In this document: piece by piece, positions 1 to 64,000 of the stretch
Numbering within the stretch: the stretch's first letter is position 1
Layout: each line of letters starts with the position of its first letter
Assembly (NCBI RefSeq): GCF_000230715.2
Contig: NC_019792.1
Coordinates: forward strand, 2,294,001 to 2,358,000
Source: Natronobacterium gregoryi SP2
GTDB lineage: Archaea; Halobacteriota; Halobacteria; Halobacteriales; Natrialbaceae
Reading direction: 5' to 3'
DNA length: 64,000 bases
Notes under the pieces: generated by a model
Databases searched by the model: none
Told to the model about the DNA's origin: nothing
The model's input: only the letters and a program-made list of their open reading frames with translations
Position numbers and translations under genes: made by a program

Positions 1-1045
1 GGGGCGTCTCCGTCACGTTCGAGAGCAAGACGACCGCAGCGAGCTCGTCGGAGTTTGGACGTGGGTCGTCGCCAGCCAGCACTTCGACTGTATCTGCTTC
101 CTGCTCGAGCCACTGGCGTGCGCTCTCGACGCCTTTCCGTGCGATCGCTTCCGACGGTCCAGAGAGGATGACGAGTGCCCGATCTGCACTGGAGACGTCA
201 CAGGGAAGCGTGAGTCGAGAGTTGACGGCCCGACGGACCAGTCCCTTGATCTTCGCGGCATCGGTCGCCTCGCTGGGATCGGTCGTCTCGTTTTTGAACC
301 GGTCGAGCAGTCCTTCCGCTTCCCGGTCGATCGGCGTCGAGGCGTACCCGATCGAGGAGATACCGCTCGTATCGAGTGTTCGCATGACGTCGCTCGAGTC
401 CATCGCGTTTTCTGCGACTTCCGTCTCGTCTATTTCGCCGGCCGCGAGCAGCGTCACGATACGGATCGCGAGTTCGCGGTTCATGTCCTCGTAGCCTTCC
501 TCGATCGTCTGACCGCGGGACCGCCAGGCGTCGTTGTCGAATGCGATCAGGTTGTCGACTTTCTGGACGAACGACTGCAGCGACCGTGCGGCGTTCAGTG
601 CCGGCCGGCCACCCTCGTACTTGCCGGGGAGAATGCCGAGGCCGTAAACCGGCTCGTCGTACATCTTCTGAAGCTCGTCGATCACGACAGGGCCCGCACC
701 GCTGCCGGTGCCACCACCGAGTCCTGCTGCGACCAGGATCGCGTCCACCTCGTGAATCTCTATGTCGTCGAACGTCCGTCGAATCTCGTCGATGTCGTGT
801 TTGGCGACTTCCGCGCCGACGGCCACGTCTCCACCCACACCGTGTCCTTTCGCCTTCTGGTGGGTATCACCGATCAGGACCCGTCTGTCCTCGGGGACGT
901 AGTCGGGCTTTGCCAGGTCCGTCCGAGCAGAGTTGATTACCATGACGTGTCGACAGAGATTTCGACCGGTTTCCTCCTCGAACTCGAGCATCCGGTCTAT
1001 TATTTTACTTCCCGCGTTTCCGACACCGATTGTCGCGAGCTTCAT
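1..1045 (-). CDS. cetZ: CetZ tubulin/FtsZ-like protein (3' end outside window)
   Basis: Tubulin-superfamily GTPase of the archaeal CetZ group, whose members control cell shape and motility in haloarchaea. About 348 residues from the N-terminus are visible and the C-terminus lies beyond base 1. The protein begins MKLATIGVGNAGSKIIDRML, a nucleotide-binding start, and carries the tubulin signature GGGTGSG at residues 110-116. Start is the ATG complementary to 1043-1045; the upstream DNA is AT-rich (TTTATATTCAAATAATT region), suiting a promoter. CetZ rather than FtsZ is inferred from the ARTDLAKPDYVPEDRRVLIG stretch, which I associate with CetZ. Which CetZ paralogue this is cannot be decided here. 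Confidence 0.9.
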   Translation of the reverse strand, partial: MKLATIGVGNAGSKIIDRMLEFEEETGRNLCRHVMVINSARTDLAKPDYVPEDRRVLIGDTHQKAKGHGVGGDVAVGAEVAKHDIDEIRRTFDDIEIHEVDAILVAAGLGGGTGSGAGPVVIDELQKMYDEPVYGLGILPGKYEGGRPALNAARSLQSFVQKVDNLIAFDNDAWRSRGQTIEEGYEDMNRELAIRIVTLLAAGEIDETEVAENAMDSSDVMRTLDTSGISSIGYASTPIDREAEGLLDRFKNETTDPSEATDAAKIKGLVRRAVNSRLTLPCDVSSADRALVILSGPSEAIARKGVESARQWLEQEADTVEVLAGDDPRPNSDELAAVVLLSNVTETP

Positions 1046-1185
1046 ACAGCCCCCATTCTATTCCAAGGGTAATTCGCTTTCGTTTATATTCAAATAATTG
1101 ATGGTACGTGTGTAAGACACTTGCACGTCGGAAAACCCCTCGAACACTCACCTACCGAAACTAGTGTCGGAATACAGATAAATAA

Positions 1186-2073
1186 TCAGTTCCCGAGTCG
1201 CAACGGGAGCTCGTTGACCGACTCGAGAACTGCCGTGGCTCCTTCGCGGTCGTACTTCCGACGGCCATCCGCGCCCGTGAGACCACCGGTCAGGACGCCG
1301 ATGCCGTGGTACTCCCGCTCTGGGTCCGCCTCGGCTGCGTTCGTCGCGGTTCGGACGTCGTCGAGCGTGTCACCGACGAATACGACCGTCTCGGCGTCGA
1401 ACCGGTCCGCGAGCGTCGTCAACGCGTGGGGGTGGGGCTTTCCTTCCTCCCAGTCGTCCATCGTGAACCGGTGTTCGAGAGGGATCGTCTCGTCGAGTCC
1501 GACGCGCTCGAGTGCGATTTCAGCCTCGGTCTTCGGCCGACCAGTCAGTATCCCGACATTATATTCCTCGACCAGCGCGTCGCGAGTTGCCGGTTCGAGC
1601 AACACCGGTTCGTCGTGAATAAATCCCGCATCCTCGAGGTTCTCGTCTGGCTCTCCCCCTTCGAGGCCGCGGTAGAGTTCGGGACCAAGATACAGTTGCT
1701 GGAAGACATCGTGCAGTCGCTCGCAGTTCCAGCGGTCGGCGACGCGCTGAAACGCGCGAGCACCGATCGAGTCACGAACGACAGTTTCGGCGGCCTCGAG
1801 GCCGCCACCCTCGGCGGCGATCCGGTCGGTGAACTCGCCGATCGAGTCGTCGTATCCCTCGCTCGTCGCGAGCACGTACAGTGCGGCCGCGTACGTCAGT
1901 TCCCAATCGTTGTTGAACCCGCCAGCGTCCTTGAACGCCTGGACGTCTGCCTTGCGGATCGTCCGGTCGTAGACGTACTCGACGGACTCGAGAATCGCTC
2001 GCCGGTAGGAGTCGGCGACATCGACGAGCACTCCGTCGACATCTAGCACGACGGCGTCGGCACGAGTACACAT
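1186..2073 (-). CDS. HAD-superfamily hydrolase (TIGR01548-like)
   Basis: A 295-residue soluble haloacid-dehalogenase-like phosphatase. Motif I is D11-V-D13-GVLVD with the nucleophile D11 and acid/base D13. Motif II is T177 in GILTGRP, motif III K212 in EEGKPHP, and motif IV D235/D239 in FVGDTLDDV, so all catalytic residues are present. The cap insert (about 20-160) and the opening [16 protein letters not shown] match the haloarchaeal/cyanobacterial TIGR01548 group, a family without a well-established substrate. It is transcribed in the same direction as cetZ, 140 bp upstream of it, and has its own start; no operon partner is obvious. Confidence 0.85.
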
Positions 2074-2145
2074 ACCCGACCCAACGGCCCGATGAAAATA
2101 AAGGGCGATGGATCGATCCGGTCCGAACCGGCTGAGAGACGTGAG

Positions 2146-3096
2146 TCAGGCCGACCCGTCGAACAGTCGCTCGTGAGCGGGCCACAGCGACCCCGTTTCG
2201 ACGGCTGCATCGACGACGACCGTCGTTCCGGAGCGGTAGATATTCGACGACGCCAGGGCGTTCTCGCCCGTTGTTGCCTCCTCGACGAGCGTCTCGAGAG
2301 ACTCCGTCGAGAACCGGGCTGGCTCGACGACGAGGCCGTAGCGCAGTCGTGCCTGTGTCGACCCAGCACGGAGTCCAACGCCGATCGCACGTGCCGCCCC
2401 GAGGGTGGCCGCGAGCGCGTCGGACCCGTCCGGCAGTCGATCGACGAGGAGTTGGCGAGTCTCGGAACCGAGGTCGGCGTAGGCGACGGCGTGGCCGTCG
2501 AGCAACGACGGCAGCGACCCGTAGCTCGCAGTCGCCTGTGGCCGCCGTCGTCGTTTCTCGAGCGTCGTCTCGAGGTGTCGCCGGGCACGGGCCCGAGTCC
2601 TGCCGTACCCGATACGCAGCGACGACGGTCCAACTGCGACAGCGTAGGGATCGTTCGAGGCGACGAACCGTGCCACGCCGTCCCCCAGGCGTCGGCCATC
2701 CCGTGCGACGAACTCGAGTTCGTGACCGCGAAGTTCCGACTCGACTGACTGCTCGTCGAACGAGCCGACGGCGACGGCACAGCCACCGTCGACGGCGTCG
2801 CCCTCGAGAGCCGTACTCGCAGTCACCGACTCGAAATTCTCGATCGAGATCGCATCCGACTGGACGCCTGCGTCCGCCATCATCGAATCGAACGGGACAG
2901 GCAGGTCGATCGTCTCCAACACTGACGGATCGACCGTCGCCACTGCCGTCGTCGGAGCGTCAGAGACTGCGCTGGCGTCGTACTGTCCGTTCGGTGGGGC
3001 CGCCTGTGAAGTGGTCGCCGTCGCGGCGGTGCTCGAGAAGAGTCCTCCACCGACGAGAGCCAGCGCGTTTCGCGTGAGTAGCCGACGTGAAAGCAT
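2146..3096 (-). CDS. Tat-exported protein of unknown function
   Basis: A 316-residue protein not recognised as a named family. The N-terminus MLSRRLLTRNALALVGGG has a twin-arginine motif (SRRLLTR) followed by a hydrophobic stretch and an Ala-rich cleavage region, so Tat export is likely. No lipobox Cys is seen. The mature part is a mixed alpha/beta sequence without metal or nucleotide motifs; it contains a repeated pattern of short hydrophobic strands (for example AVAVGSFDEQ and YAVAVGPSSL). A longer reading upstream is possible but would spoil the signal peptide, so the ATG at 3096 is preferred. Palindromic repeat DNA lies upstream at 3223-3316. Confidence 0.7.
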   Translation of the reverse strand: MLSRRLLTRNALALVGGGLFSSTAATATTSQAAPPNGQYDASAVSDAPTTAVATVDPSVLETIDLPVPFDSMMADAGVQSDAISIENFESVTASTALEGDAVDGGCAVAVGSFDEQSVESELRGHELEFVARDGRRLGDGVARFVASNDPYAVAVGPSSLRIGYGRTRARARRHLETTLEKRRRRPQATASYGSLPSLLDGHAVAYADLGSETRQLLVDRLPDGSDALAATLGAARAIGVGLRAGSTQARLRYGLVVEPARFSTESLETLVEEATTGENALASSNIYRSGTTVVVDAAVETGSLWPAHERLFDGSA

Positions 3097-3222
3097 CGTC
3101 GAGAAATCGTGACGGCTCGCATATAAACCGCCGGTTACAGTTTCTCGACGTGAGTATCTGCGTGCGACGACGATCACGAGACGGGAATCGTCGCGCCGTC
3201 CTCGATGGACTGGCCGGCAGCC

Positions 3223-3316
3223 GACTCATACGGACTGCTGTCCCGCTGTCCCGGCGCGACCGAAGGCGGGCTCGCGGTCGCGCCGGCACTGACGGACAGC
3301 AAACCGTCTCATACGG
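3223..3316. repeat. Palindromic repeat family 2, copy 1
   Basis: A compound palindrome lying between two tandem minus-strand genes. The core is a perfect 12-bp stem, CCGGCGCGACCG pairing with CGGTCGCGCCGG, with a 10-base loop. Outside it are imperfect arms: TACGGACTGCTGTC on the left and GACAGCAAACCGT on the right, ending in CATACGG. The same structure occurs at 19147-19228 and 51171-51256, and a right half at about 59736-59756. The rest of 3097-3390 shows no gene. Confidence 0.8.
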
Positions 3317-3390
3317 TTTCCCGTAGTCACTCATCGCCGATCGCCAGAACGGGGTCGGCAATCGGCGGCAACTAGCTCCAGCAATCACTC

Positions 3391-3792
3391 TCACACTCTC
3401 TCTCGAGCCACGTACACTGTTCCCGTCTCGACGGTCAGTCGCTCGACCGGGACCACGGGTTGGTCGCCACCCAGCGTCGTAAACAGCAGGGCGGCGTCGG
3501 CCTCACGGGCGACCTCGAGCGCAGGACGGTGGAGTTCCGGCGGCAGGTTCCGTGCGTAGACGGCCTCGGCGGCGGCGTAGACCGCCAGGTCCGGATCGAC
3601 CACGTCGTCGGTGACGAAGTCGACTCCATCGGGGACTGCTCGGTCGTAAACGTCTGTCGCAGTCACGTCGACCCCCGACTCGGCGAGTTCAGCCGCCAGA
3701 TCGGTCCGGCGGCCGATCCCGACCTCGACGACCCGCTCGTAGCTGCGAAGGTACTCGGCCATCGACTCGATATCACGACGAGAGTGGGACAC
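3391..3792 (-). CDS. UPF0146 family protein
   Basis: A 133-residue archaeal protein of the UPF0146 family, which looks like a reduced Rossmann (methyltransferase-like) fold: the first strand and glycine loop VVEVGIGRRTDL (residues 21-32), an acidic second strand VTATDVYD, and ARNLPPEL in the place of a fourth strand. No biochemical function is established for the family that I can name. The start is taken as the GTG at 3792 (VSHSRRDIES); an internal ATG at 3762 (MAEYLRSYE) is the alternative. It is divergent from the archaemetzincin gene, with the two starts about 40 bp apart. Confidence 0.8.
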   Translation of the reverse strand: MSHSRRDIESMAEYLRSYERVVEVGIGRRTDLAAELAESGVDVTATDVYDRAVPDGVDFVTDDVVDPDLAVYAAAEAVYARNLPPELHRPALEVAREADAALLFTTLGGDQPVVPVERLTVETGTVYVARERV

Positions 3793-3799
3793 GGCGGGA

Positions 3800-3807
3800 C
3801 GTTTATG
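3800..3807 (+). promoter_or_regulatory. TATA-like box for archaemetzincin
   Basis: The sequence CGTTTATG sits about 28 bp before the ATG at 3832, the usual archaeal TATA spacing for a leaderless transcript. This also argues for the 3832 start rather than the in-frame ATG at 3805, which overlaps the box. Confidence 0.45.
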
Positions 3808-3831
3808 AACTCCCCGATCATAGCAGTTGCC

Positions 3832-4353
3832 ATGCTCGTCGACATCGTGCCGGTCGGCAACGTGTCCGCGACGGTCAAGCGGGCGGCCTCGGCTGCGTTG
3901 CGGTCGGTCTACGACTGCGAAGTCTCGGTCAACGACTCGCAGTCGGTTCCAAGCGGTGCCTACGATTCGAGCCGAAACCAGTACTCCGCGGAGACGTTCA
4001 TCCAACTCGCCGAACGCGCCGGCCGCGGCGACAAGAACATCGCGATCACGCCCCACGATCTCTTCTATCGCCGGCGCAACTACGTCTTCGGGCTCGCCTA
4101 CCTCGACGGCAGCGGTAGCGTCGTCTCGACCTACCGGCTCCAGACCTCGAGCGACGGCGGTTTTTCGAACAAGAGTGCAAGCGACATCTTCGAAGAGCGC
4201 GTCCGCAAGGAAATCGTCCACGAGATCGGCCACACCTACGGCCTCGAGCACTGTGAGAACAACCGCTGTGTGATGAACTTCTCGCCGACGGTACGGGAGG
4301 TCGACATCAAAGAGGAGAACCTCTGTGGGAGCTGTCAGCGGCTGGTGAAGTAA
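3832..4353 (+). CDS. amzA: Archaemetzincin metalloprotease
   Basis: A 173-residue zinc metalloprotease of the archaemetzincin family (metzincin clan), probably cytoplasmic since no signal is seen. The active-site consensus is complete: H130-E-I-G-H134-T-Y-G-L-E-H140 followed directly by C141, then C146 and Met148, and a second cysteine pair C165/C168. The family binds a catalytic zinc through the three histidines and a structural zinc through the four cysteines. The natural substrate is unknown. Length matches the family. It is divergent from the UPF0146 gene. Confidence 0.93.
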   Translation: MLVDIVPVGNVSATVKRAASAALRSVYDCEVSVNDSQSVPSGAYDSSRNQYSAETFIQLAERAGRGDKNIAITPHDLFYRRRNYVFGLAYLDGSGSVVSTYRLQTSSDGGFSNKSASDIFEERVRKEIVHEIGHTYGLEHCENNRCVMNFSPTVREVDIKEENLCGSCQRLVK

Positions 4354-4572
4354 CGGACCTCGGCAAGACGGTTTTTGTATTCAGCGTGGGAAACTTCAGT
4401 AGCGGGCGTGAGTGTACCATGGCGTGCGGAGCGGTCGATGCGCACGAGTGAACGAATTTGCGCGGTCGGGACGGTCAACGATGAAGTCACCCGACCGAAA
4501 AGAGAAGCCTGCGACGGATGTAACGAGTCAGAATAGGAAAATACTTGTTTTCTAATATTTTGTGTAGGTATA
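4354..4572. other. Intergenic region with no supported gene
   Basis: 219 bp between archaemetzincin and the following membrane-protein gene. A T-rich stretch GGTTTTTGTATTCAG just after the stop looks promoter-like or terminator-like. A 10-codon ATG reading (MACGAVDAHE) lies at about 4420-4452. Neither is convincing alone. AT-rich DNA at 4536-4565 is the likely promoter of the downstream gene. Confidence 0.4.
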
Positions 4573-5412
4573 ATGAAGTCGCGGCTTCTCCTGGGAGTCT
4601 CGCTGCTGGTCGCGTTCCTGCTGGTTGGCGGAATGTTCTCTCCTGCCGTCTTCGGCGACCCGTACGAGCCCCGGTCGGAATCCCCGTCGTACTACATTGC
4701 TCACGAGTCGGCGACGGATATCGAAGGCGACCCGATCGTCGTAGAGAATCAGCCTATCGAAGCCGATCCGACACCGCTAGAAGCGTTCGACGACGAGCAA
4801 CAGCGCCTCTTCGAGGCCATCTACGAGGAGCAACGCGATGGGGTACATAGTTCTCCTGCCGACGGTGAGTACGAGTCGTATCTGGATCTCGACTCAGACC
4901 GAGAAGCGTACACGAGAACGGTGTGTGAGGACTGGACGCTCACTTGTGATGCCTACGAGAGTGCGCCAACGTTCCCAGCGGATGGGTCCTACAGATATGG
5001 TTCGAAGAGCCACTTCGAACTCACGTTCGTCGAATACGAAAACGAGACGTATGAGGTCGTAGAACGTCATCAGTCTGGCTCTCTATTTCAGAACGTCGTC
5101 GAGGTGCTGCTTCGATTCGGGCTGTTTGGCCCGCTCGCGCTCGCGATCAGCGGAGTGGCAGTAGTGGCAAGAGAGACACGTCCAAAAACAGTAGTTGCAC
5201 TGACTGGGTATGGAATCGGTCTGGGCGGACTTGGCGTTGCAACACCCTACCTCTCCATGTTCACTGGTACGGATGTACTGGCATATGCGACCGAGTTGGT
5301 ACTGGTGACGTGGACCGTGATTTCCGCCACCGTACTGTCTCTCTGGTGGTCTGACTCCCCTCCAGCGGATTCCGACTCGAGCACGTCTGGGACGGATTCG
5401 GGTCCAAAATAG
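4573..5412 (+). CDS. Membrane-anchored protein of unknown function, paralogue 1
   Basis: A 279-residue protein with an N-terminal hydrophobic segment (residues 5-25, after MKSR), an acidic extracytoplasmic domain of about 150 residues, and two to three C-terminal membrane helices (about 175-260) before a Ser/Asp-rich tail. The outer domain contains VCEDWTLTCDAYE, a cysteine pair eight residues apart. The gene at 14664 has the same plan: a signal helix, a stretch ending ALEELSPTARELV, a paired-Cys segment VCRDEVLFCDGVEEWP, and two to three C-terminal helices. I recognise no named family. The outer domain facing the cell surface is inferred from the topology. Confidence 0.75.
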   Translation: MKSRLLLGVSLLVAFLLVGGMFSPAVFGDPYEPRSESPSYYIAHESATDIEGDPIVVENQPIEADPTPLEAFDDEQQRLFEAIYEEQRDGVHSSPADGEYESYLDLDSDREAYTRTVCEDWTLTCDAYESAPTFPADGSYRYGSKSHFELTFVEYENETYEVVERHQSGSLFQNVVEVLLRFGLFGPLALAISGVAVVARETRPKTVVALTGYGIGLGGLGVATPYLSMFTGTDVLAYATELVLVTWTVISATVLSLWWSDSPPADSDSSTSGTDSGPK

Positions 5413-5470
5413 ACAGGAGCACAGAAGAGGTCAACAAACACTTTCTTTCTGGGGTACGGTGGATCAGACG

Positions 5471-6124
5471 ATGTCGACAACTGGTCCCTTCGAGACACTC
5501 ACCGACGAGTACGATAGCTGGTTCAGCGAGAACGACGGTGCCTACCGCGCCGAACGAGCCACGCTCGAGCGTGCCCTCCCCGACGCGGTCGACGACGACC
5601 GGGCGCTCGAGGTCGGCGTCGGTACAGGGCGTTTCGGGGGCCCGCTGGGAATTTCCCTGGGCGTCGACGCAGCGCGCGCACCGCTCGAGCGGGCCGGCGA
5701 CCGCGGCGTCGCGCCCGTCCGCGGCGTCGCCGAATCCCTCCCGGTCGCCGACGACGCGCTCGACCTCGCCCTCTTCGTCACCGTCCTCTCGTTCGTCGAC
5801 GACCTCGAGGCGACGCTGTCGGAGGCCCGGCGCGTCCTCGATTCCGACGGCACGCTCGTCGTCGCCGTGCTGGATCGCTCGAGTCCGGTCGGACAGGTCT
5901 ATCAGGAGCACAAAGACGAGAGCCCGTTCTACGCCGATGCCGAATTCCTGACCGCCGGGGAAGCACGGGAGGCGCTCGAGACGGCAGGGTTCGAGGTCGA
6001 GACGCGTCTCCAGACGATCTTCGACGATCCTGCGGAGATTCCGGCCGAAGGCGAACCGGACGTCCGCGAGGGTCACGGCGACGGGCTGTTCGCGGTGTTT
6101 CGAGCATCCGTCGGCGGCGAATAG
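5471..6124 (+). CDS. Class I SAM-dependent methyltransferase
   Basis: A 217-residue methyltransferase (Methyltransf_11 type). Motif I is LEVGVGTGRF (residues 46-55) and the acidic end of strand 2 is D66 in LGVDAA. A strand-4 segment LDLALFVTVLSFVDDLE and post-motif EARRVLDSDGTLVVAVLD follow in the usual order. The substrate is not determinable; these genes in archaea act on small molecules or quinones. The start chosen is MSTTGPFETL at 5471; an upstream in-frame start at 5459 adds four residues. It stands alone, co-directional with the preceding membrane-protein gene. Confidence 0.85.
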   Translation: MSTTGPFETLTDEYDSWFSENDGAYRAERATLERALPDAVDDDRALEVGVGTGRFGGPLGISLGVDAARAPLERAGDRGVAPVRGVAESLPVADDALDLALFVTVLSFVDDLEATLSEARRVLDSDGTLVVAVLDRSSPVGQVYQEHKDESPFYADAEFLTAGEAREALETAGFEVETRLQTIFDDPAEIPAEGEPDVREGHGDGLFAVFRASVGGE

Positions 6125-6158
6125 GAAAAGTGACGGTCGAGAGTCGAGACACTCCCCG

Positions 6159-6632
6159 TTACTCGTCTTCACCACCGCTGTCGACCCACACCATGAGCGT
6201 CCAGCCGTCGTATTCGACGTAGTGAGTTGCGTCTCGCGAGGTCGCCCCGTCGTTTGGATGTCGGTCGTTGGGTCCGCTTTCGGAACTAACTTGCCGTGCA
6301 GCCTCGAGGGTATCCTGACCGTCGCCGCTTGCCTGGCCCGTGTGATCCGATTGGGCGGTCCACCCGATCGGATCGGTGTCGTCGATGCGTTCGACTGCTT
6401 CGAACAGACTCGGGTAGAGTCCACGACCTGCGATGCGGTCGTCGTCGGCGTCGAGAACGGTGTAGTCACTGGAGATGTCGTCTTCGTCGATTACCTCAGC
6501 ATGGAGGAAAAGCCATCCACCATCACCGTTTCCGGCGTCTTCCTCTGGTTCGTCGGCAGCGCTGTCGTCAGGGCCAACACATCCTGCAGTGAGAAGCATG
6601 GCTGTACACACGGCCCGTCGAGTCACGTGCAT
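6159..6632 (-). CDS. Small lipoprotein of unknown function
   Basis: A 157-residue acidic protein. The N-terminus MHVTRRAVCTAMLLTAGCVG shows a twin-arginine followed by a short hydrophobic stretch and a lipobox (LTAGC, Cys18), so a lipid-anchored protein on the outer face of the membrane is inferred. The body is rich in Asp, Gly and Ser and ends DGWTLMVWVDSGGEDE. No domain recognised. The ATG at 6632 is preferred because upstream extension would bury the signal. Convergent with the methyltransferase gene, 34 bp away. Confidence 0.65.
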   Translation of the reverse strand: MHVTRRAVCTAMLLTAGCVGPDDSAADEPEEDAGNGDGGWLFLHAEVIDEDDISSDYTVLDADDDRIAGRGLYPSLFEAVERIDDTDPIGWTAQSDHTGQASGDGQDTLEAARQVSSESGPNDRHPNDGATSRDATHYVEYDGWTLMVWVDSGGEDE

Positions 6633-6835
6633 CTTGAAACGATAGTCGTCACGACCGATAGTAGTGATCGTCTCGTGAACACGGCTCACTCGAGTCACTG
6701 GTCATCGAAGGACCACGCCTGCTGGGTGACACAGCAACGAGTTACGTTCGAGGAGTGGTGAAACCGAGAACGGGAATAGACGGTCAAGCAGACTCGCGAG
6801 AAACCGATACATTGTCTCGATCGACAGGCGAGAGA

Positions 6836-8650
6836 CTACGGTGCGTAGTAGTACTCGCCTTCGGACTTCTGTTCCTTGTCGAGTTGCGAGTCCGGCTTGT
6901 TGATCCGCGGCCGCGAGGTGCGGTTGTCCCGGCGGAAGGTGACCTCGAGGTTCGCGAGGAACTCGTTCATGCCGTCGCGCATGGACTGTGGCGGGCTGGC
7001 GTGGCCGGCGACGGCGGGTTCGCCGTCGAAGACAAGCAGTCGGTCCGCGAGCAGGTCGATCGTGTAGATGTCGTGGTCGATGACCATGACAGTCGCGTCC
7101 TGCTGTTCGGCGTAGCGACGGATCGCGCTGGTCGCCTGGACGCGCTGTTCGACGTCTAAGTGTGCCGAGGGTTCGTCGAGCAGGTAGAGGTCGGCGTCGT
7201 CCGAGAGACAGGCTGCGATCGCCACGCGCTGGCGTTCACCACCGGAGAGATCCGAGAGGTTCTGTTCCATGATTCGCTCGAGTTGGAGTGGTTGAGCGAT
7301 CTCTGTGTTCCAGTACGAGGAGCCAAACTGGTCGGTGATCGAGGAGAGGAAGGCGTCGACCCGCATGTGCTGGTCGATCGTGACGTATTGGGGTTTGTAC
7401 GAGATGTCGAGGTCCAGGTCGGCGTCGCCCTCGTCGGGCGCTAAGTTCCCGGTCAGGAGGTTCGCGAAAGTGGACTTCCCGATTCCGTTGGGGCCGACGA
7501 CGCCGAGCACTTCGTTCTCGTGGATCTGACCACCTTCGACCGCGAGCGTGAACTCGCCGTCGCCGTAGCTTTTGGTAAGATCTGGGTACTCGACGAGCAC
7601 GTCGCCGTGTGTCTCGGTCCGTGGGGCGTGTTCTTCGAACTCGATTGGATTCTGGCGGATTCGCATGTTCTCGTTGTCGAGATAGCCTGCGAGATACTCG
7701 TTGATGCCGTTTCGCACCGATTTCGGCGAGGTGACGACACCGTAGGCACCGGGTTCACCGTAGGCGACGTGGAGCGTGTCGGCGACGAGATCGAGGATCG
7801 CGAGGTCGTGTTCGACGACCAGCATCGACTTGTCCTCCTCTTCGGCGAGTTCGCGGATCAGTCGCGCCGCCGTCACGCGCTGACCGATGTCGAGGTAGGG
7901 CGTGATCTCGTCGAGGAAATAAAAGTCCGTGTCCCGAACCAGCGTCGCCGCGATTGCGACCCGCTGGAGTTCGCCACCGGAGAGATCCGCGATGGACTGC
8001 TCCATGACCGGCCCCAGCGAGAGTCGCTCGACGATCGTCTCGAGGGCCCCGCGTTCGTCGACCCCCTCGAGCAGTTCGCGGGTGTTGCCGTCGAACTGCT
8101 CGGGGATTTGGTCGACGTACTGCGGTTTCCGGGCGACGGTCACGTTGCCGTCTCGGACGTCCGCGAGGTAGTCTTGCAGTTCCGTCCCGCGGTAGGCCTC
8201 TAAGACGTCGTCCCAGTCGGGCTGGTCGTCGTGGCGACCGAGGTTGGGCTCGAGTTCGCCCGCGAGGATTCGGATGGCGGTCGTCTTCCCGATCCCGTTC
8301 GGCCCGAGAATTCCGGTGACTCGGCCTTCCTGTGGTGCGGGCAGGCCGTACAGTGAGAAGGCGTTTTCGCCGTAGCGGTGGGCTGGATCGTCCTGAATCT
8401 CCTGTGGCAGGTTGATGATTTCGATAGCGTCGAACGGACACTTCCCGACGCAGATCCCACAGCTCTCGCCGAGACAGATCTCTTCGGAGATGTGGACTTG
8501 TTCTGGCTGGCCTTCGTCGGTTTCCTCGCCGCGGAGCGTGATACACTCCTTGCCGCTTCGATTTGGCGGGCAGTAGTTCTTGCACTCGTAGTTACACCGG
8601 TCGGGCTGGCACCGATCGAGGTCTACGACGGCGATGCTGTCGTCAGCCAT
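6836..8650 (-). CDS. rli: ABCE1/RLI ribosome-recycling ATPase
   Basis: A 604-residue twin-ATPase of the ABCE1 family, which splits ribosomes after termination and links to initiation. The N-terminal iron-sulfur domain has two four-cysteine sets, C14/C19/C23/C27 and C59/C64/C67/C71, as needed for two [4Fe-4S] clusters. ATPase 1 has Walker A GPNGIGKTT (116-124) and signature LSGGELQR; ATPase 2 has GPNGIGKST and LSGGERQR. Length is normal. The segment after the first Walker B reads DEITPYLDIGQR where eukaryotic proteins have DEPSSYLD. It is followed 3 bp downstream (8650 to 8654, shared direction) from the EMC6-like gene, suggesting co-transcription. Confidence 0.97.
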   Translation of the reverse strand: MADDSIAVVDLDRCQPDRCNYECKNYCPPNRSGKECITLRGEETDEGQPEQVHISEEICLGESCGICVGKCPFDAIEIINLPQEIQDDPAHRYGENAFSLYGLPAPQEGRVTGILGPNGIGKTTAIRILAGELEPNLGRHDDQPDWDDVLEAYRGTELQDYLADVRDGNVTVARKPQYVDQIPEQFDGNTRELLEGVDERGALETIVERLSLGPVMEQSIADLSGGELQRVAIAATLVRDTDFYFLDEITPYLDIGQRVTAARLIRELAEEEDKSMLVVEHDLAILDLVADTLHVAYGEPGAYGVVTSPKSVRNGINEYLAGYLDNENMRIRQNPIEFEEHAPRTETHGDVLVEYPDLTKSYGDGEFTLAVEGGQIHENEVLGVVGPNGIGKSTFANLLTGNLAPDEGDADLDLDISYKPQYVTIDQHMRVDAFLSSITDQFGSSYWNTEIAQPLQLERIMEQNLSDLSGGERQRVAIAACLSDDADLYLLDEPSAHLDVEQRVQATSAIRRYAEQQDATVMVIDHDIYTIDLLADRLLVFDGEPAVAGHASPPQSMRDGMNEFLANLEVTFRRDNRTSRPRINKPDSQLDKEQKSEGEYYYAP

Positions 8651-8653
8651 GGT

Positions 8654-8977
8654 TTACGCGTGAAGCTCCGCGGTCAGCAGTATTCCCCACACCACGAACC
8701 AGAACGAGAACGTCATGAACGTGATGAACAGGTAGTGTTTCCCCCCGAACTCGTCCTCACCGTAGATCCCCGTGGAGTTGAGCAGGGGGAACTGGACGAG
8801 GATCGCCCCGAGGACGAGCGCCAGCGCCCGCGTATCGGTCGCTGCCTCGGCCGGCGCGAGGTCGCCCGTCAGGGCCGCCGAAGCCAGTGCCGCGCCGACG
8901 CCGAACAGTGCGGACAGTGCCGTCACTCCGATCGAACGGACGTGTTCGCGTCGGTCGCTGATCGATTCGGTCGACAT
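8654..8977 (-). CDS. EMC6-like small membrane protein
   Basis: A 107-residue integral membrane protein with three hydrophobic segments: about 17-37, 51-70 and 83-104. The order and spacing, a charged cytoplasmic N-terminus (SDRREHVRSI), a conserved middle helix and a C-terminal helix FMTFSFWFVVWGILLTAEL, match haloarchaeal proteins annotated as EMC6-like, distant relatives of a subunit of the eukaryotic ER membrane insertase. A role in membrane-protein insertion is inference from that relationship. Start is the ATG at 8977. It lies immediately upstream of rli on the same strand. Confidence 0.7.
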   Translation of the reverse strand: MSTESISDRREHVRSIGVTALSALFGVGAALASAALTGDLAPAEAATDTRALALVLGAILVQFPLLNSTGIYGEDEFGGKHYLFITFMTFSFWFVVWGILLTAELHA

Positions 8978-9107
8978 GGGACGAACTCTGTGGCGGGTGG
9001 TGAAAAGGGGTTCGGGTTCGGACGCGGACGGTCCGGGCACGGCCGGAGGTCCAGGTCACACGCCTCTGCCGTCAGCGGCCGTATCGAGACGATTACAGCG
9101 GTAGCGA

Positions 9108-9145
9108 GGCGAAATCCACCCCTTCAGGGGGGATGAAGCCGACTT
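9108..9145 (+). mobile_element. Possible relic right end of an IS200/IS605 (TnpB) element
   Basis: The sequence ACCCCTTCAGGGGGGATGAAG followed by CCGAC is a hairpin (CCCC TTCA GGGG) plus tail that resembles right ends of haloarchaeal IS605/IS1341-type elements. No tnpB reading frame remains nearby, so this would be a solo end. Recognition is from memory of such ends. Confidence 0.35.
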
Positions 9146-9156
9146 GCAGCAATCGG

Positions 9157-9166
9157 AATATATATC
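9157..9166 (+). promoter_or_regulatory. TATA box of the acyl-CoA synthetase gene
   Basis: AATATATATC centred about 30 bp before the ATG at 9192, the spacing expected for a leaderless haloarchaeal transcript. No Shine-Dalgarno sequence is seen. Confidence 0.6.
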
Positions 9167-9191
9167 ATCGTCGTTCGGGAACAATTAACGC

Positions 9192-10802
9192 ATGGAAACG
9201 CCACTCATTGTCACGGACTTCCTGGAGCAGGCACGAACGCACTACGCCGACGAGGAGGCGGTCGTCGCGACGGACGGCCAGCGGTTCACCTACGACGAAC
9301 TCGGCGAGCGAGCGGACCGGTTCTCGGCAGCCCTCCAGGAACGCGGCATCGAGAAAGGCGACCGCGTCGCCGTGCTCGATCCCAACACCCACTACCACCT
9401 CGAGGCGGCCTACGGGTCGATGCAACTCGGGGCGATCTTCACGCCGGTGAACTATCGACTGACGCCGAACGACTACGAGTACATCCTGTCGGACGCCGGC
9501 GTCGACGCGATCTACGCCGACTACGAGTACGTCGAGAAGATCGAGGCGATCCGCGACGACGTTCCGACCGAGACGTTCGTCACGAACGACGCCGACGCGG
9601 TTTCCGGCGAGTGGGAGGAGTTCGACGACGTCCTCGAGGAGGCCGGAACGGAGTTCGAGCGGCCGGAACTGGCCGAAGACGAGATCATCACGATCAACTA
9701 CACCTCGGGCACGACCGGCGATCCGAAAGGCGTCTGTCGAACCCACCGGACCGAGACGCTTCACGCCTATCTGATGTCGATCTACCACGAGATCACGAGC
9801 GACGACACCTACCTGTGGACGCTGCCGATGTTCCACGTCAACGGCTGGGGCCACATCTACGCGGTGACCGGGATGGGCGCGACGCACGTCTGTACGCGCG
9901 GCGTCGACGCCGACACGGTCGTCTCCGCAATCCGCGAGGAGGACGTCTCGTTTCTCTGTGCAGCGCCGACGGTGCTCAATCAGTTGATCGACTACTACGA
10001 GAACGAGGACGAACCCGAGATGAGCGGGTCGAAGCAGGTTCGGGTGACGACTGCCGGCAGTGCGCCACCGGAAGCGACGATTCGGGCCGTCGAGGATCGG
10101 TTTGGCTGGTACCTGAAACACCTCTATGGCGCGACCGAGACCGGTCCGCTCGTTACGATCTCCGACGCCAAACGCCTCATCGACGACGAGAACCGCTTCG
10201 AGATCAAGAAACGCCAGGGAATAGGCGTCCTTGGGACCGACGTCCGTGTCGTCGACGAAGACGGCAACGACGTTCCACGGGACGATCAGACGCTGGGCGA
10301 AGTCGTCGTCCGCGGCAATCAGGTGATGGACCGGTACTGGAACAAGCCCGAAGAGACCGAAGCCGCGTTCAACGATCGACTCGAGGGCTACTACCACACC
10401 GGCGACCTCGCGACGGTCGAGGAGAACCGGCTGATCGCTCTTCGCGACCGGAAAAAAGATATCATCATCTCCGGTGGGGAAAACATCTCGAGTATCGAAC
10501 TCGAGGACGTGCTGTTCGATCACGACGCGGTTGCGGACGCCGCGGTGATTCCAGCCCCGAGCGAGGAGTGGGGCGAGACGCCGAAAGCGTTCGTCGTGCC
10601 CTCGAACGGTGACCCCAGTGATCCACCGGTATCGGCGGTCGAACTGACCGAGTACACTCGGGATCGGCTCGCGAGCTACAAGGTCGTTCGTCGCGTCGAG
10701 TTCGTCGAGGACCTTCCCAAGACGGCGACCGGCAAGATCCAGAAGTACGAACTGCGCCAACAAGAGTGGGACGGAGAAGAACGGATGATCGGCCAGGGGT
10801 GA
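9192..10802 (+). CDS. AMP-forming acyl-CoA synthetase
   Basis: A 536-residue member of the ANL (adenylate-forming) superfamily, which activates a carboxylate with ATP to an acyl-adenylate and then forms the CoA thioester. The phosphate-binding loop YTSGTTGDPKG lies at about 171-181, the aromatic/ATE motif YGATETGP near 313, the hinge region YHTGDLA near 398, and the catalytic lysine is K515 in PKTATGKIQK. The overall sequence resembles medium/long-chain fatty-acid CoA ligases of haloarchaea; acyl chain preference cannot be read from it. It is monocistronic, with a clear TATA box. Confidence 0.9.
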   Translation: METPLIVTDFLEQARTHYADEEAVVATDGQRFTYDELGERADRFSAALQERGIEKGDRVAVLDPNTHYHLEAAYGSMQLGAIFTPVNYRLTPNDYEYILSDAGVDAIYADYEYVEKIEAIRDDVPTETFVTNDADAVSGEWEEFDDVLEEAGTEFERPELAEDEIITINYTSGTTGDPKGVCRTHRTETLHAYLMSIYHEITSDDTYLWTLPMFHVNGWGHIYAVTGMGATHVCTRGVDADTVVSAIREEDVSFLCAAPTVLNQLIDYYENEDEPEMSGSKQVRVTTAGSAPPEATIRAVEDRFGWYLKHLYGATETGPLVTISDAKRLIDDENRFEIKKRQGIGVLGTDVRVVDEDGNDVPRDDQTLGEVVVRGNQVMDRYWNKPEETEAAFNDRLEGYYHTGDLATVEENRLIALRDRKKDIIISGGENISSIELEDVLFDHDAVADAAVIPAPSEEWGETPKAFVVPSNGDPSDPPVSAVELTEYTRDRLASYKVVRRVEFVEDLPKTATGKIQKYELRQQEWDGEERMIGQG

Positions 10803-10893
10803 CGAATCTGTCATGTCGTTCGTCCACTCGCTCACGAGTCCTGACTCACCGGTCAAATAGCGTGTTTTCGCAGTTTTAGTACCTCTATATCCA

Positions 10894-10918
10894 GTTTCCT
10901 CCCTATTAATGAGGGAAC
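10894..10918. promoter_or_regulatory. Inverted repeat upstream of wHTH regulator gene
   Basis: GTTTCCTC and GAGGGAAC form an 8-bp inverted repeat with one mismatch around a 9-base AT-rich centre (CCTATTAAT). It ends about 33 bp before the TATA-like box of the regulator gene. Position and symmetry suit an operator, possibly autoregulatory. This is inference. Confidence 0.4.
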
Positions 10919-10950
10919 ATATGACGGAAAGTCACCCAGTAAGGCTCAAG

Positions 10951-10958
10951 TTTTATAC
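10951..10958 (+). promoter_or_regulatory. TATA box of the wHTH regulator gene
   Basis: TTTTATAC centred 28 bp before the ATG at 10983, again a leaderless arrangement. Confidence 0.55.
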
Positions 10959-10982
10959 TGCTGGATGTTTTCGATTCGTAAC

Positions 10983-11276
10983 ATGGCAGAGACCGACGGG
11001 GAGGAAATCGAGGACTTGCCACCGAGCGCCAAACTCGTCTTCAAGGTACTCGAGTACGACGGTCCATTGACGCAGAAACAGATCGTTCAGGAGTCGATGC
11101 TCTCGGCTCGAACGGTCCGGTACGCGCTCGAGCGTCTCGAAGAGATCGGACGAGTCGACGAAGACATCTACTTTGCAGACGCCAGACAGAGTCTCTACCG
11201 GCTCGAAGAGCCGGTCGCTGCGGATGGAAGCGGCGTCGACGAATCTCCAAAGAAAGACGCCTGCTGTGTGGAGTAG
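10983..11276 (+). CDS. Small winged-helix (MarR-like) transcriptional regulator
   Basis: A 97-residue DNA-binding protein. Residues about 12-75 form a winged helix: KLVFKVLEYDGPLTQKQIV, then the recognition helix SARTVRYALERLEEIG and a wing VDEDIYFADARQSLYRL. This is typical of haloarchaeal MarR-type regulators. The C-terminus ends KKDACCVE; the vicinal cysteines could bind metal or sense redox state, which is inference. Start is ATG at 10983, supported by the TATA box 28 bp upstream; an in-frame ATG at 10965 is less likely. An inverted repeat at 10894-10918 may be its operator. Confidence 0.85.
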   Translation: MAETDGEEIEDLPPSAKLVFKVLEYDGPLTQKQIVQESMLSARTVRYALERLEEIGRVDEDIYFADARQSLYRLEEPVAADGSGVDESPKKDACCVE

Positions 11277-11371
11277 CCACGGTTCGACGGCTGTTTGCGT
11301 TTTCGACGAGGACTTTTGATCGAGTGTCGAACAACGATAGGATTATTTTGACGCGGTAACGGTTTCCGGAC

Positions 11372-11788
11372 ATGGACATCGACAAGGATCGGTTGCCGCG
11401 ATGGGGATGGTTACTGATCGGGCTGCTGGGGGCCTCGATAACGGCACAGTTGATCAACGCGCTCGTGTTCGCCCCAGCCGGCCTCGCGGAAGAGTACTGG
11501 GTCGTCACCGTCATCACGGCGATGGCACCGGTGTTGATCTACCTGGGTGTCTGGTACGAAGACGACCGACAGCACTACTGGGAGTATCCACGCGAACGGA
11601 TCGTCGGTGATCTCGCGTTCGTTCTCCTGGGGGCCGCCGTCGGGTCGGCGCTGGCTATCGTGGCTCTCGTCGACTTCGGCATTCCACGGCTCCTCCGGGA
11701 GATCGTCGCGATGGGCGTCGGGTTCCTGTTCTCGTGGCTGCTGTTCGGGTGGCGAAATCAGGACCTGTACGACGTTGGTCCTGAGTAG
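11372..11788 (+). CDS. Four-helix membrane protein of unknown function
   Basis: A 138-residue protein with four predicted membrane helices at about 11-32, 43-60, 80-101 and 107-127, joined by short charged loops (YEDDRQHYWEYPRER between helices 2 and 3). The short N-terminus DIDKDRLPRW and the tail RNQDLYDVGPE are charged. I recognise no named family. It follows the wHTH regulator by 95 bp in the same direction, so shared regulation is possible but not shown. Confidence 0.75.
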   Translation: MDIDKDRLPRWGWLLIGLLGASITAQLINALVFAPAGLAEEYWVVTVITAMAPVLIYLGVWYEDDRQHYWEYPRERIVGDLAFVLLGAAVGSALAIVALVDFGIPRLLREIVAMGVGFLFSWLLFGWRNQDLYDVGPE

Positions 11789-11897
11789 CGACGGCGACCG
11801 ATACTACCGACGACAGTTTCATCTCACAGTCAACTTTCGAACGTAGACGTTCAGCCGATTGCTTTCGACTCCAAAAAACGACGGAAACGAGAGCCGA

Positions 11898-13868
11898 TCA
11901 GTCGTCGGCCGGCGCTGCGCCGCCGTCCTCGGCCTGTTCTTTCGTCCAGGCGAGCTTGCCACCGGCGGCGAGGATGTCGCGTTCGCGTTCGGAGGCGTCG
12001 AGGGTGGCGGTGTACTCGTCTTCACCGTTGACGCGGACGGTGAACTCTTCTTGCCCGCTCGTGACGGCGTCGTAGACGTCGTCGACGATCTCGACCTCGT
12101 CGCCCTGGTCGATGTTCTCGTAGGTGTCCTCGTCGATCGTCAGCGGGACGATACCGAAGTTGAAGAGGTTCGCACGGTGAATGCGTGCGAAACTCTGTGC
12201 GAGGACGCCCTCGATACCGAGGTACATCGGACAGAGCGCGGCGTGTTCACGCGAAGAGCCCTGACCGTAGTTCTCGCCAGCAACGAGGAAGCCGCCGTCA
12301 GCCTCGAGCGCGCGGTCGGCGAAGGTTTCGTCGACCCGAGAGAGGGTGAACTCGGAGAGCTTGGGGACGTTCGACCGATACATCAGGATGTCCTGCGTTG
12401 CAGGGATGATGTGGTCGGTCGTGATGTTGTCCTCCATCTTCAGCAGCGCCTCGCCCTCGACCTCGCTACTGAGTTGGTCGCGGATCGGGACGTCGCCGAT
12501 GTTCGGCCCCTTGATGAGGTCGTCGTCGACGGCCTCGTCGGGCTCGATGAGGTCCGTCTTCGACGCGTCGTACTCGTCAGGGAGTTCGACGCCGGGTGCC
12601 TCGAGGTCGTCGAGATCCTCGGCGAGGTTGCGCGGGTCGACGATCTCGCCTTCGATCGCCGCGGCGGCGGCGACCTCTGGCGAACAGAGATAGACGTTGT
12701 CGTCTTCGATACCCGAGCGCCCCTCGAAGTTGCGGTTGAAGGTCCGCAGCGAGACTGAATCGCTCGCTGGGACGTGGCCGATGCCGATACAGGCACCACA
12801 CGTCGCCTCGGAGAAGTTGACGCCAGCGGCCATCATCTCAGCGACCCAGCCCTCGCGGGCGAGCATCTCGGAGGCCTGCTTGGAACCGGGCGCGACGATG
12901 GTCTCGGTCTCCATCGACACTTCGCGACCCTCGAGCATCTTGGCGACTGGGAGGATGTCCTCGTAGCCACCGTTCGTACAGGAGCCGACGATGACCTGCT
13001 CGACGGATTCGCCCTCGACTTCCTCGACGGGGACGACGTTGTCCGGCATCGACGGCTGGGCGATCAGCGGCTCGAGATCCGAGAGGTCGACGACGATCTC
13101 GTCGTCGTACTCGGCGTCGTCGTCAGGCTGGAGCTCGACGTGCTCGTCGCCGCGGCCGACGCGCTCTAAGTAGTCCTCGGTCTGGTGGTCCGTCGGGAAG
13201 ATCGACGTCGTCGCGCCGAGTTCCGTCCCCATGTTGGTGATCGTCATCCGCTCGGGGGCAGTCAGCGTCTCGACGCCCGGGCCGGTGTACTCGAGAATCT
13301 TGCCGACGCCGCCTTTCACGGAGAGGCGACGGAGCAGTTCGAGGATGACGTCTTTCGCCGTTGCCCACTCGGGGAGTTCACCCTCGAGGCGGACGTTGAC
13401 GATTTCGGGCATCTCGATGTAGTAGGGAGCGCCACCCATGGCGACGGTGACGTCGATCCCGCCGGCACCGATCGCGAGTTCGCCGAGGCCGCCGGGGGTT
13501 GGCGTGTGGGAGTCAGAGCCCAGCAGCGTCTTGCCGGGGGCCGCGAAGTTCTCGCGGTGAACGTTGTGACAGATACCGTTGCCGGGGCGAGAGAAGTAAG
13601 CGCCGTATTTGCCGGCCGCAGAACGCAGGAAACGGTGGTCGTCCGTGTTCTTAAAGTCGAACTGGTAGGTCTGGTGGTCGCAGTACTGTGCTGCAATCTC
13701 GGTCTGGACTTCGTCCAGCCCCATTGCTTCGAACTGGAGCCAGACCATCGTCCCGGTCGTGTCCTGGGTGAGAACCTGATCGATCTCGATCCCGATTTCC
13801 TCGCCGGTCTCGAGTTCGCCCTCGACGAGGTGGTCGTCGAGAATCTTTTCGGTGAGAGTCTGTCCCAT
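11898..13868 (-). CDS. acn: Aconitate hydratase
   Basis: A 656-residue aconitase, the TCA-cycle enzyme that interconverts citrate and isocitrate via cis-aconitate with a [4Fe-4S] cluster. Cluster ligands are C297 (GSCTNG), C357 and C360 (ATCGAC). Substrate-binding signatures DSHTPTPGGLG (119-129) and the swivel-domain GSSREHAALCP are present, so domains 1-3 and the C-terminal domain 4 are intact in one chain. Length matches the mitochondrial-type (AcnA-like, shorter) aconitases of haloarchaea. Start is ATG at 13868. It appears monocistronic and convergent with the four-helix membrane protein. Confidence 0.96.
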   Translation of the reverse strand: MGQTLTEKILDDHLVEGELETGEEIGIEIDQVLTQDTTGTMVWLQFEAMGLDEVQTEIAAQYCDHQTYQFDFKNTDDHRFLRSAAGKYGAYFSRPGNGICHNVHRENFAAPGKTLLGSDSHTPTPGGLGELAIGAGGIDVTVAMGGAPYYIEMPEIVNVRLEGELPEWATAKDVILELLRRLSVKGGVGKILEYTGPGVETLTAPERMTITNMGTELGATTSIFPTDHQTEDYLERVGRGDEHVELQPDDDAEYDDEIVVDLSDLEPLIAQPSMPDNVVPVEEVEGESVEQVIVGSCTNGGYEDILPVAKMLEGREVSMETETIVAPGSKQASEMLAREGWVAEMMAAGVNFSEATCGACIGIGHVPASDSVSLRTFNRNFEGRSGIEDDNVYLCSPEVAAAAAIEGEIVDPRNLAEDLDDLEAPGVELPDEYDASKTDLIEPDEAVDDDLIKGPNIGDVPIRDQLSSEVEGEALLKMEDNITTDHIIPATQDILMYRSNVPKLSEFTLSRVDETFADRALEADGGFLVAGENYGQGSSREHAALCPMYLGIEGVLAQSFARIHRANLFNFGIVPLTIDEDTYENIDQGDEVEIVDDVYDAVTSGQEEFTVRVNGEDEYTATLDASERERDILAAGGKLAWTKEQAEDGGAAPADD

Positions 13869-14104
13869 AGCATACGAATCTCGGCTTCCCGCCCTGATAA
13901 ATCCAGCGTGTTTCCATGACAGTTATTACGTCGATCTCAGACGGAGAAACGGTCTCTCTTCCGATCTAATCGCCCGATAGCAGCCTGATGGCTGTCGGCG
14001 TTGACCCATCATGCAAGCGGTATTAAAACGACGGGCGCGGCGCGGGCGCTCGTGATCGATCTCGAGCGAAACGAATTTCTCGACGCCGCCGCGAGAACAC
14101 CATC

Positions 14105-14587
14105 ATGTTCCGATCCGGTGCGTTCGTCGCCGAGCACGTCTCGCCGACGAGCGACGAGCAAGTCCAGCCAAACGGCGTCGACCTCACTCTTGACGTCGTC
14201 TTCGAACAGCTCGAGCCCGGTCGCATCGGCTGCGACGGCAAACAGATCGGCGACCGCGCCGCCCGGTCGATCGAGGAACGCGAGCAGAAGTCGCCCGACA
14301 CCTACTACCTGCCCAGCGGAGCCTACGTCGCCCGATACAACGAGCGGATCGAGATTCCGGAGGGACATATCGGGTTCGTCTACCCGCGTTCGTCGCTGAT
14401 GCGTAACTCCTGTATGCTCAACACGGCCGTCTGGGACGCCGGCTACGAAGGTCGCGGCGAGGGGCTGTTGCAGGTCCACCACGACGTCGAGATCGAACGC
14501 GACGCCCGGATCGCCCAGCTCGTGTTCGCCGAGGCCGACCACGAGGACGTCTACGATGGCAGTTACCAGGGCGAGAACCTCGAGTAA
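14105..14587 (+). CDS. dut: dUTPase / dCTP-deaminase family nucleotidohydrolase
   Basis: A 160-residue archaeal deoxyuridine triphosphate nucleotidohydrolase of the trimeric dUTPase/DCD fold. It removes dUTP and yields dUMP for thymidylate synthesis. Visible motifs are PRSSLMR (94-100), the uracil-binding NTAVWDAGYEG (106-116) and RIAQLVF (135-141). The N-terminal QPNGVDLTLD is the strand common to DCD and dUTPase. Haloarchaeal homologues are annotated as dUTPases; bifunctional dCTP deaminase activity cannot be excluded from sequence alone. Confidence 0.9.
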   Translation: MFRSGAFVAEHVSPTSDEQVQPNGVDLTLDVVFEQLEPGRIGCDGKQIGDRAARSIEEREQKSPDTYYLPSGAYVARYNERIEIPEGHIGFVYPRSSLMRNSCMLNTAVWDAGYEGRGEGLLQVHHDVEIERDARIAQLVFAEADHEDVYDGSYQGENLE

Positions 14588-14663
14588 CCGTTCGGTCTCC
14601 CTGCGCCGGCTTGTCTCGTTTCTCCGTCATAACACAACCAAAAAACACTTATCAATATTACTG

Positions 14664-15449
14664 ATGGTTCGGCGTATGGAACCCCGACCGCTTGCCGCCC
14701 TCGCCTTCCTGGTCGTTCTCGCGCTCTTTGCGAGCGTCCCCTTTGCGGGATCGCTGACGCCAGCCTACGAATCTGAGGAGTTCGTCGGCGTCGCAGCCGA
14801 CGGCATCGATTACACTGGTGAGATCGACGACGACGAACCGAGAGCACTCGAGGAGCTGTCCCCGACTGCACGCGAACTCGTCCACGAGGCAGAATCGAGG
14901 CCGGTCGAGGAACCGGCCGGAATGCAAGGCGAGTGGCACGTAAACAGGGTCGGCGTCTGTCGGGACGAAGTACTGTTCTGTGACGGCGTCGAGGAGTGGC
15001 CTGCCGACTTCGACTCCCAACACGCGAACGGTTTGGAACCGCTCCACTCCAAGGCGACCGCGTACTATCACCTCCTCGAAGACGGCGACGAGCAACTCGT
15101 CGTCCAGACGCGGTCCCAACAGGGCGGCTTCCTCGAACCGTACGCCGCCGGAATCTTATCCAAGACCATTTCGTTCGTCCCGTACGGAATCTTCCTGCTC
15201 GGGGCGACGATCGCGAGTCGTCGATCGCAGCCAACCGCAGTGGCAGGCGCCACCGGAATCGGTGCGATACTGGTGCTCTGGGGACTGGCGTTCCCCTATC
15301 TCCAGCAGTACCCCGGGATTCCGCCCGACACGCAGACGCTCGGGATCGTGACCGCGAGCTGGCTGTCGATCGCCGGTATCGGAACGATTCTCGTCGGTCG
15401 CTGGCTCCGTCGGCGCTCCCGGACGAAATCCGACGGGACCCTCGAGTGA
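14664..15449 (+). CDS. Membrane-anchored protein of unknown function, paralogue 2
   Basis: A 261-residue protein sharing its plan with the gene at 4573: hydrophobic N-terminus (LAALAFLVVLALFASVPFAG), an acidic outer domain with an AA-rich start (EFVGVAADGIDYTGE), a Cys pair VCRDEVLFCDGVEEWP, a segment AYYHLLEDGDEQLVVQTRSQ corresponding to the ENETYEVVERHQS strand of paralogue 1, and two to three C-terminal helices. Start is ambiguous between ATG 14664 and ATG 14676; a TATA-like TTATCAATA at about 14649-14657 would favour leaderless initiation at 14676. Function unknown. Confidence 0.75.
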   Translation: MVRRMEPRPLAALAFLVVLALFASVPFAGSLTPAYESEEFVGVAADGIDYTGEIDDDEPRALEELSPTARELVHEAESRPVEEPAGMQGEWHVNRVGVCRDEVLFCDGVEEWPADFDSQHANGLEPLHSKATAYYHLLEDGDEQLVVQTRSQQGGFLEPYAAGILSKTISFVPYGIFLLGATIASRRSQPTAVAGATGIGAILVLWGLAFPYLQQYPGIPPDTQTLGIVTASWLSIAGIGTILVGRWLRRRSRTKSDGTLE

Positions 15450-15515
15450 CACCCCCGCAGGCGCGTCGTTTCGGAACCCCAACCTTTTATTCTGCAGTGG
15501 CCGTTCTCGGCTCCT

Positions 15516-16856
15516 ATGAGCCGCCCTCCACGACCCTCCCGCCGCCGATTCCTCGCCGCGGCCGGCGCCGGCAGCCTGGCTGCCCTGGCCGGCTGTACGA
15601 CGGCCTACAGCACGCTGCCGAACCGACTCGCCTACGCTCGAACCCGACGGCGCAGTATCCCGACCGTTCCCGCTCCCGTTTACGCGACCGACGAGTTGCT
15701 ACACGATCTCGTCGACGAGGCCGGTGAGTACGCCGCCGACGCGCTCGAGGTATGGGACGAGATCGACGATCACGATCGCTTTCTCAGGTACGGCCGACCG
15801 CGGCTGGAACACGCCGCCGAGTACGCCGAGGACCGGCCCTGGGAGGCGCCGACGACCGACGCCGTTCGGACGGCTCGAGGCCACCAGTGGCAGGCCGCTA
15901 GCGGCTACGCGTACACGATGGCGCGACTCGGCGAGTTCGACCGTGATCCGACCGCCGACGCCGAGCCGTTTCTCGAGCGGGCCAACGATCGGCACGCGGA
16001 GTTCGAGTACGTGACCACCGATCCTGCGACGTTTCTCGCGTACGGCCGATACGTCGAACACGATCTCTCCCAGGCGCGGGCGCTCCTGTCACGTCGGGTG
16101 GACGCCGATGTTGACGACCAGAACGACGACACCAGCCGCGTCGAACGCATCGGAAGCCTGTACGGAGGAGTCCAACAGAATCGGGCTCGAATCGACACCG
16201 CGGAGACCTACCACGACGTGCTCCGGGAACGCGACCCCGTCTCCGACGGCACTCGCTTCGACGAGACGATGGCCGACGCTCGAACCGTCTTCCACGACCG
16301 CATCGAGGACCTGCTCGAGGACCGCGAGGAGTGGTTCGATCGTATCGGCGGGTTCGAGGACGACGACGTCGGAGAGTCCGAAACCGGCCGTCGTGACGTT
16401 CACAGCGCGCTGTACTCCCGATCCGACTACGGCGACTCGCTGGTCGGGGACGCCGACCGACGCGTCGACCGTGGGTACGCCGTCTACGGCACCGTCGAAC
16501 TCGCCAAAGGATGGCTCTTTCTGGCCGCCGCCCGCGCCGAACGCGAGCGGATCGTCAGTGAAGACGTCGACGTACTCGACAGCGGTGCGATCGACGCCGC
16601 CAAACGCGACGCGGTCGAGCGACTCGAGGCTGTCCTCGCCGACGATCCTGATCTACTCACGCTGTTTTTCGCCGAGGAAGCGCAGTCGTGGATCGAATCC
16701 GGCGACCGCGACATCGAACGTTCCGGACTCGACGACGAGGAGGAAGACTGGCGTTGGAGCCAGGCCAACGGCTACGCCCGCTACCTGCTCGCAAGAGGAG
16801 TCCTCGAGCGGATCGACGAGGCCGTCGCGGTGGCCACCGGGGACGCCCGCGAGTAG
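15516..16856 (+). CDS. Tat lipoprotein of unknown function, helical
   Basis: A 446-residue exported protein. The N-terminus has the Tat motif SRRRFLAAAGAG and a lipobox LAALAGC, so it should be lipid-anchored outside the cell. The rest is predicted mostly alpha-helical, with many Asp/Glu-Arg pairs and several segments of the form YARYLLARGVLERIDEAV or QAASGYAYTMARLGEF, suggestive of TPR-like or helical-hairpin repeats. No catalytic motif is seen and I recognise no named family. It is 66 bp after paralogue 2 and 54 bp before the next gene on the same strand. Confidence 0.75.
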   Translation: MSRPPRPSRRRFLAAAGAGSLAALAGCTTAYSTLPNRLAYARTRRRSIPTVPAPVYATDELLHDLVDEAGEYAADALEVWDEIDDHDRFLRYGRPRLEHAAEYAEDRPWEAPTTDAVRTARGHQWQAASGYAYTMARLGEFDRDPTADAEPFLERANDRHAEFEYVTTDPATFLAYGRYVEHDLSQARALLSRRVDADVDDQNDDTSRVERIGSLYGGVQQNRARIDTAETYHDVLRERDPVSDGTRFDETMADARTVFHDRIEDLLEDREEWFDRIGGFEDDDVGESETGRRDVHSALYSRSDYGDSLVGDADRRVDRGYAVYGTVELAKGWLFLAAARAERERIVSEDVDVLDSGAIDAAKRDAVERLEAVLADDPDLLTLFFAEEAQSWIESGDRDIERSGLDDEEEDWRWSQANGYARYLLARGVLERIDEAVAVATGDARE

Positions 16857-16910
16857 CCCCGTTTTTCCCGTTCCGGTCCGAACGACCGGCATGACCGGTG
16901 ATCGGGACCA

Positions 16911-17465
16911 ATGATGGCGACCACGCACGTCTTCGTCGCGCTCGCTGCGGTCACTCCCGTAGCGGTAGCCGTACCGGAGTTCAGCCTGCCGCTGGCCGTC
17001 GGTGCTATCATCGGTGGACTTGCACCCGACCTCGATATGGTCCTCGAGCACCGACGAACCCTCCACTTCCCCGTTCTCGGACTCGCAATTGCCGTGCCCG
17101 CGGTGGTGTTCGCCGTCGCCGTCCCCTCGAGTCTCACCGCCGCCGCCGGGGCCTTCACCGTCGCCGCCTGGCTCCACGCCGCCAGCGACGCCCTCGGTGG
17201 TAGCCCGGAGATGGACCCGTGGAGCGGTTCGACCGATCGTGCGGTGTACGACCACGTCCGCGGGCGCTGGATTCAGCCCCGGCGTTGGATTCGCTACGAC
17301 GGGTCGCCCGAAGACGCCGCGCTCGCAGCCGTGCTGGCGATACCCGCGCTCGTGGTCTTCGACGGCTGGATAGCGGTACTCGTCTTCGGTGCCGTCGTCC
17401 TCTCGCTCGGCTACGCACTCGTTCGCCGGCGACTCGTCGGGTGGCTCCCCGAGTGGCTCGAGTAA
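16911..17465 (+). CDS. Membrane-bound metal-dependent hydrolase family protein (YdjM-like)
   Basis: A 184-residue membrane protein with about four to five helices. It opens MMATTHVFVALAAVTPVAVA, where the THxxxA motif of the YdjM/DUF457 family is visible, followed by GGLAPDLDMVLEHRRTLHF, the Asp-rich and RTLHF metal-site-like motif of that family. A further H in AAWLHAASDALGG matches the third conserved block. The family is annotated as metal-dependent hydrolases, but activity is poorly characterised. Start may be either of the two adjacent ATG codons (16911 or 16914). Confidence 0.8.
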   Translation: MMATTHVFVALAAVTPVAVAVPEFSLPLAVGAIIGGLAPDLDMVLEHRRTLHFPVLGLAIAVPAVVFAVAVPSSLTAAAGAFTVAAWLHAASDALGGSPEMDPWSGSTDRAVYDHVRGRWIQPRRWIRYDGSPEDAALAAVLAIPALVVFDGWIAVLVFGAVVLSLGYALVRRRLVGWLPEWLE

Positions 17466-17531
17466 CGAAAGCGGAGACTGTTACCTGCCAGATCCGTGAT
17501 CTTATCTCTTCGCCACGCCAACGGCCACTCG

Positions 17532-17915
17532 ATGGACGGCGAAATCACCCCCGACGAGGTCAAGGCGCTTCTCGAGGCAGACGCCGACGTGCGTCTCGTG
17601 GACATTCGCGATCGGCGACGATTCGAGCACAGCCGAATTCCCGGCAGCGAGAACGTCCCGTTCCACGAACTCGCGAATCGCGTCGCGGAGTTCGAAGACG
17701 ACAACCGCGTCGTCACCGTCTGTCCGCACGGCAAAGACAGCGTCCGGGCCGCACGACTCATCGCTTCCGCCACGGGCACCACGGACGTGCGCGTCCAGAG
17801 CATGGCCGGCGGCCTCGAGAAGTACGGACTGAAGTTCGGACTCGCCGCTGGAGACGAACACACGGCGACGGACGCAGGCGGTGACGCCAGCGCGGACGGC
17901 GACGCACCGTTCTAA
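17532..17915 (+). CDS. Rhodanese-domain sulfurtransferase
   Basis: A 127-residue single-domain rhodanese. Residues 1-105 cover the fold: ITPDEVKALLEADADVRLVD, the DIRDRRRFEHSRIPGSENVP signature, and the active-site loop C64-PHGKDS (64-70) with catalytic Cys64. The tail AAGDEHTATDAGGDASADGD is a disordered acidic extension. Such proteins carry persulfide sulfur for thiol modification or detoxification; the acceptor is unknown. Start at ATG 17532 gives a normal N-terminus. Confidence 0.88.
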   Translation: MDGEITPDEVKALLEADADVRLVDIRDRRRFEHSRIPGSENVPFHELANRVAEFEDDNRVVTVCPHGKDSVRAARLIASATGTTDVRVQSMAGGLEKYGLKFGLAAGDEHTATDAGGDASADGDAPF

Positions 17916-17969
17916 ACGAAAAGCAACGCGAGTTCCCCGCCCTTCCGAAATCAACAGGGGTTCGGCTCT

Positions 17970-17988
17970 CGCAAATCTTCGATTTGCG
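17970..17988. terminator. Perfect hairpin after the rhodanese gene
   Basis: CGCAAATC-TTC-GATTTGCG is a perfect 8-bp stem with a 3-base loop, 55 bp past the rhodanese stop. No U-run follows. It could help end transcription or be a protein site; the assignment is inference. Confidence 0.35.
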
Positions 17989-18097
17989 TCAACACCGTGG
18001 CCGCGACGGATACGTCCCAGCTGGTGACCGTCTCGACTGCCAAACTGTTGCACTGGTAGGTGTCTCGGCTATGCACACTGGGGACGTGGTTCGTACT

Positions 18098-18721
18098 ATG
18101 AGTTCTGGATACACGCACAGTGTAGCGGACTTTGGCACGCGGTCGCTCCTAACCCACGGTATCATGGGCCTCTCGCTCTCGAGTGCGATCGCAGCGGGAC
18201 TGTTCGTCGACGGCCAACTCGGACTGGTCTCGTTTGTCGCACTGTTGAACTTCACTGCTGGCGTGTGGATCGCCCAGTCGATCCACTCGGTCGGGAACGC
18301 ACGATCTGGCGGTAGTTACGACGGCGTTCTGTCGGTGCTACGCGATACGACTGGCGAGAGACAGTTCAACGGTCTCGACACGGGCCGGCTAGCTCGTCTC
18401 CTGACGCTGATCGCGGCCGTGACCGCGGTCTCGCTCTTGACGGCCGGACAAGTGCTCTCAGGTGCGCTCGTTTCGATCGCTATCGTCGCAATCGGAAGCA
18501 TCGCTCTCGTGACCGCGATGACCGGTTTCCTGATTGCGCTCGGGTCGTCCTACGACGCAGCAGAACGCCGTCGACTCGAGGCCGTTGACGGAGCCGAGAC
18601 CACGGTTGAAGAGCCGGCAACGGAGCCATCGCCGATCGGCCTCGAAGCTGACTTCGACGAAACGTCGACGGTCGAAATCCCGATCCGGGACCCGTCTGTC
18701 GAGGAGCGATCCCGACGCTAG
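18098..18721 (+). CDS. Membrane protein of unknown function
   Basis: A 207-residue protein with four predicted helices: about 16-35, 40-58, 98-116 and 120-145, followed by a charged acidic tail (residues 150-207, including VEEPATEPSPIGLEADFDET) likely cytoplasmic and disordered. No named family recognised. Start is taken at ATG 18098 (MSSGYTHSVADFG); an in-frame ATG at 18071 would add nine residues. Its TAG stop codon is part of the CTAGT that opens the first palindromic unit at 18718, so the repeat array abuts or has redefined the gene's 3' end. Confidence 0.7.
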   Translation: MSSGYTHSVADFGTRSLLTHGIMGLSLSSAIAAGLFVDGQLGLVSFVALLNFTAGVWIAQSIHSVGNARSGGSYDGVLSVLRDTTGERQFNGLDTGRLARLLTLIAAVTAVSLLTAGQVLSGALVSIAIVAIGSIALVTAMTGFLIALGSSYDAAERRRLEAVDGAETTVEEPATEPSPIGLEADFDETSTVEIPIRDPSVEERSRR

Positions 18722-18806
18722 TGGCGGGCCAAGCCTGAACTAATGGGTCGAATCTGGCGGTGTCGCTCGGTTCGACCCGTCAGTCCACACTTGGGACAGT
18801 ACTAGT
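18718..18806. repeat. Palindromic repeat family 1, unit A
   Basis: An 89-bp imperfect palindrome bounded by CTAGT on the left and ACTAGT on the right. Inner stem GGGTCGAA/TTCGACCC; outer arms CCAAG/CTTGG. It overlaps the stop codon of the preceding gene and shares its right ACTAGT with unit B. A copy of its right arm is present at 59485-59510. Confidence 0.8.
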
Positions 18807-18890
18807 ACTCCGCCAAGCGTCGACTGCTGAGTGAAACCAGACGACCGCATTCGGTTTCACTCATCCGTTCAGGCTTGCCAAAGCACTAGT
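18801..18890. repeat. Palindromic repeat family 1, unit B
   Basis: A 90-bp unit between ACTAGT boxes. Inner stem GAGTGAAACC pairs with GGTTTCACTC (10 bp), different in sequence from units A and C but in the same position, so base pairing is kept while the sequence changes. Outer arms CAAGC/GCTTG. A nearly identical unit lies at 59505-59594. Confidence 0.82.
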
Positions 18891-18974
18891 GGCGGGCCAA
18901 GCCTGAACTGATGGGTCGAATCTGGCGGTGTGGCTCGATTCGACCCGTCAGTCGACGGTTGGGACGCTACTAGT
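18885..18974. repeat. Palindromic repeat family 1, unit C
   Basis: A 90-bp unit between ACTAGT boxes, very close to unit A on its left half. Inner stem GGGTCGAAT/ATTCGACCC (9 bp), outer CCAA/TTGG. Its reverse complement, with few differences, is the unit at 59589-59678. Confidence 0.82.
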
Positions 18975-19047
18975 GACTGTCTAAAGCCGATGTGATCGGT
19001 CGGACCCGGTCGTGTCGGCCGGTTCGACGCTCGAGTCGACGCTTGAG
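18969..19047. repeat. Diverged palindromic unit D of family 1
   Basis: Begins at the ACTAGT closing unit C and keeps the layout AAGCC...GATC...stem...CGAC...GCTT. The inner stem is GTCGGACC/GGTTCGAC with one G-T pair. No closing ACTAGT is seen, so this copy is degenerate or truncated. Confidence 0.5.
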
Positions 19048-19146
19048 CTTTTACCGGTCGAGCCACCGCTCTCGTCTACCGGTCCTGCCTACGTCTCGGC
19101 GTCTGCGAGTCCTCGCGCGAATCACTCGCGTCGTCTTCGACCGTCG

Positions 19147-19228
19147 CTTCATACGGGTTGCTGTCAGTCAGTTCCGGCGCGACCGCAGGAGCGCGCGGTC
19201 GCGCCGGGACATCGACAGCACTTCCATA
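19147..19228. repeat. Palindromic repeat family 2, copy 2
   Basis: Core stem CCGGCGCGACCG/CGGTCGCGCCGG, perfect 12 bp with a 10-base loop. Left arm TTCATACGGGTTGCTGTC and right arm GACAGCACTTCCATA are partly complementary. It lies about 100 bp after the family 1 array and just upstream of the asparagine-synthase-like gene. Confidence 0.78.
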
Positions 19229-19247
19229 TCAGCCTCCACCGCCGAGT

Positions 19248-19255
19248 CTATATAC
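19248..19255 (+). promoter_or_regulatory. TATA box of the asparagine-synthase-like gene
   Basis: CTATATAC centred about 25 bp before ATG 19276, immediately after palindrome family 2 copy 2. Supports the 19276 start. Confidence 0.5.
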
Positions 19256-19275
19256 GCCTCAGCGGAAGCACGAGT

Positions 19276-21153
19276 ATGAAGGTGGCCTTGCGAGCGGGCG
19301 ACTGGACCCACACCGACGGAGTCGCAGTCCGTGGTCGGGCGTTCGACGGCGACGAGGTCCTCGCCGGCCCCGGCCTCGCAAAGCGGTTTCGTGACGCGCT
19401 GGCTGACAGCAGCCCGGGAGCGGACGAACGGGCGTCCCGCCTCGAGGCCACCGCCGCCGTCGCCATGGGTCTCGAGGGATTCTACGCGGTCGTCGCCGTC
19501 CACGAGGGAGAGACGTTCCTGGTCGCCGACGAGGCACGTTCGATTCCGCTGTACTACGACGCTGCCGAGACGATCGTCTCCGATCGGGGACAGCTCGTTC
19601 GAGAGCGACTCGAGGCCGAGACCGATCCGATCGCGGAGAGTGAGTTCCTGTTGACGCGGTACGTGACTGGTCCCGAGACGATCTGGCGGGGCGTCTACAG
19701 CACGCGGGCGGGCGAAGTCGTCCGCATCGGCGACGATGGGGTCGACCGACGGACGTACCGTGAGTACTGGCCGATCGGAGAGTGTGATTCTCCGGATTCT
19801 AGAGGCGGCCACGAGACTCATCCTGCCGGACAGAACGACGTGACGAACGGGCACTCTGCTGGGGCCGTCACCGGTGGAGACGGCCACGAACCCGCGACCG
19901 ACTTCGTATTGACTTCTGTCCGACAGTCTCACTTGCAACGACTCGAGAGTGGTTTCGAGACGGCGCTCGATCGCCTCGAACGCGTCGCTGGCGCGCGGCC
20001 GATCGTCGTGCCGCTGTCGGGCGGGTACGACTCGCGGCTGCTTGCCGCGGCGCTGGCAGCCCGCGATCGCGAGGTGATCGGCTACACCTTCGGCCGGTCG
20101 GGGCATCCCGACGTGGAGGTAAGCCGCGAGGTCGCGGATCGACTCGGCATCGACTGGGTGTTTCTCCCCTACGGCGAGTCCAACTGGTGGCAGTGGTACC
20201 ACGGCGAGGACTGCAGCCGGTACCGCGAGCGTGCGTTCGGCGGCGATATGCTCCCGTTTCTCGCCGAGTGGCCCGCGTTGCGAGCGCTCGTAGACGGGAG
20301 TCGACTCCCCGAGGACGCGCTCTACTGTCCGGGTCACACCGTCGCGACGCCGAGCGAGCGGCTGCCGACGTTCGTGGAAAATCGTAACGACGAAGCGCCG
20401 TCGGTCGGCTGTGGCACGGACGGCATCGACGAGACGACGATCGAACCGACGGTCGACGAACTAGTCGCGTACGTCCTCGAGACTCACTACTCGCTGTGGC
20501 AGTGGGACGATGACCGGTTCTACGACGCCGCTTGCGACCGAATCCGCCGAGGACTGCTGGGCGCTCGAGAACCGGACGCCGTTGCCGACCCGGCGACTGC
20601 CGCCGCAGCCTACGAACGCTGGGAGTGGCGCGGCCGCATGTCGACATTTACCAACGGCGACCTCCGGGCCTACGAGGATGCCGGCGTCGACTGGTGGCTC
20701 CCGCTGTGGGACCCAGCCTACGTGCGCGCCTGGGAACGGATTCCCCGGTCCCTGCGACGGGGGAAAGAACTCCACGCCGAACTCGCACGGCGGTACTACG
20801 CCCGCGCGGCCGCCGTTCCGAAAGACCGGACAGGACTCGTCGACAGGACACTCTCGCCGTTCGACCGTCACTTGAACCTGGTCAGGCACACGCCCGCACG
20901 GCAGTTCACCGAACGGCGCGGCGACTGGGAGCCGCCGTTTCTCGCGCCGCGATCTGTGTGGGCCAACCCAGGGACTCATCCGCTCGCGTGGTACGGCGTG
21001 CTCGCCGACGACCTCCGTGATTCCGTTCCCTCCTCGCTGGAGTTTTACGCGCTCCGGACGCTCGCCACGACCGGCTGCCTCGAGTTTTCGACGACGGATT
21101 CGTCATCCCTCGAATCCGCTCGTCTCACCCTTCCGACGGAACGCGAAGGGTAA
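19276..21153 (+). CDS. Asparagine synthase-related protein lacking the glutaminase cysteine
   Basis: A 625-residue protein with an N-terminal Ntn-hydrolase-like domain (about 1-200) and a C-terminal ATP pyrophosphatase domain. The PP-loop is LSGGYDSR at about 247, followed by a VIGYTFG strand and downstream helices rich in Trp (SNWWQWYHGED). In glutamine-dependent asparagine synthetases Cys2 releases ammonia; here the mature start is MKVALRAGDW with no Cys at position 2, so glutaminase activity is unlikely. An acidic/His-rich linker (about 185-220) separates the domains. Such proteins in haloarchaea often sit in surface-glycan regions, but no such neighbours are seen here. Confidence 0.82.
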   Translation: MKVALRAGDWTHTDGVAVRGRAFDGDEVLAGPGLAKRFRDALADSSPGADERASRLEATAAVAMGLEGFYAVVAVHEGETFLVADEARSIPLYYDAAETIVSDRGQLVRERLEAETDPIAESEFLLTRYVTGPETIWRGVYSTRAGEVVRIGDDGVDRRTYREYWPIGECDSPDSRGGHETHPAGQNDVTNGHSAGAVTGGDGHEPATDFVLTSVRQSHLQRLESGFETALDRLERVAGARPIVVPLSGGYDSRLLAAALAARDREVIGYTFGRSGHPDVEVSREVADRLGIDWVFLPYGESNWWQWYHGEDCSRYRERAFGGDMLPFLAEWPALRALVDGSRLPEDALYCPGHTVATPSERLPTFVENRNDEAPSVGCGTDGIDETTIEPTVDELVAYVLETHYSLWQWDDDRFYDAACDRIRRGLLGAREPDAVADPATAAAAYERWEWRGRMSTFTNGDLRAYEDAGVDWWLPLWDPAYVRAWERIPRSLRRGKELHAELARRYYARAAAVPKDRTGLVDRTLSPFDRHLNLVRHTPARQFTERRGDWEPPFLAPRSVWANPGTHPLAWYGVLADDLRDSVPSSLEFYALRTLATTGCLEFSTTDSSSLESARLTLPTEREG

Positions 21154-21201
21154 CGGTCGAAATCGAGTCGCTTACGTATCACCGGGGAAGACCACTCGGT
21201 A

Positions 21202-22308
21202 ATGAGACGACGAACGTTCCTGACCTCCAGTGGTGCACTCGCCACGGCTGGACTGGCAGGCTGCTCCGCGGTCGATCTCGAGAACGGCGATAGTGGCAAC
21301 GAAGCCGGCAGTACCGAAGGATCGGTCGACGACGATCCGGTTCTCACGGTCGGGACCTACTCCTCGTTCGTGGACGCACCCAGTGACAGTCCCGGCGAGT
21401 GGATCAAAGACGAGTTCGAGGACCGCCACGACGTCGAACTCGAGTGGGAGTTTCCCGAACAGGAACTGAACTACTACGCCGAGCGCCACAACGAGGGACT
21501 CGACGTCGAGGCCGAACTCTATGTCGGTGTCAGGCCCCAGAACCTCGTTCGAGTCGACGAACGGGTCGACGGCGATCTGTTCACCACGACCAACGAGAGC
21601 GTCCTCTCGAACGCCGGAGATATCGGCGACGAGTACTACTTCGACCCTTACGACCGCGTCGTTCCCGTCTTTCGCAGCCACTGTGGTATCGTCTACGACG
21701 GCCGGAACGTCACAGAACCCGAGACGTTCGAGGACCTACTCGACGACCAGTACGAAGGCCAGATCGCGCTTTCGAACCCCTACGACTCGACGACGGGGTT
21801 GTTGTTCTTCCTCTGGACGGTCGACATGTTCGGCGAGGACGACTACCTCGACTACTGGGCGGACCTGGTCGACAACGACGTCCGTATTCTCAACGCGTGG
21901 AACGACGTCTACGATCAGTTCGAGAACGAGGAAGTACCGGTCGTCGTCTCCTACACGAACGACCGCGTCTACGCGAGTCGGTTCGACAACGACCTCGACA
22001 AGCATCAGGTGGCGACCCTTCACGATCAGGGGTACGCCAACATGGCAGGCATGGCTCGCTTCGCCGACGGCACCGACGACGAACTGGCCCACCAGTTCAT
22101 GGACTTCATCCTCGAACCCGAGGTCCAGGCCGTGATCGCCGAACGCAACGTCACCGGCCCCGTCAACGAGGAGACCGACCTCCCCGACGCCTACGCCGAG
22201 TACGCCATCCAGCCCGAGGAAACCGTCTTCTTCGGCTACGACGAACTCGAGGGCAACCTCACCGGGTGGCTCGACGAGTGGGAACGCGAAGTCGTCGGCA
22301 GCAGCTGA
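21202..22308 (+). CDS. Thiamine ABC transporter substrate-binding lipoprotein
   Basis: A 368-residue periplasmic-type binding protein, Tat-exported (MRRRTFLTSSGALATAG) and lipid-anchored at C21 (GLAGC). The mature part has the two-lobed layout of the ThiB group: VGTYSSFVDAPSDSPGEWIK at the start, a middle YDRVVPVFRSHCGIVYDG, NPYDSTTGLLFFLWTVD, and VPVVVSYTNDRVYASR near the hinge. The thiamine assignment rests on this resemblance and on the neighbours: a MTH1187-type thiamine-binding gene, a ThiP-like double permease and an ATPase. Iron or a similar ligand is the main alternative. Confidence 0.82.
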   Translation: MRRRTFLTSSGALATAGLAGCSAVDLENGDSGNEAGSTEGSVDDDPVLTVGTYSSFVDAPSDSPGEWIKDEFEDRHDVELEWEFPEQELNYYAERHNEGLDVEAELYVGVRPQNLVRVDERVDGDLFTTTNESVLSNAGDIGDEYYFDPYDRVVPVFRSHCGIVYDGRNVTEPETFEDLLDDQYEGQIALSNPYDSTTGLLFFLWTVDMFGEDDYLDYWADLVDNDVRILNAWNDVYDQFENEEVPVVVSYTNDRVYASRFDNDLDKHQVATLHDQGYANMAGMARFADGTDDELAHQFMDFILEPEVQAVIAERNVTGPVNEETDLPDAYAEYAIQPEETVFFGYDELEGNLTGWLDEWEREVVGSS

Positions 22309-22480
22309 CACTCTCTCGAGACGTTATCGTGTCCCATCCGCCGACGGTGACTCCCCGAGCGGTCCAGTCTCCCGGTACGAGCGAGAGCCGTCGCTCTCCC
22401 GACCGGACTCGAGAGTCACGACTCGCGAAGACAGCTACGCGTCGCACGGACGCTTGCCGGAATGCCTCCGAGGATCGCAC

Positions 22481-22795
22481 TCAGTCCTGGTCACTTCGGG
22501 CTTCCCGCCCGAGTTCCGACTCGACGGCGTCTATCTTGTCGTCGGCAACCATCTCGACCTCGCATTTCTCCTCGACCTGGACCAACGTCTGGATTTCGGC
22601 AGTCCCAACGGCCTCGTGGGCCGACGCACACGCCGCGAACAGTTCGTGGACGTCCTCTGCCTCGAGAATCGTCGCCATGGGCGTCGTCTCGTACTCGATG
22701 TCGTGCTCCTCGAGGGCATCGATCGCCGCAGCGACATCCTCGGTGATGTCGTCGTCGGTCACTGGCGTCACGCGCAGCAGTGCGAATACGGTCAT
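22481..22795 (-). CDS. MTH1187-family thiamine-binding protein
   Basis: A 104-residue cytoplasmic protein of the MTH1187/YkoF-like group (DUF77), ferredoxin-like folds that bind thiamine. The opening MTVFALLRVTPVTDDDITEDV and the central EYETTPMATILEAEDVHELF fit the family's conserved blocks. It sits on the opposite strand between the binding-protein gene and the permease gene, and its start faces the permease gene, with the two starts about 110 bp apart, so one promoter region may serve both. ATG 22795 is chosen; an in-frame ATG 27 bp upstream (MGRTEQPGG) is possible. Confidence 0.82.
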   Translation of the reverse strand: MTVFALLRVTPVTDDDITEDVAAAIDALEEHDIEYETTPMATILEAEDVHELFAACASAHEAVGTAEIQTLVQVEEKCEVEMVADDKIDAVESELGREARSDQD

Positions 22796-22903
22796 ACCAC
22801 CGGGTTGTTCTGTCCGGCCCATAGCCGTTGGGTTCGACGACGACCGGAGCACGTCGGAAAACGAACTGGCGACGAACGACTCGAGCAACGAGGGATCGAC
22901 CCG

Positions 22904-24781
22904 ATGAGCGGAACGGACGCTCACGACGCCGATCGATCGGACACGGCCGGCGCGCCGACACCCCCCAGCGGCCGGAACGCGTCACCCGACGCTGACGAAG
23001 AGACGCTCTCGCGGCGCGTCCAGAACGGCGTCGAACGCCGTGCCATCGCCGTCCTCGCCGTCGCGACGGCCGCCATCTTGCTGGTGCTGTTTTATTACCC
23101 TGTCGCGACCGTCTTCCTCGAGTCGGTGTACGTCCAAGGTACCGTCACGCTCTCGATCTTTCTCGAGATACTGCGAGATCCGTTCTACTTCGGCGGCCTC
23201 GCACGAATCTTGAACGGCGAGTCGGCGCTCACCGTCGCTGGTGACTCTCTCCTGGGCGGTCGTCCGTCCAGCATCTTCGGCTTCACGACCTATCAGGCGG
23301 TGCTGTCGACCCTGCTAAGCGTCGTCCTTGGACTCCCCGCGGCCTACCTGCTGGCTCGCTACGAGTTCCGCGGCCGGCGGACGCTGCGTGCGCTGACGAT
23401 CCTCCCGTTCGTCCTGCCATCGATCATGGTCGCGATCGGCTTCGTCGCGACGTTCGGCCAGAACGGGACGTTCAACGCGGTCCTCGGAGCGCTGGGACTG
23501 GGTCCGGTCGATCTGGTCCCCTCGCTCGAGGTGATCCTGCTGGCCCATGCCTTCTACAACGCGCCGCTCGTCGCGCGCGTGACGACTGCGGCCTGGGAGT
23601 CGGTGGACGCGAGCGCGATCGAAACCGCGCGCAGCCTGGGAGCCAGTCCGTTTCGTGCCTTCCGTGACGTGGTCGCCCCGCAACTGTACCCCGCAGTCCT
23701 GATGGGCGCTGCACTCACGTTCGTCTTCACCTTCGGCACCTTCCCCATCGTCCTCGCGCTGGGCGGGTTCCAGCTCGCCACCGTCGAGGTGTTCGTCTAC
23801 CGGCAGATACAGGATCTGAACTACGCCGAGGCGGCCGCGCTCGCGATCATCGAACTGGGAATCTCGCTGACCGTCCTCTATGGCTACCTGCGATACGAAG
23901 CGAACCACGTCGTCCGCTCGCGAGGGATTCGGCCACTGCCGCGTCGCTCCCTTACGCCACCCTCTCTCTCCGTCCGCGAACTCGCACCACGGGTCGGCCT
24001 GACCGTCTACGGCGTCGTCGCCCTGTTCGTCTTCGTCTCGCCCGTCCTGAGCATGATCTATGCGAGCGTCAGCGGCGGTAGTGGGCTCACCCTCGAGCAC
24101 TACCGGTTCCTGCTCGAGCGCCAGGAGACGGCGGCGGCGTTCCAGATCCGACCCTGGGACGCCGTTCGGAACTCGCTTCTCTTCGCTGCTGGCGCGCTCG
24201 CGGTCGCCCTGCCGATGGGCGTCGTCGTCTCGGTGCTGACGACACGCCGGTATCGCGGTCGAAAGATCGTCGACGCCCTCCTGATGGCACCGCTTGCCGT
24301 CTCCGGAATCATCGTCGGCATCGGGCTGCTCCGGGGGCCAGTCTTCGGGTTCGAGATCGGCGGCTGGCGGATCTCGGTCGCCGGCGCAGTTGCCATCGTC
24401 GCCGCTCACGCCGTCTCGTGTTACCCGTTCGTCGTCCGCACCGTCGCGCCCGGCCTCGAGTCGGTCGACCGGTCCCTGATCGAGTCAGCGCGAGCCCTGG
24501 GTGCGTCGCGGGCACGAGCGCTGGTCGACGTCGAACTCCCGCTGATCTGGCCGGGCGTCGTCGCCGGCGCGGCCTTCGCCTTCGCCATCTCGATGGGTGA
24601 GTTCTCCTCGACGGTGATTCTGGCGACCGGCACCGACCAGTTCACGATGCCGGTCGCGATCGAACGGTTCAGGGGCCGTCGGCTCGGACCCGCGACTGCA
24701 ATGGGCGTCGTCCTGCTGGTCGTCACGAGCGTCAGTTTCGTCGTGATCGACCGCCTTGGAGGTGAGAGCTTTGGCATCTGA
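22904..24781 (+). CDS. Thiamine ABC transporter permease (double-length, ThiP-like)
   Basis: A 625-residue inner-membrane protein with two binding-protein-dependent permease domains in one chain, each with the EAA loop that docks the ATPase: ETARSLGASPFRAFRDVVAP (about residue 244) and ESARALGASRARALVDVELP (about 530). There are about 12 membrane helices. This duplicated form is typical of ThiP and FbpB-type importers. The N-terminal 45 residues are polar (DAHDADRSDTAGAP). Its stop overlaps the start of the ATPase gene by 11 bp, so the two are translationally coupled. Confidence 0.88.
   Translation: MSGTDAHDADRSDTAGAPTPPSGRNASPDADEETLSRRVQNGVERRAIAVLAVATAAILLVLFYYPVATVFLESVYVQGTVTLSIFLEILRDPFYFGGLARILNGESALTVAGDSLLGGRPSSIFGFTTYQAVLSTLLSVVLGLPAAYLLARYEFRGRRTLRALTILPFVLPSIMVAIGFVATFGQNGTFNAVLGALGLGPVDLVPSLEVILLAHAFYNAPLVARVTTAAWESVDASAIETARSLGASPFRAFRDVVAPQLYPAVLMGAALTFVFTFGTFPIVLALGGFQLATVEVFVYRQIQDLNYAEAAALAIIELGISLTVLYGYLRYEANHVVRSRGIRPLPRRSLTPPSLSVRELAPRVGLTVYGVVALFVFVSPVLSMIYASVSGGSGLTLEHYRFLLERQETAAAFQIRPWDAVRNSLLFAAGALAVALPMGVVVSVLTTRRYRGRKIVDALLMAPLAVSGIIVGIGLLRGPVFGFEIGGWRISVAGAVAIVAAHAVSCYPFVVRTVAPGLESVDRSLIESARALGASRARALVDVELPLIWPGVVAGAAFAFAISMGEFSSTVILATGTDQFTMPVAIERFRGRRLGPATAMGVVLLVVTSVSFVVIDRLGGESFGI
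24758..24773 (+). promoter_or_regulatory. Shine-Dalgarno and TTG start deciding the ATPase start
   Basis: GGAGGTGA at 24758-24765 ends five bases before a TTG at 24771. This near-perfect site inside the end of the permease gene picks TTG 24771 as the ATPase start, over the in-frame TTG at 24756 that lies upstream of the SD. Confidence 0.7.
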
Positions 24782-25874
24782 TCCATCCATACTCGAGCGC
24801 ACCGACGAGCGAACCGACCGACCGGGGCCGGACGCGCCGGTCGCCGTCTCGCTCGAGCACGTTACGAAACGCTACGCCGAGACGACGGCCGTCGACGACG
24901 TCTCGCTGTCGATCCGCGACGGCGAGTTCTTTACACTCGTCGGTCCGTCTGGCTGTGGAAAGACGACCACACTCAGGCTGCTCGCCGGCTTCGAGCACCC
25001 GACCGAGGGACGAGTCCGGTTCGGCGGCGTGGACGTCAGTGCCGTTCCGCCCGAGGACCGCGGCGTCGGCATCGTCTTCCAGAACTACGCGCTGTTTCCC
25101 CACATGAGCGTCGGCGAGAACGTCGCCTACGGCCTCGAGTTCGCTGACCCGCCCGGTGACGTCTCCGACGAGCAACGGGTCGCGGACCTCCTCGAGTTGG
25201 TCGACCTCGCAGGGATGGAAGACCGCGACCCCGACCAGCTCTCGGGCGGTCAGCAACAGCGAGTCGCCATCGCCCGCGCGCTCGCGCCCAGTCCGGACGT
25301 CCTCCTGCTCGACGAGCCGATGAGCGCGCTGGACGCGCAACTACGCGAGCGACTCCGCGTCCAGGTCAAGGCGATCCAGCGCGAACTCGGTATCACGACG
25401 ATCTACGTCACCCACGACCAAGAGGAAGCCCTCGCCATCTCGGATCGCGTCGCCGTGATGTCCGAAGGGATGCCCGAACAGATCGCACCACCCCGTGCCA
25501 TCTACCGCCAGCCCGAAACTCAGTTCGTCGCGGAGTTCATCGGAGATAACAACGTCTTCCCGGGGACCGTTACGGCGCTCGACGAGCGGGCCACGCTCGA
25601 GGTCGGCCCCGAGACGATGACGATCACAACCGACGCCGACCTCGCCGTCGGCGACGAGGTCGCCTTCTGCGTCCGCCCGGAGAACCTGCAGGTCGACGCC
25701 GAAAGGAACACGACGACCGCAACCGTCGACAACGCGGAGTTTCTCGGACAGACGACGCGGGTCCACCTCGAGTGGCACGGCCGGGAACTGCTCGTCCGGA
25801 CGCGGGAGCCGCCGTCGGGCGACGTGGTCGTGGGGTTCGACCCCGCCGACGCTCACGTGGTCGACGTTCGATAG
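24771..25874 (+). CDS. ABC transporter ATP-binding protein (thiamine importer)
   Basis: A 367-residue ATPase that powers the upstream permease. Walker A is GPSGCGKTT (58-66), the Q-loop VFQNYALFPHM, signature LSGGQQQRVAIARAL, Walker B DVLLLDEPMSALD and switch His in VTHDQEEAL. A C-terminal TOBE-type regulatory domain (about 270-367, CVRPENLQV) follows. This length is that of PotA/FbpC/CysA-type subunits rather than short bacterial ThiQ. The first 25 residues are polar and unconserved. Assignment to thiamine is by operon context. Confidence 0.88.
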   Translation: MASDPSILERTDERTDRPGPDAPVAVSLEHVTKRYAETTAVDDVSLSIRDGEFFTLVGPSGCGKTTTLRLLAGFEHPTEGRVRFGGVDVSAVPPEDRGVGIVFQNYALFPHMSVGENVAYGLEFADPPGDVSDEQRVADLLELVDLAGMEDRDPDQLSGGQQQRVAIARALAPSPDVLLLDEPMSALDAQLRERLRVQVKAIQRELGITTIYVTHDQEEALAISDRVAVMSEGMPEQIAPPRAIYRQPETQFVAEFIGDNNVFPGTVTALDERATLEVGPETMTITTDADLAVGDEVAFCVRPENLQVDAERNTTTATVDNAEFLGQTTRVHLEWHGRELLVRTREPPSGDVVVGFDPADAHVVDVR

Positions 25875-25889
25875 CGTTCCCAGCAAGAG

Positions 25890-26420
25890 TCGGACGATTC
25901 GGTAACCAGACAGATCCCTTCCGAATCCGCTCGGCGCGCTCGAGGTCGTCCGCGAGAAACCGGGCGAACTGAGCGAGCAACTGGTCGCGGCCTTCTCCCG
26001 CGAGAGTCTGGTCTCGATCCCGCCCCTCGAGTACCGAATGGACTGGGCGGTGCGGTTCGGACCCGTCGGCGACCTCGCCGACAGCCGTACCGCGGTCGAG
26101 ACGGTACTGGGCGGGATCGAGACGACGGTCGAGCGCGTCGGCGAGTGCCGCGGGGGCGGGCCCCACTCGAGCGGCTGACTGCTCGGCAGCAGGAGACGTT
26201 CCAGACGGCACGGGAACTCGGCTACTTTGCGATCCCCCGGGAGGCGAGTATCGAAGATGTCGCCGACGAACTGGGATGTGCGCCTGGAACGGCAAGTGAG
26301 CACCTGCGCAAAGCTCAACAGCGAGTAGTCGGGCAACTCGAATTTGAACGACTGCGTCAATCGAGCCGGTCTGTATGGATCGACTCGCCTTCGAACGGAG
26401 CGAGTGCTGTGGCCAGGTGA
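25890..26420 (+). pseudogene. Decayed bat-like HTH transcriptional regulator
   Basis: Two pieces of one gene in different frames. From about 25924 the frame reads NPLGALEVVREKPGELSEQL to a stop at about 26180 (VERVGECRGGGPHSSG). The next frame, from about 26145, carries a bacterio-opsin-activator-type HTH_10 domain: LTARQQETFQTARELGYFAI then DVADELGCAPGTASEHLRKA. The frame change is at or near the G/C run GGGGGCGGGCCCC. The N-terminal start is not evident. Intact relatives are single proteins of roughly 200 residues or more, so this is a frameshifted, truncated copy. A sequencing error could restore the join but not the missing start. Confidence 0.65.
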
Positions 26421-26560
26421 CCGAGCCTGTACTCGCCAGCAACGTCGGCCGAATAGTGTCGTCGGGGCGTCAGGACGGCACCGCCGACGCTACCGACGCC
26501 GACGACTGCAGCGGCGGCAATCGCTCTCGACGGGCGAGTTCGGGACCCATACTGATTCAT
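26357..26560 (-). CDS. Possible small hydrophobic protein
   Basis: A 67-codon reading from ATG 26560. MNQYGSRTRPSRAIAAAAVV followed by GVGSVGGAVLTP looks like a basic N-terminus plus one membrane or signal helix, reminiscent of small haloarchaeal membrane proteins. The C-terminal part (SADVAGEYRLGHLATALAPF) is unremarkable and overlaps the decayed regulator on the other strand. Could be a remnant or chance reading. Confidence 0.3.
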   Translation of the reverse strand: MNQYGSRTRPSRAIAAAAVVGVGSVGGAVLTPRRHYSADVAGEYRLGHLATALAPFEGESIHTDRLD

Positions 26561-26693
26561 GAAAACACGCTAAGAAACATCTCCTGGGCCCAAAGCGACA
26601 GCGGGTACGTCGACGAGCCCGTGAAAACTGAAACGGTTACCGCGATCAACCGACGGCTATATTCTCTCGGAGCGCCCCGCCTCGCACACGCAC

Positions 26694-27242
26694 ATGCTCG
26701 TTCGGTTCGTCACTGGAAACGAAGGCAAAGCCCGCGAGGCCCAGGAGTATCTGGACGGAATCACCGCCGTCGAGCGAGTCGAGTACGACTACACCGAGAT
26801 TCAAAGCGACTCACTCGAGGAAATCGCGACTCGAGGCGCACGCGAGTCGTTCGAGGAACTCTCGGGGACGGAACCGGTGCTCGTGGGCGATACGGGGATG
26901 TTCGTCGACACACTGGGTGGCTTCCCCGGCCCGTACTCGGCGTACGTCGAAGACACCGTCGGCGTCGAACGGCTCTGGCGACTTGCAAGCGAGGAGGACG
27001 ACCACCGGGCGCGCTTCCGGACCGTGCTCGGCTACGCCGACGCCGACCGGACCGAGACCTTCGAGGGAGAACTCGTCGGCACGCTCGTCCCGCCACGCGG
27101 CGATGGCGGATTCGGCTACGATCCGATCTTCGAGTACAACGGCCAAACGCTGGCCGAGATGGACGTTGAGGAGAAAAACGCGATTTCGCATCGCGGCCGC
27201 GCGCTGGCGACGTTTGCGGACTGGTACGCGGACTGCGAATAA
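26694..27242 (+). CDS. XTP/dITP diphosphatase (RdgB/HAM1 family)
   Basis: A 182-residue non-canonical purine NTP pyrophosphatase that hydrolyses XTP, ITP and dITP to monophosphates, keeping them out of nucleic acids. The N-terminal substrate loop is TGNEGK (7-12), the metal/catalytic Asp is D66 in LVGDTGMFVD, and the GFPGPYSAYV and ISHRGRAL motifs complete the site. Length fits the family. It is preceded by AT-rich DNA (CGGCTATATTCTC about 26 bp before the ATG), a likely TATA box. Confidence 0.93.
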   Translation: MLVRFVTGNEGKAREAQEYLDGITAVERVEYDYTEIQSDSLEEIATRGARESFEELSGTEPVLVGDTGMFVDTLGGFPGPYSAYVEDTVGVERLWRLASEEDDHRARFRTVLGYADADRTETFEGELVGTLVPPRGDGGFGYDPIFEYNGQTLAEMDVEEKNAISHRGRALATFADWYADCE

Positions 27243-27245
27243 CTG

Positions 27246-27749
27246 TCACTCGAGTTTGTTCCCGGTCCGTCGTGCTCGAGGGTTCAGATCCGGACCGGGA
27301 TACTCGCCGCCCTCGATTTCCGCGTAGAGGCTCTCGGGATCGAAGAGGGTCGCGAAGGCGTCCGGCGGCCGAACGCTGACCGAGACGCGTGGTTGCATCG
27401 AGAGGCCGGCTTTCGCCGACCCCAGTTGCTCGTCGTAGGACAGCAGGTGCGCCGCGTTCCCGCGGTAGGCCGAGGCCAGCGCTGGGGGGTCGTCCTCGGG
27501 GTGGTCGACCGTTCGGCGTTCGGCCTCGAGTCGCTCGCGATGGTCCGCCGCGAGGTCCTCGTCGGCGAGGTCCGTGACGATGCGTTCGGTTCGCTCGAGG
27601 AGGTGGTCGCTCGCGACGAGCTCGACCCAGGAGTGACTGCGGACGTGATCGAGCGCCTCGCGAGCGTCGCCACCGATCAGGAGGTCGGATGCAAGTACGT
27701 CCACGTCGGCGACGACGCGGGCCGGATTCGGGCGGTCGTCGTCACTCAT
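27246..27749 (-). CDS. PIN-like nuclease-domain protein
   Basis: A 167-residue haloarchaeal protein with PIN-like layout: an acidic first strand VVADVDVLASDLL (D15, D17, D22), a helical middle with acidic residues, and a late strand HLLSYDEQL with another Asp. Four acidic residues in this order are the usual metal site of PIN ribonucleases. The fold is inferred from pattern, not from a named match. The gene overlaps by 8 bp the end of a 34-codon upstream reading frame (27742-27846), as in coupled toxin-antitoxin pairs. Convergent with the RdgB gene, 3 bp apart. Confidence 0.7.
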   Translation of the reverse strand: MSDDDRPNPARVVADVDVLASDLLIGGDAREALDHVRSHSWVELVASDHLLERTERIVTDLADEDLAADHRERLEAERRTVDHPEDDPPALASAYRGNAAHLLSYDEQLGSAKAGLSMQPRVSVSVRPPDAFATLFDPESLYAEIEGGEYPGPDLNPRARRTGNKLE

Positions 27750-27846
27750 CGTCGGCCTCCAGGTCGTCGATCGCCGCGCGAATCTCCTCGAGTGAGACGT
27801 CGTACGCCGAACCGCGTTCGAAGAGGTCGCTCCAGGTGTTCGTCAT
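27742..27846 (-). CDS. 34-residue microprotein upstream of PIN-like gene
   Basis: MTNTWSDLFERGSAYDVSLE and then EIRAAIDDLEADDE: a small acidic, probably helical peptide. Its end overlaps the start of the PIN-like gene, so it would be translated first and coupled to it. The composition is protein-like and haloarchaeal (acidic, no stop in a high-GC frame would be expected by chance over only 34 codons, so length alone is weak evidence). An antitoxin or regulatory role is inference. Confidence 0.55.
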   Translation of the reverse strand: MTNTWSDLFERGSAYDVSLEEIRAAIDDLEADDE

Positions 27847-27895
27847 TAGGGGGACCTTGGCAACGCGATCCCAAAAGACTCGCCCCTCTCGGTCG

Positions 27896-28142
27896 TCACT
27901 CGCGTGCGAGTCGGTCGTACAGCCAGCCAAAGAGGTAGCTGAACGCGAACGCGTCCACGAACCCGAGCGCAGTCCCCCACGAGGTCGCCGGGAGAGCGGC
28001 TGTAGCCGGGGTAGACGTCTTCGAGCAGCAGTCGCCATCGCTGGCCGTACTGCGTTCCCGCGAACAACTCGAGCAGCGCGACCACGGTCGCCCAGCGGAT
28101 GCCGGCCGAGAGGCCGAGCGCGCGTTTGTCGACGTTCGACAG
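27896..28142 (-). pseudogene. Frameshifted small membrane protein (haloarchaeal 'holin'-type)
   Basis: Read on the minus strand, the first frame gives SNVDKRALGLSAGIRWATVV and on through ELFAGTQYGQRWRLLLEDVY, PGYSRSPGDL. At about 27980 the meaningful reading moves to another frame, WGTALGFVDAFAFSYLFGWL then YDRLARE and stop. Joined, these make one two-helix protein similar to small haloarchaeal proteins often labelled phage holin. The codon where ATG is expected is CTG (28142). One indel and a lost start suggest a dead gene; a sequencing error plus CTG start is the alternative. Confidence 0.6.
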
Positions 28143-28179
28143 ACAGCACGTACCACAGCCAGTCCGTAAAGGTAACAGA

Positions 28180-29283
28180 TCAGTCCGCTCGAGCGACCAG
28201 CCAGAACGCGACCGCGCCGACGACGAACGCGACGCCGACGTTGACGGCCAGTCCGAGGACGCCGACCCCGACGACGACCGCGAGTGCCCGGCCGTCGGAG
28301 ACGGGTTCGAACGCTGCCCGCCCGAGTTCGAATGCGACGACGACGAGCAAGACGCCGAGGAGAGCCACGGGGAATGCGGCCAGCAGGGCACCGGCGGCGA
28401 CCAGCGCGAGCGCGAGGTAGCCGATCCCCAGCAGGACGTTCGCGCCGCCGGTTCGTGCGCCGAAGGCGTGCTTGCCGGCCAGCCCGCCGCTGCCGTGACA
28501 CATCGGGACGCCGCCGATCGGCACCGCCGCGAGACAGGTCACGCCCATGCTCTTTGACAGCGAGTCAGCGGAGACGTCGCGGTTGTAGAGGTCGCCACAC
28601 AGCAGCGCCGTCGCGATCGCCGCGTTTCCGATCGTCATCCCCAGCTGGGCGACGGTGCCCTCGAGTGCACCAAGAGTAAACGCCGGCGTTCCGGCTGGGA
28701 AAGCCGCGAGGTCGGGGACACTGGGTGTGGGGATACCTGCCGTCGCGACGGCCGCGACCCCACCGAGCGCGAGGACGACCAGCACGCTCGACTGGCGGTA
28801 GCCGACGAGCGCGAACGCGGCGACGACGGCGAATCCGCCGACTGCCACGAGCGGGGCGTCGACCGAGAGTCCGATCGCGGCCTCGAGCAACAGCAGGGCG
28901 ACGGCGAGTTGGACGCCTCGAATGACGGGTTCGCCGACGATCCGCTGGAGGTGGCCGACGAGTCCGAACTGGCCGACGACCAGCAGGACGATTCCGGCGA
29001 GCAACCCAGCAGCGGCGAGTTCGGGATAGGACAGCGAGCCGACGATCGCCAACCCGACGAGTGCCTTCATCGGCTCGACAGAGAGTGGCATCCCGTAGTA
29101 AAGCCCCCAGACGATCTGGAAGACGCCGAAGCCGACGAGAACGTGGGGCAAGGAGATGCTCGTCGTCGCTGCAAGCGCCACCAGCAACGGGAGGACAGTA
29201 ACTGAATCACCTAGCGCACCCGTGAGTTCGCTCGTAGAGAGTTCGAGCTCGTTCTCGCGCCCAGATCGGAACGAGTGCGCCAT
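28180..29283 (-). CDS. MOT1-type molybdate/sulfate transporter
   Basis: A 367-residue integral membrane protein with about ten helices, related to the MOT1 (MFS_MOT1) and SulP-like putative sulfate/molybdate transporters. Conserved blocks of the family are visible: the loop GNAAIATALLCGDLY in the C-terminal half and PMCHGSGGLAGKHAFGARTG, plus GMPLSVEPMKAL near helix 3. It likely imports molybdate, which fits the WtpABC-type importer 7 kb away. Start ATG 29283. It is divergent from the HypE-like gene, sharing an AT-rich promoter region (ATATTTTACTATTG at about 29306). Confidence 0.85.
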   Translation of the reverse strand: MAHSFRSGRENELELSTSELTGALGDSVTVLPLLVALAATTSISLPHVLVGFGVFQIVWGLYYGMPLSVEPMKALVGLAIVGSLSYPELAAAGLLAGIVLLVVGQFGLVGHLQRIVGEPVIRGVQLAVALLLLEAAIGLSVDAPLVAVGGFAVVAAFALVGYRQSSVLVVLALGGVAAVATAGIPTPSVPDLAAFPAGTPAFTLGALEGTVAQLGMTIGNAAIATALLCGDLYNRDVSADSLSKSMGVTCLAAVPIGGVPMCHGSGGLAGKHAFGARTGGANVLLGIGYLALALVAAGALLAAFPVALLGVLLVVVAFELGRAAFEPVSDGRALAVVVGVGVLGLAVNVGVAFVVGAVAFWLVARAD

Positions 29284-29441
29284 CTACTTGCTGTTTGCTG
29301 GCGAGATATTTTACTATTGTGTGTAACTACGCGACGTTCCGGAGCGATGCTGAGAAACAAGTATTGGTTACGGGGTCTGGCGGGGAGACTGCCACACGAC
29401 CGACCAGCAGCCCTAAGAGCGAGCGATCGGAGCGTTCGAAC

Positions 29442-30470
29442 ATGAGTAAACTCGGCAAGATAGATCGAGAGTTCTTCGATCGCCACGTTGCGCCCAGGCT
29501 GGGCGCGACTCGCAACGACGTCGCCGTCGGCCCCAAACACGGCGTCGACTTCGGCGTGATCGACGTCGACGGCTCTGCACTCGTCGTTGCGACCGATCCG
29601 ATCTCGATTCTCCCGCCGCTTGGACTCGAGCGCGCAGCACGCTTCGCGCTCGATCTGATCCTCGCGGACGTCGCGGTCAGCGGCGTTTCGCCGTCGCACC
29701 TCTCTATCTGTTTCACCCTGCCGGAGACGATGACCGACGAGGCGTTCGCGACCGTCTGGGAGACGATTCACGAGGAGTGTGAGGATCTCGGCGTGGCAGT
29801 TACCACCGGACACACCGCCCGCTACTCCGACCCTTCCTATCCGTGGGTCGGTGCGGCGACAGCGATCGGCGTCGGCGACCACGACGAAATCGTCCGCCCC
29901 GACGGGGCAAGCCCCGGCGACCGGCTCCTGTTGACGACCGGGCCTGCCGTGGAGTCCGTGGGCCTGCTCAGCACGCTCTACGGCGACCAACTCGAACTGT
30001 CTGCCGACGTCGTCGCCGACGCCCAGCAGCGACTCGAGGAGGTTCACTGCGTCCGAGACGCGTTGACGGCCGCGGCCGCGGGCCCCGTGACGGCGATGCA
30101 CGACGTGACCGAGGGTGGGATCGCCGGCGCACTGAACGAGATGGCCGACGGTGCGGGCGTACGGTTCGCGGTCGACCACGAGGCCGTTCCGCTACGGCCT
30201 GGCGTCGCCGAGGTCTGTGCTGCCCTCGAGATTGACCCCTGGGCTGCCACTAGCTGTGGCTCGTTGGTGATCGCGGTCGAACCCGACGGCGTCGCCGACG
30301 TTCGCCGGGCTCTCGAGGACCGCAACACCGTCGTCGCGGAGATCGGCCGCGTCGAGTCCGGTGAGGGTGTCGTCGTCGACGGCGAGCGACTCGAGCACCC
30401 GAGCGTCGATCCGTCGTGGCGGGCGTACGCGGAACTCGCCGCTGAGGCAGACGCTTCCGATCAGGAGTGA
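29442..30470 (+). CDS. AIR synthase-related protein (HypE-like)
   Basis: A 342-residue member of the PurM/HypE/ThiL/SelD fold, with an ATP-binding N-terminal half and a C-terminal AIRS_C domain. Key motifs: the opening LGKIDREFFDRHVAPRLGA, the DPISILPP metal/ATP segment, a helix FALDLILADVAVSGVSPSHL, a GASPGDRLLLTTGPAVESVG strand, and MHDVTEGGIAGALNEMADGA, the typical HypE/PurM GG motif. True HypE ends in a PRIC-like Cys; here the C-terminus is AEADASDQE with no terminal Cys, so carbamoyl-thiocarboxylate chemistry for hydrogenases is not supported. The actual substrate is unknown. A cofactor-related role is suggested only by the neighbours. Confidence 0.8.
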   Translation: MSKLGKIDREFFDRHVAPRLGATRNDVAVGPKHGVDFGVIDVDGSALVVATDPISILPPLGLERAARFALDLILADVAVSGVSPSHLSICFTLPETMTDEAFATVWETIHEECEDLGVAVTTGHTARYSDPSYPWVGAATAIGVGDHDEIVRPDGASPGDRLLLTTGPAVESVGLLSTLYGDQLELSADVVADAQQRLEEVHCVRDALTAAAAGPVTAMHDVTEGGIAGALNEMADGAGVRFAVDHEAVPLRPGVAEVCAALEIDPWAATSCGSLVIAVEPDGVADVRRALEDRNTVVAEIGRVESGEGVVVDGERLEHPSVDPSWRAYAELAAEADASDQE

Positions 30471-30472
30471 GC

Positions 30473-32374
30473 TCAGCCGGCCGGACAGTCCCGGTCAGGA
30501 GCCTCCCACGCGGTACGCTCGAGCAACTCCGGATTCGCCGGTTCACACAGCGGTGCCAGGTCGACGATGCTCTCCGATCGCATGCCGGAGACGGAGTCTT
30601 CGAACGCGGCGAGTGCGTCGGTCGCGGGTGCGTGAGCGAGCGTCTCGGTCCCGTCGACGCGGTGGAGGCGTTCGTCGACCGGGTGGGTCGGTGAGTAAGA
30701 GCGTTCGAAGACGTCGCCGTCGGTCTCGCCAGTCGCGCCGTGCCAGAAGTTACCGCTGCCGTCGTCGGTCCAGACGCGGAGTGCACCGAGGCGTGCCTCT
30801 GCGTCCTCGTAGTTGCCGACGAAGTCGTTCGCTCGCACCCGATTCGTCGGGAGGAGCTGGTTCGCCTGGGCACCCAGGGCGTTGCCCGCGAGGACGTTGT
30901 GTTCGTAGATGGAGTTGCCCGCCGCAGTCGTCAGCCCGACTTCGGCGTCGGTCACGAGGTTGTTGGCGACGTACGAGCGCGAGCCAGCGGTGAGAATGCC
31001 CTGCGAGCCTCCTCGAACCTCGTTCCCGACGATGGCGTTGTGTTCGGGGTCGGTCATCACGTCGATCCCGGTCGACATCGCGTCGTCGATCCGATTGTCC
31101 ACGATCAGGGTACTCGAGGTGTACATCAGGTGGACGCCGATCCGATTGTTCTCCAGGCTGTTGTTTCGGTAGACCAGTCCGTCGGATCGGTGGGCGTAGA
31201 CGCCATCCCGGCCGTCGACGAACCGCGAATCTGTTACGACGGCATCCGTCGAACGCATCGCAAGCACGCCCATGTAGCCGTCGCTCCAGTGGTCGCTCCC
31301 GTAGACAGTGACGTTTCGGACGACGGTTTCGGGACTGTCACGGAGCAAGACGCCGTTCGACGGCGTCTCGATCGTCACGTTCTCGACGGCGGCGTGTGAG
31401 CCGTTGACCTCGATCCCGGCGTCGCCCTGTCCGTACGCCATCTCGAGCGGATCGTCGCTCTGGGAGTCCACGTCGCCGGCACCAGGTTCGGCTACGTCAC
31501 CGACGCCGGTGATCTCCAGGTCGGTGACGGCAGCGCGGTCGGCATCGAGCGTGAGAACCGTCCCGTTGTCGTCACCCTGGAGCGTCGCGTTGCCGTCGCC
31601 AGCGATCGTGAGTGGCCGGTCGACCTCGATGCCGTCCGGCACGTCGTGGTCGCCCTCGAGCAGAATCGTCGACTCCGCCGGTGCCGCCTCGAGTGCGTCG
31701 GCGACGGTCTCGACGTCGTCGCCGACGACGACTTCCACCGGCCGGTCCTGCAGCGTCTCCGCGTCTGCGACGAGGGCGTCTGCCCGTGCGTGTCTGTCGT
31801 CCACTCGGTCGCGGACGACGTCGGCGTCGTCGACGCTAAACTCGGACTCGAGGAGTTGGGCCCACTCGAGGACGGTGCCGTCGTGGGCCGTTGCGAACGC
31901 CTCGGCGTCCGACTGGTCCGAGAAGGGGACGACGGTTTCGCCTGCAGGTGTTCGTGCCTCGCTGTCGACGACGAACGCGGCTTCTTCGGCGTCGACCCAG
32001 CCGATCGAGTCCGCGGCGATCGGGTGTCCTTCCTCCGAGAGTTCGAGATTCGTTTCACTGTAGTCGGAGACGTGGACGGAAAGCGGGTAGCCGAACCGAT
32101 CCTCGTGACCTGCCGCCTGGCTGTCGTCGACGAACCGTTCGATCCCGTTGTAGCCGACGACGTACTCGTACTGCGAGTAGAAGACCTGTGCCTGCGGAAC
32201 GTCGATCTCGTCGTCGTCGGGTGCGTTCTCGAGGACGACGCCGGTCTCGACGGTGTCCTCGAACGGGACTGGGTCGGGCGATGTCGATCCGGGATCGGCG
32301 ACGAAGAGACCGACGACGCCGGCAATTCCGACGGCGAGCGCGAGCGAGAGGAGGAGACGACGCGGGACGGCCAT
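30473..32374 (-). CDS. nosD: NosD-type protein with NosL-like N-terminal domain, paralogue 1
   Basis: A 633-residue exported protein. One N-terminal membrane/signal helix (LLLSLALAVGIAGVVGLFV). Residues about 60-165 resemble the C-terminal half of NosL: VFYSQYEYVVGYNGIERFVD, AEEAAFVVDSEARTPAGETV and VPFSDQSDAEAFATAHDG. Residues about 215-580 form a right-handed parallel beta-helix of NosD/CASH type, with repeats such as NNSLENNRIGVHLMYTSST and NRIDDAMSTGIDVMTD. NosD works with NosF and NosY in copper-site assembly of nitrous oxide reductase. The NosL-like part lacks the CxxCxM copper ligands. It is 2 bp from the AIR-synthase gene stop (convergent). Confidence 0.88.
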   Translation of the reverse strand: MAVPRRLLLSLALAVGIAGVVGLFVADPGSTSPDPVPFEDTVETGVVLENAPDDDEIDVPQAQVFYSQYEYVVGYNGIERFVDDSQAAGHEDRFGYPLSVHVSDYSETNLELSEEGHPIAADSIGWVDAEEAAFVVDSEARTPAGETVVPFSDQSDAEAFATAHDGTVLEWAQLLESEFSVDDADVVRDRVDDRHARADALVADAETLQDRPVEVVVGDDVETVADALEAAPAESTILLEGDHDVPDGIEVDRPLTIAGDGNATLQGDDNGTVLTLDADRAAVTDLEITGVGDVAEPGAGDVDSQSDDPLEMAYGQGDAGIEVNGSHAAVENVTIETPSNGVLLRDSPETVVRNVTVYGSDHWSDGYMGVLAMRSTDAVVTDSRFVDGRDGVYAHRSDGLVYRNNSLENNRIGVHLMYTSSTLIVDNRIDDAMSTGIDVMTDPEHNAIVGNEVRGGSQGILTAGSRSYVANNLVTDAEVGLTTAAGNSIYEHNVLAGNALGAQANQLLPTNRVRANDFVGNYEDAEARLGALRVWTDDGSGNFWHGATGETDGDVFERSYSPTHPVDERLHRVDGTETLAHAPATDALAAFEDSVSGMRSESIVDLAPLCEPANPELLERTAWEAPDRDCPAG

Positions 32375-32500
32375 TGTCGTGTCACTCTCGGTGAGGGCGG
32401 CTCATAGTCGGTCTGGTACGTACATCGAAGGTCGAGGCCGGTATCCGAGACGGCACAATCGACCGTGTGCGTTTTACGGAGTGCGCTCTTTGCTCCGGTA

Positions 32501-33100
32501 ATGGCAGGCTCTGCCCACTGCTCGTGGCACCGCCGTCGACTACTCGCTACCGTCGGTGCCGGCACTGTGGCGGGACTCGCCGGCTGTTCTAGCGACGACG
32601 GTGAGAGCGACCAGACCGTCGCAGATCCAGACGAGGAGCCGTCTCCCTTCCTCGTCGCCCATCCCGGTGACGAGCCAAAGGACTTCGAGAGCCAGCACAT
32701 GTGTGGCGTCTGTTCGATGGGCGTCGTCGACTACCCCGATCGAAACGCTCAACTTGCCCACGAGAACGGCGACGGGATGATGCTCTGTAGCCCGGGCTGT
32801 CTGTTCGCCTACTCCGTCGCACCCAAGCACTTCGACGGTCCCGACAGCGAGGTCGTTGGCGTCTGGGTGACCGACTTCGATACGGGTGAACTGATCGACG
32901 GCTTCGACGCCTACTACGCCCTCGAACACGACGAGAGGCGGGCAGACGACCCGATGGGTGTCGATCCACGCGTCTACGAAGACGAGGAACTAGCACTCGA
33001 GTACGTCGACCGGTACGACGATCTAGGCGAGGACGACGTCATCACGTTCTCGGCGGTCGACGAAGACGTCGCTCGGATCTACCGAAGTACCCGTCTTTGA
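32501..33100 (+). CDS. nosL: NosL-type copper lipoprotein 1
   Basis: A 199-residue lipoprotein. Signal HRRRLLATVGAGTVAGLAGC with lipid Cys29. The copper-binding centre has C68-GV-C71-SM73, the C..C.M arrangement of NosL, and a second Cys pair occurs at CSPGC (about 107-111). NosL delivers Cu(I) to nitrous oxide reductase in bacteria. The C-terminal half (VVGVWVTDFDTGELIDGFDA) matches the NosL beta-alpha core. Divergent from nosD paralogue 1, with about 126 bp between starts, so a shared promoter region is likely. Convergent with the TauE-like gene, 3 bp apart. Confidence 0.85.
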   Translation: MAGSAHCSWHRRRLLATVGAGTVAGLAGCSSDDGESDQTVADPDEEPSPFLVAHPGDEPKDFESQHMCGVCSMGVVDYPDRNAQLAHENGDGMMLCSPGCLFAYSVAPKHFDGPDSEVVGVWVTDFDTGELIDGFDAYYALEHDERRADDPMGVDPRVYEDEELALEYVDRYDDLGEDDVITFSAVDEDVARIYRSTRL

Positions 33101-33103
33101 CGC

Positions 33104-33952
33104 TTATAGCGGCTGGTAGTACGGAATCGGCGGATGTGGCAGAGGAACGCCGAACATCGCGAGCCCGTGTTGGAGCGGAACGTAGCCGAGGACGACGAAC
33201 CCGACGCCAAGAACACGGTGAAGTCTGACTCTGGTCTCGAGGCTGAGCGACTGGAAGAGCGTTCCGTACACGAAAAGCGACGGAACGGTGCCAACGCCGA
33301 GCGCGGCGAGTCCCAGAAAGCCGCCGACAGGAGACCCCTGAACGAACGCATAGAGGAACGCCGGGTAGAGCAACGGACAGGGCAACAGTCCGTGTGCCGC
33401 CCCGAGACCGGCGATCCGGCTGTCGCCGACCCAGTCGTCGACGTTCGCGAGCAAGCGTCCGTGGACGCGCTCGAGGAGTGCTCCGACGAACGGGAGACTG
33501 ATCGATCCGCCGACGAGTCCGCGGCCGAGCAGGTAGTGGACCCCCATCGCGACGATCACTGTCCCGACGACGATGCCGGCGATCGCGTGGACGTCGGTGG
33601 CGACCGCGGTCACGGCCTGTTGCGAGACGAAGACGACCGCGCCTGCGAGCCCGAACAGCCCGCCGAGGACCGCGTAACTCGCCGTTCGTCCGAGGTTGAA
33701 CAGCGCGTGCTGTTTGACCATCCCGACGGTCAGTTCGTTTCTCGTCGATGATCGATCGTTCTGGGCCCGGAGCCGGTCGGAGTAGGTCGTCACCAGCGGC
33801 CCACACATCCCCAGACAGTGAGCGCCACCGAGCAGCCCGATCAGCGCGAAGACGACGAGACCGACCGGTTCGACCGCTGCCGCGTCCAGCGTCGGGTCGT
33901 GACACGTCTCGAGGACGACCGCGCCGATCGAAGCTGAAGTGGTCGTCGTCAT
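33104..33952 (-). CDS. Sulfite exporter TauE/SafE-type membrane protein, copper-linked (DsbD_2 type)
   Basis: A 282-residue membrane protein with about six or seven helices. Near helix 1 it has H45-C46-LGM-C50-GP, the motif of the DsbD_2/CcoS-associated TauE family, linked in bacteria to cytochrome oxidase copper supply. A further motif GLLPCPLLYPAFL carries a Cys-Pro in the second half. The start overlaps the SCO gene end by 4 bp (ATGA), so the two are coupled. The nearby NosL and SCO genes support a copper or thiol-transfer role. Substrate is inference. Confidence 0.8.
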   Translation of the reverse strand: MTTTTSASIGAVVLETCHDPTLDAAAVEPVGLVVFALIGLLGGAHCLGMCGPLVTTYSDRLRAQNDRSSTRNELTVGMVKQHALFNLGRTASYAVLGGLFGLAGAVVFVSQQAVTAVATDVHAIAGIVVGTVIVAMGVHYLLGRGLVGGSISLPFVGALLERVHGRLLANVDDWVGDSRIAGLGAAHGLLPCPLLYPAFLYAFVQGSPVGGFLGLAALGVGTVPSLFVYGTLFQSLSLETRVRLHRVLGVGFVVLGYVPLQHGLAMFGVPLPHPPIPYYQPL

Positions 33953-34623
33953 TCCCAGTCGTCGAGTACCTGTTCGAGGTCGTTCGTCATCTCGGTGGGA
34001 TCTGGGTTTTCGCCGCGGTAGCTCCGTTCGACGTAGCCGTTCGGGTTGACGAGGAACGTGACCGTGATGTGAAGGAAATCGTACTCGTCACCGAGTTCTT
34101 CGCGTTCGAAGGGGATACCGAGGTCGTCTTCGACGACGGATTTCGCTCGTTCGTGGTCTTCGGGACGGAGGTAGTGCCAGTTTCCTGCCTCGAGGTCGAC
34201 GTCTAGCAGTCCGGCGTGATGGGAGAGTTCGTCGGCCGTATCGCGTTCGGGATCGAACGTGATGGCGAGAAATCGTGCCTGGTCGTCGATTCCTTGCTCG
34301 AGCGTGTTCGCCTGAACTGTCGAGAGCGAGTCGATGAGTGGAATACACTCTGCTGGACAGCTGGCGAAAAACGCCGTACAGAGCAGACATTCGTCGATCT
34401 CATCGATGTCGACGGTCGTCTCCTGGACCGGGTCCGGAAGTTCGAACGACGGGAACGGGTCGCCGTGGGTCGGATAGATCGGTTCGCCCCGGTCTTCGAC
34501 GTCGTCCGGGGGGCCGAGCACGATATCGTCGCTCGCTTCGTCGCCGAACGTTCCAGTCAGACAACCGGCGACAGCCGACAGACCGGCCGCCGCACCGACA
34601 CCCAGAACAGCACGTCGATTCAT
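33949..34623 (-). CDS. SCO1/SenC family copper chaperone lipoprotein
   Basis: A 224-residue thioredoxin-fold protein, lipid-anchored at Cys21 (MNRRAVLGVGAAAGLSAVAG C). The SCO copper site is C89-PAE-C93 with a later His in DFLHITVTFLVNPNG, the expected Cys-x3-Cys plus His set. An extra pair C79/C82 precedes it, unusual for the family. SCO proteins insert copper into cytochrome oxidase CuA and related sites. It is the first gene of a two-gene unit with the TauE-like protein. Divergent from nosL 2, with a shared 135-bp intergenic region. Confidence 0.88.
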   Translation of the reverse strand: MNRRAVLGVGAAAGLSAVAGCLTGTFGDEASDDIVLGPPDDVEDRGEPIYPTHGDPFPSFELPDPVQETTVDIDEIDECLLCTAFFASCPAECIPLIDSLSTVQANTLEQGIDDQARFLAITFDPERDTADELSHHAGLLDVDLEAGNWHYLRPEDHERAKSVVEDDLGIPFEREELGDEYDFLHITVTFLVNPNGYVERSYRGENPDPTEMTNDLEQVLDDWE

Positions 34624-34758
34624 TGGGCCAACCTAGCTACGCGACTGGCAAGTAGGATCTGGTGTAATCGTCGAATGTTGGACAGTGCCTTCGTGGCGGA
34701 GAGCACGGTTCGGCAATCGAACCACACTCGACTTACCGTCTTCCTTCCAAGGAACGGT

Positions 34759-35343
34759 ATGGAGTCGACGGCACCAGGAGACCGGAACGGACCGACGCGT
34801 CGAACGCTACTTGCCGCTGTCGGTGGCGTTGGCCTCGCGACACTTGCCGGCTGTTTCAGTGGGGACGTTCCCGAACCGATCACGATCGGCGACGTGCAGA
34901 CCTGTGACCAGTGTACGATGGAGATCGGACAGCACCCGGGGCCGGTCGGACAGACACACTACGCCGACCCCGAAGCCGTCGTCGACGAGGACCGACCCGC
35001 GCAGTTTTGCAGTTCGACGTGTACGTACACCCATACTTTCGAACAGGAAGACGACGGTCACGATCCCCAAGTCGTCTACCTGACCGACTACTCGAGCGTC
35101 GAGTACGACGTGGAGACGGACGCCGGTATCGAGGAGATCAGCAGCCACCTCGAAGCGGACGCGTTTGCGACCGTCGACGATCTCTTGCTGGTCGTCGACA
35201 GCGACGTCTACGGCGCGATGGGGCCGTCGATGGTCGGCTTTGCCGACGCCGACGAGGCCGAAACCTTCCAGGAGGAGTACGGCGGCGACCTGTACGAACA
35301 CGAGGACGTGACGCGCGAACTAGTCATGTCGCTTATGGGTTGA
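34759..35343 (+). CDS. nosL: NosL-type copper lipoprotein 2
   Basis: A 194-residue lipoprotein, signal GPTRRTLLAAVGGVGLATLA, lipid Cys32. The motif C49-DQ-C52-TM54-EIG is the copper-binding NosL signature, and CSSTCTY adds a second Cys pair. The C-terminal core reads VVDSDVYGAMGPSMVGFADADEAETFQEEYGG, containing the GPSM and helix segment of NosL. It is shorter in the middle than NosL 1 and shares limited sequence with it outside the motifs, so the two are distinct paralogues rather than a recent duplicate. Confidence 0.87.
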   Translation: MESTAPGDRNGPTRRTLLAAVGGVGLATLAGCFSGDVPEPITIGDVQTCDQCTMEIGQHPGPVGQTHYADPEAVVDEDRPAQFCSSTCTYTHTFEQEDDGHDPQVVYLTDYSSVEYDVETDAGIEEISSHLEADAFATVDDLLLVVDSDVYGAMGPSMVGFADADEAETFQEEYGGDLYEHEDVTRELVMSLMG

Positions 35344-35375
35344 CCGCCTCCCACGACTGAACTCATGAGACGTAT

Positions 35376-35425
35376 GGGTAAGAGGCAGGGCTAAAGCCGT
35401 GGCTTTCTCCTGTAGTTCGTGTAAC
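35376..35425 (-). mobile_element. Possible relic of an IS1341/IS605-type element end
   Basis: Reading on the minus strand, GGAGAAAGCCACGGCTTTAG followed by CCCTGCC is a hairpin (CACGGCT/AGCCCTG, one mismatch) like those near the ends of haloarchaeal IS1341 elements. No tnpB is present. Recognition from memory; low certainty. Confidence 0.25.
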
Positions 35426-35427
35426 GA

Positions 35428-36528
35428 TCAGGACGGCGTCGGCTCGGTCCCGGCGTGTTCTTCGTGGCTCGTTTCGAAAATCGTCAGTTTCCCCGGGGAG
35501 AGGTCGAGTCCGACGACGTCACCGACCGACGGTGGAGGCGACGTCTGTGCGACGACGAGTTCCTGACCGACCTCGAGCCGAACGGTCACGTCGTAACGGC
35601 GACCGAGATCCGCGACGTGGTCGACTTCGCCCGTCAGTGGTGACTCGGCCGAGTTCGACGAGTCCACCGCGAGATCGGACGGCCGAACGTGACACGTGAC
35701 GGTCTCGCCGACTGCGGCGTCGACGCTCGAGTTTGCCAGTGTCACCTCCCCGCGGACGCCGTTGCCCTCGAGTGCGAGCGTCGGCGGCTGTCGCTTGCAG
35801 ACGGTCGCGGAGAAAGTATTCGACCGGCCGAGAAACGACGCCACGAACGGCGTCGGCGGCGACTCGTAGAGACGGCGTGGCGAACCGATGCCGGCGACGT
35901 GTCCGTCGTTCATCACGACGAGGCGGTCTGCAAGGGCCATCGCTTCCTCCTGGTCGTGCGTGACGAAAAGCGTCGTCACGCCGGTTTCACGCTGGATGCG
36001 AGCGATCTCCTCGCGCAGCCGTTCGCGCAACGTCCGGTCGAGCGCCGACAGCGGTTCGTCGAGCAGCAATACGTCCGGTTCCGGTGCCAGTGCTCGTGCG
36101 AGTTCGACTCGTCGGCGCTGGCCGCCGCTCAGTTCGGCAGGGTAGGCGTCACGTTGCGCCGAGAGGTCGACCAGTGCGAGGTAGTCGTCGACGACGCTGT
36201 CTCGCCGGTCAACGTCGACGTTCTGGGCCGCGAGCCCATAGGCAACGTTCTCGCCCACAGTCATGTGGGGAAACAGCGTCGACTCCTGGAAGACGACCCC
36301 GACCTGTCGTTCCTCTGGCGGGAGCGTGGTGACGTCCCCGTCCCGGAGTAGTACTCGGCCGGCAGTCGGCGAGACGTGGCCTGCAATCGCCTGCACGATC
36401 GTCGTCTTCCCGCAACCGCTGGGTCCGAGGATCGCGACCAGCTCGCCCTCCTCGAGTTCGAACGAGACGTCGTCGACGGCGGGCTCGGTCCCGTACTGGT
36501 GTGTCAGGGCATCGATCTCGAGGGTCAT
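35428..36528 (-). CDS. wtpC: Tungstate/molybdate ABC importer ATP-binding subunit
   Basis: A 366-residue ATPase. Walker A GPSGCGKTT (35-43), Q-loop VFQESTLFPHM, signature LSGGQRRRVELARAL, Walker B PDVLLLDEPLSALD, switch His in VTHDQEEAM, and a C-terminal TOBE-like extension (about 245-366). Coupled to the permease gene by a 4-bp ATGA-type overlap, with the binding protein upstream, so it belongs to one wtpABC/modABC-like operon. The anion (tungstate, molybdate or both) cannot be told from the ATPase. Confidence 0.87.
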   Translation of the reverse strand: MTLEIDALTHQYGTEPAVDDVSFELEEGELVAILGPSGCGKTTIVQAIAGHVSPTAGRVLLRDGDVTTLPPEERQVGVVFQESTLFPHMTVGENVAYGLAAQNVDVDRRDSVVDDYLALVDLSAQRDAYPAELSGGQRRRVELARALAPEPDVLLLDEPLSALDRTLRERLREEIARIQRETGVTTLFVTHDQEEAMALADRLVVMNDGHVAGIGSPRRLYESPPTPFVASFLGRSNTFSATVCKRQPPTLALEGNGVRGEVTLANSSVDAAVGETVTCHVRPSDLAVDSSNSAESPLTGEVDHVADLGRRYDVTVRLEVGQELVVAQTSPPPSVGDVVGLDLSPGKLTIFETSHEEHAGTEPTPS

Positions 36529-37340
36529 CGGTCGATCACCGTCGGGACGCGACCGAATCGCTGGACGGCAGCGAGCACGACGAGCGTGATCGCAAGCAGT
36601 GCAAGCGCGAGCGGGACGATCGCGTCGATCCCGCCGGAGATGAAGTCCACCCAGATCCGGGTCGGCATCGTCCGTGGGTTGTACGCTACCATCATCGTCG
36701 CGCCGAACTCGCCGATCGCCCGTGCGAACGTCAGGACGATCCCGGCGACGATCGCACCCCGGGCAAGCGGCAAGGAAACGTGCCAGAACGTCGCTATTGG
36801 GCCGTAGCCGAGCGACCGGGAAGCCTGTTCCAGGCGGTCGTCGACAGCGCCAAAGCCCGCTCGAGCGGTGATGACGACGAAGGGGGCGGCGACGAACGTC
36901 TGGGCGAGGACGACTCCGATCAGGCTGTCCGTGAGCGGCACACCGGCGGCGGCGGCGGCCGATCCGATCGGCGTGAATCGCCCGACAGCAGTCAGCAACA
37001 TCGCACCGCCGACGACCGGCGGGACGATCAGCGGGAGGATCACCAGTGCCTCGACGAGCCGTTTCCCGGGAAACGACTGCCGGGCGAGGACGTACGCCAG
37101 TGGCACCCCGAAGATCGTCGCGATAGTCGTCGAGACGGGTGCAGTGAGCAGCGAGTTGCGAATCGCCATCTGGGCCTCCGAGGACGCGAGCCCGCCGAGG
37201 ACGTTCGCTGCTCCAGTCCGCGAGAGAAAGGCCACGAAAGGAACAGCGAAGTAGGCGAGCAAGAGCGCGCCGAGCGTCGCCGGGACGAGCAACTCGGGAG
37301 TTCGGACTGTCCACCGGGATCGGCGGTGTTCAGTACTCAT
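36525..37340 (-). CDS. wtpB: Tungstate/molybdate ABC importer permease
   Basis: A 271-residue permease with about six helices. The EAA loop that contacts the ATPase is QASRSLGYGPIATFWHVSLP (about residues 193-212), and GIVLTFARAIGEFGATMMVA is the helix that is strongly conserved in ModB/WtpB/CysU permeases. That last match makes an oxyanion (tungstate, molybdate or sulfate) importer likely. The gene overlaps its neighbours by 4 bp on each side, so all three should be on one transcript. Confidence 0.88.
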   Translation of the reverse strand: MSTEHRRSRWTVRTPELLVPATLGALLLAYFAVPFVAFLSRTGAANVLGGLASSEAQMAIRNSLLTAPVSTTIATIFGVPLAYVLARQSFPGKRLVEALVILPLIVPPVVGGAMLLTAVGRFTPIGSAAAAAGVPLTDSLIGVVLAQTFVAAPFVVITARAGFGAVDDRLEQASRSLGYGPIATFWHVSLPLARGAIVAGIVLTFARAIGEFGATMMVAYNPRTMPTRIWVDFISGGIDAIVPLALALLAITLVVLAAVQRFGRVPTVIDR

Positions 37341-38284
37341 CTCTCGACCTCCTCGGGGACGTTGCCGGACGGACGGGGAAAGCTTTCTCCGACGGTCAAT
37401 CCCGCGTCCTCGAGCAGGTCGGGATTGTCGACGAGAAACGCCACGAGCTGGTGGCCCGCGCCCGGGTCGTCGGCGTCGTCGACGACCGTCGCGTTGTAGG
37501 TGACTGGCCGCCCTTCGGCCGTGTACCCCTCCTCGTCGGTCGTGTAGCTGGCCATCGCGTAGTGGTCAGCCAGTTCGGGATCGGCGAAGTTGTACGCGGC
37601 CGGAAACTCGAGAAACGGCATGTCGTGATCGACCGCCATGTTCCGGTAGACGATCGCACCGGCACGTGACCCGCTTTCGACGCCAGCCATGATCTGTGGC
37701 TCCTCTGGTTCCTTGTAGACGAGTGCGAGCATTTCCTCGCGGAACCCGTCGAGGTCGTGTTCGCTCTCCGCGAGTTCGAACGCCTGGATGGCACGATAGC
37801 CGAGCGGGTCGAGATCCGGGTCGCCGATCGCGAGGTCTCCCTCGTCGGCGTCGAGTGCGAGTTCGTACCACGACTCCCCGTCCTCGAGCCGTCGACCGAA
37901 TTCGGTGTCGTCGTTGTAGCCGATTCCAACGCTGTTTGCCGCAAACTCGAGGTCCCAGTCGGTAAATTCGTCGTAGAGTCGATCCCGGAGAAGCGTCGCG
38001 TCGGCGCTGGCGACGACGTCCGGATGCTTCGTCCGGTCTTCGATCATTCGCATCACGGCGTTCGTACCGTAGTATTCGCCGTGGACGTCGATTCCCGTTT
38101 CGTCTTTGAACGCCGGCCCGACGTGGTCCTCGAACGTGTGTGCGAGACTCCCGGCCGATAGCACGCTCACCGAGGGCGTGCTCCCGAGACAGCCCGCGAC
38201 GGTGAAGCCGGCGACGCTTCCGACTGTACCGAGTAGCGCGCGACGACGTACACGAGAGTCAGTGTGATCGCCAGTAGTGCTCAT
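37337..38284 (-). CDS. wtpA: Tungstate/molybdate-binding lipoprotein
   Basis: A 315-residue binding protein with a Tat-type signal (RVRRRALLGTVGSVAGFTVA) and lipid Cys32. The mature start SVSVLSAGSLAHTFEDHVGP is typical of WtpA/ModA proteins, with the anion-site Ser residues in LSAGSL. DVVASADATLLRDRLY, FAANSVGIGYNDD and GDPDLDPLGYRAIQAFELAE are further family blocks, the last typical of WtpA. First gene of the operon, with about 200 bp of DNA to nosY upstream that includes AT-rich promoter-like sequence (AATGTGGGAAAGTAATCTAA region). Confidence 0.9.
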   Translation of the reverse strand: MSTTGDHTDSRVRRRALLGTVGSVAGFTVAGCLGSTPSVSVLSAGSLAHTFEDHVGPAFKDETGIDVHGEYYGTNAVMRMIEDRTKHPDVVASADATLLRDRLYDEFTDWDLEFAANSVGIGYNDDTEFGRRLEDGESWYELALDADEGDLAIGDPDLDPLGYRAIQAFELAESEHDLDGFREEMLALVYKEPEEPQIMAGVESGSRAGAIVYRNMAVDHDMPFLEFPAAYNFADPELADHYAMASYTTDEEGYTAEGRPVTYNATVVDDADDPGAGHQLVAFLVDNPDLLEDAGLTVGESFPRPSGNVPEEVER

Positions 38285-38484
38285 ATGGTCGTGTTCGGCC
38301 TCGTCAGGACATATAACCAGTTCCGGTTCTTAGAATGTGGGAAAGTAATCTAATATGGTTTCTTCTTCTGGAATAATCGACGGCGAGTTCGTCGGATCAA
38401 CTGCGTGTGTAACCGGCAACAGTTGCTGAACGTGGCTCACTTTTCGTGCGGAGAGACTCCCCGCCGTTCACGGTCGGACGGCTA

Positions 38485-39333
38485 TCACCGACCGACGCCC
38501 CAGATCGCGACCGCGAGCGAGCCGACGCTCCAGACCGCGAAGCCGACCAGACTCGCAAGCGGCGAAGCAACCCGTGGCCCCGTCCCCGAGGCGACGATCA
38601 CGGTCGTCTCGAGGACGAGCCCGCGGTAGGCACTGAGCGGACTGACCGCAAGCGAGTACAGCAGGTCGGCGTCGCCGATCACGCCTTCTGCGAGGCCGTA
38701 GACGAGCGCCAGGTCGAACCCGATCAACAGGGCGACGAGCGCGACGACCGATAGCCCGAGGGCGCTCCGGGTGCCGCTGACGAGCGATGAGATAGCAACG
38801 GCAACAGCGAGCACGACTAGTCCGAAGAGGACGGTCAACACGAGAAACCGGGCGAAAAGCACCGGCGAATCGGCTCCAGTGTGTGTCGCATAGATGGCGA
38901 CGGCGTCGTCACCGGTGACCGCGATCGCAGCCGCGACGAGAGCGAGTGGGATCGCTATCGTCGCCGCCAGCCCCACAGCCCGCCCGGCATAGACGCCGAG
39001 CACGATCTCGCGTGGAGAGACCGGATACGTCTCGAGAACGTCCAGTTCGCCTCGCTGCTCGTCGGCGAGTATCGCCCGGTAGCCGAAGGCGACGGCGACG
39101 ATCGGGACGAGCAACTCGAGCGGTGTCAGCAGGTCGACGGCCGTCGGCAGGTAGCCGGCCGTGTAGCCGTCGCCGATCCACGTGATTCCGAGGACGACGG
39201 CCGCGAGTGCGGCCGCGAGCAGGTAGAACGTCCGGGTACGGATTACCGTCCGTAGTTCCCGGCGAACGATCGTGGCGAGGCGGTACCCCGTCGCTGGCGT
39301 GGCGTTCGGTTCGCGTTCCGTCTCCGCGCTCAT
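38485..39333 (-). CDS. nosY: NosY-type ABC transporter permease
   Basis: A 282-residue membrane protein with six helices, beginning with a cytoplasmic arm (YRLATIVRRELRTVIRTRTF) and the large loop DEQRGELDVLETYPVSPREI between helices 2 and 3, as in NosY/ABC-2 permeases. It is the third gene of nosD-nosF-nosY on the minus strand, directly after nosF. In bacteria NosFY form the ATPase-permease pair that acts on NosD during CuZ site assembly. The identification rests on operon order and this architecture. Confidence 0.85.
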   Translation of the reverse strand: MSAETEREPNATPATGYRLATIVRRELRTVIRTRTFYLLAAALAAVVLGITWIGDGYTAGYLPTAVDLLTPLELLVPIVAVAFGYRAILADEQRGELDVLETYPVSPREIVLGVYAGRAVGLAATIAIPLALVAAAIAVTGDDAVAIYATHTGADSPVLFARFLVLTVLFGLVVLAVAVAISSLVSGTRSALGLSVVALVALLIGFDLALVYGLAEGVIGDADLLYSLAVSPLSAYRGLVLETTVIVASGTGPRVASPLASLVGFAVWSVGSLAVAIWGVGR

Positions 39334-39334
39334 C

Positions 39335-40111
39335 TCAGGAACTCACCCCCTGGACGCGGACGGTTCCCGCGTCGGCGGCGACCGACGCCTCGTAGACGTC
39401 ACGCAGCGAGTCGACCTCGAGTTCGGCTGTGATCGCTGCGGGCGCGCCCTGGCGGACGATTCGGCCGTCGTCCAGTACCGCGACTTCGTCGGCAGTCCGT
39501 TCGACGAGTTCGAGGTCGTGAGAACTCAACAGGACGGCCGTCCCCTCGACTGCGAGTTCCGTCGCGACGTCGAAGACGTGTTTGCTCATTCCCGGATCGA
39601 GCCCGCTGGCTGGTTCGTCGAGAACGACGACCGGTGGATCGCCGATCGTCGCCTGCGCGACGCCGACCAGTCGGGTCATCCCACCGGAGAGTGCCTCGAC
39701 GGGTCGGCCGGCCGCGTCCTCGAGACCGACTGCCTCGAGTCGTTCCATCGCGTCGGACTCGTCGGCCCCGACGAGTGACGAGTAAAACCGAAGCGTCTCG
39801 AGAACGGTGAACCCAGGTCGGAACGCGGGCTGCTGTGGGAGGTAGCCAATACGGCGAGTCGCGGCGTCACCGTGGTAGGTGACCGAGCCATCGGTCGGTT
39901 CGAGCAGCCCTGCGAGAACCCGAAGCAGGGTCGTCTTCCCGGAGCCGTTCGGGCCGATCAGTGCGGTTACGTCGCCGCCGTCGACGGTCGTCGAGACGTC
40001 GTCCAGCACGGAGACGTCGCCGTAAGCGTGATCGACGGCCGTCGCTGCCAGTATCGGCGTTCGGGTCGCGTTCGATGCAGTCGTCGCTGTTGTCGATGTA
40101 TCCTCTGTCAT
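39335..40111 (-). CDS. nosF: NosF-type ABC ATPase
   Basis: A 258-residue ATPase: Walker [10 protein letters not shown] (53-61), signature [14 protein letters not shown], Walker [17 protein letters not shown] and a switch His in [11 protein letters not shown]. The LSGGM and GLDPGM sequences are the usual ones for NosF-type ATPases. Its start overlaps the end of nosD paralogue 2 by 4 bp, and nosY starts one base after its stop. A short N-terminal Thr-rich tail ([18 protein letters not shown]) is lineage-specific. Confidence 0.9.
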
Positions 40112-42036
40112 GGTGTCGTCGTTCGATCACAGGACCACGCTCGATCCTCCCAGGCGGTTCCCTCGAGCAGGTCCGGGTTGTTCGGTTCACACGTCGGTGC
40201 CAGGTCGACGCTGCTGCCGGTCCGCATGCCGGGAACGCTTCCCTGCAGTCCGGCCATCGCGTCGAGTGCGGGAGATCGAGCGAGCGTCGGCGTCCCGTCG
40301 ACCCTGTGGAGGCGCTGGTCGACGGGAGCGGTCGGCGAGTAGGCCCGGTCCGTTCGTTCGTCGGACTCGAGGCTGAACGGTCCTTGCCAGTAGTTGCCGA
40401 CGCCGTCTTCGGTCCAGATGCGAAGCGGTCCGGTGCCGGCTTCACCGTGGACGTCGTTGTCGACGAAATCGTTCGCGTACACCTGGTTCGTCGGCAACAG
40501 CGATCGTTCTTTGGCCCCGATCTCGTTGCCGGCGACGACGTTGTGCTCGTAGATCGTGCCCGTCGAGTCGATACGAAGCCCGACGCGACTGTCCGTGAGG
40601 ACGTTCCCCGCGACGTAGGAGTCGCTGCCGCTCACGAAAATCGCGTACTCGTCGCTCCGGACGTCGTTGTCGACCAGAGCGTTGCGCTCGGGGCCGGTCA
40701 TGACGTAGATGCCGGTGTTTACCTGGTCGTGGACGTCGTTTGCTGCGACGAGCGCCTCGGACGTGTGCATCAGGTGGACGCCCAGCCTGTTCCCGTCGAA
40801 AGTGCTGTCACGAACGACGAGTTCCTCGGACTGGTGTGCGTAGAGTCCGTCGCGCCCGTCGTACACCGTCGACTCCTCGACGACGATCGGCGAGTGGACG
40901 GTGAGGATGCCAGCGTGGCCGTCGGTCCAGGCCTCGGGACTGTAGACGGTCGCGTTCCGGACGACCGACTCGCCGCCGCGTCTGATGATGATCCCGCTGG
41001 CGGAGGAGTGTACCGTCACGTCTTCGACGAGTGAGTCACTCGCGGTGTGCATGGCGATGCCAGCGTCGCCGCCGGCGTAATTCTGTTCGAACGTCGCATC
41101 CCACTCCTCGTCTTCCGGGTCGTCGCCGGGCAACTCGTCTGCTCCCGTTCGCTGCGCTCCCGAACCCGTGATCTCGAGACCGACCAGTCCCGTCCGATCC
41201 GCAGTCGCGGTGACGACCGAGCCGTTGCCGTCGCCACGGATCGTCACGTCACCGTCACCAAGGAGGGTGAGCGGGCGCTCGATCTCGAGGGTCTCCTCGT
41301 ACTCGCCCTCGGGAACGCGGATCGTCGTGTTCGCGGGTGCCTCCTCGATCGCTTCCTGAATCGTCTCACTGCCCTCGCCGACGACGGTCGAGATCGGACG
41401 GTCCCGGAGGTCGGCAGTCGCTTCGACACGCCGGTCGGCGTCGGCGTGTTGGTCGTCGACGCGGTCGCGAACGACCGACGCTTCGTCGCGGTCGAACTCC
41501 GTCTCGAGGAGTTGTCCCCACGAGCGGACCGTCCCGTCGTGGGCATCGGCAAACGCCGTCGCGTCCGCCTGACTAGAGAACGGCACGACGGTCTCGCCAG
41601 TCGGTGTGCTCGCCTCGCTGTCGGTGACGTACCACGCGCCCTCGGCGTCGGTCCAACCCGGCTGACCGTCGGTGACGGGGTGTCCCTCCTCGGTCAGGTC
41701 GACGTCGACACTCGAGTAGTCGCTGACGTAGACGACGAGTGGATAGCCGAACCGCTGGGTGTACCCCTCGGTTCGCTGTGTCTCGACGAACGTTTCGACG
41801 CCGTAGTAGCCCACGACGTACTCGTACTGGGAGTAGTAGACCTGTGCTTTCGGGAGTTCGACGTCCGCGTCGAGACCGTGCTGGTCGGCGGCCGAAAGAC
41901 CGACCGAAACTGTGTCGTCGAAGGGTGCTGGCTCTGGAGCAGTCGAGTCGACATCGACCACGAAAAGACCGGCCACGACAGCCACGACGACGAGGACGAC
42001 ACTCACCGCGACGATACGTCGGAGACGACCGGACAC
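40108..42036 (-). CDS. nosD: NosD-type protein with NosL-like N-terminal domain, paralogue 2
   Basis: A 642-residue homologue of the protein at 30473, with the same three parts: one signal helix (VSVVLVVVAVVAGLFVVDVD), a NosL-like segment (VYYSQYEYVVGYYGVETFVE, AEGAWYVTDSEASTPTGETV, VPFSSQADATAFADAHDG), then a NosD-type beta-helix (for example DSTFDGNRLGVHLMHTSEAL and NDVHDQVNTGIYVMTGPERN) and a C-terminal TPTLARSPALDAMAGLQGSV block. Near-parallel sequence throughout marks a gene duplication. It heads a nosDFY operon (nosD to nosF overlap 4 bp). The NosL-like part again has no CxxCxM site. Confidence 0.9.
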   Translation of the reverse strand: MSGRLRRIVAVSVVLVVVAVVAGLFVVDVDSTAPEPAPFDDTVSVGLSAADQHGLDADVELPKAQVYYSQYEYVVGYYGVETFVETQRTEGYTQRFGYPLVVYVSDYSSVDVDLTEEGHPVTDGQPGWTDAEGAWYVTDSEASTPTGETVVPFSSQADATAFADAHDGTVRSWGQLLETEFDRDEASVVRDRVDDQHADADRRVEATADLRDRPISTVVGEGSETIQEAIEEAPANTTIRVPEGEYEETLEIERPLTLLGDGDVTIRGDGNGSVVTATADRTGLVGLEITGSGAQRTGADELPGDDPEDEEWDATFEQNYAGGDAGIAMHTASDSLVEDVTVHSSASGIIIRRGGESVVRNATVYSPEAWTDGHAGILTVHSPIVVEESTVYDGRDGLYAHQSEELVVRDSTFDGNRLGVHLMHTSEALVAANDVHDQVNTGIYVMTGPERNALVDNDVRSDEYAIFVSGSDSYVAGNVLTDSRVGLRIDSTGTIYEHNVVAGNEIGAKERSLLPTNQVYANDFVDNDVHGEAGTGPLRIWTEDGVGNYWQGPFSLESDERTDRAYSPTAPVDQRLHRVDGTPTLARSPALDAMAGLQGSVPGMRTGSSVDLAPTCEPNNPDLLEGTAWEDRAWSCDRTTTP

Positions 42037-42205
42037 AGTCGACGTTAGTGCAGTAGCTACGTATACCGTTTGGTTCGGGTATCGAACGGACCGAATACGA
42101 ACGCTCGAGGCATCTCACGGGAGTTGTCGCGACCTCGATCGTGGGTGCCGTCGGGCGAGCGCCACTATCATCAGCCATTAGTATAACCAGTGAATACGTG
42201 CTGGT

Positions 42206-43006
42206 ATGCGAACGCCAACACCCGATGCGCCCCCTGTCGCCCTGTCGATCGCTGGCAGCGACTCCGGCGGTGGAGCCGGAATCCAGGCCGACCTCGCGAC
42301 GATGACCACCCACGGCGTCTACGGGACGGCTGCGATCACGGCCGTCACGGCCCAACACACTCGCGGCGTCGAATCCTCGTTCGTACTCCCACGCTCCGAG
42401 ATCGCCGCCCAGATCGACGCCGTCGTCGACGACTTCGACGTCGGCGCGGCGAAGACGGGGATGCTCGCGACGACCGAAGTCGTCGAGCTCGTGACCGACC
42501 GCGTCCGGGACGAGCCGTTTCCACTGGTCGTCGACCCCGTGATGGTCGCCTCCTCCGGCGACCGACTGCTCGACGAGGACGCCGAACGCGCCTACGCGGA
42601 TCTGCTCGCCGAGGCGACTGTCGTCACGCCCAACGCCGACGAGGCCGAGGTCCTGACCGGAATCGCCGTCGAGGACGACGCGAGCGCACACGAGGCCGGC
42701 GAGGCCATCCTCGAGTTCGGTGCCGACGCCGCACTCGTCAAGGGCGGCCACGTCCCCGGCGAGACCGTCCGGGATCACCTCGTGACGCCCGAGGGAACGA
42801 CGACGTTCGAACACGAGCGGGTCGACACCGACGCCACCCACGGCTCTGGCTGTACGCTCGCGGCCGCCATCACGGCACGACTGGCTCGAGGCGAAGCCCT
42901 CGAGGCCGCCGTCGAGGGTGCGACTGACTTCCTCTCACGGGCGATCGAACGCCATTACGATGTCGGGCAGGGGCCGGGTGCGGTCAACCACGCGGTGGAT
43001 CGATAG
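42206..43006 (+). CDS. thiD: Hydroxymethylpyrimidine/phosphomethylpyrimidine kinase
   Basis: A 266-residue ribokinase-fold kinase that phosphorylates HMP and HMP-P to HMP-PP in thiamine synthesis or salvage. The N-terminal HMP site is [13 protein letters not shown] (17-29), [11 protein letters not shown] is the next block, and LVKGGH plus the Cys loop [16 protein letters not shown] near residue 212 are the ATP and catalytic parts. It is the short monofunctional form, without the C-terminal ThiN domain found in many archaeal ThiD proteins. TATA-like GTATAA lies about 22 bp before the ATG. The thiamine importer is at 21-26 kb. Confidence 0.93.
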
Positions 43007-44203
43007 TCAGTTCTCGACCAGGTAGAGGTTCCCGTCCCCGAACGGGCCGGCGGAGGGGACGACGGCGAGTCGATCGCCGACGGCAGCGATCGGTCCCCTG
43101 AGTCGCAGATCTTCCTCGCGCCAGCGGACGGTGCCGTCGGGTTCGACCGCGAAGAGTCCCTCGTTGGGCGTCCCGAAGTAGACGCCGTCGGCGACGGCCG
43201 TCGGTCGGTCCGTGGTGGTGCCGGTCGAGATCGACCACAGCCGGTCGCCCGACTCGAGGTCGATCCCGTACGCCTGCGAGCCCGCGGGCAGGTAGACCCT
43301 GCCGTGGGCGACGGCAGGCGTGATGCTCGAGCCCGCACCTCTGTCGAACTCCCAGACCGTCTCGCCGCCGTCGCGCTCGAGGGCGTAGAGCCGTCCATCT
43401 CGAGTACAGGCGAGGACGACGTCGTCCGAGACGGCCGGCGGCGAGAAGAACTGGTCCAGCCCGGTCCGGCTCCAGAGCCGTTCGCCGTCGGCGAACGCGG
43501 CGACACCGCCTGCTTCCCTGCTGCCGGTCGCGTAGACGACGCCGTCGGCGACCGCGAGACCTTCGGCTACCGGCGTTCCGGCCCGCCAGTCGATCGAACC
43601 GGTGTCGGGATCGATGGCGACGGCGTCGGGGCCTGACGAGAACGCGGAACCCGACTCGAACGCGTAAATCCGGTCGCCCGCGTGTACGGACGACCCCCAG
43701 CGGATCCAGGCGTCGTTCGTCCAGAGTTCCTCGCCGTCGTCGGCGTCGAGCGCGTAGCTACCGTTGTCGGAGGTGACGTAGACGACCTCGCTGGTCACCG
43801 TCGGAATCGAGTGGACGCCAGCTTGCGGATCTGCCTCGTAGGACCAGCGTCGCTCGCCGCCGTCGCCGTAACAGACGATGTCGCCAGCGACAGTGCCGAA
43901 GTAGAGCCGATCCTCGACGACAGTGACCCCAGCGCCGAGGGACGTATTGATCCCGGAGCCGTCGGTCGTCACCTGCGTGGACTCGAGGTCGGCCTCGAGC
44001 AACTCGGCGTCGGGGTTGTACCCCGTGTTCGCGGCGTCGAACCCGTCTTCGGGCCAGGCGACGGTGCCGTCGTCGTAGCCGCTACGGTCGCGGTCCTCGA
44101 TCGATCCTCGTTCGTCGCCGAACGCGGAGAGACAGCCGGCAGTCGACGCGAGCGTGGCGGCGGAGAGGCTCGTCACGGCCTGGAGGAACGGGCGGCGATG
44201 CAT
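43007..44203 (-). CDS. PQQ-type beta-propeller Tat lipoprotein
   Basis: A 398-residue exported lipoprotein. The N-terminus MHRRPFLQAVTSLSAATLAS has a Tat motif (RRPFLQ) and the lipid Cys is C24. The mature part is a beta-propeller of PQQ_2 type with repeats of the form VVYVTSDNGSYALDADDGEE, RIYAFESGSAFSSGPDAVAI and RLYALERDGGETVWEFDRG, each with the A/D-x-x-G-x-x-x-W signature. There is no cofactor site beyond this, so it is probably a structural or binding propeller. Start ATG 44203 is fixed by the Tat motif. Confidence 0.83.
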   Translation of the reverse strand: MHRRPFLQAVTSLSAATLASTAGCLSAFGDERGSIEDRDRSGYDDGTVAWPEDGFDAANTGYNPDAELLEADLESTQVTTDGSGINTSLGAGVTVVEDRLYFGTVAGDIVCYGDGGERRWSYEADPQAGVHSIPTVTSEVVYVTSDNGSYALDADDGEELWTNDAWIRWGSSVHAGDRIYAFESGSAFSSGPDAVAIDPDTGSIDWRAGTPVAEGLAVADGVVYATGSREAGGVAAFADGERLWSRTGLDQFFSPPAVSDDVVLACTRDGRLYALERDGGETVWEFDRGAGSSITPAVAHGRVYLPAGSQAYGIDLESGDRLWSISTGTTTDRPTAVADGVYFGTPNEGLFAVEPDGTVRWREEDLRLRGPIAAVGDRLAVVPSAGPFGDGNLYLVEN

Positions 44204-44271
44204 ATCGGATGCCTCGCCGGACCCAAACGCAAACGTTTTGATTGGATCGGCGGACTGGCACGAGCGGTCAC

Positions 44272-44676
44272 GTGGCGGAGCAAACGGACGATATCCGGAC
44301 GACTCGAGGCCGACGGTCCTTTGAGGATTCGCGTCCCGGGGTTCGTATAGTCGAGAACCCCTTCGACGTCGAGATCCGCGTCGGTGAAGTGCTCGAGGCC
44401 GAGGCGTTCCCCGAGGCACGGAAGCCGAAGATGGCCAAACTCTGGATCGATCTGGGCGAGGAAGGCGGCGAGATCCAGTCGGCCGCACAGCTCGATCACC
44501 ACTACGAGCCCGACGAACTCGAGGGGCGACAGGTCCTCTGTGCGACGACCCTCGGGACGGTGCAGGTCGCCGGATTCAAATCCGAGGCGCTGACCGTCTG
44601 TGTGCCCGGCGAGGAGGAGTATCCGGTGCTCGTAAAGCCGGACGAGGAGGTCCCGCTGGGCGGGCTCCTGTTCTGA
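44272..44676 (+). CDS. tRNA-binding (CsaA/MetRS-C-like) domain protein
   Basis: A 134-residue protein. The core VRIVENPFDVEIRVGEVLEA then AEAFPEARKPKMAKLWIDLG and the C-terminal LVKPDEEVPLGGLLF match the EMAP-II/CsaA-type OB-fold tRNA-binding domain. The family in archaea is a free-standing protein of about 110 residues. No ATG fits the expected N-terminus. The first plausible start codon before the core is GTG 44272 (VAEQTDDIRTTRGRRS), giving a 22-residue unconserved lead-in. It is divergent from the beta-propeller gene, with 68 bp between the chosen starts. Confidence 0.75.
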   Translation: MAEQTDDIRTTRGRRSFEDSRPGVRIVENPFDVEIRVGEVLEAEAFPEARKPKMAKLWIDLGEEGGEIQSAAQLDHHYEPDELEGRQVLCATTLGTVQVAGFKSEALTVCVPGEEEYPVLVKPDEEVPLGGLLF

Positions 44677-44705
44677 TCGGCGGTTGCGTGGTTCTAACAG
44701 TAGAG

Positions 44706-44711
44706 CTATAC
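44706..44711 (+). promoter_or_regulatory. TATA box of the APC permease gene
   Basis: CTATAC centred 27 bp before ATG 44735. Supports that start. Confidence 0.45.
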
Positions 44712-44734
44712 GTCCGGCTCGAATCACGCCCACT

Positions 44735-46150
44735 ATGGGTGAGACGTCGACCGACGGCACGAACGTCGAGGGAGAAGCCCCCCGGATCGAGCCGACGGTC
44801 GAAACCGACGAAGCAACATACACTGACGACGCCGAACTCGAGCGGACGCTCGGACTGACGGGCGGACTCGCCATCGGTATCGGGACGATGATCGGCGCGG
44901 GTATCTTCGTCTTTCCGGGGCTGGCGGCGGAGCAGGCCGGACCTGCGGCGTCGGTTTCGTTCGCCATCGGTGCCGTCGTCGCCCTGCTGGTCGCGTTGCC
45001 GGCCTCGGAACTCGCGACAGCGATGCCCAAGAGTGGCGGCGGCTACTACTTCATCTCGCGTGGGCTGGGAACCCTCGCGGGGACCGTCGTCGGCCTCTCG
45101 CTGTGGTTCGGGCTGGTGTTCGCGACGGCGTTTTACCTCGTCGGCTTTGGCTACTACGCCGTCGACACACTTGCGGAACTCGGGATCGCGGTCGGCGAGG
45201 AATTGGTCATCCCGATCGCCCTGCTGTTCGGTGCCGGGTTCACCGTCCTCAACGTGACCGGAACCGAGAACGCGGCGAAACTCCAGAACGGGATCGTCGC
45301 GCTGTTGGTCTCGATCCTGGTCGTCTTCCTCACCTACGGCGGGCTCGACGCGGCCGGGGTCGTGGGCGAACCGAGCGTTCCCGAGCAGTTCGCGCCCGCT
45401 GGGATCTTCCCCATATTCACGACTGCCGCGCTCGTGTTCACCTCGTATCTCGGCTTCGCACAGGTCGCGACCGTCGCCGGCGAGATGAAAGACCCCGGCC
45501 GGAACCTGCCGCTGGCGATGGTTGGCTCGGTACTCGTCGTCGGCGTCCTCTATGTGGTAACGATCTTCGTCGCGACGAGCGGGCTCGGGAGCGAAGCCCT
45601 CGGCGACCTCCGCGAGACAGCGATGGTCGAGGTCGGTCGCCACTATCTCGGCCCCGTCGGAGCCGTCGCGATCGTCTTCGGCGGCCTGCTGGCGACGATG
45701 TCCAGCGCCAACGCCTCCGTGTTGAGCACGTCCCGCTCGATCTATGCGGTCTCGAGGGACGCCCTCCTACCACAGGAGGCGAGCCGGATCAACCTTCGGT
45801 ACGGCACGCCACACGTCGCACTCGGGATGGCCGGCGGCCCGATCCTCGTGTTGACCGCGACCGGGAAGGTCGAACTGCTCGCGGAGGTCGCCTCCTTCCT
45901 CCATCTCATCATGTACGGGCTGATCTGCGTCGCGCTGATCGCCCTGCGTCGCGACGAACCCGAGTGGTACGATCCCGACTTCCGGGTGCCGGGCTACCCC
46001 GTCGTCCCGGCACTGGGTGCGGTCTGTAGTTTCGCGCTGATCCTGTTCATGCACTGGACCTCGCAGCTCATCGGCGTCGGGATCATGATCCTGACTACCG
46101 TCTGGTATTTCTACTACGCTCGCGACGTCGACCTCAAAGGCAAACTATGA
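44735..46150 (+). CDS. APC-superfamily amino acid permease
   Basis: A 471-residue membrane transporter with about 12 helices and an acidic 45-residue N-terminal tail. Helix 1 reads GLAIGIGTMIGAGIFVFPGL, containing the GxG substrate motif of APC permeases. Helix 6 region has ALVFTSYLGFAQVATVAGEM, also conserved. Amino acid identity transported is unknown. Its stop overlaps the following UspA gene by 4 bp (ATGA). In haloarchaea, APC permeases are commonly paired with UspA genes, which may regulate them. Confidence 0.88.
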   Translation: MGETSTDGTNVEGEAPRIEPTVETDEATYTDDAELERTLGLTGGLAIGIGTMIGAGIFVFPGLAAEQAGPAASVSFAIGAVVALLVALPASELATAMPKSGGGYYFISRGLGTLAGTVVGLSLWFGLVFATAFYLVGFGYYAVDTLAELGIAVGEELVIPIALLFGAGFTVLNVTGTENAAKLQNGIVALLVSILVVFLTYGGLDAAGVVGEPSVPEQFAPAGIFPIFTTAALVFTSYLGFAQVATVAGEMKDPGRNLPLAMVGSVLVVGVLYVVTIFVATSGLGSEALGDLRETAMVEVGRHYLGPVGAVAIVFGGLLATMSSANASVLSTSRSIYAVSRDALLPQEASRINLRYGTPHVALGMAGGPILVLTATGKVELLAEVASFLHLIMYGLICVALIALRRDEPEWYDPDFRVPGYPVVPALGAVCSFALILFMHWTSQLIGVGIMILTTVWYFYYARDVDLKGKL

Positions 46151-46842
46151 CACGTATACTCGTTCCACTGGCGATACTCGAGGGAGAAACGGTGTCGGCC
46201 GGGCTCGCCGACCTGCTCGAGCCGATGGACGTGACCGTGCTGGGCTATCACGTCCTGCCCGAGCAGACGCCGCCCGACCAGGCACGACTGCAGTACGAGG
46301 ACCGCGCGACCGCCGCGCTCGAGGACCTCGCGACGGAGTTCGGTGCGGCGGACGGCACCGCGGACTACCGGCTGGTGTTCACCCACGACGAGGAACAGAC
46401 GTTCGACCGCGTCGCGACGGAGACGCGCTCGGACGTCTATGCCATCCCGGGCGCGACGGGACCTATCGATCGCCTGCTCGTGGCGCTGACCGGCGACGTC
46501 GCCGTCGAACGCATCGTCTCGTTCGTGACCGACCTGGTCGGCGACCGCGACATCGGCGTCACGCTGTTTCTGGCGACCGACGACGAACGTTCCGGTGAGC
46601 AACTGCTCGAGGCGACTGCCGTGAAACTGTTCGACGAGAGACTCCACGTCCGGACCGACCTCGCGGTCGACGAGCCGCCGCTCGAGGCGCTCGTCGACGC
46701 GGCTGCCGACCACGACGCCATCGTCATGGGCGAGCGAGCGCCGTCGCTGCGGACGCTGGTCTTCGGTGACGAAGCCGAACGCGTCGCCGCCGAGTCGGTC
46801 GGCCCGGTACTAGTGGTGAGACATCTCGAGAGCGACGACTGA
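46147..46842 (+). CDS. Universal stress protein (UspA) coupled to APC permease
   Basis: A 231-residue cytoplasmic protein with a UspA fold. It opens MTRILVPLAILEGETV. The last strand region reads PVLVVRHLESDD, with DAIVMGERAPSLRTLVFGDE before it. The ATP-site GxxGxxG of ATP-binding Usp proteins is not seen in canonical form: the region is GERAPSLRTLVFG. It is translationally coupled to the permease gene, so a regulatory or sensor role on the transporter is likely, by inference. Related in layout to the Usp-like gene at 47497. Confidence 0.83.
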   Translation: MTRILVPLAILEGETVSAGLADLLEPMDVTVLGYHVLPEQTPPDQARLQYEDRATAALEDLATEFGAADGTADYRLVFTHDEEQTFDRVATETRSDVYAIPGATGPIDRLLVALTGDVAVERIVSFVTDLVGDRDIGVTLFLATDDERSGEQLLEATAVKLFDERLHVRTDLAVDEPPLEALVDAAADHDAIVMGERAPSLRTLVFGDEAERVAAESVGPVLVVRHLESDD

Positions 46843-46870
46843 TCCAGCCTCTCGAGCGAGGCGACTCGGA

Positions 46871-47398
46871 TCAAATCCAGAGATAGAGCCCGACGTGGGG
46901 GAGCAAGAACCCAACCAGTACTGCTACCGCGGCCGGCGGCGATGCCGCCCAGAGCGCCGAGTAGTCCCCTGCTGGATGGCCGCTGTATACGGTGGTGACC
47001 ACGTCGAAGACGAGGTAGAAGCCGGTCATCAGGAGCGATATCACGATTACTGACGCGGCTACGCCGTCGAACCCGGCCCGGAGAAGCACCGCCGCGACGC
47101 TGACGACGCCGACGGTCTGGACGAGTTCACCGGCACCGACGTACAACTCGAGGTGCCGGTAGTCGGGGTCGTACTCCCGATACCGCTTCTCGTAGCGGTC
47201 GAACTGCTCTGGGCTGATCCATTCGTCCCCATCACGGAGCGCGACGTGCTGTGGCACGTCCCCCATCACGATTCTGATGTCCGACGCGGGGACGCCGACG
47301 ACCCACCGGCCGGCCGCGTAGTGTCCGCACTCGTGGACGAAAATCACGCCCAGCACGACCAGTGCGGACGCGACGAGACTCGAGAGGAGACCGAACAT
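46871..47398 (-). CDS. Small membrane protein with HExxH motif (zinc protease-like)
   Basis: A 175-residue membrane protein with four to five helices. The first helix ends with H22-E-C-G-H26-YAAGR, an HExxH zinc motif at the place it has in site-2 proteases and DUF3267-type proteins. A loop GDVPQHVALRDGDEWISPEQ follows. The later NxPDG motif of classical S2P proteins is absent; GHPAGDYSALWAASPP is the nearest segment. It might be a small metalloprotease; activity is inference. An AT-rich promoter-like stretch precedes its start (TTTCATTTTATACG). Confidence 0.7.
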   Translation of the reverse strand: MFGLLSSLVASALVVLGVIFVHECGHYAAGRWVVGVPASDIRIVMGDVPQHVALRDGDEWISPEQFDRYEKRYREYDPDYRHLELYVGAGELVQTVGVVSVAAVLLRAGFDGVAASVIVISLLMTGFYLVFDVVTTVYSGHPAGDYSALWAASPPAAVAVLVGFLLPHVGLYLWI

Positions 47399-47496
47399 GA
47401 CTGTTTCATTTTATACGACCTACATAATAGCATCAAACTGTCCGACGAACCACACACGGTAACTCTGGTGATTCGGAGCCGACAGCCAGACTCGAG

Positions 47497-48348
47497 TCAT
47501 CGAGGTTCGTCGTCACTCGTTTCCTCGGTTGTCGAACCATCGCTCCGTTCGGCGTTGCGTGTGTCGTGTGGGCCGGAATCGCCGTCGATCTCGACGGCGT
47601 CGGCCGCGTCGTCCGTGCCGTGCTCGAGGTACTCTCCACGGATCACGACGACCGGATCGACCGTCCCTCTCGCCAGCGTCTTCGCTCGGTCCCGGAAGAT
47701 AAACCGACGGATCGACGGTCGACTCTCGCCGACGACCAACAGGTCGTGGTCGTCGGCGGCCCTGAGGATTTCCCGGGTCGGCGAGCCGTCGACGACGACC
47801 GAGACGGCGATCCGGTCGCGGTCGACGCCCGTGGCTGTGAGTTTCGCTGCGGCCGTTTCGAGGAGGTCCGTCGCACCCTCTCGGTCGCTTTCGTCCGCGA
47901 CCACCCGGAAGAACGTCACCTCGAGGTCGGTGACTGCCACCAGCGTTCCGAGGAATCCGGCGATGTACTCGAGGTTGACGTCACTGCGGACGGCGACGAG
48001 CACGGACTCGAGTTTCGCGGCGGGGTTGAGCAGTAACACGGCGTCACAGTCCTCGGCGAGTGCGACGCGTTCGAACGTCTGCAGCCGATCGTGGGTGAAC
48101 ACGAGCCGCGTTGAAACGTCCTCGCAGCCGGCGTCCTCGAAGACTGCTCGAAGCGCCTCGAGTTCGGAGCGAACTCGGTCGCCGTACTGGTCGCGCGCCT
48201 GGTCGGTGCCGAGCTGGTCCGGGATCGTCCGGTAGGCAAGCAGCGTGACCGGCACCGACGCGAACGCGTCGACGACCGACTGTGGGACGCCTTCGCCGCC
48301 GAGGACGTCGACAGGGACGAGCACGCGGTGATCTCGAGAGGCGGCCAT
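47497..48348 (-). CDS. Universal stress protein-like protein, 283 residues
   Basis: A Usp-fold protein with the same plan as the coupled Usp at 46147. It opens HRVLVPVDVLGGEGVPQSVV, continues LVFTHDRLQTFERVALAEDC (compare LVFTHDEEQTFDRVATETRS in the other), and ends the core LLVVGESRPSIRRFIFRDRA, then VDPVVVIRGEYL. A Ser/Asp/Glu-rich disordered tail of about 45 residues follows. The two are clearly paralogues. Start ATG 48348. It is divergent from mutS, with 108 bp between the starts. Confidence 0.8.
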   Translation of the reverse strand: MAASRDHRVLVPVDVLGGEGVPQSVVDAFASVPVTLLAYRTIPDQLGTDQARDQYGDRVRSELEALRAVFEDAGCEDVSTRLVFTHDRLQTFERVALAEDCDAVLLLNPAAKLESVLVAVRSDVNLEYIAGFLGTLVAVTDLEVTFFRVVADESDREGATDLLETAAAKLTATGVDRDRIAVSVVVDGSPTREILRAADDHDLLVVGESRPSIRRFIFRDRAKTLARGTVDPVVVIRGEYLEHGTDDAADAVEIDGDSGPHDTRNAERSDGSTTEETSDDEPR

Positions 48349-48456
48349 CGTCTTCTGCCGAGATACGACGCCCGGCGTAATAGTACCCCGACCGGAACCG
48401 ACCACGTTCGCCGCGGATCCCGCAGGGTTTTTGCGGTGGAACGCCAGGCATCGCGT

Positions 48457-51099
48457 ATGACAGAGGTGACGGGGATCGTCGGGGAGTTTTTCTCGCTGAA
48501 AGAGGAGACGGACGCGGAGTTGCTGGCGATGCAGTGTGGCGACTTCTACGAGTTTTTCGCCGAGGACGCCGAAACCGTCGCGGCCGAACTCGACCTGAAG
48601 GTGTCCCAGAAATCCTCACACGGCTCGTCGTACCCGATGGCCGGCGTCCCGGTCGACGACCTCACACCGTACCTGAAGGCGCTTGTCGAGCGCGGCTACC
48701 GGGTCGCCGTCGCCGACCAGTACGAGACCGACTCCGGCCACGCCCGCGAGGTCGTCCGCGTGGTGACGCCCGGAACTCTGCTCGAGACGACCGACGCCGA
48801 TGCCCAGTACCTCGCGGCGGTGGTCGACGGTGCGGCGACGGGCGACGACGGCTACGGCCTCGCGTTCGCCGACGTAACCACTGGACGCTTCCTCGTCGCG
48901 GAAGCCGACGACGGCGACGAGGCACTGACGGAGCTCTACCGGTTCGGCCCCGTCGAGGTGCTGCCCGGCCCGGAAGCGCGAACCGACGACGATCTGCTGG
49001 GGACGATCAGAGAGCGACTCGACGCCACGCTCACACTCCACGAGACGGAGGCGTTCGCGCCGAAACGTGCGAGCCACGACGTCGGCGACCAGTTCGGCCG
49101 GGAGACGATCGATCGGCTCTCGGTCGACGACGCCGCGATCGCAGCGGCCGGTGCCGTCCTCGACTACGTCGCCGAAACCGGGGCAGGGGTGCTCGCCTCG
49201 ATGACCCGCATCCAGGCCCACCACGGCGACGACCACGTCACACTGGACGCGACGACTCAGCGCAACCTCGAGTTGACCGAGACGATGCAAGGGGACAGCG
49301 AGGGATCGCTGTTCGAGACGATCGACCACACCGAGACGAGCGCGGGGCGACGGCTGCTGAAGGAGTGGCTCTGTCGCCCGCGGCGGTCGCTCGAGGTCCT
49401 CGAGCACCGTCAGGAGTCGGTCGCCGTCCTCTCGTCGGCCGCGCTCGCTCGAGACGAACTGCAGGATCGACTGGGCGAGGCCTACGACCTGGCGCGGCTG
49501 GCCTCGAAGGCGACACACGGCAGTGCGGACGCCCGTGACCTGCTGTCGGTGCGAGACACGCTCGGCGTCTTGCCGACGCTTGCGGAGACGGTCGAGTCCA
49601 GCCCCGACCTGGCCGACTCGCCACTCGCCGAGATCGTGACCAGGCCGGACCGCGAGGCCGCTGGCACCCTCGAGCGGACGCTCGAAGACGCCCTCGCCGA
49701 GGAGCCGCCGTCGACGGTCACCCAGGGCGGGCTCTTCCAGATGGGGTACGACGACGAACTCGACGAAGTGATCGAACGCCACGAGGAGATCAAGGAGTGG
49801 CTCGACACCCTCGCCGACCGCGAGAAGTCCGCACACGGGCTCTCGCACGTCACCGTCGACCGGAACAAGACCGACGGCTACTACATCCAGGTTGGCAAGT
49901 CCGCTGCCGGCGGCGTCCCAGACCACTACGAGGAGATCAAGACGCTCAAGAATTCGAAGCGGTTCACGACCGACGAACTCGAGGAGAAAGAACGCGAAAT
50001 CCTGCGACTCGAGGAACGTCGTGGTGACCTCGAGTACGAACTCTTCGAGCAACTGCGAGAGGAGGTGGCCGACCGCGCGGAACTCTTGCAGAACGTCGGC
50101 CGGGCGCTTGCCACTGTCGACGCGCTGGCGAGCTTGGCGACTCACGCCGCCGAGAACCGCTGGGTCCAGCCGGAACTGCACCGTGGTGGTCACCTCGAGA
50201 TCGACCAGGGTCGACATCCGGTCGTCGAGCAGACGACGGAGTTCGTCCCGAACGACGTCGTGATGGACGAGAATCGAGGCTTTCTCGTGGTGACGGGGCC
50301 CAACATGTCCGGGAAGTCGACGTACATGCGCCAAGTGGCGTGTATCGTCCTGCTGGCCCAGATCGGGAGTTTCGTCCCAGCGAAAGACGCCGGGATCGGA
50401 CTGGTCGACGGCATCTTCACTCGCGTCGGCGCACTGGACGAGTTGGCACAGGGCCGTTCGACGTTCATGGTCGAGATGAGCGAACTCTCGAACATCCTCC
50501 ACACCGCGACGGAAGACTCACTGGTCATCCTCGACGAGGTGGGCCGTGGCACCGCGACCTACGACGGCATCTCGATCGCCTGGGCCGCGACGGAGTACTT
50601 GCACAACGAGGTTCAGGCCAAGACCCTCTTTGCGACTCACTACCACGAGCTGACCGGGCTCGCCGAGGAACTCCCCCGCGTCGCAAACGTTCACGTCGCA
50701 GCGGACGAACGGAACGGCGACGTCACCTTTCTGCGAACCATCCGCGACGGCCCCACCGATCGATCCTACGGCATCCACGTCGCCGATCTCGCGGGCGTTC
50801 CCGGCCCCGTCGTCGATCGGGCCAGAGACGTTCTCGAGCGTCTGCGCGAGGAGAAAGCCATCGAGGCCAAGGGTGGCAACTCGAGCGAGTCGGTACAGAC
50901 GGTGTTCGACCTCTCGAGTGGCCAGTTCCGTGGGGAAGCAAGCGCCGACGGCGGTGAGCCGGACGGCAACGCAGAGACGCTCGACGCGGAGATGCGGACG
51001 GTAATCGACGACCTCGAGTCGATCGACGTGGCCGAAACCACTCCCGCCGAGTTACTCTCGAAAGTGCAGACGTGGCAGGACCGACTCGAGAGCGAGTGA
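48457..51099 (+). CDS. mutS: DNA mismatch repair protein MutS
   Basis: An 880-residue MutS. The N-terminal mismatch-sensing motif is GDFYEFF with Phe30 and Glu32 in the F-x-E positions that wedge into mispaired DNA. The ATPase domain has Walker A TGPNMSGKST at about 612-621, then STFMVEMSELSNIL, Walker B LVILDEVGRGTATYDG, and a late ATHYHEL switch segment. All MutS domains are in order: mismatch, connector, lever (KNSKRFTTDELEEKEREI), clamp, ATPase. The presence of the F-x-E motif separates this from MutS paralogues that lack domain I. Confidence 0.96.
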   Translation: MTEVTGIVGEFFSLKEETDAELLAMQCGDFYEFFAEDAETVAAELDLKVSQKSSHGSSYPMAGVPVDDLTPYLKALVERGYRVAVADQYETDSGHAREVVRVVTPGTLLETTDADAQYLAAVVDGAATGDDGYGLAFADVTTGRFLVAEADDGDEALTELYRFGPVEVLPGPEARTDDDLLGTIRERLDATLTLHETEAFAPKRASHDVGDQFGRETIDRLSVDDAAIAAAGAVLDYVAETGAGVLASMTRIQAHHGDDHVTLDATTQRNLELTETMQGDSEGSLFETIDHTETSAGRRLLKEWLCRPRRSLEVLEHRQESVAVLSSAALARDELQDRLGEAYDLARLASKATHGSADARDLLSVRDTLGVLPTLAETVESSPDLADSPLAEIVTRPDREAAGTLERTLEDALAEEPPSTVTQGGLFQMGYDDELDEVIERHEEIKEWLDTLADREKSAHGLSHVTVDRNKTDGYYIQVGKSAAGGVPDHYEEIKTLKNSKRFTTDELEEKEREILRLEERRGDLEYELFEQLREEVADRAELLQNVGRALATVDALASLATHAAENRWVQPELHRGGHLEIDQGRHPVVEQTTEFVPNDVVMDENRGFLVVTGPNMSGKSTYMRQVACIVLLAQIGSFVPAKDAGIGLVDGIFTRVGALDELAQGRSTFMVEMSELSNILHTATEDSLVILDEVGRGTATYDGISIAWAATEYLHNEVQAKTLFATHYHELTGLAEELPRVANVHVAADERNGDVTFLRTIRDGPTDRSYGIHVADLAGVPGPVVDRARDVLERLREEKAIEAKGGNSSESVQTVFDLSSGQFRGEASADGGEPDGNAETLDAEMRTVIDDLESIDVAETTPAELLSKVQTWQDRLESE

Positions 51100-51170
51100 G
51101 CAACGCAGGCCGGCTGTCCGTGGCCGTGTCGCAGACGACGTCTCTCGATTCAAAAAGAGAGAAGTTGACG

Positions 51171-51256
51171 GACTCATACGGACTGCTGTCCCGATGTCCC
51201 GGCGCGACTGCAAGAGCGCGCGGTCACACCGGAACTGACCGACAGCAAACCGTATC
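51171..51256. repeat. Palindromic repeat family 2, copy 3
   Basis: Lies between convergent mutS and osmC. Core stem CCGGCGCGACTG/CGGTCACACCGG, now with two mismatches and one G-T pair relative to the other copies. Outer arms TACGGACTGCTGTC and GACAGCAAACCGTA. Its right end supplies the osmC stop codon (TGA on the minus strand, 51255-51257). Confidence 0.78.
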
Positions 51257-51704
51257 AGTGCTCGAGCGCGACGGTCAGTGGCGTCTCGTTCTGGACGTTG
51301 TCACTGACTGGACAGCGTTCTTCGACCGCCGCCAGCCACTCCTCGAGGGTTGCCTCGTCGGCGTCGGCGTCGACCGTAATCGTCGCAGTGATCTCCTGGT
51401 AGCCGGCGCGAACGTCGTCACGTTTCCCCATGAATTTGGCGGGGTCGAGCTCTCCCTCGAGGTCGATCTCGATGTCGTGTAGTTCGAAGTCGTACTCGTC
51501 GGCGACAACGTGGGCGACGACGTTGAGACAGCCCGCCAGCGAGCCGAGCACGTACTCGACCGGGTTCGGCCCGTCGTCGGTTCCACCGAGCGCCGCCGGT
51601 TCGTCGACGACGAACTCGAAATCCCGTGCCGAGACCGTCGTTTTCGTCTCGCTTTCGCTGGTCGCCGAAACACTGAACTGCTGTGTCTGTGAGTTATTCG
51701 TCAT
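51255..51704 (-). CDS. OsmC family peroxiredoxin-like protein
   Basis: A 149-residue OsmC/Ohr-fold protein, which reduces organic hydroperoxides with two reactive cysteines. The two expected cysteines are C59 in GSLAGCLNVV and C131 in EERCPVSDNVQNETP, both in the correct context, so it is likely active. An Ohr versus OsmC distinction is not attempted. Start ATG 51704 is preceded by AT-rich DNA. The gene ends inside palindrome family 2 copy 3. Confidence 0.88.
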   Translation of the reverse strand: MTNNSQTQQFSVSATSESETKTTVSARDFEFVVDEPAALGGTDDGPNPVEYVLGSLAGCLNVVAHVVADEYDFELHDIEIDLEGELDPAKFMGKRDDVRAGYQEITATITVDADADEATLEEWLAAVEERCPVSDNVQNETPLTVALEH

Positions 51705-51794
51705 CGTACGAATGTGACCTCGTACACAGTTAATTTTTGCCCCCAGACCACCATGCATGTCCACGGAATTTCCGATTAGCATGCTATTGAAACT

Positions 51795-51813
51795 CAATGT
51801 CGAAGAGACATTG
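51795..51813. repeat. Short perfect hairpin in osmC upstream region
   Basis: CAATGTC-GAAGA-GACATTG, a perfect 7-bp stem with a 5-base loop, in the 196-bp gap between two minus-strand genes. It could act as a terminator for the upstream gene (51901-52557) or as a binding site for the osmC promoter; undecided. Confidence 0.35.
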
Positions 51814-51900
51814 TAATCGCGGCAGTGACGAGTGCCGGCAAACGTGACAGTCGACCGAGAGACGGTCCCGCTTACAGTGTCCCAAGTCACGGAAACGATA

Positions 51901-52557
51901 TCAGTCGATCGTCAACTCGAGTTCGAGCAGCCCGAGATACGAGTCTGCGTTGCCGCTGGTCCGGAACTCGGTCGGCGTCGAGTCGACGTACTGGTAGAAC
52001 TCCGACTGCGTCGATGGAAACATCGCCGACCCGTCGTCGCTTCGCAGATAGGCTGGCGACGTCGTCGCCGCGAGTCGCTGGGCTCGGTCCTGCCACTCCT
52101 CGTCGCCGTAGAGAAAGACGCCAAAGGAGAACCGGCCGCCCGCGAGCGCGGCTTCTTTCGCGTCGAAAAACTCCGACTCGTCGATGCGGTACTCCTCGTC
52201 GCTCATCCAGGCGACTGCCGCCAGTCCTTCGGTCCACAGCAGGTAGACGTCCCAGGAGACCGTCCTGTCGAATACCGCCCACGCGTTTCGGGGGCCAACC
52301 GTGTCGACCTCGATGCTAAACGCAGGCCGGCCGCGCGATCCCGTCGGCTCGTGGACGAACGTGGCGTCGTGTCCAGGAACCTGGATACCGCGGTCGTGGT
52401 AGATCACTCCGCCGGTTGGCACCTCGAGTCCCGCATCTTCGGTGAGATCCGCTACCACGTCCAGAACAGGGAGTCCACCCACTTCCTCGAGGCGGTCGAA
52501 GAAAGACGGAATGCGGCGGACGTCCGACCAGGACCGCTGGCGTTCGGGAGCACTCAT
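51901..52557 (-). CDS. Uncharacterised haloarchaeal protein
   Basis: A 218-residue soluble protein, not recognised. It opens with a helical segment (RQRSWSDVRRIPSFFDRLEE) and then alternates strands and charged loops: GVIYHDRGIQVPGHDATFVH, AFSIEVDTVGPRNAWAVFDR, VYLLWTEGLAAVAWMSDEEY. Many aromatic residues and no Cys. There are no membrane segments. Start ATG 52557. It is transcribed divergently from aRqcH. Confidence 0.68.
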   Translation of the reverse strand: MSAPERQRSWSDVRRIPSFFDRLEEVGGLPVLDVVADLTEDAGLEVPTGGVIYHDRGIQVPGHDATFVHEPTGSRGRPAFSIEVDTVGPRNAWAVFDRTVSWDVYLLWTEGLAAVAWMSDEEYRIDESEFFDAKEAALAGGRFSFGVFLYGDEEWQDRAQRLAATTSPAYLRSDDGSAMFPSTQSEFYQYVDSTPTEFRTSGNADSYLGLLELELTID

Positions 52558-52752
52558 GGCTGGCGGCGACCCCCTTCTTGGCCCGCGTCGGTTCGATACC
52601 GGCGTGTAACGGCGTTTCCCCGCTCGTGAACGGTAGCCACGGCGTTCATATCGGATCGGAACGGGGCGATCCGGATTAGACTTTCTGAAGGCGATCGGGC
52701 GGAACGGGCACGGAGCGACACGTCTTTTTGACCGGACCGGGCAGTTTGGGGT

Positions 52753-54885
52753 ATGGATGCAAAGCGGGAGTTCACGAGCGTCGATCTCGCTGCCCTCGTC
52801 GAGGAATTTGGAACCTACGAGGGAGCGAAGGTCGACAAGGCCTACCTCTACGGCGACGACCTCGTCCGGCTGAAGATGCGGGACTTCGATCGTGGACGGG
52901 TCGAACTCATCCTCGAGGTCGGCGAGGTCAAACGCGCCCACACGGTCGCGCCAGAACGCGTCCCGGACGCTCCTGGACGACCGCCGCAGTTCGCGATGAT
53001 GCTTCGCAACCGACTCTCGGGAGCGGACTTCGTCGACGTCGAACAGTACGAATTCGACCGCATTCTCGAGTTCATCTTCGAGCGCGACGACGGAACGACC
53101 CGGATCATCGTCGAACTGTTCGGCCAGGGCAACGTCGCCGTCACCGACGGCGAGTACGAGGTCATCGACTGCCTCGAGACTGTCAGGTTGAAATCTCGAA
53201 CCGTCGTCCCCGGTTCGCGCTACGAGTTTCCTGACACCCGGACGAATCCCCTCACCGTCTCCCGGGAGGCCTTCTATCGAGAGATGGACGACTCCGACAC
53301 GGACGTCGTCCGCACCCTCGCGACGCAGTTGAACTTCGGCGGTCTCTACGCCGAAGAGATCTGTACCCGCGCCGGCGTCGAGAAGGCAATGGACATCGCC
53401 GACGCCGACGAAGCCGTCTACGATCGGCTCTACGACGCGATCGAGCGACTCACGATCGACGTCCGTAACTGCAACTTCGACCCGCGCCTCTACTTCGAGA
53501 GCGGAGACGAGGAGGACGACGCCGACCGCGTCGTCGACGTCACTCCCTTCCCACTCGAGGAACACGAAGCCGAGGGGCTTGCGGCCGAAGCGTACGACTC
53601 GTTTCTCGCGGTGCTCGACGACTACTTCTTCCGACTCGAACTCGAAGAAGAGGACGACTCCGATCCGACCGAGCAGCGGCCGGACTTCGAGGAGGAGATT
53701 GCCAAATACGAACGGATCATCGAGCAACAGGAAGGAGCGATTGAGGGGTTCGAGCAGCAGGCAGAGCAACTCCGGGAAAAGGCCGAGTTGCTGTACGCCG
53801 AGTACGGACTGGTCGACGAGGTGCTTTCGACGGTCCGTGAGGCCCGCGAGCAGGATCGACCCTGGGACGAAATCGAAGAACGGTTCGAAGAAGGGAAAGA
53901 GCGCGGCATCGAGGCCGCAAAAGCGGTCGTCGACGTAGACGGCAGCGAGGGCACCGTGACGGTCACCCTCGACGGCGAGCACGTCGAGTTGGCCGTTCAC
54001 GACGGCGTCGAACAGAACGCCGATCGACTCTACAAAGAAGCCAAGGACATCGAAGGGAAAAAAGAAGGCGCGCTGGCTGCTATCGAAGACACTCGTGAGG
54101 ACCTCGAAGAAGCCAAACGCCGCCGCGACCAGTGGGAAGTCGACGACGAAGACGACGGCGACGACGACGAAATCGACGAGGCCGACAGCAAAGATTGGCT
54201 CTCGATGCCGTCGGTCCCCATCCGTGAGAACGAACCCTGGTACGACCGCTTTCGCTGGTTCTACACCAGCGACGACTACCTCGTTATCGGCGGTCGCAAC
54301 GCCGACCAGAACGAGGAGTTAGTGAAAAAATACCTCGAGCCAGGCGACAAGGTCTTCCACACACAGGCTCACGGCGGCCCCGTCACCGTACTCAAGGCGA
54401 CCGACCCCAGCGAGGCCTCCTCGCACGACATCGACCTCCCGCAGACGAGCATCGAGGAAGCAGCCCAGTTCGCCGTCTCCTACTCCTCCGTCTGGAAGGA
54501 CGGCCGTTACGCGGGCGACGTCTACGCCGTCGACTCCGACCAGGTCACCAAAACCCCCGAGAGCGGCGAGTACCTCGAGAAAGGCGGGTTCGCGATCCGT
54601 GGCGACCGCACCTACTACGACGACACGCCCGTCGGTGTCGCCGTCGGCATCCAGTGTGAACCCTACACCCGCGTAATCGGCGGCCCGCCGTCGGCCATCG
54701 AGGGACAAGCCGAGACCACGATCGAACTCGATCCCGGCCGGTACGCCCAGGCCGACGCGGCGAAACGGCTGTACCGGGAGTTCCGCGAGCAGTTCGAAGA
54801 CGAGACGTTCGTCCGCAAAATCGCGAGCCCAGATCGCATCCAACACTTCATGCCGCCGGGCGGGAGCCGGATCGCCGAGGAGTAG
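52753..54885 (+). CDS. rqcH: Archaeal RqcH (NEMF/NFACT family) ribosome rescue factor
   Basis: A 710-residue NFACT protein, the archaeal relative of RqcH/NEMF/Rqc2, which works on stalled large subunits and guides tail addition to nascent chains. The NFACT-N domain starts KREFTSVDLAALVEEFGTY and includes RPPQFAMMLRNRLSGADF. A long acidic coiled coil occupies about 300-450, and NFACT-R follows after DSKDWLSMPSVPIRENEPWYDRF, with the block DYLVIGGRNADQNEELVKKY. An acidic linker EDDGDDDEIDEADS separates the two. Length fits archaeal members. Not co-transcribed with any recognised partner. Confidence 0.93.
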   Translation: MDAKREFTSVDLAALVEEFGTYEGAKVDKAYLYGDDLVRLKMRDFDRGRVELILEVGEVKRAHTVAPERVPDAPGRPPQFAMMLRNRLSGADFVDVEQYEFDRILEFIFERDDGTTRIIVELFGQGNVAVTDGEYEVIDCLETVRLKSRTVVPGSRYEFPDTRTNPLTVSREAFYREMDDSDTDVVRTLATQLNFGGLYAEEICTRAGVEKAMDIADADEAVYDRLYDAIERLTIDVRNCNFDPRLYFESGDEEDDADRVVDVTPFPLEEHEAEGLAAEAYDSFLAVLDDYFFRLELEEEDDSDPTEQRPDFEEEIAKYERIIEQQEGAIEGFEQQAEQLREKAELLYAEYGLVDEVLSTVREAREQDRPWDEIEERFEEGKERGIEAAKAVVDVDGSEGTVTVTLDGEHVELAVHDGVEQNADRLYKEAKDIEGKKEGALAAIEDTREDLEEAKRRRDQWEVDDEDDGDDDEIDEADSKDWLSMPSVPIRENEPWYDRFRWFYTSDDYLVIGGRNADQNEELVKKYLEPGDKVFHTQAHGGPVTVLKATDPSEASSHDIDLPQTSIEEAAQFAVSYSSVWKDGRYAGDVYAVDSDQVTKTPESGEYLEKGGFAIRGDRTYYDDTPVGVAVGIQCEPYTRVIGGPPSAIEGQAETTIELDPGRYAQADAAKRLYREFREQFEDETFVRKIASPDRIQHFMPPGGSRIAEE

Positions 54886-54950
54886 GTTGGCGGGAATTAC
54901 TTGCAGCAGAAAGCAAAGAACCATACTGTTCGTCGGGGTCGAAATCCTGA

Positions 54951-55391
54951 ATGACGACCCTACCCCGCCGTCGAGTGCTGCAACTCGCCGGCACCGGTGT
55001 CGCACTCGCACTGACCGGCCAAGCCGCTGCGAACGACGAGACGGGCGCAGGCGACGAGTACACCGTCGCCCTCTCGGTTGGCGTCGACAGAGACGAGTTC
55101 GCCGAGTTGCAAGAAGAGATCGTCGAACGGGTCGAAGAGGCGGAGATCGACGAACCCGAGGCCCAGGAACAACTGGAGGAGAGCCAACTCGAACTCGTCG
55201 AAGCGGCGATCGAAGCGGTCGAATCCCAGATCGAGGAGACAGACGACGTGACCGTCGTCGACGCTGCACCCGAGCGCAGTCTCGTCCTCGTCGACGGGAC
55301 CCCGGCCGCGTTGCTCGAGGCCCTCGAGATCGAGGAGGTAGTCGGAATCGTGCCCGAAGACCAGTTCGACGAGGGCGACGGCGCATCCTGA
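54951..55391 (+). CDS. Tat-exported small acidic protein
   Basis: A 146-residue secreted protein. The signal TLPRRRVLQLAGTGVALALT ends at QAAA-type sequence (GQAAANDET), with a twin arginine and no lipobox. The mature part has a strand VALSVGVDRDEF, a long acidic Glu-rich helix (VERVEEAEIDEPEAQEQL) and then strands VTVVDAAPERSLVLVDG and EVVGIVPEDQF. The strand-helix-strand order with a closing VVGIVPED recalls peptidase-inhibitor-I9-like propeptide folds, but this is a weak match. No catalytic residues are seen. Confidence 0.62.
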   Translation: MTTLPRRRVLQLAGTGVALALTGQAAANDETGAGDEYTVALSVGVDRDEFAELQEEIVERVEEAEIDEPEAQEQLEESQLELVEAAIEAVESQIEETDDVTVVDAAPERSLVLVDGTPAALLEALEIEEVVGIVPEDQFDEGDGAS

Positions 55392-55491
55392 TCGGTCCCG
55401 ACTGAGCGAGCAGCGCTGCACTCGAGGGCCACACCGAGCCGAAACTTATAGCTCCAGAACACTTTTTACCGATATATTACTCCGATAGTGT

Positions 55492-55992
55492 ATGCCCGGC
55501 ATCCCCGAACCGGTCGTCGGAAGCGATCCGCTGACCTGGCTCATCGCAGGCAGTCTCAGCGTTCTCGTCGTCGTTCTTTTCGCGTACACCGCCTCGCGGT
55601 GGGACGGGTCAGCCGTCGCGGTGGCTGTCGTCGGGGCGGCAGGATACGGTCTTGCTACCGTCGGGCTGTGGGCTGGCGTACGGCTGGCGTTTTATCACTT
55701 CGTGCTGGACCCGGTAGCCGAACCGATGCAGTTTGCGTGGCTTCTCGTCTTCGCCGGTGGAACGATAGCAATCTATGCAGCAATTCCGTTCTTCCTGTTT
55801 GCCCGGTTCGGTTACGTCGTCCCGATGATCGGCTTTACAGCCATCAGCACGCTCCTGTTCTTTCTATTCCTCCGCGTCGGCGGCGAAACGGACCCGCTCG
55901 CCCTGTTCGGCCTCGGATTCGCACCCTTCTTCATCGGCACCCTCCTCGTCCTCGCCGTCCTCGAGGCCGTGGTGAGATCCCTCCTCGGATGA
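55492..55992 (+). CDS. Membrane protein of unknown function
   Basis: A 166-residue protein with five predicted helices (about 14-33, 41-63, 78-98, 102-122, 132-160). Polar segments between them are short. No named family recognised. TTTTTACC about 26 bp upstream of the ATG fits a TATA position. It precedes the TRIC-type gene by 59 bp on the same strand, so the two may be co-transcribed. Confidence 0.68.
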   Translation: MPGIPEPVVGSDPLTWLIAGSLSVLVVVLFAYTASRWDGSAVAVAVVGAAGYGLATVGLWAGVRLAFYHFVLDPVAEPMQFAWLLVFAGGTIAIYAAIPFFLFARFGYVVPMIGFTAISTLLFFLFLRVGGETDPLALFGLGFAPFFIGTLLVLAVLEAVVRSLLG

Positions 55993-56051
55993 CGTGAACT
56001 GCCCGCAGGGAAACGTCGCGTTCATTACATCGACTCCCGTGGCCGACAGTA

Positions 56052-56714
56052 GTGATTTTCGAGGTGCTCGAGACGCTGTTCGACGACCCGTTCGCCGTCA
56101 TGAACACGATCGGCCTGGTCGCGTTCGCGCTGGTCGGTGCAGCCAAGGCGATCCGCGAGCGGTTCGACCTGTTCGGGGTAACCGTCGTCGGACTCGCGAC
56201 GGCGTTTGCCGGCGGGATGACGCGGGACCTGCTGGTCAACCGCGTCCCGCTGGCGCTCCGGGCGCTGGACGAGATCGCACTCGGAATGATCGGCGTCGCG
56301 CTGGCTATCGGGATAACCGCCGTCCTCGAGTCGCCGGACGAACACCCGATCACGCAGATTTCGGACGCCGTCGGACTCGCCGCGTTCGCGACGACCGGTG
56401 CGATCGTCGCGACCGAGGCCGGCCTCTCGAGTTTTGGCGTCGTCGCGATCGCGACGATCAACGCGGCCGGCGGTGGCGCAGTGGCGGACATCCTGCTCGA
56501 TCGGTCGCCGTTCATCCTGTTCGACGACTTCTACGCGAGCTGTGCGGTACTCGGCGGGACTAGCTACTGGCTGCTGACGGCGGTCGGTGGCGGCGCGGAG
56601 GCTTTCGCGCCGGCCGCGTGTGCAGCGGTGACGGTCGGAACGCGACTTGCGGCGGTCACGTACGGCTGGTCGCTGCCGTCGGTCCAGGTGCTCGGGCTGG
56701 TACGTGAGCAATGA
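56052..56714 (+). CDS. TRIC-type cation channel family protein (UPF0126)
   Basis: A 220-residue membrane protein with seven helices in two repeats of three plus one. The family signature in each half is visible: NTIGLVAFALVGAAKAIRER with LATAFAGGMTRDLLVNRVPL, and DAVGLAAFATTGAIVATEAG with INAAGGGAVADILLDRSPF. Prokaryotic TRIC homologues are trimeric cation channels. A GTG start at 56052 is used because no ATG precedes the conserved N-terminus (IFEVLETLFDDPFAVMNTIG). Confidence 0.88.
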   Translation: MIFEVLETLFDDPFAVMNTIGLVAFALVGAAKAIRERFDLFGVTVVGLATAFAGGMTRDLLVNRVPLALRALDEIALGMIGVALAIGITAVLESPDEHPITQISDAVGLAAFATTGAIVATEAGLSSFGVVAIATINAAGGGAVADILLDRSPFILFDDFYASCAVLGGTSYWLLTAVGGGAEAFAPAACAAVTVGTRLAAVTYGWSLPSVQVLGLVREQ

Positions 56715-56733
56715 AATAGGTGAATTCTATGTT

Positions 56734-57216
56734 CGCTCTTGTTGCGTAGATTGTTAGTGAATCATGCAATTTCGAGAGTTATTTTCAGTGTTTATTTGTC
56801 TGGTTTTCGATAGATGTGGCAGCAGAACTGGAACACTTGGAGAGACGGCAAGTCGGAGTCGAATTGTCGATTCGTCGGTGCTTTCGCTGGCAGTACGTAG
56901 TGCTCGCCGGTGCCGCGATCAGCCAGAATAACTGCGAGTGTCTTGTCCTGACATCTGTTTCTCGCTCGCGCGTCAGACCACGCGAGCGCGACCGACCGTC
57001 GCGCTTGCGGCCTTTTCCCAGATTTCATGTACAGTTCGTTGATCTCGGCCGGCACTTTCGAGTTGTGACCGAGGCGTGTCCCGTGTCCAGTGACCACAGG
57101 AAACATTGGATGCGCCGATAGACTTTCTTGGAAGGGACGGTACTTCAACGTCTAACTGTCAATGACTGGTATTGAAACGGATATAGATGTAGACGGTGAA
57201 GTCCACTTCCCGAGTT
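56734..57216 (-). pseudogene. Decayed IS1595-type element with transposase remnant
   Basis: The left end CGCTCTTGTTGCGTAGATTG resembles the inverted repeat of the intact IS1595 element next door. The remnant coding sequence (56792-57148, minus strand) reads VPAEINELYMKSGKRPQARR, then TLAVILADRGTGEHYVLPAK, then LPSLQVFQFCCHIYRKPDK, matching VEIDEFYVSAGKKGRERDQE, FVLVDRGSDQRYVIPSK and YLRLFEFRRKILRKPGR of the intact copy. The stretch between the second and third blocks is gone, as is the N-terminal zinc ribbon. Further homology (RFNTSH) continues to about 57190. It directly abuts the intact element. Confidence 0.78.
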
Positions 57217-58216
57217 CGCTCTTGTGAAGGACATTGTTGGTGAGTCAGAGAACAGTTCGAACGATGTCTTTCAGGGCTTTTCGACCGGGTTTGCGTAGGA
57301 TTTTCCGACGAAATTCGAAGAGTCTGAGATACGTGGTGAGTTTGTCCTTCGAGATACCTCGATGCGGCGAGAGCCACCGTCGCGCCAGCGACGCGTGGCT
57401 CTCGCACGTATTCACGTGTACATCTCCATCAACGTACTCTCCCTCGCCGTGAATAACCGCTTCTCGCTGGTACGTTTCGTCCGTCTCTAACGGGTCGTAG
57501 GCACGAAAGCCGTCGGTATAGACTGTCAGCGACTCCTCCTCGTGGGAATCGAGGAGGAGTCGCACAGCCGATTCGTCGGCGGATTTCGACGGGATGACGT
57601 ATCGCTGATCGCTACCGCGATCAACGAGGACAAACACAGGTGGCTTGTCTTCGTCGTAGTTTCCTCTGCCACGTTTCGAGAGACCACGCGAGCGCGACTC
57701 CTGGTCGCGCTCGCGGCCTTTCTTTCCGGCAGAAACGTAGAACTCATCGATCTCGACGGGGCCAACGAGATCGAGCTGAGGCGCGTCGAGCGTTCTGGCG
57801 AAACGCTCGACGCGCCGGTGAAGCGATCGGTAGGAGACGTCGATTTCAGCGTCTAACTGGCGGATACTCGTGTTGAATCGGAGCAACGAGTAGAACGCGA
57901 ACAACAGCTTGTCAAGGCCGATCTTCGCGTGCGCGAAGATCGTGCCGGTCTTGTCGTTGAACGTGCGTCCACAATTTTTACAGCGATACCGCTGATACTC
58001 TCGATAGCTGCCGTACTTGATCACCGATTCAGACTGGCAGCGCGGGCACTGGAGGCCCTCGCGCCAGCGAACCTGCTCCAGCAGGTTCGCGGCGCTCGCC
58101 TCTGAGCGAAACACTTCAACTGGGAACATAGTCGGGTGGTGCTGACGCATCACCCTTGCCCGCTACGCTTTCACAGCGCCAGCTCTGTTCGACCAACAAT
58201 CTGCTTCCGAAGAGCG
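57217..58216 (-). mobile_element. Intact IS1595-family insertion sequence, 1,000 bp
   Basis: Imperfect terminal inverted repeats: CGCTCTTGTGAAGGACATTG at 57217 and, in reverse complement, CGCTCTTCGGAAGCAGATTG from 58216, followed by GGTGAGTCAGAG and GGTCGAACAGAG. The single gene fills the element. No matching 8-bp target duplication is seen: the flanks are CCCGAGTT and AAGAACAT, so the element may have been rearranged after insertion. Confidence 0.8.
57245..58153 (-). CDS. IS1595 family transposase
   Basis: A 302-residue transposase. Residues 36-61 form a zinc ribbon with C36, C39, C58 and C61. An HTH region follows (KLLFAFYSLLRFNTSIRQLD), and the DDE-like catalytic domain starts at VEIDEFYVSAGKKG, with VYTDGFRAYDPL and VNTCESHASLARRWLSPHRG as later blocks. 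IS1595 (ISH4-like) enzymes use a DDNK/E motif, and these blocks supply the acids. The frame is uninterrupted, so the transposase may be functional. Start is one of the two ATG codons at 58153/58150. Confidence 0.88.
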   Translation of the reverse strand: MMRQHHPTMFPVEVFRSEASAANLLEQVRWREGLQCPRCQSESVIKYGSYREYQRYRCKNCGRTFNDKTGTIFAHAKIGLDKLLFAFYSLLRFNTSIRQLDAEIDVSYRSLHRRVERFARTLDAPQLDLVGPVEIDEFYVSAGKKGRERDQESRSRGLSKRGRGNYDEDKPPVFVLVDRGSDQRYVIPSKSADESAVRLLLDSHEEESLTVYTDGFRAYDPLETDETYQREAVIHGEGEYVDGDVHVNTCESHASLARRWLSPHRGISKDKLTTYLRLFEFRRKILRKPGRKALKDIVRTVL

Positions 58217-58265
58217 AAGAACATAAATAGAATCCTGAAAAGTATAGATTAGAATATAATTGAGT

Positions 58266-58457
58266 ATGTCAAAAATCAATTTTAATTACCCAGAAGGAGT
58301 GTTTTTAATATTAGGTGTTGTGCTAATGGTGACTCCAAGATATATACTTCCAGTTTTTGGATTTAACCAGCAACCATGGACACCAATAGTGATATATGTT
58401 GGTGCAGCTATGATATTTATAGGGATATTCATCACAATTATAAATAATATCAGGTAG
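58266..58457 (+). CDS. AT-rich mini membrane protein
   Basis: A 63-residue reading, MSKINFNYPEGVFLILGVVL first, with two helices (about 10-28 and 39-60) joined by a Pro-rich turn GFNQQPWTP. The DNA is much richer in A and T than the rest of the window and uses Asn, Lys and Ile codons rarely seen around it. This marks foreign origin. It lies between IS sequences. Function unknown; it could be a passenger of a mobile element. Confidence 0.5.
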   Translation: MSKINFNYPEGVFLILGVVLMVTPRYILPVFGFNQQPWTPIVIYVGAAMIFIGIFITIINNIR

Positions 58458-58685
58458 TATCAGGTACGAACAAGACCCATTGCAACGTTTGCTAACTTCA
58501 TCCCACAATCGGCACTCAGGTCCGCTTCTATACACCGCGAGCCACTCGATGACTGACTTGTTTCGACCAAAACGACGGTGACCCTGTCAAAATTGAGTAT
58601 CTATCAGAAGAGACGCGCGATAGACGAGAACCAGTTGAGAGTAAATTAGATCGGTTCTCGAGGCGACTGTCCGAAGAGTGGCTAC
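58458..58685. other. Mosaic DNA between IS remnants
   Basis: No gene start is supported. A short plus-strand reading KIEYLSEETRDRREPVESKL then DRFSRRLSEEWL from about 58590 looks protein-like and may be the tail or body fragment of a broken gene. I cannot assign it to a family. Confidence 0.35.
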
Positions 58686-59027
58686 TCAGAGAAGACCTTT
58701 CTCCTGTGCTTTCCAGGGCTGTCCCTCCCGGAGAAGTCTTAACAGACGCTCTTGTTCCTCGTCACCGAGCTTCAGGGGTCTGCCGCCCCCGAAGTTCGGT
58801 GTCAACTGCCCAAGTCCGCCATCGTTCCACCGACGTTCCCAGCGACTTCCAGTCGACGCAGATTTGCCAACGTCATCGGCTGTTTCCTCGTACGTTGCGC
58901 CCTTGTAGAGGCGTTTGACAAAGGAGAACCGCTTGATGATCTTTGGATCGTCTTCTTCGTCCAGCAGACGATCCAATTCCTCCTCACTCAGATGACGACC
59001 GAGATCGCCTCGCCGGTCGCCTCCCAA
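58686..59027 (-). pseudogene. Truncated IS630-type transposase (HTH part only)
   Basis: The reading HLSEEELDRLLDEEDDPKII, KRFSFVKRLYKGATYEETAD, DVGKSASTGSRWERRW and NFGGGRPLKLGDEEQERLLR is the N-terminal helix-turn-helix region of haloarchaeal IS630-type transposases. It stops at QPWKAQEKGLL where intact proteins continue into the DDE domain, which is missing. At the start, the frame runs back only to a TTG; an ATG upstream (59061 or so) is out of frame. So both ends are damaged. Confidence 0.75.
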
Positions 59028-59072
59028 TACTCGCCCATCTCAGTCCATGCCCATAACTTCCGTCATTCATTA

Positions 59073-59210
59073 CAGCAGGTTCGCGGCGCTCGCCTCTGAG
59101 CGAAACACTTCAACTGGGAACATAGTCGGGTGATGCTGACGCATCACCCTTGCCCGCTACGCTTTCACAGCGCCAGCTCTGTTCGACCAACAATCTGCTT
59201 CCGAAGAGCG
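59073..59210 (-). mobile_element. Duplicated right end of the IS1595 element (138 bp)
   Basis: Bases 59073-59210 repeat 58079-58216 without indels and with one base changed (GTGATG for GTGGTG in GTGATGCTGACGCATCACC). This holds the terminal inverted repeat and the first 25 or so codons of a transposase, cut after SAANLL. A second IS1595 copy must have existed here and been deleted, or the end was copied by recombination. The near-identity shows the event is recent. Confidence 0.85.
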
Positions 59211-59424
59211 TACTATTACTGAGGGTTGTGGGGAGGATAGCCTAGTTAAATACTATTAGACTGTCTCAATGCGGATCTACCGCTTTCAGTCTTCCTGGCG
59301 GGGCAATCCAGCCAGCGCAAGACGCTTCAGACACCACTATAACCACGACCGACCAAATCAAGCGCTCAATGGCCGAACACCAGCTAAGCAGGTGCTGAAC
59401 TAGTAGTGCCCCAAGTCTACTCTG
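59211..59424. other. No supported gene; unassigned DNA
   Basis: A minus-strand reading ends SAIERLIWSVVVIVVSEASC, AGWIAPPGRLKAVDPH, perhaps an old transposase fragment, but no family is recognised. The first ACTAGT of the second palindrome cluster appears at 59399-59404. Confidence 0.35.
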
Positions 59425-59510
59425 ACTAGTACGCTCTACTCCTGATCGAAAGTCGTGATCGGTTTGGGCCAACTCTCAACCAGTCGGTCCACACTTGGGA
59501 TAGTACTAGT
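59425..59510. repeat. Palindromic repeat family 1, unit E (chimeric)
   Basis: An 86-bp segment between two ACTAGT boxes. The right third (CGGTCCACACTTGGGATAGT) matches the right arm of unit A. The left two-thirds differ. It looks like a hybrid or decayed unit. Confidence 0.6.
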
Positions 59511-59594
59511 ACTCCACCAAGCGTCGGCTGATGGGTGAAACCAGACGACTGCATTCGGTTTCACTCATCCGTTCAGGCTTGCCAAAGCACTAGT
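59505..59594. repeat. Palindromic repeat family 1, unit B copy
   Basis: A 90-bp unit nearly identical to unit B at 18801-18890. Stem GGGTGAAACC/GGTTTCACTC, where one A-T pair has become a G-T pair. Left and right ACTAGT are shared with the neighbours. Confidence 0.82.
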
Positions 59595-59678
59595 ACCGTC
59601 CCAACCGTCGACTGACGGGTCGAATCGAGCCACACCGCCAGATTCGACCCATCAGTTCAGGCTTTGCCCGCCACTAGT
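59589..59678. repeat. Palindromic repeat family 1, unit C in reverse orientation
   Basis: A 90-bp unit that is the reverse complement of unit C (18885-18974) with few differences, so its orientation relative to unit B is opposite at the two loci. Stem GGGTCGAAT/ATTCGACCC kept. Ends in ACTAGT at 59673-59678. A right half of palindrome family 2 (CAGCAAACCGTCTC) follows at 59742-59755. Confidence 0.82.
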
Positions 59679-59838
59679 ACCGCCGATCGCCGACCCAGTT
59701 CTGACGATCGGTGATAAGTGACGACAGAAAACCGTCCGGCAGCAAACCGTCTCGGGGCGGTTCTGTTCGCGGCGGCGCGGCCACAAAGCGGTTCTGATCG
59801 GGCCGGAGAGAGCGAGGCCTCGAGGAAAGTGAGCGTCT

Positions 59839-61395
59839 TCAGGCCAGGAAGACGTGTCGCGGTCGGTCGGCGAGGATGTCACGACCGTAGTCGACCGTCT
59901 CGGAGAAGGCGTCGCTACGGAAGAACGCCATAGCGTCCTCGCGGGAGTCCCAGCGGCTGGCGATGAACATGTCGTTTTCGTCTTCCCGATTGACCAACAG
60001 GTCGGTCTTGCGGTGGCCGTCCATGTCCGCGAGGATGCCGGTGACGTCGCCAAAGGTATCGACGAAGTCCGCTCGGTGGTCTGGTTCGACGGTATAGAAC
60101 ATCCCCATCGTTCCCCAAGAGTCGTCGCTCGCGGGGCTGTCGCCCCGCTCGCCATCGGCGCCAGCAGGCGCCCCTTCGTCGCCGGCCTGACGGACGACAT
60201 CGGGGAGGTCGGCGAGGAACCCAGCAGCTGTGTCCGCGGCACTCTCGGTCTCCCAGAGACTGACGACTGCGGTCTCGGCGTCCTCGTCGCTGATTTCGGA
60301 TTCGTACACTGCCGTCTTCACGTGGGTGTCGTAGTGGTCGAAGTTCGTCCTGAGACCGTCGACCTCCTCGAATAGCTCGTCGGGGTCGGCGTCCGAGTAG
60401 AGCACGACAGCGTGGACGTCCTCGCCGTGTGGCTGACCTGCGTAGACGCCCTGCTCCTCGAGTTCGTCGCGGACGTCCTCGGCGTGGGTACTACTGGGTG
60501 GTCCACCAGCGTCGTCGTCCGAACTGTCTGGACGGCCCTCGCCGTGGGGGTGACTGCTCTCGCCGGCGTCGGCGTCTGCATCTGCATCTGCATCTGCGTC
60601 GTCCGCTTCGACAGGGACTGCCTCGCCGGCCATGTAGGCGTCTAGATCGTGTGGTTCGAACCGTCGACCGACGTAGAACCGGCCGAACTCGGCGTACTTC
60701 GAGGTTGAGGGATCGAACCGCATCTCGGCGAGAAGGTGTTTGATGTGTGCTGGATCGTCCGCAAACAGCGAGACGCTCCACTCGTAGTCGTCGAAGCCGA
60801 TACTCCCGGCGGTGATCTGGCTGACTTTCCCACCGTAGCTGCGGCCGATGTCGCCGTGAGAGCCCATGTGCTCCGAGCGTTTCTCGAACGGCAGGTCGTA
60901 CCAGTTGAACTCCGGATCGCGTCGCTTCTCCATCGGGTAGAAGTTGACGTACTCGGCGTCGGGAATCTTCGGGTAGAGCTTCTGCTCGAGATACCGCGAG
61001 AGGCCCGTACTCTCGACTTCCTCGTCTTCCTCGAAGTAGGCCTCGGTCACGTAGTCCGATACTTCGGCGACCGAGACGTAGGAGTCGGTGCGTTCGGTGA
61101 ACTCGGCGAACGCCGTCCCATCGAACTGGCGGCCGAGCCGCTCGACGTCGGCCATCGTCGGCCGAATGTGCATGAAAAGCAGGTCCGCTTCGTGACCGAG
61201 CATGGCGAAGGTTGCGGAGTCGCCGTCCTCGGCGTCGGCAACGGACTCGCAGTCGGCGAGAAACGCCGCTCCGTCTTCGAGTGCGCGTTCGCGGACGTGG
61301 TCGGGAGCGTCCCGCCAGGCGTCCCAGTCGACCGTCCGGAAGTCGTGCAGAACGTACCATCCTTCTTTCGTACGCGGTGGTGTCCGTCGTTCCAT
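59839..61395 (-). CDS. pitA: PitA-type HemQ/Cld fused to monooxygenase-like domain
   Basis: A 518-residue fusion known in haloarchaea as PitA. Residues 1-265 are a chlorite-dismutase/HemQ-like domain with the heme region SHGDIGRSYGGKVSQITAGS and then FDDYEWSVSLFADDPAHIKH and EMRFDPSTSKYAEFGRFYVG. The residue after KVS is Gln, as in HemQ coproheme decarboxylases, rather than the Arg of true chlorite dismutases. A linker of Asp-Ala repeats and a HPHGEG stretch (about 275-300) joins it to an ABM-type domain (about 320-518). Role in heme synthesis is inferred from the HemQ part. Divergent from the PadR gene. Confidence 0.9.
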   Translation of the reverse strand: MERRTPPRTKEGWYVLHDFRTVDWDAWRDAPDHVRERALEDGAAFLADCESVADAEDGDSATFAMLGHEADLLFMHIRPTMADVERLGRQFDGTAFAEFTERTDSYVSVAEVSDYVTEAYFEEDEEVESTGLSRYLEQKLYPKIPDAEYVNFYPMEKRRDPEFNWYDLPFEKRSEHMGSHGDIGRSYGGKVSQITAGSIGFDDYEWSVSLFADDPAHIKHLLAEMRFDPSTSKYAEFGRFYVGRRFEPHDLDAYMAGEAVPVEADDADADADADADAGESSHPHGEGRPDSSDDDAGGPPSSTHAEDVRDELEEQGVYAGQPHGEDVHAVVLYSDADPDELFEEVDGLRTNFDHYDTHVKTAVYESEISDEDAETAVVSLWETESAADTAAGFLADLPDVVRQAGDEGAPAGADGERGDSPASDDSWGTMGMFYTVEPDHRADFVDTFGDVTGILADMDGHRKTDLLVNREDENDMFIASRWDSREDAMAFFRSDAFSETVDYGRDILADRPRHVFLA

Positions 61396-61495
61396 AGTCG
61401 GTGATTAGGAGGCGACCGACAAGAAGGAACTGCTTCGTTTTCAACAGCCAGTATTCGGAGGGAGCCGGAAGACAGGTTGCTGGTGACCGAAACCC

Positions 61496-61503
61496 TTTAT
61501 GTA
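61496..61503 (+). promoter_or_regulatory. TATA box of the padR gene
   Basis: TTTATGTA centred 27 bp before ATG 61527, leaderless arrangement. The divergent pitA start lies about 100 bp away, so regulatory overlap is possible. Confidence 0.5.
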
Positions 61504-61526
61504 CGCCCGTTTCAATCACGGATCAC

Positions 61527-62051
61527 ATGCGGAAAAGTGGGCCGCCGAAAGGACTCATCGCCTATCTCGTGCTCGAGTTACTCGAGGAGCGGCCGCGGTA
61601 CGGGTACGAGATTCTCAAGGAAATCAAAGACATCAGCGGCGGTCACTGGGAACCATCCTACGGATCGGTCTATCCGATCCTCTATAAGTTCGAAGAGAAA
61701 GAGTGGGCTGAACGAATCGAACGCGAGGACGAACCCGACCGGAAGTACTTCGAACTCACCGATGACGGACGCACGGAACTCGAGGAGAGACGGGAAGAGA
61801 GCGCGGAGAAAGGACGCGACTTTGCCGACGTCATCCTCGGCTTCTTTCACGTGTACGCGGCGTTCTCCACCGACGACCGTTTCGAGATTCCGGAACGTGA
61901 AAACGAGTGGCTGTTCGACGAGGAGTTCAGCAGGTGGGTCGTCGAACAGGTCGTTCGCCACCACGAACACTACTTCGATACCGAGTTCGAACGGATCGAC
62001 GACACGCCAGCGGAGTTCTACGCCCGTCACGGGATCGACCGCGAGGAGTGA
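61527..62051 (+). CDS. PadR family transcriptional regulator
   Basis: A 174-residue regulator. The N-terminal winged helix reads GLIAYLVLELLEERPRYGYE, ILKEIKDISGGHWEPSYGSV then YPILYKFEEKEWAERIERED, and RKYFELTDDGRTELEERREE is the wing/linker of PadR proteins. The C-terminal part (about 95-174) is helical and rich in aromatic and acidic residues, a likely dimer domain. It is divergent from pitA with about 130 bp between starts. Control of pitA or of itself is inference from position. Confidence 0.9.
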   Translation: MRKSGPPKGLIAYLVLELLEERPRYGYEILKEIKDISGGHWEPSYGSVYPILYKFEEKEWAERIEREDEPDRKYFELTDDGRTELEERREESAEKGRDFADVILGFFHVYAAFSTDDRFEIPERENEWLFDEEFSRWVVEQVVRHHEHYFDTEFERIDDTPAEFYARHGIDREE

Positions 62052-62128
62052 TTCGGTCCGCTGACCCGACGTGCAACCGAAAGACACACCACATCCGACG
62101 GCAAGCGATTCTCGCCGAGCAGTCGCCG

Positions 62129-63070
62129 TCACTCCCTCGCGTCGATTCGCGGCTCCGTCTCCGGCCGACTATCCGGACTGGGTCGCTCGCCCGCCGTTTC
62201 GTGTCGCTCGAGTCGCTTCCGAACCCGTCCCGCGACGTTCTTCGCGAGGACCCGCGTCGCGAACGGCAGTGACCGTCGTTGTTTGCGGTAGTAGAAGTCA
62301 CCGAGGCGGTGGTCCGGGACTGACTCGGGTTCGAACGTCGGCTCCTCGAATCTGCCGACTCCCTCGGCCAGGAGTCGGATCTGAACCGTCGCGAGGCGGT
62401 CGAACACGTCCCAGAGCGTGTAACAGTCCTCGAGTGACACCTCCTCGTAGGCGACGATTTCGCCGCCGTCGATCGACTCGTCTAGCCGCTGGAGCGTCGA
62501 GCCGGCTCGAGCCTGCCCGTCGTGGAAGATCGCCGGCGGCCCAAGTCCGCGATACTCGCGGATGTCCGCAGGATGGAAACTGACGACGCCGTGTTCCGGG
62601 GCAGTTAGGACGTCACCACGAACGAGGCCGAAGCCGAAGCGAACGACGATGTCACACCGCTCGGCGAGTTCGTCGACGGCGTCGTCGGGAAGTTCGTTCC
62701 AGCCGTCGGCGGTCACGGGCGTACACTCGATCCGGTCGATGTCGGCGAGCGCGTCGACGTTCTCGACCGAATGGCGGTGCCACAGTGGCTGTTCGTCGCC
62801 GAGCAGTCTGCCGAGGGTTCGCTCCGCGAGGACGAACGTCCAGGCGCGTTCCTTCCGGGAGACGCCGACGAACTCGCGGACGTCCGCGAGCGTGAGCCGG
62901 TCTTTCGAGTTCCACGACTCGTCCTCGTCGTCGGTATTGGCGGCGTTTTGGACGACCAGCGAGAGTTCGACCCCTGGCTGCTCGCGCAATCGCTCTATCG
63001 CGCGGACCTGCCACTCGTAGAGAAACGCCTCCGTCAGGACGCCGACCGTCGTTGGATTGGCAGCGGACAT
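62129..63070 (-). CDS. Formyltransferase-family protein
   Basis: A 313-residue protein of the methionyl-tRNA formyltransferase/GART-like fold. The region VVRFGFGLVRGDVLTAPEHG, VVSFHPADIREYRGLGPPAI and STLQRLDESIDGGEIVAYEE corresponds to the formyl-THF site with the His and Asp of the H-P-A-D and D-x-G motifs. The N-terminal 110 residues differ from Fmt, and the protein lacks the Fmt C-terminal tRNA domain. It more likely formylates a sugar nucleotide or amine, as in cell-surface glycan enzymes. The acceptor is unknown. Confidence 0.78.
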   Translation of the reverse strand: MSAANPTTVGVLTEAFLYEWQVRAIERLREQPGVELSLVVQNAANTDDEDESWNSKDRLTLADVREFVGVSRKERAWTFVLAERTLGRLLGDEQPLWHRHSVENVDALADIDRIECTPVTADGWNELPDDAVDELAERCDIVVRFGFGLVRGDVLTAPEHGVVSFHPADIREYRGLGPPAIFHDGQARAGSTLQRLDESIDGGEIVAYEEVSLEDCYTLWDVFDRLATVQIRLLAEGVGRFEEPTFEPESVPDHRLGDFYYRKQRRSLPFATRVLAKNVAGRVRKRLERHETAGERPSPDSRPETEPRIDARE

Positions 63071-63254
63071 TCGCTCGCCTAGATACGTCTCTCTCGTCTC
63101 TTAGTTAGCCGGCCGCCTCCGTCGTCGCCGTCCCGGTACCGAGCGATTACACGTTCGTCCTGCCGAGTAGGGAGAGCTGAAAGCGCTACGCCGGTCGGCG
63201 CTGCCGGCTGTCGGCCGGGTGGAGTTGCAGACGAATCCAGGCCGGGACGAGTGC
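63071..63254. other. Intergenic region with no gene seen
   Basis: 184 bp between the formyltransferase start and the site-2 protease end. No start, promoter or repeat is convincing. Confidence 0.5.
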
Positions 63255-64000
63255 TTAGCCAGCGAGCAGTGGGGGTGCAAACAGCATTGCGAGGAAACTG
63301 AACAACATAGTGAGTCCAACAGAGGTCGTCACCAGCCGGACCATCCGGCGGGTACCCTCGATCGGAAGCCGCGAAACGACTGCCTCCGTGCTGGTCCGGA
63401 GGATGTGACCGCCATCCAGCGGGAACGCCGGAATACAGTTGAAAAAGCCAAGCTGGACGTTGATCCAGCCGGTCCAGAACAACAGATTAGCGAGGACGAA
63501 CACCGTCGAATCGCCGACAGCGGCGAACGACCCCTGGACCTGGTAGAAGTTCTCGATACCGCTCGTAAAGCCCGCGAAGTTGAACGGAAGCGTGCCGAAG
63601 ACTCCGATAATCGGCAACAGTATGGCGATACCGATCTTGCCGAGGAAGCTGTCGGCGAACGCACCGAAGCTACTCTCACCGTCACCACCGAGCACCGCCA
63701 GATACTCCTCGGCCGGATACAACTGGACGCCGAGTGGCTCCGCCGAGAAACCCGAGACGCCCTGGGCAGCGTGGAAGCCGACAGTGCCACCACCGGTCAC
63801 CTGACTCCGATCACCGAGCGTCACGTCGTACTCGACGCGGTCACCCTCGAGATAGCCCGCTATCGAAGCCTCGTCACCGGGATCGGTCGTCGCGAGCCGA
63901 TCGTTCAGTTCGGCTTCCGAGTGAACTCGCTCCCCGTCGAACGCCGTGATGATGAGTTGGCCGGTCGGCGCGCCGGCGTCGTCCAGCGGTCCACCGTCGG
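63255..64000 (-). CDS. Site-2 protease family (M50) membrane protein, N-terminus outside window
   Basis: The last about 248 residues of an intramembrane zinc protease. A PDZ-like domain is visible (GGPLDDAGAPTGQLIITAFD, GYLEGDRVEYDVTLGDRSQV), then hydrophobic helices and the second metal motif FNCIPAFPLDGGHILR, with the Asp that pairs with an HExxH beyond base 64000. Helices ANLLFWTGWINVQLGFFN and TTSVGLTMLFSFLAMLF flank it. It belongs to the RseP/SpoIVFB-like class with an internal PDZ domain. The catalytic HExxH cannot be seen here. Confidence 0.88.
   Translation of the reverse strand, partial: DGGPLDDAGAPTGQLIITAFDGERVHSEAELNDRLATTDPGDEASIAGYLEGDRVEYDVTLGDRSQVTGGGTVGFHAAQGVSGFSAEPLGVQLYPAEEYLAVLGGDGESSFGAFADSFLGKIGIAILLPIIGVFGTLPFNFAGFTSGIENFYQVQGSFAAVGDSTVFVLANLLFWTGWINVQLGFFNCIPAFPLDGGHILRTSTEAVVSRLPIEGTRRMVRLVTTSVGLTMLFSFLAMLFAPPLLAG

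Follow-up and report, generated by a model that had tools for sequence, protein, structure and literature searches.

A small gene conserved beside the gene for DUF7384, a predicted PIN-fold protein of haloarchaea

GENES AT THE LOCUS

The window, meaning the whole stretch of DNA that was analysed, covers 64,000 nucleotides of the genome of Natronobacterium gregoryi SP2. On its minus strand a small open reading frame (ORF) precedes and overlaps the gene for a member of the Pfam family DUF7384 (PF24109). The features are listed below in window coordinates, residues being numbered as in the window's protein.

27873..27876, minus strand: TTTT of a putative TATA box, at -30..-27 from the ATG of the small ORF
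27857..27858, minus strand: AA, putative promoter-proximal element of a leaderless promoter, at -12/-11 from the same ATG
27742..27846, minus strand: gene for a 34-aa microprotein with the W-x-x-L-F-x-R module, ATG start, from the ORF list and a match to the module profile
27742..27749, minus strand: 8-nt overlap of the small ORF with the DUF7384 gene, of the form ATGNNTGA, a putative termination-reinitiation site
27246..27749, minus strand: DUF7384 (PF24109) gene, 167 aa, predicted VapC-like PIN fold (Pfam, and fold match of relatives)
D15, D87, D106 and an acid at 52/53/55: putative catalytic acids of DUF7384, from residue conservation
26694..27242, plus strand: rdgB/Ham1 (XTP/dITP diphosphatase), a convergent gene next to the pair, outside it, that serves as a synteny marker

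The product of the small ORF is MTNTWSDLFERGSAYDVSLEEIRAAIDDLEADDE, which is a separately encoded N-terminal partner of DUF7384. An earlier note, made from the letters of the window, had described a 34-codon ORF overlapping a PIN-like gene by 8 bp, and the coordinates found here agree with it. When the window's genome was searched with the module profile, this locus was the single clear match (E 2.1e-12).

Two further observations concern the surroundings. Between a gene for a MOT1-type transporter and the pair, at 27896..28170 on the minus strand, lie membrane-protein-like stretches in two frames, one of them ending GFVDAFAFSYLFGWLYDRLARE; they are possibly a frameshifted gene, and a Pfam scan of these pieces gave no family above cut-off. 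At 29409..30470 on the plus strand is an AIR synthase-related (HypE-like) gene, and 26 of 80 named loci have such a gene close to the pair.

CONSERVATION OF THE SMALL GENE

We fetched 227 DUF7384 loci, consisting of the best matches of several genome searches together with chosen regions. They encode 200 distinct DUF7384 proteins, a sample of those known, in which some genomes appear twice.

The earlier note had named, as a check, conservation of the small frame beside PIN-like genes in other haloarchaea. The module turned up at every one of the 227 fetched loci (201 with a separate ORF upstream of DUF7384, 26 with a fusion to it), and the attempt at refutation on this ground failed. The module profile found 225 of them (201 separate, 24 fused); the remaining two fusions (L157, L209) were recognised by eye. 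Upstream of DUF7384 the lowest of the 225 profile scores was 14.4 bits, while control stretches of equal size, taken from the opposite strand, from further upstream and from downstream, gave 2.1 bits or less. The module core spans 23 codons. Among its 171 distinct sequences the W is kept in 165, the L in 169, the F in 171 and the R in 161; the profile was seeded from ORFs matching a W-x-x-L-F-like pattern, which biases the counts of W, L and F and leaves that of R unbiased. Over 168 distinct small proteins the median length is 35 aa and the median net charge -6, in keeping with the 'acidic' peptide of the earlier note.

Selection on the small ORF was assessed by pN/pS, leaving out one separate locus that is cut by a contig end (L099). 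The value is 0.423 over 361 close pairs, which are not independent of one another; four of the five other frames give 1.37-1.59 and the fifth, which is antisense and in codon register, 0.535. Judged by these substitutions, the small ORF is under purifying selection.

The distance from the small stop codon to the DUF7384 start is also conserved. It is -8 in 158 of the 201 separate pairs, -4 in 15, -11 in 14 and -14 in 10, with -17, +6, +9 and +51 in one pair each; where several DUF7384 starts were possible (38 of 201) the one nearest to -8 was chosen, which favours that value, and among the 163 pairs with a single candidate start -8 was found in 123. Only three separate pairs (+6, +9, +51) do not overlap. 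The order that the earlier note called antitoxin-first, with the small gene upstream and overlapping, thus holds in the window, with its overlap of -8, and in most separate pairs.

Twelve genomes lacking DUF7384 above cut-off, two of them less than 70% complete, contained no convincing match; the best (E 0.0013) was partial, began at position 9 and lacked W-x-x-L-F, and the others were at 0.016 or worse. A Pfam scan of 30 modules returned no family matching more than one of them, the best single match being DUF5817_CT (E 0.0017), and no DNA-binding family among these 30 small proteins. A PDB sequence search with the module gave no convincing relative. Taken at the level of sequence, the small gene is real and is conserved beside DUF7384.

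PROMOTER AND OVERLAP

The region upstream of the small ORF has the appearance of a leaderless haloarchaeal promoter, with a T-run and, nearer to the start codon, a pair of A or T bases. In 199 distinct upstream regions T occurs at -29..-26 from the small start codon with frequencies of 58, 71, 77 and 85%, and A+T at -11/-10 with 65 and 60%. The TTTT and AA of the window lie one base further out than this signal. Because the putative leaderless promoter sits at a fixed distance from its ATG, the small ORF reads as the first cistron; the DUF7384 start then lies about 100 nt inside the transcript.

Overlaps of this kind have been studied in Haloferax. In the excerpted text of one report, nine overlapping pairs of H. 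volcanii and five of E. coli were tested and 13 of the 14 were strictly coupled (PMC6728339). Excerpts of another give the -8 spacing for 62 H. volcanii gene pairs and state that pairs encoding subunits of a complex make up 45.2% at -8 to +10 and 5.6% beyond +20 (PMC10666635). Of our separate pairs, 175 of 201 fall within -8 to +10 (158 at -8, 15 at -4, and those at +6 and +9). They resemble in this the coupled overlapping pairs of Haloferax (Huber et al. 2019, 2023), for which the excerpts tie the same range to termination-reinitiation and complex subunits. The present pair differs in having an upstream partner of unusually small size, which at some loci is fused, and the excerpts of those papers do not name it.

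DUF7384 AS A PIN-FOLD PROTEIN

The larger protein matches almost the whole length of the DUF7384 model (E 3.7e-73; 245 bits where the cut-off is 27); this Pfam model covers the PIN part and not the module. By sequence the PIN signal of the window's protein is a sub-threshold match to PIN_3 (E 0.027), which scores 15.7 bits where 27 are required. An NCBIfam search with it gave no family, and a PDB sequence search no convincing relative.

Structure comparison was made with models of natural fusions from relatives. By VIA the best match was VapC4 of P. horikoshii, with Z 9.8 over 121 residues at 3.4 A, and a second fusion model matched VapC4 with Z 9.4. The top rows were nearly all PIN proteins and mostly cover the PIN part. 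Housekeeping PIN RNases that share the fold, such as HARP, Utp24 and SMG6, stand lower in the VIA list (SMG6 at Z 7.8, HARP at 7.2); DUF7384 differs from these in having no match in the PDB sequence search. With Foldseek a VapC was again best (probability 0.95, E 0.048), although no row reached 0.001 and the third was an unrelated helicase. The PIN fold of DUF7384 is thus well supported by predicted structures, and the 'PIN-like' gene of the earlier note is borne out on the models of its relatives. From the fold, DUF7384 likely has RNase activity.

Putative catalytic positions were assigned from secondary structure and not from coordinates. Among the 200 distinct proteins D15 is kept in 190, D17 in 177, D22 in 199, D34 in 195, E55 in 159, D87 in 200, D106 in 192 (with E in 2 more) and D154 in 199. 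Since these acids are not all fixed, activity may have been lost in places, and one reading is that much of the family has a PIN fold without catalytic activity, the complex serving as a binding or scaffold protein. Four facts speak for it. The first PIN aspartate, D15, is replaced by A, G or S in ten proteins (L011, L019, L022, L027, L094, L098, L100, L180, L207, L221), two of which have no acid at position 17 either; E55 is absent from 41; in 28 of the 200 an acid is lacking at one or more of the positions 15, 52/55, 87 and 106; and D22, D34 and D154 are more conserved than D15. All the same, 172 of the 200 carry acids at 15, at 52 or 55, at 87 and at 106 together, and an acid at 52, 53, 55 or 56 is present in all 200. 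We regard a largely inactive family as unlikely.

NATURAL FUSIONS

At 26 loci, spread over 13 genus labels, the module is fused in frame to the N-terminus of DUF7384 through a linker that is variable and mostly rich in D and E. W-x-x-L-F-x-R is found in 18 of the 26 fused proteins and [WF]-x-x-L-F in 24. Five genera (labels g4, g12, g33, g50, g67) contain both forms. On a FastTree phylogeny of the 200 DUF7384 domains there are 11 changes between the separate and fused states, of which 3 are forced by well-supported branches; the direction of change is ambiguous.

AlphaFold2 models were made for two fusions. That of L057 (141 aligned rows) has pLDDT 95.1 and pTM 0.92, with blocks 1-30 at 97-98; in the model, module helices at 4-14 and 18-38 are followed by the linker and then by the PIN domain. 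From the pTM formula we derived a rough bound: were the module misplaced by at least 5 A, pTM would be 0.914 at most even with all else perfect. The model is therefore one in which the module packs firmly, its pTM exceeding this bound. The second fusion, L227, comes from the window's family and was modelled from an alignment of the 26 fusions alone (pLDDT 87.7, pTM 0.85). Its first two blocks score 92 and 97 and a low-confidence linker follows; if the linker adds little to pTM, this model too would imply packing. In both predictions the module is a two-helix unit, which agrees with the earlier description of the peptide as helical; the L057 model clearly packs it on the PIN domain. Covariation between module and DUF7384 was not enriched, with 8 of the top 60 pairs against 24% expected.

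The fusions bear on two simpler accounts of the small ORF. In the first it is a leader, its 34 codons delivering ribosomes to DUF7384 and its peptide having no role. The promoter signal at its ATG and the conserved overlap geometry would suit a leader, but the amino-acid sequence is under purifying selection, fused proteins that need no leader keep the motif in the proportions given above, and the module is predicted to pack on the PIN domain. We find a leader without a functional peptide very unlikely.

The second account is programmed ribosomal frameshifting across the overlap, which would yield one protein, and a joined product of exactly that kind is encoded at the 26 fused loci. The frame of the downstream gene, obtained by arithmetic from the distances, nevertheless varies by lineage: it is the +1 frame at distances of -8, -11, -14 and -17 and the other shifted frame at -4, and the pairs at +6, +9 and +51 are in the same frame behind a stop. 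DUF7384 has, moreover, its own ATG or GTG start at the overlap. Frameshifting is in our judgement very improbable.

DISTRIBUTION AND THE TOXIN-ANTITOXIN QUESTION

Within the window's family DUF7384 occurs in 123 of the 125 genomes, among them all 111 good ones, and always as a single copy. For the class the figure is 283 of 292 genomes, 282 of them above the Pfam cut-off, so that 9 have no match and 1 has a sub-threshold match only; for this reason it is not essential everywhere. The class genomes without DUF7384 above cut-off are G125, G129, G142, G162, G185, G193, G222, G286, G337 and G126. Three DUF7384-less genomes belong to genus label g50, whose other members retain the gene, which suggests recent losses there. 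A second match was seen in four class genomes: one was the other piece of the same frame, two were below cut-off and one, at 27.4 bits, barely exceeded it. In a phylum sample of 294 genomes the 49 with DUF7384 all belong to the window's own order; the 16 genomes outside the order, among those listed, have none, and 225 further non-matching genomes are unlisted.

Gene neighbourhoods were compared with a tblastn panel over 80 named loci, some of which are cut by contig ends. Downstream we found convergent rdgB in 67, Kae1-Bud32 in 41 and S24e in 21; upstream, 40 loci have the gene for a MOT1-type transporter and 25 have one for TrkA-N. Searches of 72,556 plasmid records and 50,697 phage records gave no match to DUF7384, and a scan of viral contigs gave no relative; entries lying very close to the window's genome may be missing from these sets. 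The pattern is that of a vertically inherited core gene.

Whether the pair is a toxin-antitoxin locus, as the earlier note had proposed, has to be weighed against this distribution. On such an account DUF7384 would be a growth-inhibiting PIN RNase, and the microprotein an antitoxin that shuts its active site until degraded. The likeness to VapBC is considerable: the large protein has a predicted VapC-like PIN fold, and the small acidic partner is encoded first and overlaps it. There is also a likeness of sequence. In Shigella VapBC, according to the excerpted text of the report, the toxin-binding tail of VapB is formed by residues 46-67 only, uses Trp47, Trp50 and Phe51, and sends an Arg to the VapC active site (PMC3384007). 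This short W-x-x-[aromatic]-F segment, which binds the PIN domain, resembles the W-x-x-L-F of the module and, when the Arg is counted, its W-x-x-L-F-x-R, a likeness judged by eye on few residues. By this analogy the module may work as a VapB tail does, though the pair is no VapBC locus, and it is possible that it inhibits the PIN domain.

Other properties set the pair apart from VapBC. It is a syntenic core gene pair, near-universal in the class and almost always present once. PF01850 PIN genes, by contrast, range from 1 to 15 copies across 31 genomes, although they include genes that are not toxins. Its partner, at a median of 35 aa, has no recognised DNA-binding domain by length and profile search. 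Supposed antitoxin and toxin form one chain at 26 loci. The module is kept by 10 of the 10 distinct proteins without D15, which is unexpected for an antitoxin unless D17 or other acids suffice. A mobile toxin-antitoxin origin is not supported by copy number, class distribution and synteny, nor by the empty plasmid, phage and viral searches. Of the earlier proposal, then, the real small gene, the VapC-like PIN fold and the conserved overlapping order are supported, and the toxin-antitoxin locus in its usual sense is not; we hold a toxin-antitoxin function to be distinctly unlikely.

A defence system was likewise not supported: PADLOC matched neither of the two proteins of the window, nor did it match the fusion L057. 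Literature searches under 'DUF7384' found no paper, nor did those under HVO_1890 to HVO_1894, which we take to be neighbours of HVO_1895 (Kae1-Bud32). Among the titles listed by searches on haloarchaeal small proteins with PIN domains, PIN toxin-antitoxins and small-ORF ribosome profiling, none concerns this pair.

A PROPOSED TWO-PART UNIT

On the account that we favour, DUF7384 and the small protein probably function as a single unit, encoded in the core genome of haloarchaea and produced either by coupled translation of two genes or as a fused chain. DUF7384 would be a PIN-fold protein with a housekeeping role, probably a metal-dependent RNase whose substrate is cellular RNA. The 34-aa product would serve it as an obligate micro-subunit, forming two helices that by prediction pack against the PIN domain. 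The transcript would be leaderless, beginning at the micro-subunit's ATG or directly beside it; having read the small ORF, ribosomes would terminate within the overlap and then reinitiate to translate DUF7384. Such coupling would give about equal amounts of the two products, a 1:1 heteromer whose assembly could be co-translational. Fusion in 13 genus labels would secure the same fixed stoichiometry by another route, and either the fused or the split form may have come first.

On this account a near-universal haloarchaeal protein of unassigned function gains a predicted PIN fold and a putative obligate partner of about 35 residues that is absent from Pfam. The occurrence of split and fused forms inside single genera makes the pair a ready test case for the part of translational coupling in complex building. 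It also suggests that other PIN proteins may have overlooked micro-partners.

A historical account can be added tentatively. A VapBC-like system may have been domesticated early in haloarchaea, its antitoxin losing the DNA-binding half to leave a 30-residue clamp and the pair turning into a fixed core RNase; in several lineages, fusion with the enzyme would then have made the clamp a regulatory domain of the same protein. We rate this history as unlikely. If it were true, the separate and fused loci would be living intermediates on the way from a toxin-antitoxin pair to a single self-regulated enzyme.

Follow-up and report, generated by a model that had tools for sequence, protein, structure and literature searches.

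MITEPsy1, an element of Pseudomonas syringae pv. phaseolicola, duplicates the tetramer CTAG at insertion, according to the portion of PMC3189936 drawn on here. The same tetramer is of importance for two insertion sequences, IS630, for which TA within CTAG is the preferred insertion point (Tenzen and Ohtsubo 1991, as cited in PMC2170065), and IS870, which needs CTAG for completing its stop codon (as cited in PMC6471742). In haloarchaea, depletion of CTAG is already known from statements in PMC6471742 and PMC3119063, and the latter source also reports 'SwitchRepeats' in Haloquadratum, whose orientation at a given position is reversed from one strain to another.

The locus considered here belongs to Natronobacterium gregoryi SP2, a haloarchaeon whose genome is a single contig of 3,788,356 bp. 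It lies in a stretch of 64,000 nucleotides, hereafter the window, and consists of an array of short palindromic units, one of which is inverted with respect to its counterpart in another array of the window. Our reading, to which we give a probability of about 0.83, is that the units are MITE-like small mobile palindromes which target CTAG and leave CTAG on both sides, and hence pile up, and that the enzyme moving them acts in trans.

Two arrays in the window

A preliminary description had set an array made of unit E, unit B and an inverted unit C against one at 18.7 kb with the order A, B, C. The features of both loci, including the flanking parts of another palindromic repeat, F2, are as follows.

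59399-59678: whole array, E (plus), B (plus), C (minus), from the annotation of the window
59399-59510, plus strand: unit E, period of ~106 nt, with internal boxes (ACTAGT at 59425 and a degenerate ACCAGT on the opposite side)
59505-59594, plus strand: unit B, 94% identical to 18801-18890
59589-59678, minus strand: unit C, in reverse compared to the 18.7-kb locus, 98% identical to 18885-18974
59400-59403, strand not given: left outer CTAG, taken as a target copy
59674-59677, strand not given: right outer CTAG, taken as a target copy
about 59393-59399, plus strand: short left F2 remnant, from the alignment of the joined flanks to F2
59678 to about 59736, plus strand: right part of the split F2
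18718-18806, plus strand: unit A, variant of C (91%), from unit comparison
18718-18721: outer CTAG of unit A, holding the TAG stop of the ORF at 17984-18721
18801-18890, plus strand: unit B of the first array
18885-18974, plus strand: unit C of the first array
18970-19058, plus strand: probable decayed fourth unit, 65% identical to unit A in register, absent in a congener (G003)

The order and orientation given in the preliminary description are confirmed by the unit coordinates and strands, and the near identity of B and of the inverted C to their 18.7-kb counterparts holds at 94% and 98%. The start that it gave for the array, position 59425, is a box internal to E; full copies of E elsewhere begin 26 nt earlier, which brings the start to 59399. 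Its ACTAGT junctions stand as far as the contacts between units are concerned, since neighbouring units of this array overlap by exactly 6 nt, i.e. by ACTAGT, but the boundary motif is CTAG, the sole part kept at the outer ends of arrays. At 18.7 kb three units are present, as it said, but its 'A' belongs with C as a 91% variant, and beyond the three lies a probable decayed fourth unit (18970-19058). At the corresponding locus of the congener G003, the same TAG stop codon is followed directly by the downstream sequence, without array. Since the tetramer reads TTAG there and not CTAG, a base change must also have happened at this site.

The array at 59399-59678 is flanked by a chlorite-dismutase-like gene and adjoined by nested insertion-sequence remnants (57245-59210 of the window). 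These include an IS1595-type transposase ORF at 57245-58153, an IS630-like N-terminal fragment at 58686-59027 and a 138-nt direct repeat (58079-58216 and 59073-59210), the end of which matches the IS1595-type terminus found in another stretch of the genome (L116).

The unit family and its CTAG boundaries

Around unit matches, 75 stretches were fetched and annotated jointly with the window; together they contain 113 arrays comprising 234 unit matches, of which 202 are full length, these counts being biased to unit-rich places. Searches of the genome with the units gave 40-50 places per unit type among the matches listed. The pattern ACTAGT-N60-85-ACTAGT has 128 matches per strand genome-wide compared to 4 for the reversed control, some of them contributed by the internal boxes of E, and the end motif CTAGT-R-S-N4-S-CAA-S is found 432 times in the N. 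gregoryi genome compared to 0-23 times in each of 60 relatives. The genome thus carries hundreds of such units, and the scarcity of the end motif in relatives indicates that the family was amplified within the lineage of the species.

Three types can be distinguished, all non-coding: C/A and B of ~84 nt and E of ~106 nt, with a mean identity to the consensus of 96% for C, 97% for B and 95% for E. All are imperfect full-length palindromes with ends reading T-N6-(C/G)CAA, and every unit folds into a single long imperfect hairpin. The two arms differ, one having GCCTGAAC and the other CGTCGAC, and this difference is conserved between B and C and across genera, which suggests that the two unit ends are recognised differently. 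Units of other genera share the end architecture, and arrays in G024 also have the 6-nt overlap. Empty E shells, which might have marked E as a nested insertion, were looked for and none was found. An Rfam search of the window gave no family match at gathering score, i.e. no known structured RNA. Viral contigs scanned with two end patterns and phage records searched for units gave no match, and four haloarchaeal plasmid records match B or C.

There are 13 copies of ACTAGT in the window for 5.1 expected, a number reached in 0 of 100 shuffles, and exactly 6 nt are common to neighbours at 118 of the 121 junctions. At the outer ends of arrays CTAG is retained in 166 cases out of 197 while the next base outward varies (A 72, T 53, G 45, C 27); the excess of A is probably in part a sampling effect, one search having required ACTAGT. 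Since CTAG is kept outside while the next base varies, the unit proper is T...A and the target CTAG, and ACTAGT consists of A (unit end), CTAG (target copy) and T (unit start), as results when two units meet across one CTAG. Both CTAG cores are exact in 64 of 86 arrays, as in the target-site duplication of a MITE, with an ambiguity as to its exact length: TA, CTA/TAG and CTAG are inseparable because the flanking letters are identical. The tetramer is otherwise rare, at ~0.52 per kb outside units in the fetched stretches, and in the window it is found 33 times (units included) instead of the ~214 times expected from base composition.

The orientation of neighbours is the same at 63 junctions and opposite at 58 (121 junctions, p = 0.72), and such randomness is expected from insertion into a palindromic target. 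Nearly every pair combination of units occurs, and the 27 three-unit arrays display 24 combinations of order and orientation. Neighbours of the same type are nevertheless rare, 9 versus 43 expected, a value as low as this being obtained in none of 20,000 shuffles, and so are units of the same type at the next-but-one position (8/41 versus 20.9 expected, P = 5e-5). Such avoidance would be produced by target immunity as well as by like copies recombining homologously and being lost.

Further evidence is provided by F2, a second palindromic repeat of ~83 nt (TACGG...CCGTA), one version of which carries CTAG close to the left end. Copies without interruption, in which this CTAG is single, are found in L070, L071 and L115, while F2 is split at its CTAG by arrays in L100, L110, L064, L049 and L119, and by the array at 59399-59678 in the window. 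For each of these, joining the flanks with one CTAG gives again a continuous F2 alignment, and intact F2 copies thus serve as empty sites for the units. For species-level empty sites with a pre-existing CTAG, no exact case was found (G003 has TTAG). Where the surroundings of the array sites in L065 are comparable, the congeners are without array, and downstream of the chlorite-dismutase-like gene there is no unit in Halobiforma nitratireducens or H. haloterrestris.

The F2 palindromes constitute a second mobile family, with positions at L173:3171-3300, L073:2263-2395, L189:5545-5630 and, following the stop of cld, in L191 and L192. F2 sits inside two copies of unit C, with TGA on either side, and in three other Natrialbaceae records it begins right where the chlorite-dismutase-like gene ends, at its TGA stop. 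At 3223-3274, 19146-19197 and 51171-51222 of the window there are further repeats, dispersed and with CATACGG-CTGCTGTC, which are probably F2 relatives lacking CTAG.

As to gene context, the figures come from approximate calls of a simple codon-usage gene predictor in stretches that are not a random sample. Most arrays lie between genes in tandem or convergent arrangement, and divergent gaps are under-used (8/81 versus 74/345). At 30 of the 98 array ends facing a gene 3′ end, that of the 18.7-kb array included, the TAG stop of the neighbouring gene lies in the boundary CTAG. Unoccupied CTAG sites of the same stretches are stop codons in 15 cases out of 239 and 102 of them are inside genes; the occupied CTAGs are thus sites where insertion harms little. 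In L104, L058 and L081 the stops of the two convergent genes are both preserved within the flanking CTAGs, three cases of little weight because one side consists of predicted ORFs of 63-84 aa.

Mode of insertion and rival explanations

A unit inserts at CTAG in either orientation and CTAG is left on each side, as is shown by the ends common to the units, the CTAG bounding the arrays, the empty sites, the randomness of orientation and the copy number in the genome; each insertion thus creates a new CTAG. According to the mechanism that we propose, because the tetramer is depleted and is doubled by every insertion, later units would frequently land at the ends of units already in place, and adjacent units would then have A+CTAG+T, i.e. 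ACTAGT, in common; the box common to neighbours would be a by-product of adjacent insertions. The array at 59399-59678 would most simply result from three insertions into the CTAG of an older F2 palindrome, with C reversed. That units insert independently at ACTAGT ends had been one of two suggestions of the preliminary description. Its core is supported by the occurrence of nearly all pair combinations, by the random orientation, and by the CTAG at outer ends and empty sites; what has to be amended is the target, CTAG instead of ACTAGT.

We infer that the units came in one by one and that a single trans-acting enzyme is involved, probably a DDE transposase such as those of IS630/Tc1 or IS5, with a CTAG/TA preference. 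For a MITE of the IS630/Tc1 type, the CTAG target fits, TA being inseparable from CTAG, but the ends of the genome's IS630 elements do not match those of the units. More generally, neither an autonomous element nor a transposase matching the units was found among the six multi-copy IS groups of the genome, whose ends do not match, and in the stretches sampled; twelve further stretches yielded additional units, with no longer element among those having such ends. One candidate for the autonomous partner, the IS630 lodged in an IS1595-type element (L116), was rejected, its ends (TAATGAGTGACAG / CTTGATCATTA) being unrelated to the units. The IS1595-type element itself, at L116:2692-4846 and split by this IS630, lies within a unit E, of which ~9 nt are repeated on both sides. 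Another insertion sequence, present in three copies and encoding a 447-aa DDE_1 transposase (L173-L175), has the ends CATCCGTTCTAG / CTAGAACGGATG with CTAG inside the terminal repeat; no link to the units was seen.

The other suggestion of the preliminary description was site-specific inversion, i.e. a recombinase flipping single units between ACTAGT boxes. It would account for the occurrence of both orientations and for the exact ACTAGT junctions, but no switch is needed to obtain an orientation that is random over 121 junctions, as for insertion into a palindromic target. Furthermore, an invertible element has a fixed content with only its orientation varying, whereas order, type and number of units vary across loci; inversion leaves this variation in order, content and copy number unexplained, as well as the single units with CTAG-only outer ends and the splitting of F2 at CTAG, and we hold it for very improbable. 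Homologous recombination between like units could have chiefly reshuffled the arrays after a few founding insertions, and the depletion of same-type neighbours is what one would expect if like copies recombine and drop out. It cannot, however, make units at new CTAG sites all over the genome or split F2, and the junctions are exact, so that this process is quite unlikely to be the main one.

One might also see REPIN-like elements in the units, moved by a Y1 single-strand transposase (RAYT/IS200-type) that would recognise the hairpin and CTAG. Hairpins of 80-110 nt in high copy number, their location in intergenic gaps and the conserved asymmetry of the arms all go in this direction, and the Y1 mechanism can also give a target on both sides without duplication. 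But this genome, which has by far the most units, gave only three partial Y1 hits, one of them with an internal stop, and none of the Y1 loci read in relatives has a unit beside the gene; we therefore consider such an origin unlikely. Functional elements maintained by the host, such as transcription terminators or mRNA 3′-end hairpins, would agree with the preference for tandem and convergent gaps over divergent ones (8/81 versus 74/345). However, avoidance of genes and promoters is expected of any tolerated insertion, the copy number is species-specific and the checked sites are not common to congeners, which makes a host function in place of mobility highly improbable. Insertion into CTAG by a trans-acting enzyme remains our preferred reading, and only a speculation may be offered about the rarity of like neighbours: self-stacking modular repeats with type exclusion would amount to target immunity on elements of 84-106 nt, possibly through an undescribed haloarchaeal recombinase reading the asymmetric hairpin and CTAG (perhaps its methylation), an idea that we find doubtful.

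Comparison with known systems

A single rule would explain the flipped module: an element that doubles its own rare target stacks on itself and on its relatives. The many arrays would then be a natural record of insertion events, and in a species that underwent a recent burst, the mobiliser of small haloarchaeal repeats can be put to the test. The units are also of relevance to the CTAG depletion known from haloarchaea, and they show that insertion at a stop codon can leave a gene intact. Within the open-access literature searched, no description was found of three unit types stacking via a regenerated rare target.

Among known systems, REPINs resemble the units as short, palindromic, mobile and intergenic elements in high copy number (from the portion of PMC3116915 relied on). 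In both cases two palindromic arms in inverted arrangement make up a single hairpin located between genes; the units differ in that the genome has no intact cognate Y1 (RAYT) transposase. REP sequences bear end tags such as GTAG, and these tags are not common to the units. IS630 and IS870 differ from the units by encoding a transposase, and the two multi-copy IS630 groups of the genome have unrelated ends.

The SMR-A and SMR-B repeats of Haloquadratum walsbyi come closer. As described in the relevant part of PMC3119063, they are 80-110 bp long, present in high copy number and located in the palindromes of other repeats, with inverted repeats bearing no relation to known transposons and a mobiliser called enigmatic. 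The units agree in size, copy number, setting and insertion into palindromes of another repeat; their inverted repeats match none of the six multi-copy IS groups compared, and no mobiliser was found for them either. Where they depart is the target: according to that part of PMC3119063 SMRs do not duplicate it, and neither CTAG targeting nor combinatorial arrays are mentioned there, whereas the units have CTAG on both sides and the CTAG is single in array-free F2.

By their short length (84-106 nt), absence of coding capacity, hundreds of copies, complementary arms and CTAGT...SCAA ends, the units are like MITEs. MITEPsy1, compared here by its description, differs by having a likely parent, ISPsy2, and multi-type arrays are not described for it in the portion of PMC3189936 considered. 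It is similar in being a non-coding element of 100 nt with terminal inverted repeats, which inserts at and duplicates CTAG (or YTAA) (same portion of PMC3189936).
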